Source: Candidatus Bathyarchaeota archaeon
GTDB taxonomy: Archaea > Thermoproteota > Bathyarchaeia > Bathyarchaeales > B26-1
Assembly (NCBI GenBank): GCA_018396795.1
Contig: JAGTRH010000009.1
Coordinates: forward strand, 1-15,925
Direction: 5' to 3'
Length of the DNA: 15,925 nt
Shown: in pieces, positions 1 to 15,925 of the stretch
Layout of the letters: the number at the start of each line of letters is the position of its first letter
Position numbering within the stretch: the first letter of the stretch is position 1
Notes under the pieces: generated by a model
What the model saw: only the letters and a program-made list of their open reading frames with translations
The model's database searches: none
Told to the model about the DNA's origin: nothing
Translations under genes and position numbers: made by a program

Positions 1-101
1 TTTAAATCGAGGGGGGTCACCTCGCCTCGTTCTATTTTTTCCCTGCATGTGGAACAGTAAACTCCACTTTTAAGGCAAAAAGAACATACGGGAACCTTCA
101 A
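1..101 (-). CDS. N-terminus of a Cys-rich archaeal protein, probably NusA/KH-like (cut by left edge)
   Basis: About 33 codons are visible before the gene runs off the window. The start is a TTG at 101-99, chosen because an in-frame TGA lies two codons upstream (107-105) and a GGAG (114-111 on the minus strand) sits 9 nt before it. The peptide begins MKVPVCSFCLKSG and continues YCSTCREKIERGEV, so it has two CxxC pairs about 11 residues apart (a likely zinc knuckle), followed by the start of a helix. From memory this resembles the N-terminus of archaeal NusA-like KH-domain RNA-binding/transcription elongation proteins, which open with a similar double CxxC and a 'GE[IV]..LD' segment. The KH domains themselves are not in view, so the family call is tentative. 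That a real gene starts here is well supported by the open frame, ribosome site and motif spacing. Confidence 0.5.
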   Translation of the reverse strand, partial: MKVPVCSFCLKSGVYCSTCREKIERGEVTPLDL

Positions 102-185
102 TTCTCAAGTCTCCGAATAAAGGTAATCATGAGGCTGTAAGTACCGGTTAAGGCAGTTTTCCGCCGATAATAAACAGCAATTTTG

Positions 186-201
186 GTGTAGTTTTTATAA
201 G
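186..201 (-). promoter_or_regulatory. Possible TATA box for the left-edge gene
   Basis: On the minus strand this reads TCTTATAAAAAC, a good match to an archaeal box A. It lies about 90 nt upstream of the TTG at 101, which would give a 5' leader of roughly 65-70 nt. The rest of the 236-nt stretch between this gene and Alba (102-337) shows no ORF or RNA gene that I can support. Confidence 0.3.
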
Positions 202-277
202 AAGAGGGATTGCTTAAAAAACTTTTGTTAAATTAGACTTGAGGGGGCTCCACCCAGAGAAATACTGCGAATTTTTA

Positions 278-330
278 GTGAAAAAGAAAATGTATTAATT
301 AAAGAAAAAATTAGATAAAATCCAAAAAGC
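278..330 (-). terminator. T-rich tract downstream of Alba
   Basis: Just past the Alba stop codon the minus strand carries several T-runs (complement of the A-runs at 280-330). Archaeal RNA polymerase terminates at oligo-T tracts without needing a hairpin. The role is inferred from composition and position only. Confidence 0.3.
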
Positions 331-337
331 TACCCAC

Positions 338-613
338 TTAGTCTTTTCCTAGTGTGATCTCAATGGTTGAAACATTAATCGTTGAACCGTTTTCTGCCGT
401 GATGGGCTCAGTTCCAATTTTTATGTCCTTGGGTTTAGCCTCTGAAACGAATCTGTTTCTCACTATCTCTGCCACATCTACAGCTCTGCTTATGGAGCGG
501 CCACGTGCCTTCAGAGTTACTTCCTTTTTTCCGTTATGGAAAAGAGTTATGCATGCTAAAACATAATTCATCACGGGTTTGGAACCGATGTAGATAGAGT
601 TTTCTTCTGACAT
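338..613 (-). CDS. albA: Alba DNA/RNA-binding chromatin protein
   Basis: This 91-residue protein is a full-length Alba (Sac10b family), an abundant archaeal chromatin protein that dimerises and binds double-stranded DNA and RNA in the nucleoid. Recognisable segments are [13 protein letters not shown] (8-20), the Alba loop/helix with the DNA-contacting lysine K12, then [21 protein letters not shown] (about 35-55) and the C-terminal strand [10 protein letters not shown]. All align readily with remembered Sulfolobus Alba. The ATG start has GAGGT about 7 nt upstream. One difference: Sulfolobus Alba has GKKP, where the first Lys (K16) is the acetylated residue. Here the motif is GSKP, so that position is Ser11. 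The gene stands alone on its strand, with a T-rich 3' flank and 297 nt of AT-rich sequence separating it from the divergent gene at 911. I am very confident of the family. Confidence 0.95.
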
Positions 614-910
614 GATTGTTACCTCTTCCGCGCTTTTGGATTTGTTGCATAATCACTAAACGCCGTATATACCTAGAAATAATAAAGTTTTTGGTGGCAG
701 TAAAAAGTCGAATTATTAAGCAAAAAACTAATAACCATCAAGAGGAATGCCCATAATTACTAATTTTTAAAGGATATTGTGATTCTTTTTTTCAATACTC
801 TGACTTCTGCAACAAGTACATAGTTGAATTTTTATATTGTGAAAAAAATATAAAATTAAAGACTTGAACATAGTATTTTAAACCCTCCCGATTTCTAAAA
901 CTTCTGGGTA
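614..910. promoter_or_regulatory. Divergent AT-rich intergenic region between Alba and the longin/coiled-coil gene
   Basis: No coding potential is visible in these 297 nt. On the minus strand, TATATAC (about 665-671) and CTTTATTATTT (about 679-689) are candidate box A elements for Alba, giving leaders of about 30-45 nt. On the plus strand, TTTATATTG (about 832-840), TATAAAATT (850-858) and TATTTTAAA (874-882) are candidate box A elements for the gene at 911. None is clearly best, and no operator-like inverted repeat stands out. Confidence 0.35.
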
Positions 911-2968
911 ATGGTTAACATGATTAAGGCGTTCCATATTCTTCTTAAGTCCGGTGAGCCCCTTTTCCATAGGGTTTATGGTAAGGAGCAGGTAGATGAA
1001 TCGCTTTTTTCGGGGTTTCTAGGCGCTGTCTACAACTTTGCTCGGGAACTCGGCCATGGAGATATCAAGACTGTGGAGGTTGGTGATGCAAGGTTCGTAT
1101 GCGAAGTTTCTGAGAACTTGATTTTCGTGGCTGTTGTTGGAAAAGACGACGATGAACAAGAACTCAAAAATTTCCTAGGCTTTGCTTCTAAAGCCTTTGT
1201 TAACCGCTTCAAAGAGGAACTTAAAACATGGCATGGAAATGTGACTGTCTTCAGGCCATTTACCCAAGAGTTAGATCACTTGGTGGAAGATTATCAAATG
1301 AAACGCCTCCCAGGTAAGGTTAAACTGGTGCCTTTTCTAAGAGATGCTTCTGGGGGGCCTTCAAGTTACCCCTTCAATGTGGAGATTGCCTCTGTTTTCT
1401 CTTTACTGGAAGATGTAAGAGAGCGTGGAGGGGGCTTTCTCTGGAAAAAGCCAGAGGAGGAGTTGAGGGGTATTGTAAGAGTCTTATGGCCCTTTTGGAT
1501 AGTGCCTTTTGAGGATGGAGACCGGGGAGTTATAGTGGATGCTATGAGTACGGCGGCCCTCCAAATACGAGCTAAACGTTACCCGGCTTTAGATAATGCT
1601 GATAATTTTCTCAAAATAAATAGTGTAGATGTGTTTGTAAATTCTCTCGAGGATCTACTATTAGATTTAGAAAGTGAGAAATTGGAGGAATTTCCACTAT
1701 ATGGATTTTTAGTTCCAGAGTTAGTTAAAGATTTGGAGATCAGCTTTTCTCAAGCGAGGTTGGGTGAGACTAAGGATTATGTTGTGTTCCGCCCCCTTGT
1801 AACTCGCACCCAGGCGGTTGAGAATAAAACTGTTTTTATGAAGTTAATTCAGGATTTGGAAATGCGTTCTCAAAGACTAATGGAAAGGGAAAATTTCTTA
1901 ACGTTAATAACTGAGAAATGGCTCAAGGTAATAAGTGAAAAGATTGTGGAGACCGGGGAAAGTTATAAAGTCAAAATAGAGGAAACAGTGAAGGATGTCG
2001 AGAAGCAGATTGGAATGCTCTTACAGCTCAGAGAAGAGGAATTAAAAAAGCTTGATGCTTGGTTTGCTGAAGCAGATAAGAATCTAATACTGGAAATAAA
2101 AGAATTGTTTGGCCCACTGATTGAGGTTTTAGAAGATGTGGCGTTAAAATCTACCGAGGAGATAGAAAAGTCAATCGATGAAAAAATTAGTGTTTTGGAA
2201 GTTATAGAGGGGAGAATTCAAAAATTAGCCAACGTTTCGGAGTATATGAATAAGACCAAGAAGTTGGTGGAGAACATTTCTAAGAGTATAAAGAAAATTG
2301 ATTCAACTATTGAGAAAATAAGCAAGAAAATAGAAGTTGACAAAAACGCTATTCTTAAGGACTTTGATGGGAAGATTATGGAACAAAGAAGCCGTGTAGA
2401 CTTGTTGAAGGAAGAAGCAAAAGATGTTTTGAGCAAACAACAGATTTTAATGGGCAGAGTTAAATCTAAAATCCAAGAATTAAGTCAGCTGTTTCAACGT
2501 GAGCGCAAAGAAATCGGGCATCTCTTAAACCTTCTAAATTCGCTAATAGTTAAAATGCCGGACAAAATATTTTCCCCCTCTCTATTTTATATTCCCCTCT
2601 ACATTGGAAAATTCGAAGATACGAAGCAAGAAAGATTTTTTGTGGTGCCCCCATTAGTTCTGCTAAAATCGAATGAAACTATTAGTTGTGATTTTGGGCA
2701 GAAAACACTCCCCTTAGATCTACCCAACCCTGCGTTTCTAGAAGCGGTAAAAGGAAGGGCTGAAACACTAATTAATGACAGTAAGGAGCTAAAATTAGAA
2801 ATTCAAAAGGGGCTTAAAAAAGCAAATCTAATAAATTCACAGCAGATAGAAACAAGCATTTACGAAGGCTTAAACAATCTATTAAGCCTCAATATTCTTA
2901 CTGAGAAGGACTTTCAAATTTTGAAAGCTAGAGCTAAAGAGGTTTTTAGGACGGAGGAGAGAATTTGA
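911..2968 (+). CDS. Longin-like domain protein with long coiled coil and SHOCT-like C-terminus
   Basis: This 685-residue protein has no signal peptide or membrane segment. Residues 1-130 look like a longin/roadblock-type alpha-beta fold: two strands (IKAFHILLKSG, PLFHRVYG), a helix (SLFSGFLGAVYNFAREL), strands (TVEVGDARFVCEV, LIFVAVVG) and a long helix ending near the LDHLVEDY region. Longin domains act in eukaryotic vesicle trafficking and in TACK/Asgard proteins. Residues 130-310 are mixed alpha-beta and I do not recognise them. Residues about 310-560 are almost continuous charged coiled coil. Residues 570-635 hold strands and a Pro-rich stretch (SPSLFYIPLYIG, RFFVVPPLVLL). The last 40 residues form a helical hairpin, LLSLNILTEKDFQILK, resembling SHOCT domains. 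ATG 911 was used; ATG 920 (MIKAFH) is an equally good start, and neither has a strong Shine-Dalgarno. A scaffold or tether role is inference. The gene is convergent with cofH, 10 nt apart. Confidence 0.7.
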   Translation: MVNMIKAFHILLKSGEPLFHRVYGKEQVDESLFSGFLGAVYNFARELGHGDIKTVEVGDARFVCEVSENLIFVAVVGKDDDEQELKNFLGFASKAFVNRFKEELKTWHGNVTVFRPFTQELDHLVEDYQMKRLPGKVKLVPFLRDASGGPSSYPFNVEIASVFSLLEDVRERGGGFLWKKPEEELRGIVRVLWPFWIVPFEDGDRGVIVDAMSTAALQIRAKRYPALDNADNFLKINSVDVFVNSLEDLLLDLESEKLEEFPLYGFLVPELVKDLEISFSQARLGETKDYVVFRPLVTRTQAVENKTVFMKLIQDLEMRSQRLMERENFLTLITEKWLKVISEKIVETGESYKVKIEETVKDVEKQIGMLLQLREEELKKLDAWFAEADKNLILEIKELFGPLIEVLEDVALKSTEEIEKSIDEKISVLEVIEGRIQKLANVSEYMNKTKKLVENISKSIKKIDSTIEKISKKIEVDKNAILKDFDGKIMEQRSRVDLLKEEAKDVLSKQQILMGRVKSKIQELSQLFQRERKEIGHLLNLLNSLIVKMPDKIFSPSLFYIPLYIGKFEDTKQERFFVVPPLVLLKSNETISCDFGQKTLPLDLPNPAFLEAVKGRAETLINDSKELKLEIQKGLKKANLINSQQIETSIYEGLNNLLSLNILTEKDFQILKARAKEVFRTEERI

Positions 2969-2978
2969 AAAATAAAAT

Positions 2979-4091
2979 TTAACCAATCAGTTCATATACT
3001 GTTGTTCTCTGAACTGGGATCCGTCCACAGTCCTTGATGAGGGCTATAATAGTTTCGGGGGGAAGATACTCTCCACTGGGGGATCCAGCTATTTTTGAAA
3101 TATTTTCCTCAATTAATGTTCCACCGAAATCATTGGCGCCCGCGTTTAAGCAGAACTGGGCAAATTTTGTGCCAAGCTTAACCCAGCTCACCTGTATGTT
3201 ATTTATTAACCCGTCAAACATTAGGCGGGAAATAGCGTAAACTTTTACGTCTTCCATGCCCGTGGCGCCTGGCCGGGAGGAAAAATTCTTGTAGAGCTCC
3301 GTTTGTTGGTGAATGAAGCTGAGTGGGACAAATTCTGTGAATCCCTTGGTTCTCTTCTGTATATTCCTTAAAATATCCATATGGACTGCCTTGTCTCTAC
3401 TGCTCTCTATATGCCCATACATCATGGTGCTTGAGGTCAATATTCCTAACCTATGGGCTTCCTCAATAATCCTAATCCATTCCTTTACTGATATTTTCGT
3501 GGGGCAAATCACTTCCCTAACTTTATCCACTAATATTTCTGCTGCTGTTCCTGGCATAGAGTTTAATCCCGCTTCCTTTAGAATCTTTAAGACTTCACGT
3601 GTGCTTAACCCTTCCTTTCTTGCAGCGTGGTGTATCTCCATTGGGCTGAAGGCGTGAATGTGTATGTCTGGGCTAACCCTTCTCACTGCCTTTATTATTT
3701 CTAGGTACAAGTCAAGGGTAGCTTCTGGGTGCAGTCCACCTTGAATGCAAACTTCGGTGGCTCTCATATTTATTGCTTCGCGGGTTTTGTTTTCAATCTC
3801 TTTTGTTGATAAAAGAAATTGGTTCGGAGAATCTTTGTCTTCCCTAAATGCGCAAAAACGGCATCTATTGACACATACATTTGTAAAGTTGATGTTTCGA
3901 TTTATAACATAAGTTACAATATCACCCACAGCTCTCCTTCTAACCTGATCCGCGACAAAGATTAGGGCTAGAAACTCTTGGCCAGTGCAATTGAACAGGA
4001 GTTCTGCTTCGTCTATCGAGGGAGGGTGTCCATCTATGGCTCTCTGAAGTATGTGGGAAACTTCCCCATTTATGTTATCTAGCAAATTCAA
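2979..4091 (-). CDS. cofH: CofH: 5-amino-6-(D-ribitylamino)uracil--L-tyrosine 4-hydroxyphenyl transferase (FO synthase subunit 2)
   Basis: This 370-residue radical-SAM enzyme transfers the 4-hydroxybenzyl group of tyrosine to 5-amino-6-ribitylaminouracil, the first half of FO synthesis for coenzyme F420. The radical-SAM cluster motif CxxxCxxC is C73-C77-C80 (CVNRCRFC) after the family-typical strand VTYVINRNINFTNV. Other CofH/MqnC-family signs are EVCIQGGLHPE, HIHAFSPMEI, LNSMPGTAAEIL, TSSTMMYGHIE, FVPLSF and the C-terminal GANDFGGTLIEENIS. Length is normal. The start is TTG at 4091, whose TG is shared with the cofG stop (TTGA overlap). It is supported by an AGGAAGTG ribosome site 6 nt upstream and by the lack of any nearby ATG. 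The overlap implies translational coupling to cofG. MqnC-like menaquinone enzymes are the main alternative, but pairing with cofG settles the call. Confidence 0.95.
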   Translation of the reverse strand: MNLLDNINGEVSHILQRAIDGHPPSIDEAELLFNCTGQEFLALIFVADQVRRRAVGDIVTYVINRNINFTNVCVNRCRFCAFREDKDSPNQFLLSTKEIENKTREAINMRATEVCIQGGLHPEATLDLYLEIIKAVRRVSPDIHIHAFSPMEIHHAARKEGLSTREVLKILKEAGLNSMPGTAAEILVDKVREVICPTKISVKEWIRIIEEAHRLGILTSSTMMYGHIESSRDKAVHMDILRNIQKRTKGFTEFVPLSFIHQQTELYKNFSSRPGATGMEDVKVYAISRLMFDGLINNIQVSWVKLGTKFAQFCLNAGANDFGGTLIEENISKIAGSPSGEYLPPETIIALIKDCGRIPVQRTTVYELIG

Positions 4092-5224
4092 TTTTCACAC
4101 TTCCTGTAACCTTTTTCGTCTGCCAATTCGTGGATGAGGGGGGCAATCTTACCAGAAACATAGCCTTTTTGTATATATTTCGGATAAATTGGTAATCTTT
4201 CTACCAGTCTGAAGTTATTTTCTCTAGTTATTTTTTCAAGCTTTTGCCTTGTTGGCCAGGGATTATTTGGATTAATTTCATCTGAAGTTACGGGTGAGAT
4301 TCCTCCCCAGTCATTCATCCCCGATGCAAGTAGCTCACGTTCACGTCCAATATTTAAATTTGGGGGAATCTGAATGCTTATTTCACCCTTAAAAACTAAT
4401 CGCGTAATAGCTGCGGTTAGCATAACATCACTCAAACTTGGCGGCCGCACCTTCTCCATAGGTGTGCCCGGTATGGGAGTGAAATTCTGAATTATTATTT
4501 CCTGTATGTGGCCATATTTCTCATGAAGCTCTTTTAAGGTGAATATGCTCTCTATCCTTTCCTCAACTGTTTCTCCTATCCCTAGAAGGATGCCGGTCGT
4601 AAATGGCACCTTTAACTCCCCCGCGTATTTTATAGTTTTAATTCTGCTCTCAGGTAACTTCCCTGGACTATGCTCATGCGGTCCGCCCGCTCCACACAGC
4701 CTCTCACTACAATTTTCCAGCATGAGGCCCATACTGGCATTCACCTGTTTCAGCTTCTCAATCTCCCTCTTCTCCAAGATGCCCGGGTTGCTGTGAGGAA
4801 GCAATCCCACATCTAGTGCCACCAGACAAAGATCGTAGAGATAATCCACCATTGAGGAGTATCCCCACTCCTTAAGTAAACTTCTAACTTCGGGATACTT
4901 TTCTTCAGGTTTCTCCCCGAAGGTGAAGAGGGCCTCAGTACACCCCGCCTTTTTTCCCCTAATTAGGAGATTTTCTACTTCTTCGGTGCTCATAATCCTT
5001 GCAAGCGGGTCCCCTGGTTCCCTTCGAAAACCACAATAACTGCAACGGTTTCTACAAATATTTGTTAGGGGAATAAAAACGTTTAGAGAAAATGTTACAA
5101 TGTCACCATAATACTTTTTCCTTATTCTATTAGCTACATCACATAAAGCCCGAAGATTTTTTTCACTTGATAGATTTAGTGCTTCCTCAAATGTTAAGTC
5201 CTCGAAATCAATATTCTTGAGCAC
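4088..5224 (-). CDS. cofG: CofG: 7,8-didemethyl-8-hydroxy-5-deazariboflavin synthase (FO synthase subunit 1)
   Basis: This 378-residue radical-SAM enzyme closes the deazaflavin ring from the CofH product to give FO, the F420 chromophore. The [4Fe-4S] motif CxxxCxxC is C57-C61-C64 (CRNRCSYC) within PLTNICRNRCSYCGF. Further family signs are EALFTFGEKPE, the LPHSNPG loop, MGLMLENCSERLC, PFTTGILLGIGE, the QNFTPIPGTPM segment and the C-terminal NDWGGISPVTSDEINP. Length is normal for archaeal CofG. The start is GTG at 5224 with AAGGAAGG about 8 nt upstream. It lies 45 nt downstream of pheA and overlaps cofH by 4 nt, so the three genes are very probably one transcript. F420 then serves as a hydride carrier for cytosolic oxidoreductases. 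The later steps (cofC, cofD, cofE) are not in this window. Confidence 0.95.
   Translation of the reverse strand: MLKNIDFEDLTFEEALNLSSEKNLRALCDVANRIRKKYYGDIVTFSLNVFIPLTNICRNRCSYCGFRREPGDPLARIMSTEEVENLLIRGKKAGCTEALFTFGEKPEEKYPEVRSLLKEWGYSSMVDYLYDLCLVALDVGLLPHSNPGILEKREIEKLKQVNASMGLMLENCSERLCGAGGPHEHSPGKLPESRIKTIKYAGELKVPFTTGILLGIGETVEERIESIFTLKELHEKYGHIQEIIIQNFTPIPGTPMEKVRPPSLSDVMLTAAITRLVFKGEISIQIPPNLNIGRERELLASGMNDWGGISPVTSDEINPNNPWPTRQKLEKITRENNFRLVERLPIYPKYIQKGYVSGKIAPLIHELADEKGYRKCEN
4098..4105 (-). promoter_or_regulatory. Ribosome binding site deciding the TTG start of cofH
   Basis: The minus strand reads AGGAAGTG, 6 nt before the TTG at 4091. It lies inside the last codons of cofG. It supports the TTG start, for which no ATG alternative exists near the N-terminus. 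Confidence 0.6.
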
Positions 5225-5269
5225 GACTCAAGCCTTCCTTCCTTAAGTTGTAAATATTAGTTGAACCTG

Positions 5270-6409
5270 CTATAGGGAGGGAGTATTTTTCTTTTTGGCG
5301 GATGGGAAGGAGCCCATTATTTTTACCTCTCCGGCGCTTTTGCTAATATTTATTATAGCCTCCTTAACCTTGGGGTCTTTTCTGTGTCCTTCCAAATCCA
5401 CAAAAAATATGTAGTCTCCAAGAACTCTTTTTGAGGGTCTAGACTCGATTCTTGTAAGGTTGATGTTTCTTTCTTTGAACTGCTCTAAAACTTCGCATAA
5501 AGCACCAGGCCTATCCTGCAATAGAAATATGGCTATGGAGGTTTTATCTTGGCCTGTGGGCTCAGTGTCTTCAGAGGCTATGACTGCGAACCGGGTTTCA
5601 TTAGTTTGTTCATCCTGTATTCCCTCGGCGAGCACAGTCATTCCGTAAAGCTTTGCGGCTGCTAGGCTGCCGATGGCGGCAATGTTTGTGTCTTCTTCTT
5701 CCGCAACTATCTTAACCGCCTCTGCGGTGCTAAGAGTTTCATATAGATGTGCGTGTGGTAGCTTTTTGGCTAGAAATGTTCTACACTGGGCCAAAGCTTG
5801 TGGATGAGAATAAACCTTAGTTATTTTGTCAAGGCTTACCTTTTCTTTTGAAATTAAATTGTGTACCACGGGGAGGATGATTTCTCCACAAATCTTCGCC
5901 TCGCTTCGAGCTAAGAGGTCCAGGGTTATCGTTACACTGCCTTCAACCGAATTCTCAATGGGAACGATTCCAATGTCTACATGTTTATTTTCCACCGCAG
6001 ATATTATACTTGCAATGGTTGACATGGGGATAAGTTCCGCTTCGGTTCCTGCTGCGTACTTTAGGGCGGCTTCCTCTGTGAAGGTTCCACGTGGGGATAG
6101 ATAAGCAATTTTTTTGACTTCGCCCCTCACCTCGCCTTCCGTTCTTCTTCCATAGTCAATGATTTCAAGGAAAATCTTATTCACAAAACTGGGATCCAAG
6201 CCCATTTCGACTGCCCTTTTTTCACTATTGGCAATTACTTGTGTTTCCCTTTTCTGGTCTCTAATCTTCAGTTTCAGACTTGACTTTACTTTGGCTAGCT
6301 CCCTGATCTTATCTCTTCTCTGGGCTAAAAGCTCCACTATATGTGAATCGATTTCGTCTATTTCCTTCCTAATGGCTGCCAACTTATCTTCATAATTTCC
6401 TGACGTCAC
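5270..6409 (-). CDS. pheA: PheA: bifunctional chorismate mutase / prephenate dehydratase
   Basis: This 379-residue enzyme turns chorismate into prephenate and then phenylpyruvate, the precursor of phenylalanine. Residues about 8-90 are an AroQ-type chorismate mutase. R14, R31, K42, D51, R54 and E55 fall at a constant +3 offset from the E. coli catalytic set R11, R28, K39, D48, R51 and E52. Residues about 100-280 are the dehydratase, with YLSPRGTFTEEAAL, IVPIENSVEGSVT, SHPQALAQC and the catalytic TRF at 272-274. Residues about 288-370 are an ACT domain with GALCEVL and ESRPSK, the phenylalanine-binding motifs, so feedback inhibition is expected. The start is GTG at 6409 with only a weak ribosome site, and a good TATA box lies about 50 nt upstream. 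It is the first gene of the pheA-cofG-cofH unit. Fused mutase-dehydratase enzymes are the rule in many bacteria and occur in some archaea. Confidence 0.95.
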   Translation of the reverse strand: MTSGNYEDKLAAIRKEIDEIDSHIVELLAQRRDKIRELAKVKSSLKLKIRDQKRETQVIANSEKRAVEMGLDPSFVNKIFLEIIDYGRRTEGEVRGEVKKIAYLSPRGTFTEEAALKYAAGTEAELIPMSTIASIISAVENKHVDIGIVPIENSVEGSVTITLDLLARSEAKICGEIILPVVHNLISKEKVSLDKITKVYSHPQALAQCRTFLAKKLPHAHLYETLSTAEAVKIVAEEEDTNIAAIGSLAAAKLYGMTVLAEGIQDEQTNETRFAVIASEDTEPTGQDKTSIAIFLLQDRPGALCEVLEQFKERNINLTRIESRPSKRVLGDYIFFVDLEGHRKDPKVKEAIINISKSAGEVKIMGSFPSAKKKNTPSL

Positions 6410-6455
6410 TTCTCACACCAATCTACGACTTAAGAATGCAGATTACTTTTTTTAG

Positions 6456-6463
6456 ATTTATAA
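6456..6463 (-). promoter_or_regulatory. TATA box of the pheA-cofG-cofH operon
   Basis: The minus strand reads AGAAAG followed by TTATAAAT, a near-canonical archaeal box A with a purine-rich BRE just upstream. Its centre is about 50 nt before the GTG of pheA, predicting a leader of about 25 nt. It lies in the 168-nt divergent spacer shared with the amidotransferase gene. The promoter of that gene is less clear (AT-rich candidates near 6498-6507 and 6520-6530). Confidence 0.5.
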
Positions 6464-6577
6464 CTTTCTGTTAGGTAGCATTGGAACTTGCAAAACCAAT
6501 ATATTATCCTTCGAGTCTCTTTTTAATATCAAGAAATTTAAGCCCTTTGACTATTCCGGAATTTACGGTGCCTTAAC

Positions 6578-7360
6578 ATGTGTAAATTGTTAGCCTTATC
6601 TGGTAGTAGTGAGGAAGACAACAAAGGTATTTTGGAAGCCTTTGTTAAAAAATTTGGGTCTACAAATCCAGATGGTTGGGGAATGGCTCTTCTGGATGAA
6701 TCAACTGAACTATACCGTATCAAAAAGGTTTACCATAGGGACCGACGACGGCTGGAGGAGGCCTTCTTCCGTGGTTTAGGAGAGGTAAAAACTAGGTCGT
6801 TAATCGCTCATTTACGAAAGGCATCAATTGGTCGGAAGAGTCAAGAGAACTGTCATCCCTTCGAAGGATACATAGATAACCACCAATTTATATTTGCACA
6901 TAATGGTAGTGTGTGGCCCAGAAGGGTTCTTGAATCTAAACTGGTTAACCATAAACCGAAATCTGACGATCCCACTGATTCAGAACTGGTTTTCTGCTAC
7001 ATTATGGAAGTTTTAGAAGATAGAGGCGTCAATCTGAACTCGTGGCGGGATATAGTGGAAACTATAAATAGTGTAGTTTTAAGCATTCACTCGGAGGCCC
7101 TTATTACTAAATTAAATTTTATACTCGCCGATAAAAGTTACATATACTGCTACAACTGGGGTGAACTCCAATATTCACTAATGGAAGAAAGCACCAATAG
7201 CAAACTTCCCAAAGAAACATTCTCCCCCGGTAATGGAAAATTTTTAGTGTGCAGTAGACCTCTACTGGAAAACTATTCTTGGAACTCCATACCCCCAAAA
7301 ACCATTTTAGTTCTGCGAGAGGGAAAAATACAATTCTCAAGCAAAAATGCTAGATTCTAG
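6578..7360 (+). CDS. Class II glutamine amidotransferase (YafJ/EgtC-like, single domain)
   Basis: This 260-residue cytosolic protein is a stand-alone Ntn-type glutaminase domain. Cys2 directly follows the initiator Met (MCKLLAL) and would be the nucleophile once Met is removed. Further signs are NPDGWGMA (30-37), AHLRKAS (77-83), NCHPF (91-95), FAHNG (106-110, the oxyanion-hole region) and TDSELVF (133-139), with a late CSRPL that is typical of the YafJ group. The family hydrolyses glutamine to supply ammonia or removes gamma-glutamyl groups. No synthase domain is attached, and its substrate or partner is not shown by the sequence. The start is ATG at 6578; GGTG 9-12 nt upstream is a weak ribosome site. 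It is transcribed away from pheA and is separated by 140 AT-rich nt from the next gene, so it may stand alone. Confident of the family, not of the substrate. Confidence 0.85.
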   Translation: MCKLLALSGSSEEDNKGILEAFVKKFGSTNPDGWGMALLDESTELYRIKKVYHRDRRRLEEAFFRGLGEVKTRSLIAHLRKASIGRKSQENCHPFEGYIDNHQFIFAHNGSVWPRRVLESKLVNHKPKSDDPTDSELVFCYIMEVLEDRGVNLNSWRDIVETINSVVLSIHSEALITKLNFILADKSYIYCYNWGELQYSLMEESTNSKLPKETFSPGNGKFLVCSRPLLENYSWNSIPPKTILVLREGKIQFSSKNARF

Positions 7361-7365
7361 GTAGC

Positions 7366-7500
7366 TAATTTTTAAATTAAACCCAAATATATATAATTAC
7401 AAAATGTGCTCATAACAATTAATTTAGATTTAATGATAATTGGCTATTTAAAAAGAGACCGTTTCCATGAAGCATTATCCGTTTTTGGAGGGTAACCCAA
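7366..7500 (+). promoter_or_regulatory. Spacer with T-rich 3' end and promoter of the sugar-nucleotide synthase gene
   Basis: AATTTTTAAATT just after the amidotransferase stop is a possible T-tract terminator. TATTTAAAAA at 7445-7454 is a good box A about 50 nt before the TTG at 7501, predicting a leader of about 25-30 nt. GGAGGG at 7487-7492, 8 nt before the TTG, is a strong ribosome site that decides the TTG start. An ATG at 7467 is out of frame and stops quickly. Confidence 0.5.
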
Positions 7501-8793
7501 TTGAAAGCACTAGTACTGGCGGGCGGAACGGGTAAAAGACTCTATCCCATAACAGAGACTCTTCCCAAAGCCATGATTCCACTGGCTGGGAAACCAGTGC
7601 TGGAGTATGTGATAGAATACTTGGTTCACACCAACTTGAATGACATCATCATTGTGGTAGGACCTAAAAAAGAGCAAATCTGTGATTACTTCTCAACAGG
7701 TAAGGATTTCGGAGCAAACATTTCCTATGTAGAGCAAAAAAGTCCTCTGGGGGTGGAGGACGCAATTCTCACCGCTTTACCCGTATTGGAAAAGGAGGAG
7801 GAATTCCTAATTGTCCATTCCGACTTTGTTGCCTCCAGCGAAATAATCCGTAGAGCCATAGAGTACCATAAGGGTTTAGATTCCGATGCCACTATTGTGA
7901 TTACCCTTGTTGACGATCCCACCCTTTATGGTGCGGTGGAAATTGATGAAAACGCGAAAATCAAAAGAATTATTGAGAAGCCTAAAAAAGAGGAGGCCCC
8001 AAGCAACTATGCTGCAGCAGGAGTTTATGTCTTTAAGGGGGAGTTCCTAAAAAAATTGGAGGAAACAAAGAGATTCGACGCAGCTGTCCAATCAATGATA
8101 CAGGAGGATAAAACAGTTTATGGTATGGTTTGGGAAAAGGATTGGACTGAGATAACCTATCCTTGGGATGTTCTAGAGGCTAACAGATTCGTTCTGGCCC
8201 AAAGGCTTAAGGGTAAGGGCTCTTTTATCGCGGAGAGCGCGCAGATTGATAGCACTGCCAAAATAGAGGCTCCAGTGTGGATTTGTGACGATGTGATAAT
8301 AAGGCCTCGCGCGGTCATAAGAGGCCCCTGTTTCATTGGTCCAGACAGTTTTATTGGTGATGGGGCCCTGATAAGAGACCACACCTCAATAGGCAAGCAT
8401 GTTTCCATAGGGTTCGGAGTAGAAATAAAAAATAGTTTAATATTTGACGACTCATCTGTTGGAAGATTAAGTTATATTGGCGAGAGTATAATAGGGAGAT
8501 CAGTTAAAATCGGGGCGGGAACCCAGACGTGGAATATTAAAATAAGGGGAGGTCCCCCCATAGAAATGAATATTGACGATAAAAAAGTTCCAGTACCCGC
8601 AGAAAGATTCGGTGCTGTTATAGGGGAGAATGCAGAAATAAGCATTAACGTATCAATATTTCCAGGCAAAAAAATTGGAGCAGGGTCAACAGTATTCCCC
8701 GGAGTGATAGTTGAAGAAGATGTTCCCTCAAATGCAGAGGTGAGAGCCAAACAAGAAATTCAAATCATTACAAAAAAAGATTCTAAACTATAA
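7501..8793 (+). CDS. Bifunctional sugar-1-phosphate nucleotidylyltransferase / acetyltransferase (GlmU-like)
   Basis: This 430-residue enzyme has two domains. Residues 1-235 form a nucleotidyltransferase: LVLAGGTGKRLYPIT (4-18) is the nucleotide-binding loop, PKAMIPLAGKP (22-32) follows, HSDF (106-109) carries the metal-binding Asp, and there are YGAVEIDENAKI, RIIEKPKKEE and the TYPWDVLEAN segment. Residues about 240-425 are a left-handed beta-helix of hexapeptide repeats (IDSTAKIEAPVWI and later VIGENAEISINVSIFPG) ending in EDVPSNAEV. This architecture matches archaeal ST0452/MJ1101-type enzymes, which make UDP-GlcNAc or dTDP-sugars for glycans. The exact sugar cannot be read from sequence. 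It starts at TTG with a strong GGAGGG 8 nt upstream and a TATA box about 50 nt upstream. Its stop lies 17 nt before the ATG of the MIT-domain gene, so the two are probably cotranscribed. Confidence 0.88.
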   Translation: MKALVLAGGTGKRLYPITETLPKAMIPLAGKPVLEYVIEYLVHTNLNDIIIVVGPKKEQICDYFSTGKDFGANISYVEQKSPLGVEDAILTALPVLEKEEEFLIVHSDFVASSEIIRRAIEYHKGLDSDATIVITLVDDPTLYGAVEIDENAKIKRIIEKPKKEEAPSNYAAAGVYVFKGEFLKKLEETKRFDAAVQSMIQEDKTVYGMVWEKDWTEITYPWDVLEANRFVLAQRLKGKGSFIAESAQIDSTAKIEAPVWICDDVIIRPRAVIRGPCFIGPDSFIGDGALIRDHTSIGKHVSIGFGVEIKNSLIFDDSSVGRLSYIGESIIGRSVKIGAGTQTWNIKIRGGPPIEMNIDDKKVPVPAERFGAVIGENAEISINVSIFPGKKIGAGSTVFPGVIVEEDVPSNAEVRAKQEIQIITKKDSKL

Positions 8794-8810
8794 AAGTATT
8801 TGTGATATTT

Positions 8811-9422
8811 ATGTTGGATGCCTTTTACCAAAAATTAGATGAAGACATTAAAACTGCTAATGATTTGGAGAAGAGGGGGGATTTTAGAGCTGCGGCGAAA
8901 CTTTGGATTGAGATAGCTGAATACTGCTTAAAATTTGCTAGATCTGAATATGCTTCTGAGGAAATTAGAAAAAACCTTATTGAGAGATCCGAAGGCTACA
9001 TTGAGCATGCAAAAATGCTAAAAATTAGACCAGCACCCTTAAAGGGCTCCATAGAAAAAAGCTCCCAAGCAATAGACTATTTGGAAAAAGCTTTAGATGA
9101 TAAGATTAGGGCTGATAAACAGTGGATGGCCCTTGACCTAAACTCGTACATAATAACTATGTTTGGTGTAATTGAAAAGTTGCTCTACCATGTTTATATC
9201 TCCAAAACGGGTAATCTTCCACGTCTCGAAGAAACATTTACTTCTCTTGTTAAATGGGCCTACAGGGAAGGAATTATTAGTGATCATCCTGACAATATTG
9301 AATTCGTTAGGCTCCTTTACGAAAAATTATCCAAAAAATCGCAAAAAATAACTAGTGAACAGGCTATGGAAGCAAGAGAAATAATGGAGCGAGTGTATAA
9401 AGAGTTATGCGAAAACCTATAA
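8811..9422 (+). CDS. MIT-domain protein with degenerate HEPN-like C-terminal half
   Basis: This soluble helical protein has 203 residues from ATG 8811. Residues about 1-70 look like an MIT domain, the three-helix bundle with which Vps4/CdvC binds ESCRT-III tails: LDEDIKTANDLEKRGDFR, AAKLWIEIAEYCLKFA and SEGYIEHAKMLK follow the helix-A/B/C pattern, including the GDFxxAxxLW turn. Residues about 80-203 resemble the HEPN/DUF4145 fold: a helix with FGVIEKLLYHVYI, then LVKWAYREGII, then KITSEQAMEAREIMERVYKEL. The RX4-6H RNase motif expected before ITSEQA is absent. No AAA ATPase is attached. GTG at 8802 is an alternative start, but GTGAT at 8802-8806 matches the anti-Shine-Dalgarno and sits 4 nt before ATG 8811, so I read it as the ribosome site. 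It is probably in one operon with the sugar-nucleotide synthase. An adaptor role is inference. Confidence 0.6.
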   Translation: MLDAFYQKLDEDIKTANDLEKRGDFRAAAKLWIEIAEYCLKFARSEYASEEIRKNLIERSEGYIEHAKMLKIRPAPLKGSIEKSSQAIDYLEKALDDKIRADKQWMALDLNSYIITMFGVIEKLLYHVYISKTGNLPRLEETFTSLVKWAYREGIISDHPDNIEFVRLLYEKLSKKSQKITSEQAMEAREIMERVYKELCENL

Positions 9423-9431
9423 CCTTCGCAT
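9407..9431. terminator. Hairpin between convergent MIT and psmA genes
   Basis: ATGCGAA (9407-9413) and TTCGCAT (9425-9431) form a perfect 7-bp stem with an 11-nt loop. It spans the stop codon of the MIT gene and lies within the 14-nt gap to the psmA stop. Being symmetrical, it could end or stabilise transcripts from both sides. No long T-tract follows, so function is uncertain. Confidence 0.35.
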
Positions 9432-9436
9432 GCCTT

Positions 9437-10138
9437 CTACTTCTTTTTCCAAACCTTCTTTATTTCCTCTTCAGAGGCTAGTCTGAAGGTTTGAGTCTCT
9501 GCGTCAATGACGCCTAAATCTATGTCTTCAGGCTGAAGGTCTTCAGAAACTTCCCTCAAGGTGTCTACCGCCAGTTTTAACATTTCGCTTATCGACATAT
9601 CCTCTTTATACCTTGCTTTCAGAATTTCCAAAGCCTTAGGTTCATTAGCCCCAACCGCTGCAGCTTTGCTTTTGGTCAAGGCTCCCGAAGTGTCTATGAG
9701 AACTATTTCCGGTCCCCCTCTGCTTATTCCTCCAAAAAGTAAGGCACATCCAAATGGGCGTGTTCCTCCTAACTGTGTAAAGCGCTGCATAAGACGCCCT
9801 AGCCTTTGGGCAAGTGTACTAACATCTATTTTTTCATCGTATGTTACTCTATACGATTGAGCTATAATTCTCGCTCTGTCAAGTAGAAGTCTTGAATCCG
9901 ACATGTATCCGGCACTCGTGGCGCCTATGTGGTCGTCGATTTTCAAAACTTTTTCGTGGGATTCAAGCAGTTTGCTATGTGTTTTCGCCACCCCTGCTAA
10001 TACCACGCCCTTAGATGTTTTTATTCCAACAGCCGGCGCTCCTTTTTTAACTGCTTCGCTGGAATACTCCACTTGAATAATACGCCCTTCAGGAGAATAC
10101 ATGGTGCTACTTTTATCATAATCCATCTCGTCGGACAT
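9437..10138 (-). CDS. psmA: 20S proteasome alpha subunit
   Basis: This 233-residue subunit builds the outer rings of the archaeal 20S core, forms the gate, and docks regulatory ATPases (PAN, Cdc48). The signature N-terminal stretch is present: YSPEGRIIQVEYSSEAVKKG (14-33), the gate helix H0 region, then AVGIKTSKGVVLAG. K63 in HEKVLKID matches the pocket lysine that receives HbYX tails. GATSAGYMSDSR, LAQRLGRLMQRFTQ, RPFG (127-130) and YKEDMSISEML are standard. As expected for alpha subunits there is no catalytic N-terminal Thr. Length is typical. The ATG has GAGGAG 7 nt upstream. A TATA-like TATAAATA lies far upstream (10255-10248 on the minus strand), and a weaker TTATAGG lies closer. It is not flanked by the exosome/SBDS genes often found next to psmA; it converges on the MIT gene. 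Confident of identity. Confidence 0.97.
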   Translation of the reverse strand: MSDEMDYDKSSTMYSPEGRIIQVEYSSEAVKKGAPAVGIKTSKGVVLAGVAKTHSKLLESHEKVLKIDDHIGATSAGYMSDSRLLLDRARIIAQSYRVTYDEKIDVSTLAQRLGRLMQRFTQLGGTRPFGCALLFGGISRGGPEIVLIDTSGALTKSKAAAVGANEPKALEILKARYKEDMSISEMLKLAVDTLREVSEDLQPEDIDLGVIDAETQTFRLASEEEIKKVWKKK

Positions 10139-10247
10139 TAGCCGTCTCCTCTTATATTTTGACCTATATCCTATAAGAATTGAAAGTTTCTAAATATTTC
10201 CCAAATCCTTGCTATTCCCTAATTTTTAAATCTTTTTAATTTTGTAT

Positions 10248-10255
10248 TATTTATA
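10248..10255 (-). promoter_or_regulatory. Possible TATA box upstream of psmA
   Basis: The minus strand reads TATAAATA, about 110 nt before the psmA ATG. It is the best box A match in the 224-nt spacer but implies a long leader of about 85 nt. TTATAGG near 10175 is closer to the gene but weaker. Confidence 0.3.
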
Positions 10256-10306
10256 CTATGCGAATCTGTTTCTAAACTCTAAATCCACTAGTTAAAGCAT
10301 GGTGTG

Positions 10307-10330
10307 TTAGGAAAGACGCGTTTCCCCTAA
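10307..10330. repeat. Imperfect inverted repeat centred on ACGCGT
   Basis: TTAGG (10307-10311) and CCTAA (10326-10330) are the outer arms. A perfect ACGCGT palindrome lies at 10316-10321, and 9 of 12 positions pair overall. It lies 33 nt past the stop of the Cys-rich gene and upstream of psmA. It could be a 3' hairpin of the former or a protein-binding site. No function is shown. Confidence 0.3.
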
Positions 10331-10362
10331 TCCATTCAATCCTCAGTTTCTTTACTAGAATT

Positions 10363-11187
10363 TTACTTGCCAGAAATTTTTTTGAGCACATCTTGAATAT
10401 CATATAAGCAGGTTAGGACACTTTCAGTATCAAGTATATCTTGCTGTAGCAAGTTGCCGGCACGTGAAAGGTCTATCTGTAATCTGAGCATAAAGGGTGA
10501 AAAGCCTTCGTTTAATTCAGGGTTTTCCGTATAAATCGCTGCGTGTATCAAGTCAACGCCACCATAGCCCAGGTCGAAGAGCAAGTCGTCAACTTTCAAA
10601 AGCAACTCAACTATTCGTTGCTTATCACCCTTGGTGCGTAGTTCTGCCTCGGCATCAGACAGGCTCTTACTAATCTCTTCCAGCCTCTTTTTAAAAGAAT
10701 CCTTGTTTATAGGCGTCTCCTCTCGATACATGGTTGCCTCTGAGCAGGAATTAAACCACCACTCAAAGTAGTGCGCTGTGCTGCAGAAGAATTTTTTATC
10801 CTGATTTAGTGGCTCCACGGAAACAGTGTACATGCATTCTTCACCACAAATAGTGCACACCCCAGCTCCGTCTTGATATGGTCTAATACCTCCACAAAAA
10901 GGTGCACGAACGTACATTGCGTCGCCTTTGGGGGGTAGAAGTTTGGGGGGAATTTGCAACTCTTTACTGAATGGTTTTGAGTCTAATTCGGCAAATATTG
11001 CAGTCCAGACCGGGCCTCGTGGAGTTCTAACTAAAAGAGGATTTCTTCTCGGGTGGTTGTTGCAATACGTCCAATATGGATCTTCGATTTTGAAGTTTCT
11101 AACTTCACAGAAGGGTTCTTGGCTTTTATCCTTATTTGCTCTATTGAATGTACAGGTTCCACAACAGTCGCTGCCACCATTAGGCAT
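10363..11187 (-). CDS. Cys-rich protein of unknown function with MPNGGSDCCGTC N-terminus
   Basis: This 274-residue protein is of unknown function. The N-terminus MPNGGSDCCGTCTFN is followed by C27 (EPFCEVR) and C42/H45 (TYCNNHP), so C8, C9, C12, C27, C42 and H45 could bind a metal. I recall this opening motif in uncharacterised bacterial and archaeal proteins, always at the extreme N-terminus. A second Cys/His cluster lies at 98-148: C98, CTICGEEC (C111, C114, C118), C135 and H139 (FFCSTAHYFEWW), and C148, with the look of a treble-clef zinc site. Residues about 160-274 are helical (KKRLEEISKSLSDAEAEL, then LLKVDDLLFDLG). No signal peptide or membrane segment is seen. The ATG has AGGAGAG 7 nt upstream. 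It is divergent from the zinc-finger/GRAM gene across about 400 nt. Real gene: confident. Role: unknown. Confidence 0.75.
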   Translation of the reverse strand: MPNGGSDCCGTCTFNRANKDKSQEPFCEVRNFKIEDPYWTYCNNHPRRNPLLVRTPRGPVWTAIFAELDSKPFSKELQIPPKLLPPKGDAMYVRAPFCGGIRPYQDGAGVCTICGEECMYTVSVEPLNQDKKFFCSTAHYFEWWFNSCSEATMYREETPINKDSFKKRLEEISKSLSDAEAELRTKGDKQRIVELLLKVDDLLFDLGYGGVDLIHAAIYTENPELNEGFSPFMLRLQIDLSRAGNLLQQDILDTESVLTCLYDIQDVLKKISGK

Positions 11188-11590
11188 AATAATTCTCTCC
11201 TAAAACCACATACTGCAATTAATCCTTTCTGCTTATCTGATGTGTACTTACATAAGGGTCATGGGGATAGTTGAATTTTGCACATTTCAGGTATATTTAT
11301 TGGGTGTTGTAGGGTTTCGAGTGTTCGTCGCTTCCAAAATGTTAAGTGCGGTGTATTTTTCGTCAATAATATGTGTTGAGTTGTGGTGTAATGCCCTTTT
11401 TAATATAGTTAACTGTTTTATCAATTTTTAGGTGAAATTAAGGTGGTTCTGGGATTTTATTAAACTTCTTTTTTAAGAATTAGGGTAATACTTCGGTAAC
11501 GTCTGGCTATAGTTTCTCACTCTACAGGGATAATAGTCAATATAATAAGTGACTTTCACTAGGTTTTTTAAAGGCGGTGGGTTCGATTTG
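11188..11590. other. Long intergenic region between divergent genes; no gene supported
   Basis: About 400 nt (361 if the GTG at 11549 starts the next gene). It is T-rich on the plus strand, with scattered stops. A 63-codon plus-strand ORF at 11240-11431 is hydrophobic only because of T-rich codons; it lacks a ribosome site and I do not accept it. Small structures seen: AGTTAACT at 11407-11414, a TTCTT-TTTT-AAGAA hairpin/palindrome at 11466-11479, and TTTTTTAAA at 11564-11572, which could be the box A of a leaderless transcript starting at ATG 11591. An unannotated RNA cannot be excluded. Confidence 0.4.
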
Positions 11591-13081
11591 ATGTCTCTGG
11601 ATAGATTCAAGTGTACTTCTTGTAATGAGGCTGAGGCGGCTTACTACTGTGAGGAGTGCAAATCAGCTTTCTGTCTGGGATGCGCCCAGGAGAGAAGGGA
11701 GGCGTTTTTTGTCTGCGGTTCATGCGGCTTCAAGGAAACAGACTTTGAGGGGGATAAGAAAAGCCCCTCAAGATGTCCAAATTGTGGTTCAACTGATTTG
11801 AGATCTGGGATTAGAAAATGGAAACTGTGTCCTAACTGTCGCTCTGGTATGGTTATAAGCGTTCAGGATAAGAGGGTGGAGCTTAAAAAAACCTTTATTG
11901 ATAATGTGAACAGCATTCTATATGGCTATGAATTGTTGAAAGATTTTTCGAGGAGACTTAAAGAAACTAGAAAGAGGCTAATTTTTCTCAGACATAGAAG
12001 GTATTTCCACTATCCAAAAATGGAGGAAACTTTAATCTCCCTATTCCAAGAAATTATTTCCTTAAAAAAGAAGGTGGAGGCGCGGGCTCAACAGGTCTTA
12101 AATGTGATTCAAGTGCAACTCGTAGATTTTTCTTATCCCGATAATTGGAGCCCACACGATTTTCCACAGATTCAAACAGCAGTGGAGAGGATAAAATCCG
12201 ATGTTAAAGACTACAAAGATTATATCAAGGGCCTTATGGAATTGCCCGAAAAAAATCTTGAGACAGTAACTTCCCTAATAAAATTGCTGAGTTTTCATTG
12301 GAAGCTCTTTGAGGAACATAGAGAAAAAATTGATTTAGAAATTGGTGAAAAACCTGTAGCAGCCATTCAGAGGGTAAAATATGTGGGAAGCTCTTTTCTA
12401 AGTTTAGAAAAATGTAGTGGAATACTTTTGTTAACAGATAAAAGGATAATTTTTATCAGAGAAAAAGGAATTCTAAACAAGTCGTACCAGAAACATTTTG
12501 AACTTCCCCTAAAAGCTCTCCAACTCGTAGTTGAAGGGTCAATATGGAAGAAACTCTCTTTCGAAGGTTCCCAAGGAGATGTGCGATTCTCCGCATCCAA
12601 AAATACCCTAAAAGCAATTGAAAGATACGTAGAATTGGCGAAAAACTTTGATAAAAGCTCCATAAAGGATAAAACCCAAACTGACAAACTGGAAAAACTG
12701 GAAATAACACTAGACGACCTGAAAACCGAGATGCACAAAAAAATTATGAGCGTTTTCACGCCCAAAATTAAGGAGCCCAGTCGTGGATTCGAACCACAGC
12801 CACCTGTTCCCACTGTTATCCCCAGAGGTGTTCAAAAACCCACACCCCAAGTGTCCACTTATAATCGAGTACAATTTCAAAATATGGAAGGATCAAAAAG
12901 AGGGGATTTACTAGATTGGGAGCGAAAGAAATTCTCCCTTGAACAGCTTCTCAAAAAGATTGAAGAACTTTGGCGGCGTGGAGACATTTCTGTAGAGGAG
13001 TACCTGAAAAGAATGAAGAATCTTTATGAGGAACTCTACGTCTTGAACCAAAAGTTAAAGGAAATTGAAGTTCAAGCCTAA
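11591..13081 (+). CDS. Zinc-finger (B-box-like) protein with GRAM/PH-like domain and SHOCT-like C-terminus
   Basis: The protein has 496 residues from ATG 11591. The N-terminal 31 residues form a B-box/treble-clef-like zinc finger: C8xxC11, C20xxC23, C28xxC31 (KCTSC, YYCEECKSAFCLGC). A zinc ribbon follows (C42xxC45, C62xxC65), then C80xxC83. Residues about 95-245 are helical and coiled. Residues about 255-352 look like a GRAM/bacterial PH-type lipid- or protein-binding domain: GILLLTDKRIIFIREKG, then the LPLKALQLVVEG and KKLSFEG strands and a closing helix. A Pro-rich linker (about 395-425) leads to a helical hairpin, EELWRRGDISVEEYLKRMK, resembling SHOCT. GTG at 11549 gives a 510-residue version, but it lacks a ribosome site. 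The conserved part begins right after the ATG, and a TATA-like TTTTTTAAA lies about 23 nt before it. The gene converges with the ESCRT-III gene, 81 nt apart. Function unknown; membrane association is inference. Confidence 0.7.
   Translation: MSLDRFKCTSCNEAEAAYYCEECKSAFCLGCAQERREAFFVCGSCGFKETDFEGDKKSPSRCPNCGSTDLRSGIRKWKLCPNCRSGMVISVQDKRVELKKTFIDNVNSILYGYELLKDFSRRLKETRKRLIFLRHRRYFHYPKMEETLISLFQEIISLKKKVEARAQQVLNVIQVQLVDFSYPDNWSPHDFPQIQTAVERIKSDVKDYKDYIKGLMELPEKNLETVTSLIKLLSFHWKLFEEHREKIDLEIGEKPVAAIQRVKYVGSSFLSLEKCSGILLLTDKRIIFIREKGILNKSYQKHFELPLKALQLVVEGSIWKKLSFEGSQGDVRFSASKNTLKAIERYVELAKNFDKSSIKDKTQTDKLEKLEITLDDLKTEMHKKIMSVFTPKIKEPSRGFEPQPPVPTVIPRGVQKPTPQVSTYNRVQFQNMEGSKRGDLLDWERKKFSLEQLLKKIEELWRRGDISVEEYLKRMKNLYEELYVLNQKLKEIEVQA
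12770..12799 (-). other. tRNA T-arm-like segment inside the zinc-finger/GRAM gene
   Basis: On the minus strand TGTGG-TTCGAAT-CCACG forms a 5-bp T-stem with a canonical T-loop (12798-12782), followed by ACTGGGC, as in the 3' end of a tRNA. There is no matching 5' acceptor strand (GCCCAGT) or D/anticodon arm upstream, so this is not a tRNA gene. It falls in the Pro-rich linker. It may be chance or a relic of a tRNA 3' fragment. Confidence 0.25.
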
Positions 13082-13144
13082 ATCACTGCAAACTGGGTAC
13101 CTTTCAATTAATTAGCCTAGAACTTCTGAAATTTTGAAGAGTGT

Positions 13145-13157
13145 GTAAAAAGAAATT
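13145..13157 (-). terminator. T-rich tract downstream of the ESCRT-III gene
   Basis: The minus strand reads TTTCTTTTTACA shortly after the ESCRT-III stop, inside the 81-nt convergent spacer. It is a plausible archaeal oligo-T terminator. Composition is the only evidence. Confidence 0.3.
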
Positions 13158-13162
13158 CTCAA

Positions 13163-13798
13163 CTACTCCTTTTCTTTAGGCTTCTTTGAACTTTCCAACT
13201 CCCTCTTCAGGTCTTCTAGCTCAGACGCCAGGGAAGATTTTTCTGTTATTATGTCCCCTTGTGGTACTTTAGGTTCCTCTATTCCCTCTAATGCTATTTC
13301 CGCCTCTAGACGGTTTAACTCACTTTCAATGTCTCCTGCTTCCTCAACGCCCATTTCGGAAGGGGTTGCCAGAATATCTGAGCTTCTGGAAATCTCGTGC
13401 ATAGCTTCCTCTTGCTTTATCATCATTTCGAGTATCTGTTCTGAGTTGACGAGTTTTCGGGCGTTTTCAAGCTCTGCTCCTGCAAGTTCAAATGCTTCTT
13501 TGAGTTCTGAGACGTCATGGGCTTCTTCTATGGCGATGAGTCTAGTTTCAAGGTTCTCAATAAATGCGGTGTACTTACCTAGAAAATTCTGGTATCTTCT
13601 GAATTTTCTGAGGGCGAATGTTGCCATACCCTTGTTACCCATTTTTAAGTATTGTTTAGCCTTGTTTCTCTCCTCAATTGCCTTTCTCTCGTAGTTCCGT
13701 GAACGCAGAGTTAGCCTATTTATACTAGTTCTCAACTGTGCGACTATTTCGTCCTTGTTTTTCGGCCTTTTTCCAAAGAGTATATCTTTAATACTCAT
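13163..13798 (-). CDS. ESCRT-III (Snf7-family) protein, Vps20/CHMP6-like
   Basis: This 211-residue protein matches the Snf7 core. After a short basic N-terminus (FGKRPKNKDEI), helix 1 reads IVAQLRTSINRLTLRSRNYE, and the hairpin continues with KAIEERNKAKQYLKMGNKGM and ATFALRKFRRYQNFLGKY, then ENLETRLIAIEEAHD. The order and the 'AK..L..G.K..A...L+K.+RYQ..L' pattern are close to remembered eukaryotic CHMP6/Vps20. Further helices (VSELKEAFELAGAEL, NSEQILEMMIKQEEAMHEI) and an acidic tail follow. SLASELEDLKREL (189-201) resembles an MIT-interacting motif (MIM1), with Glu in place of the usual Arg. ESCRT-III proteins polymerise on membranes and cut necks in division and budding; in archaea these are CdvB-type. 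The ATG has GAGGAG 6 nt upstream, and an AT-rich box lies near 13836-13848. It is the last of three same-strand genes, 96 nt after the helical protein. Confidence 0.8.
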   Translation of the reverse strand: MSIKDILFGKRPKNKDEIVAQLRTSINRLTLRSRNYERKAIEERNKAKQYLKMGNKGMATFALRKFRRYQNFLGKYTAFIENLETRLIAIEEAHDVSELKEAFELAGAELENARKLVNSEQILEMMIKQEEAMHEISRSSDILATPSEMGVEEAGDIESELNRLEAEIALEGIEEPKVPQGDIITEKSSLASELEDLKRELESSKKPKEKE

Positions 13799-13804
13799 AC
13801 CTTT

Positions 13805-13850
13805 CTCCTCTAAGGGTATTCATAGGTTACCTAATAAATATAATAACATC
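13805..13850 (-). promoter_or_regulatory. Ribosome site and possible internal promoter of the ESCRT-III gene
   Basis: GAGGAG (plus-strand 13805-13810) lies 6 nt before the ATG. ATTATATTTATT (about 13837-13848 on the minus strand) is a box A candidate about 45 nt before the ATG. The 96-nt gap to the upstream gene leaves room for an independent promoter, so this gene may be expressed apart from the two genes before it. Confidence 0.4.
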
Positions 13851-13894
13851 CCTTCTTTATTAAACTCTACTCTTTAGGCATTATTATACATATT

Positions 13895-14932
13895 CTAACC
13901 ATATATCCTGTTTATTTCTTTTTGTCTGTTTTCAATAAAATCGATGAAGCTTTCCAGTGAAGGATCCTCCTCAGCCTCCTCATGAACTAGTTCTGCTATG
14001 CTGAGTAGGGATGCTGCTACATGGGTGCGTGCGGGCTCGGATTTTATCTCAGGCTTAATGAGGGCTGCTATTCTCTTTTCAAAATCATTGAAAGTTAGGA
14101 CTCTATCCACGAGGAGAATAAAGGATTCGGTTATTCCCCTTTCCAAATCCTGTTTTTCATCCGATATCAAGTTAGCTGCCAGATTTTTTAGGGCAGGTTT
14201 CACTATGTCCTCTCTAAACCAATTGAAAAGTTTGCTCTTCTTATCTGATGACGGAAGAAAGCTTGAAACAGGGGCGCTAATAGTTTTAGGCTCTTTTTTA
14301 ATGTGTTCCGCCATTTTGTGAATGTTTGACATTTTAATAGTTTCCATCGCTGCTAGTACCAGCGACTTCACCCCCAAAACCACTTCTTTTCTTCTGAAAC
14401 CCTCTAACATTTTTTCCAGAGCATGCTTGGCTTCCTCAAAGGAAACCTCCTTTGAAATAAAAGACTTGAAAAGCTCCAAGATTTTTGCTCTTGTTTCCAG
14501 AGCTTCACTGTAACCAACGCTGTCTAGCGTCAAAATTCTATAACCTGGATCCAGAACTTGCTTGTCAAACCACCTTACAACTATGTATTCATCGGTAACT
14601 CTCTCCAAGTCTTCAGGAGTAAGTTTGTGCTCCACTTCTTCTAACTCATTGTAAAGCTGTGAAGCGAATGTTTCAAATACTGAGAATACATAGGTTTGGA
14701 GGGCTTCGTCCAATTTGAGATCTGCTAAAATCTTCTCAACCCTCTTTTTAAACAAGGCCTCAGAAATTTTTCCCTCCACACGCTCTTTAAAATATGGAAA
14801 CACCTTCTCCTTAACTATTGGAGCTTCCTCAATAAAATTAGTCACAATACTGTCTAGGACGCCGAAAACCACATACTCAAAAAATTCTCTTAGAATTTTT
14901 AGATTCTCTTCCGAATCAAAAATGTAGGGCAT
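13895..14932 (-). CDS. All-helical protein of unknown function upstream of ESCRT-III
   Basis: I do not recognise this 345-residue protein. It has no Cys cluster, signal peptide or membrane segment, and is almost entirely predicted helix with charged amphipathic repeats. Examples are KILREFFEYVVFGVLDSIV, LFKKRVEKILADLKLDEALQ, AKILELFKSFISKEVSFEEA and the C-terminal SLESFIDFIENRQKEINRIYG. A Ser/Pro break near 215-230 (SAPVSSFLPSS) divides it into two helical halves of similar size, which could be two related bundles; a self-alignment would tell. The ATG has GGTGA 6-7 nt upstream. It begins 16 nt after the preceding gene, so those two are almost certainly cotranscribed. ESCRT-III follows 96 nt later. 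The context suggests a partner of the ESCRT-III protein, but nothing in the sequence proves it. Confidence 0.65.
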   Translation of the reverse strand: MPYIFDSEENLKILREFFEYVVFGVLDSIVTNFIEEAPIVKEKVFPYFKERVEGKISEALFKKRVEKILADLKLDEALQTYVFSVFETFASQLYNELEEVEHKLTPEDLERVTDEYIVVRWFDKQVLDPGYRILTLDSVGYSEALETRAKILELFKSFISKEVSFEEAKHALEKMLEGFRRKEVVLGVKSLVLAAMETIKMSNIHKMAEHIKKEPKTISAPVSSFLPSSDKKSKLFNWFREDIVKPALKNLAANLISDEKQDLERGITESFILLVDRVLTFNDFEKRIAALIKPEIKSEPARTHVAASLLSIAELVHEEAEEDPSLESFIDFIENRQKEINRIYG

Positions 14933-14948
14933 TCAAATTCACCAATAA

Positions 14949-15925
14949 TCATTCGATGAGTGACCTGCGCAGTTGCTCGATTTTTTCGAAAGTTTTCCTC
15001 TTTAAGAAAACATATTCATCCTCAGTCATCCTACCTAACTCAAAGTACTCATGTAGGCTCCTCAAATATTTCTGGAATTTCTCTATCTGCCTGAGAATCT
15101 CTTCCTGCCTTTTCTCCTTATCAGATACCTGTTCTTTCCCCTCTTCCTCTATTGGTTGTACACTTACTGGTTTACTAATTTCCGGTTCGCTTACTGGTTT
15201 ACTAATTTCTGGTTTAACGCCCTCTTCGGCGCTTATTCTGGGTATTGGTGGTGGGCTGGGTAATTCTGGAAGTTCCTCCTCTGCCATGGTTTCTCTCGTT
15301 AAGGGTTTTGGTCTTGGTGTGCGGGGAGCCGCCTTTAAGCCTTTAACTATCTCTTTAATTGTTGTTACCATGCCTGCTGCTTCATTTTTAAGCGCCGAAG
15401 TGGATGAAACGCCAATTACCGTGTTTTCCTCTGTTTCAACTATCCCTACGGCTAATCTTGACTTCTCCTTGGAGGCTAAAACTACAGGTACACTTTTTGT
15501 CGCTTCTATCTCTATTTGCCAACCTTCCTCCTTCAATTTTGTGTAGATTTCACGGATGGCTTCTCTGCTGTGCGCCTGTGTCACTATTGGTTCTGCTACT
15601 CCCTCCATTTTGGGAGCAGGATATAAATGATCATAAAATCGGTATTCCAAGACTCGTTTAAGGTAGTCGGAGGCCAAGTCCGTTGGTAAGCTGAGTATAG
15701 GTGGGGCTGGTATTGATATGTCTGGGGCCACTTCCACCATTTCTTCTTCTGTAACTTCTTCCAAAGCTTCTAAAGCCTCGGCCTCTGCTTCGGGTGTGCC
15801 TCCTGTTTCCTCAACAGTTTTCTCAATTTCTGGAGTGGCAACCTGTTTTGGAGCAATGGCTGTGAGTTCCTCAATTATCTTGGGAAGGGCTTCGCGGCCA
15901 GAATGCTGACTCAGCCTGGGTCTTA
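14949..15925 (-). CDS. Acidic/Pro-rich protein with small alpha-beta domain and SHOCT-like C-terminus (cut by right edge)
   Basis: About 325 codons are visible. The frame stays open to the window edge with no ATG upstream, so the TTG at 15764 is not a credible start and the gene's 5' end lies outside. The visible N-terminal part is acidic and low in complexity (EAEAEALEALEEVTEEEM). A Pro-rich stretch follows (ISIPAPPILSLP), then a compact alpha-beta domain of about 110 residues: DYLKRVLEYRFYDHLYP, REIYTKLKEEGWQIEIEA, then strands PVVLASKEKSRLAVGIV and NTVIGVSSTSA, and helix TTIKEIVKGLK. A second Pro-rich linker contains a 9-residue tandem repeat (EISKPVSEP). The last 55 residues form a helical hairpin, YFELGRMTEDEYVFLKRK, resembling SHOCT and the ends of two other proteins here. 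I do not recognise the alpha-beta domain. It sits 16 nt before the helical-protein gene, in the ESCRT-III cluster. Confidence 0.65.
   Translation of the reverse strand, partial: RPRLSQHSGREALPKIIEELTAIAPKQVATPEIEKTVEETGGTPEAEAEALEALEEVTEEEMVEVAPDISIPAPPILSLPTDLASDYLKRVLEYRFYDHLYPAPKMEGVAEPIVTQAHSREAIREIYTKLKEEGWQIEIEATKSVPVVLASKEKSRLAVGIVETEENTVIGVSSTSALKNEAAGMVTTIKEIVKGLKAAPRTPRPKPLTRETMAEEELPELPSPPPIPRISAEEGVKPEISKPVSEPEISKPVSVQPIEEEGKEQVSDKEKRQEEILRQIEKFQKYLRSLHEYFELGRMTEDEYVFLKRKTFEKIEQLRRSLIE
15163..15216 (-). repeat. 27-bp in-frame tandem duplication
   Basis: Two copies of a 27-nt unit starting at 15163 and 15190 (CTTACTGGTTTACTAATTTC on the plus strand) are nearly identical over about 25 nt. 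They encode EISKPVS twice in the Pro/Glu-rich linker of the right-edge protein. It looks like a recent slippage duplication in a tolerant linker. Confidence 0.7.

Follow-up and report, generated by a model that had tools for sequence, protein, structure and literature searches.

A predicted B-type ESCRT-III protein encoded in a row with a HerA-family ATPase in Asgard archaea: a candidate link between a DNA motor and membrane scission

HerA-family proteins are known above all as ring ATPases that move DNA, and HerA and FtsK/SpoIIIE are named as one superfamily. Whether ESCRT in Asgard archaea functions in division or in trafficking is still debated, and a gene row that links a DNA motor to membrane scission is of interest in this setting. 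Passages of two studies group the Asgard B protein with CHMP4-7, and its A counterpart with CHMP1-3 and IST1 (PMC11804906, PMC7240154), the published trees described in the former joining the B protein to CHMP4-7 as a whole (PMC11804906). The Heimdall and Loki relatives are described there, in the sections cited, as binding membrane, forming polymers and recruiting ESCRT-IIIA (PMC11804906). Loki ESCRT-IIIB is also reported to bind both ssDNA and dsDNA, and ssDNA gave five-fold more tube formation by the two Loki ESCRT-III proteins whereas dsDNA gave no enhancement, the physiological role of the DNA being left undecided by the authors in the passages concerned (PMC11791191). The protein described here, encoded in a stretch of 15,925 nucleotides (the window), belongs to the same family as the Asgard ESCRT-IIIB proteins of 9ftl and 9fn1 and CHMP4-7, with the same B type and a similar length, core and C-terminal motif region, but it comes from another lineage and its gene shares a row with those of HerA and a 345-residue protein (P345).

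The ESCRT-IIIB ORF (13163..13798, minus strand) has an ATG start and encodes 211 amino acids, and frame 1 of the plus strand across the same interval is rich in stops. A sequence-only reading had taken this ORF for an archaeal ESCRT-III protein from its helical core, and the ORF and all three of the helix strings that it quoted exist as claimed, though on the minus strand: AKQYLKMGNKGM (residues 47-58), ALRKFRRYQNFLGKY (residues 62-76) and ENLETRLIAIEEAHD (residues 81-95). The family call is borne out by the Pfam Snf7 model (PF03357), which matches residues 19-180 far above chance (E = 6e-18; 65.5 bits, the cut-off being 27.3). Homologues at E <= 0.001 number 12 including the window's own, with identities of 83-100%, and the best solved-structure match is the ESCRT-IIIB of Heimdallarchaeota AB_125 (PDB 9ftl, 5.9e-13), with further matches to 9fn1, a Vps20/32/60-like ESCRT-III (3.2e-12), and to SNF7 (1.1e-07). 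Near the C-terminus lies EEPKVPQGD, a candidate MIM2 motif that might bind the Vps4 MIT domain; its proline (176) is invariant in 10/10 aligned B proteins.

The same reading had set the protein nearer to the Vps20/32 type than to CdvB with its winged-helix tail, and profile searches agree. A profile built from ten Asgard B proteins and an Asgard A profile were each run against all PDB sequences; the former reaches SNF7 at 1.4e-24, the A-type CHMP1B at 1.2e-08 and CHMP4B, whose chain is just 79 residues long, at 4.6e-05, with no CdvB among the 19 sequences matched at E <= 0.01. The A profile, by comparison, finds CHMP1B (5.5e-26), CHMP2A (2.4e-22) and CdvB 9s9j (1.3e-11), and SNF7 merely at 0.0047. 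TACK CdvB thus shares the superfamily, but it is the Asgard A profile and not the B profile that reaches it, and a Pfam scan of the 211 residues returned no winged-helix match, in line with the sequence-only reading. In a maximum-likelihood tree of 34 rows, A (16) and B (18) separate at 100/100 and the window protein falls on the B side, beside L007; SNF7, on a long branch, is the sole eukaryotic row on that side and the tree holds no CdvB or Vps20 rows, so it backs the B type and cannot separate Vps20 from Snf7. The protein therefore shares the B-side grouping of the eukaryotic Snf7/CHMP4 and Vps20/32/60 class and is placed to B type, not to CHMP6, in agreement with the CHMP4-7 grouping of Asgard B in the published passages (PMC11804906, PMC7240154). 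We regard it as almost certainly a B-type (Vps20/32/60, CHMP4-7) ESCRT-III protein by sequence and, by itself, as an ordinary one, a fresh member of a well-described family.

The closest named contigs are those of Candidatus Jordarchaeia QZM_A3 and RPF2, whose ESCRT-IIIB proteins are 100% and 99% identical to that of the window; the Freyarchaeota SQRJ_82 protein is 88% identical, and the window DNA is 95% identical to QZM_A3 across 4.5 kb. Jordarchaeia are counted among the Asgard clades in the relevant passage of PMC10307638, and the host, to judge by these relatives, is an Asgard archaeon of Candidatus Jordarchaeia type. The suggestion that a non-Asgard host might widen the range of Vps20/32-like ESCRT-III is refuted by the named relatives, Candidatus Jordarchaeia and Freyarchaeota, since ESCRT-IIIB is expected in Asgard hosts. 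Some labels among the relatives are at odds with sequence: L006 is labelled Sigynarchaeota yet its ESCRT-IIIB and that of the window share 89% identity, a contig of G215 (f29) that is apparently the same one carries a HerA 69% identical to that of G001, and a protein labelled Lokiarchaeia (P0020) is Jord/Frey-like in look. These labels may reflect a mix-up in binning or naming and, if L006/G215 is such a case, f29 is perhaps no separate group.

Within the window, two genes precede ESCRT-IIIB on its strand: P345 (13895..14932, minus strand), which is predicted to be all-helical and stands between HerA and ESCRT-IIIB, and then an open-ended HerA-family ORF (14949..15923, minus strand) that runs past the window end and is represented by its C-terminal 324 residues. 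The spacing is close: P345 starts 16 bases after the HerA stop, and ESCRT-IIIB follows P345 after 96 bases. In f1 relatives, ESCRT-IIIA lies further upstream of a full-length HerA of 1013-1021 aa, and the co-directional row reads ESCRT-IIIA, HerA-family ATPase, P345 and, last, ESCRT-IIIB. Whole or in part, this row recurs in L004, L006, L007 and L008 and also in f5, f24, f25 and f11, its conserved parts thus spanning several Asgard families. The ESCRT-IIIA and ESCRT-IIIB of G011 share only 26% and 28% identity with their window-lineage counterparts, so the order is either old or was regained, and a recent shared block is not its cause in that genome. In G005 the ESCRT-IIIB gene (L067, 5888-6756, minus strand) is split over two frames, through an assembly error or as a broken gene.

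The full HerA of the f1 orthologue in L008 matches PF01935 (2e-13, 51.4 bits against a cut-off of 23.2) and PF05872 (4.8e-06, 25.9 bits against 22), and a profile of the long HerA proteins matches solved HerA-type ATPases, several of them named helicases, at 1.4e-11. Walker A reads GHRGSGKS or GQRGSGKS in 10/10 of the long proteins compared, and the Walker B (DEA) pattern is present in 9/10, G011 being the exception; by its DUF87/HerA domain and Walker A/B motifs, the gene cut by the window end is assigned to the HerA family. The ATPase core with both motifs is common to solved HerA-type ATPases (4d2i, 8xau, 9x1l). Unlike classical HerA, however, the row HerA has about 230 extra N-terminal residues, which are missing from a 680-aa relative in f3 (in G023 and G215 the frames start at the contig end and this region is unseen or partly unseen), and it also has a C-terminal region and ESCRT-III neighbours. 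That it is nonetheless a classical DNA-repair HerA, standing here by coincidence, appears extremely improbable: the ATPase family is shared, but no match to the nuclease NurA was found among the row neighbours scanned, the extra N-terminal region sets the protein apart, and G001 has a second HerA-like gene on contig C169. Protein searches with HerA, for the 120 of 176 matches listed, gave Asgard labels wherever an organism was named for matches that span 84% or more of the query, and narrower matches, at 43-60% coverage, in Methanofastidiosa, Diapherotrites and Bathyarchaeota. The HerA proteins of f1 and f5 end in a helical hairpin; as a candidate steadiness box it gave no Vps23_core match, and hhalign returned a probability of 1.6 against the hairpin of the zinc-ribbon/PH-like neighbour. 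HerA was also considered as the Vps4 disassembly ATPase and rejected in that role, as it carries PF01935/PF05872 and matches neither MIT nor Vps4_C at E <= 0.5.

A HerA search of 227 Asgard genomes at E <= 1e-100 matched 18 and left 209 without a match, so HerA is not needed for Asgard ESCRT generally. Long-type HerA occurs in 17/227 genomes, and in 13 of these 17, from seven family-level groups, it lies next to ESCRT-III or with P345 alone between (G001, G031, G015 and G052 of f1; G215 of f29; G005 and G023 of f5; G107 of f24; G146 of f25; G011 of f11; G166, G168 and G172 of f23). Owing to contig ends, G015 is counted through ESCRT-IIIA alone and G215 and G023 through ESCRT-IIIB alone; the three f23 genomes are also counted through ESCRT-IIIB alone, no ESCRT-IIIA having been found in the stretches examined around f23 HerA. 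The remainder comprises one interrupted case, G167 (f23), where an unrelated opposite-strand gene separates P345 from an ESCRT-IIIB 1.7 kb past it and which was therefore left out of the 13; two undecided cases, G082, where the contig ends, and G171, where P345 is followed by other ORFs and the contig stops about 2 kb on; and one negative, G170, with HerA and P345 but no ESCRT-III match in about 6 kb downstream. Outside these counts, a HerA fragment lies beside ESCRT-IIIB in G039 (f5), which stands outside the 13/17, and G175 (f28), outside the 17, has a core-only HerA with no ESCRT-III match within 12 kb. The short core-only HerA of f3 is distant from the listed Snf7 match on the same contig (386 kb in G050, 1.1 Mb in G129), these distances being to the Snf7 matches listed, as there may be another copy elsewhere. 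Compared with named proteins by HerA identity, f24 and f25 come near Helarchaeota-labelled and f23 near Heimdallarchaeota-labelled proteins, which are single-protein labels and not placements.

It could be argued that HerA and P345 are unrelated genes which slow change in gene order has left beside an ordinary ESCRT-IIIB. ESCRT-III is common without HerA (Snf7 is found in 136/148 Asgard genomes, HerA at 1e-100 in 18/227) and numerous other window genes are metabolic or housekeeping. Yet among the ORFs listed the neighbours outside the row vary among f1/f5, f24/f25 and f23 while HerA keeps with ESCRT-III, and ESCRT-III identity drops to 26-28% across the set, and we consider such passive retention unlikely. 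A functional coupling of HerA with ESCRT-III is, in our view, likely, although what gene order shows is association and not contact.

P345 alone gave no Pfam or NCBIfam match at curated cut-offs and no structure match of meaningful level. Its AlphaFold2 model (26 sequences) is all-helical, with 13 helices, a mean pLDDT of 84.8 and a pTM of 0.82, and in this model the helices seem to fall into three repeats of four. In a small local set of HerA loci, P345 adjoins HerA in 4/4 of f1, 1/1 of f29 and 7/7 of f23, the f23 matches having E-values, for that small set, of 5e-09 to 1e-22. Genome-wide, a P345 profile matched 15/227 genomes, of which three (f2) match about 70 residues only, maybe by chance, and it overlooked 4/7 of the f23 genomes that were positive in the small local scan; a single-sequence search matched 9/148 genomes, three of them at E 0.0037-0.0086 and probably by chance. 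In G025 (L074) and G040 (L073), P345 (identity 28-29%) stands between ESCRT-IIIA and ESCRT-IIIB without HerA, which suggests that P345 is linked to ESCRT in its own right. A P345 relative in G214 (L115, contig C30) has neither a HerA nor an ESCRT-III match across 16 kb.

Vps4_C matches occur in 139/148 genomes. They lie on contigs other than the row's in G001, G031, G015 and G052, the G001 protein having an MIT-like start, and among the nine non-f23 row genomes searched (G215 not included) Vps4_C was found in frames of about 390-400 aa in seven and in neither G011 nor G023. HerA is therefore no simple stand-in for Vps4, G011 (no Vps4_C match) aside. Over cut-off, the 11 genomes examined gave EAP30 (Vps22-type) in 10, Vps28 in 10 and ubiquitin in 11, and a single contig of G107 carries ESCRT-IIIA, HerA, ESCRT-IIIB, a Vps4_C match, EAP30, Vps28 and ubiquitin. 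With Vps4-type, ESCRT-I/II and ubiquitin genes present in most genomes checked, HerA resembles an addition to a full ESCRT system. Such an addition might work beside Vps4 as a second remodelling ATPase or unfoldase, with the ESCRT-III polymer and not DNA as its substrate: the HerA gene lies between the genes of both polymer subunits, the extra N-terminal region could serve for docking, as could the C-terminal hairpin of the f1 and f5 proteins, and G011, which is 92% complete, carries the row with no Vps4_C match. The closest solved relatives are nevertheless HerA-type ATPases, several of them named helicases, and Vps4_C is present in most row genomes searched, so that we hold this role to be decidedly unlikely.

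The ESCRT-I/II and ubiquitin genes fit sorting as well as they fit division. A row for DNA export or packaging, for example of DNA into ESCRT-made vesicles, would draw on these genes, present in most genomes checked, and on a HerA-type ATPase, and Loki ESCRT-III is described in part of PMC11791191 as binding and deforming vesicles; no transfer, pilus or packaging family was found, however, among the main window ORFs scanned, and a function in export in place of division seems highly unlikely.

Given that HerA-family proteins are best known as DNA motors and that Loki ESCRT-IIIB is reported to bind DNA, both are most simply accommodated by a DNA pump at the ESCRT-III neck. On sequence grounds the window ESCRT-IIIB very likely behaves like its Heimdall and Loki relatives; by homology, its N-terminal helix would bind membrane, it would polymerise via the alpha1-alpha2 hairpin and recruit an A-type protomer, and Vps4 would disassemble the polymer. 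HerA would be a ring-shaped DNA pump held at this neck, either directly or via P345, which, by analogy with FtsK in bacterial division, would clear or segregate DNA ahead of membrane cutting. The row HerA is thus proposed to act at a closing neck as FtsK/SpoIIIE does, but no membrane anchor was identified in it, and it is not claimed as an FtsK member. We have good confidence in the explanation as a whole, that is, in the identity of ESCRT-IIIB together with a HerA that works with the ESCRT-III polymer, whereas the narrower proposal that HerA clears DNA at the neck is a possibility that we hold tentatively. More doubtful still is the idea of a composite division machine, used by several Asgard lineages, in which a dedicated HerA pump is joined through a P345 adaptor to an ESCRT-III scission polymer. 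If true, it would give archaea an equivalent of the FtsK-FtsZ link and might represent an early form of the eukaryotic ESCRT-chromatin connection. The row offers a concrete candidate for a link between DNA and scission, in Jordarchaeia/Freyarchaeota among others, that is open to tests with purified proteins.

Our literature search, with figures, supplements, most subscription papers and preprints outside its scope, found no paper joining HerA, ESCRT(-III) and Asgard, and among papers matching both terms no title on a HerA-ESCRT-III link; a search on DNA translocase, ESCRT-III, archaea and chromosome segregation gave a lone match, which concerns a planctomycete. The term HerA is absent from the text searched of PMC10936438, PMC9192718, PMC8970359, PMC11791191, PMC7240154, PMC12993045, PMC10307638 and PMC11291895. 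Given this scope, an earlier description of the HerA-ESCRT-III row may exist.

Convergent with the row lies a gene on the plus strand (11549..13081, its start more likely at about 11591) for a zinc-ribbon, PH-like and coiled-coil protein with a C-terminal hairpin, for which the matches to PF14470 (0.0048), zinc ribbons and Vps23_core (0.071) are all under cut-off. By domain order (zinc ribbons, PH-like part, coiled coil, hairpin) and these sub-threshold matches, it resembles the ESCRT-I-like Znr_PH_CC_SB, a described Asgard family in the passage cited (PMC10936438). Its relatives adjoin ESCRT-IIIB in f1, f5 and f13 and lie near the row in L006. The gene for a proteasome alpha subunit (9437..10138, minus strand; PF00227, 5.5e-46) stays near the zinc-ribbon/PH gene and the ESCRT-III row in f1, f5 and L006 (L067, L006, L071, L008), and the proteasome reportedly controls ESCRT-III-mediated division in one archaeon. 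A 206-aa protein (8802-9422, plus strand) that is conserved in f1 relatives matches MIT weakly (2e-4, below cut-off), ends in a HEPN-like tail (0.12) and is possibly a further ESCRT-linked factor. The genes cofH and cofG (NCBIfam), which serve the F420 precursor FO, lie side by side at 2979-5224 on the minus strand. At 911-2968 on the plus strand lies a 685-aa protein that has long coiled coils and a longin match of FUZ/MON1/HPS1 type (PF19036 at 5.3e-06, above cut-off); a similar-looking segment (weak match, 1.8e-4 in L078) opens a long divergent gene beside HerA in f23, and a related C-terminal part sits near the f13 ESCRT row (loci L078, L092, L093, L072).
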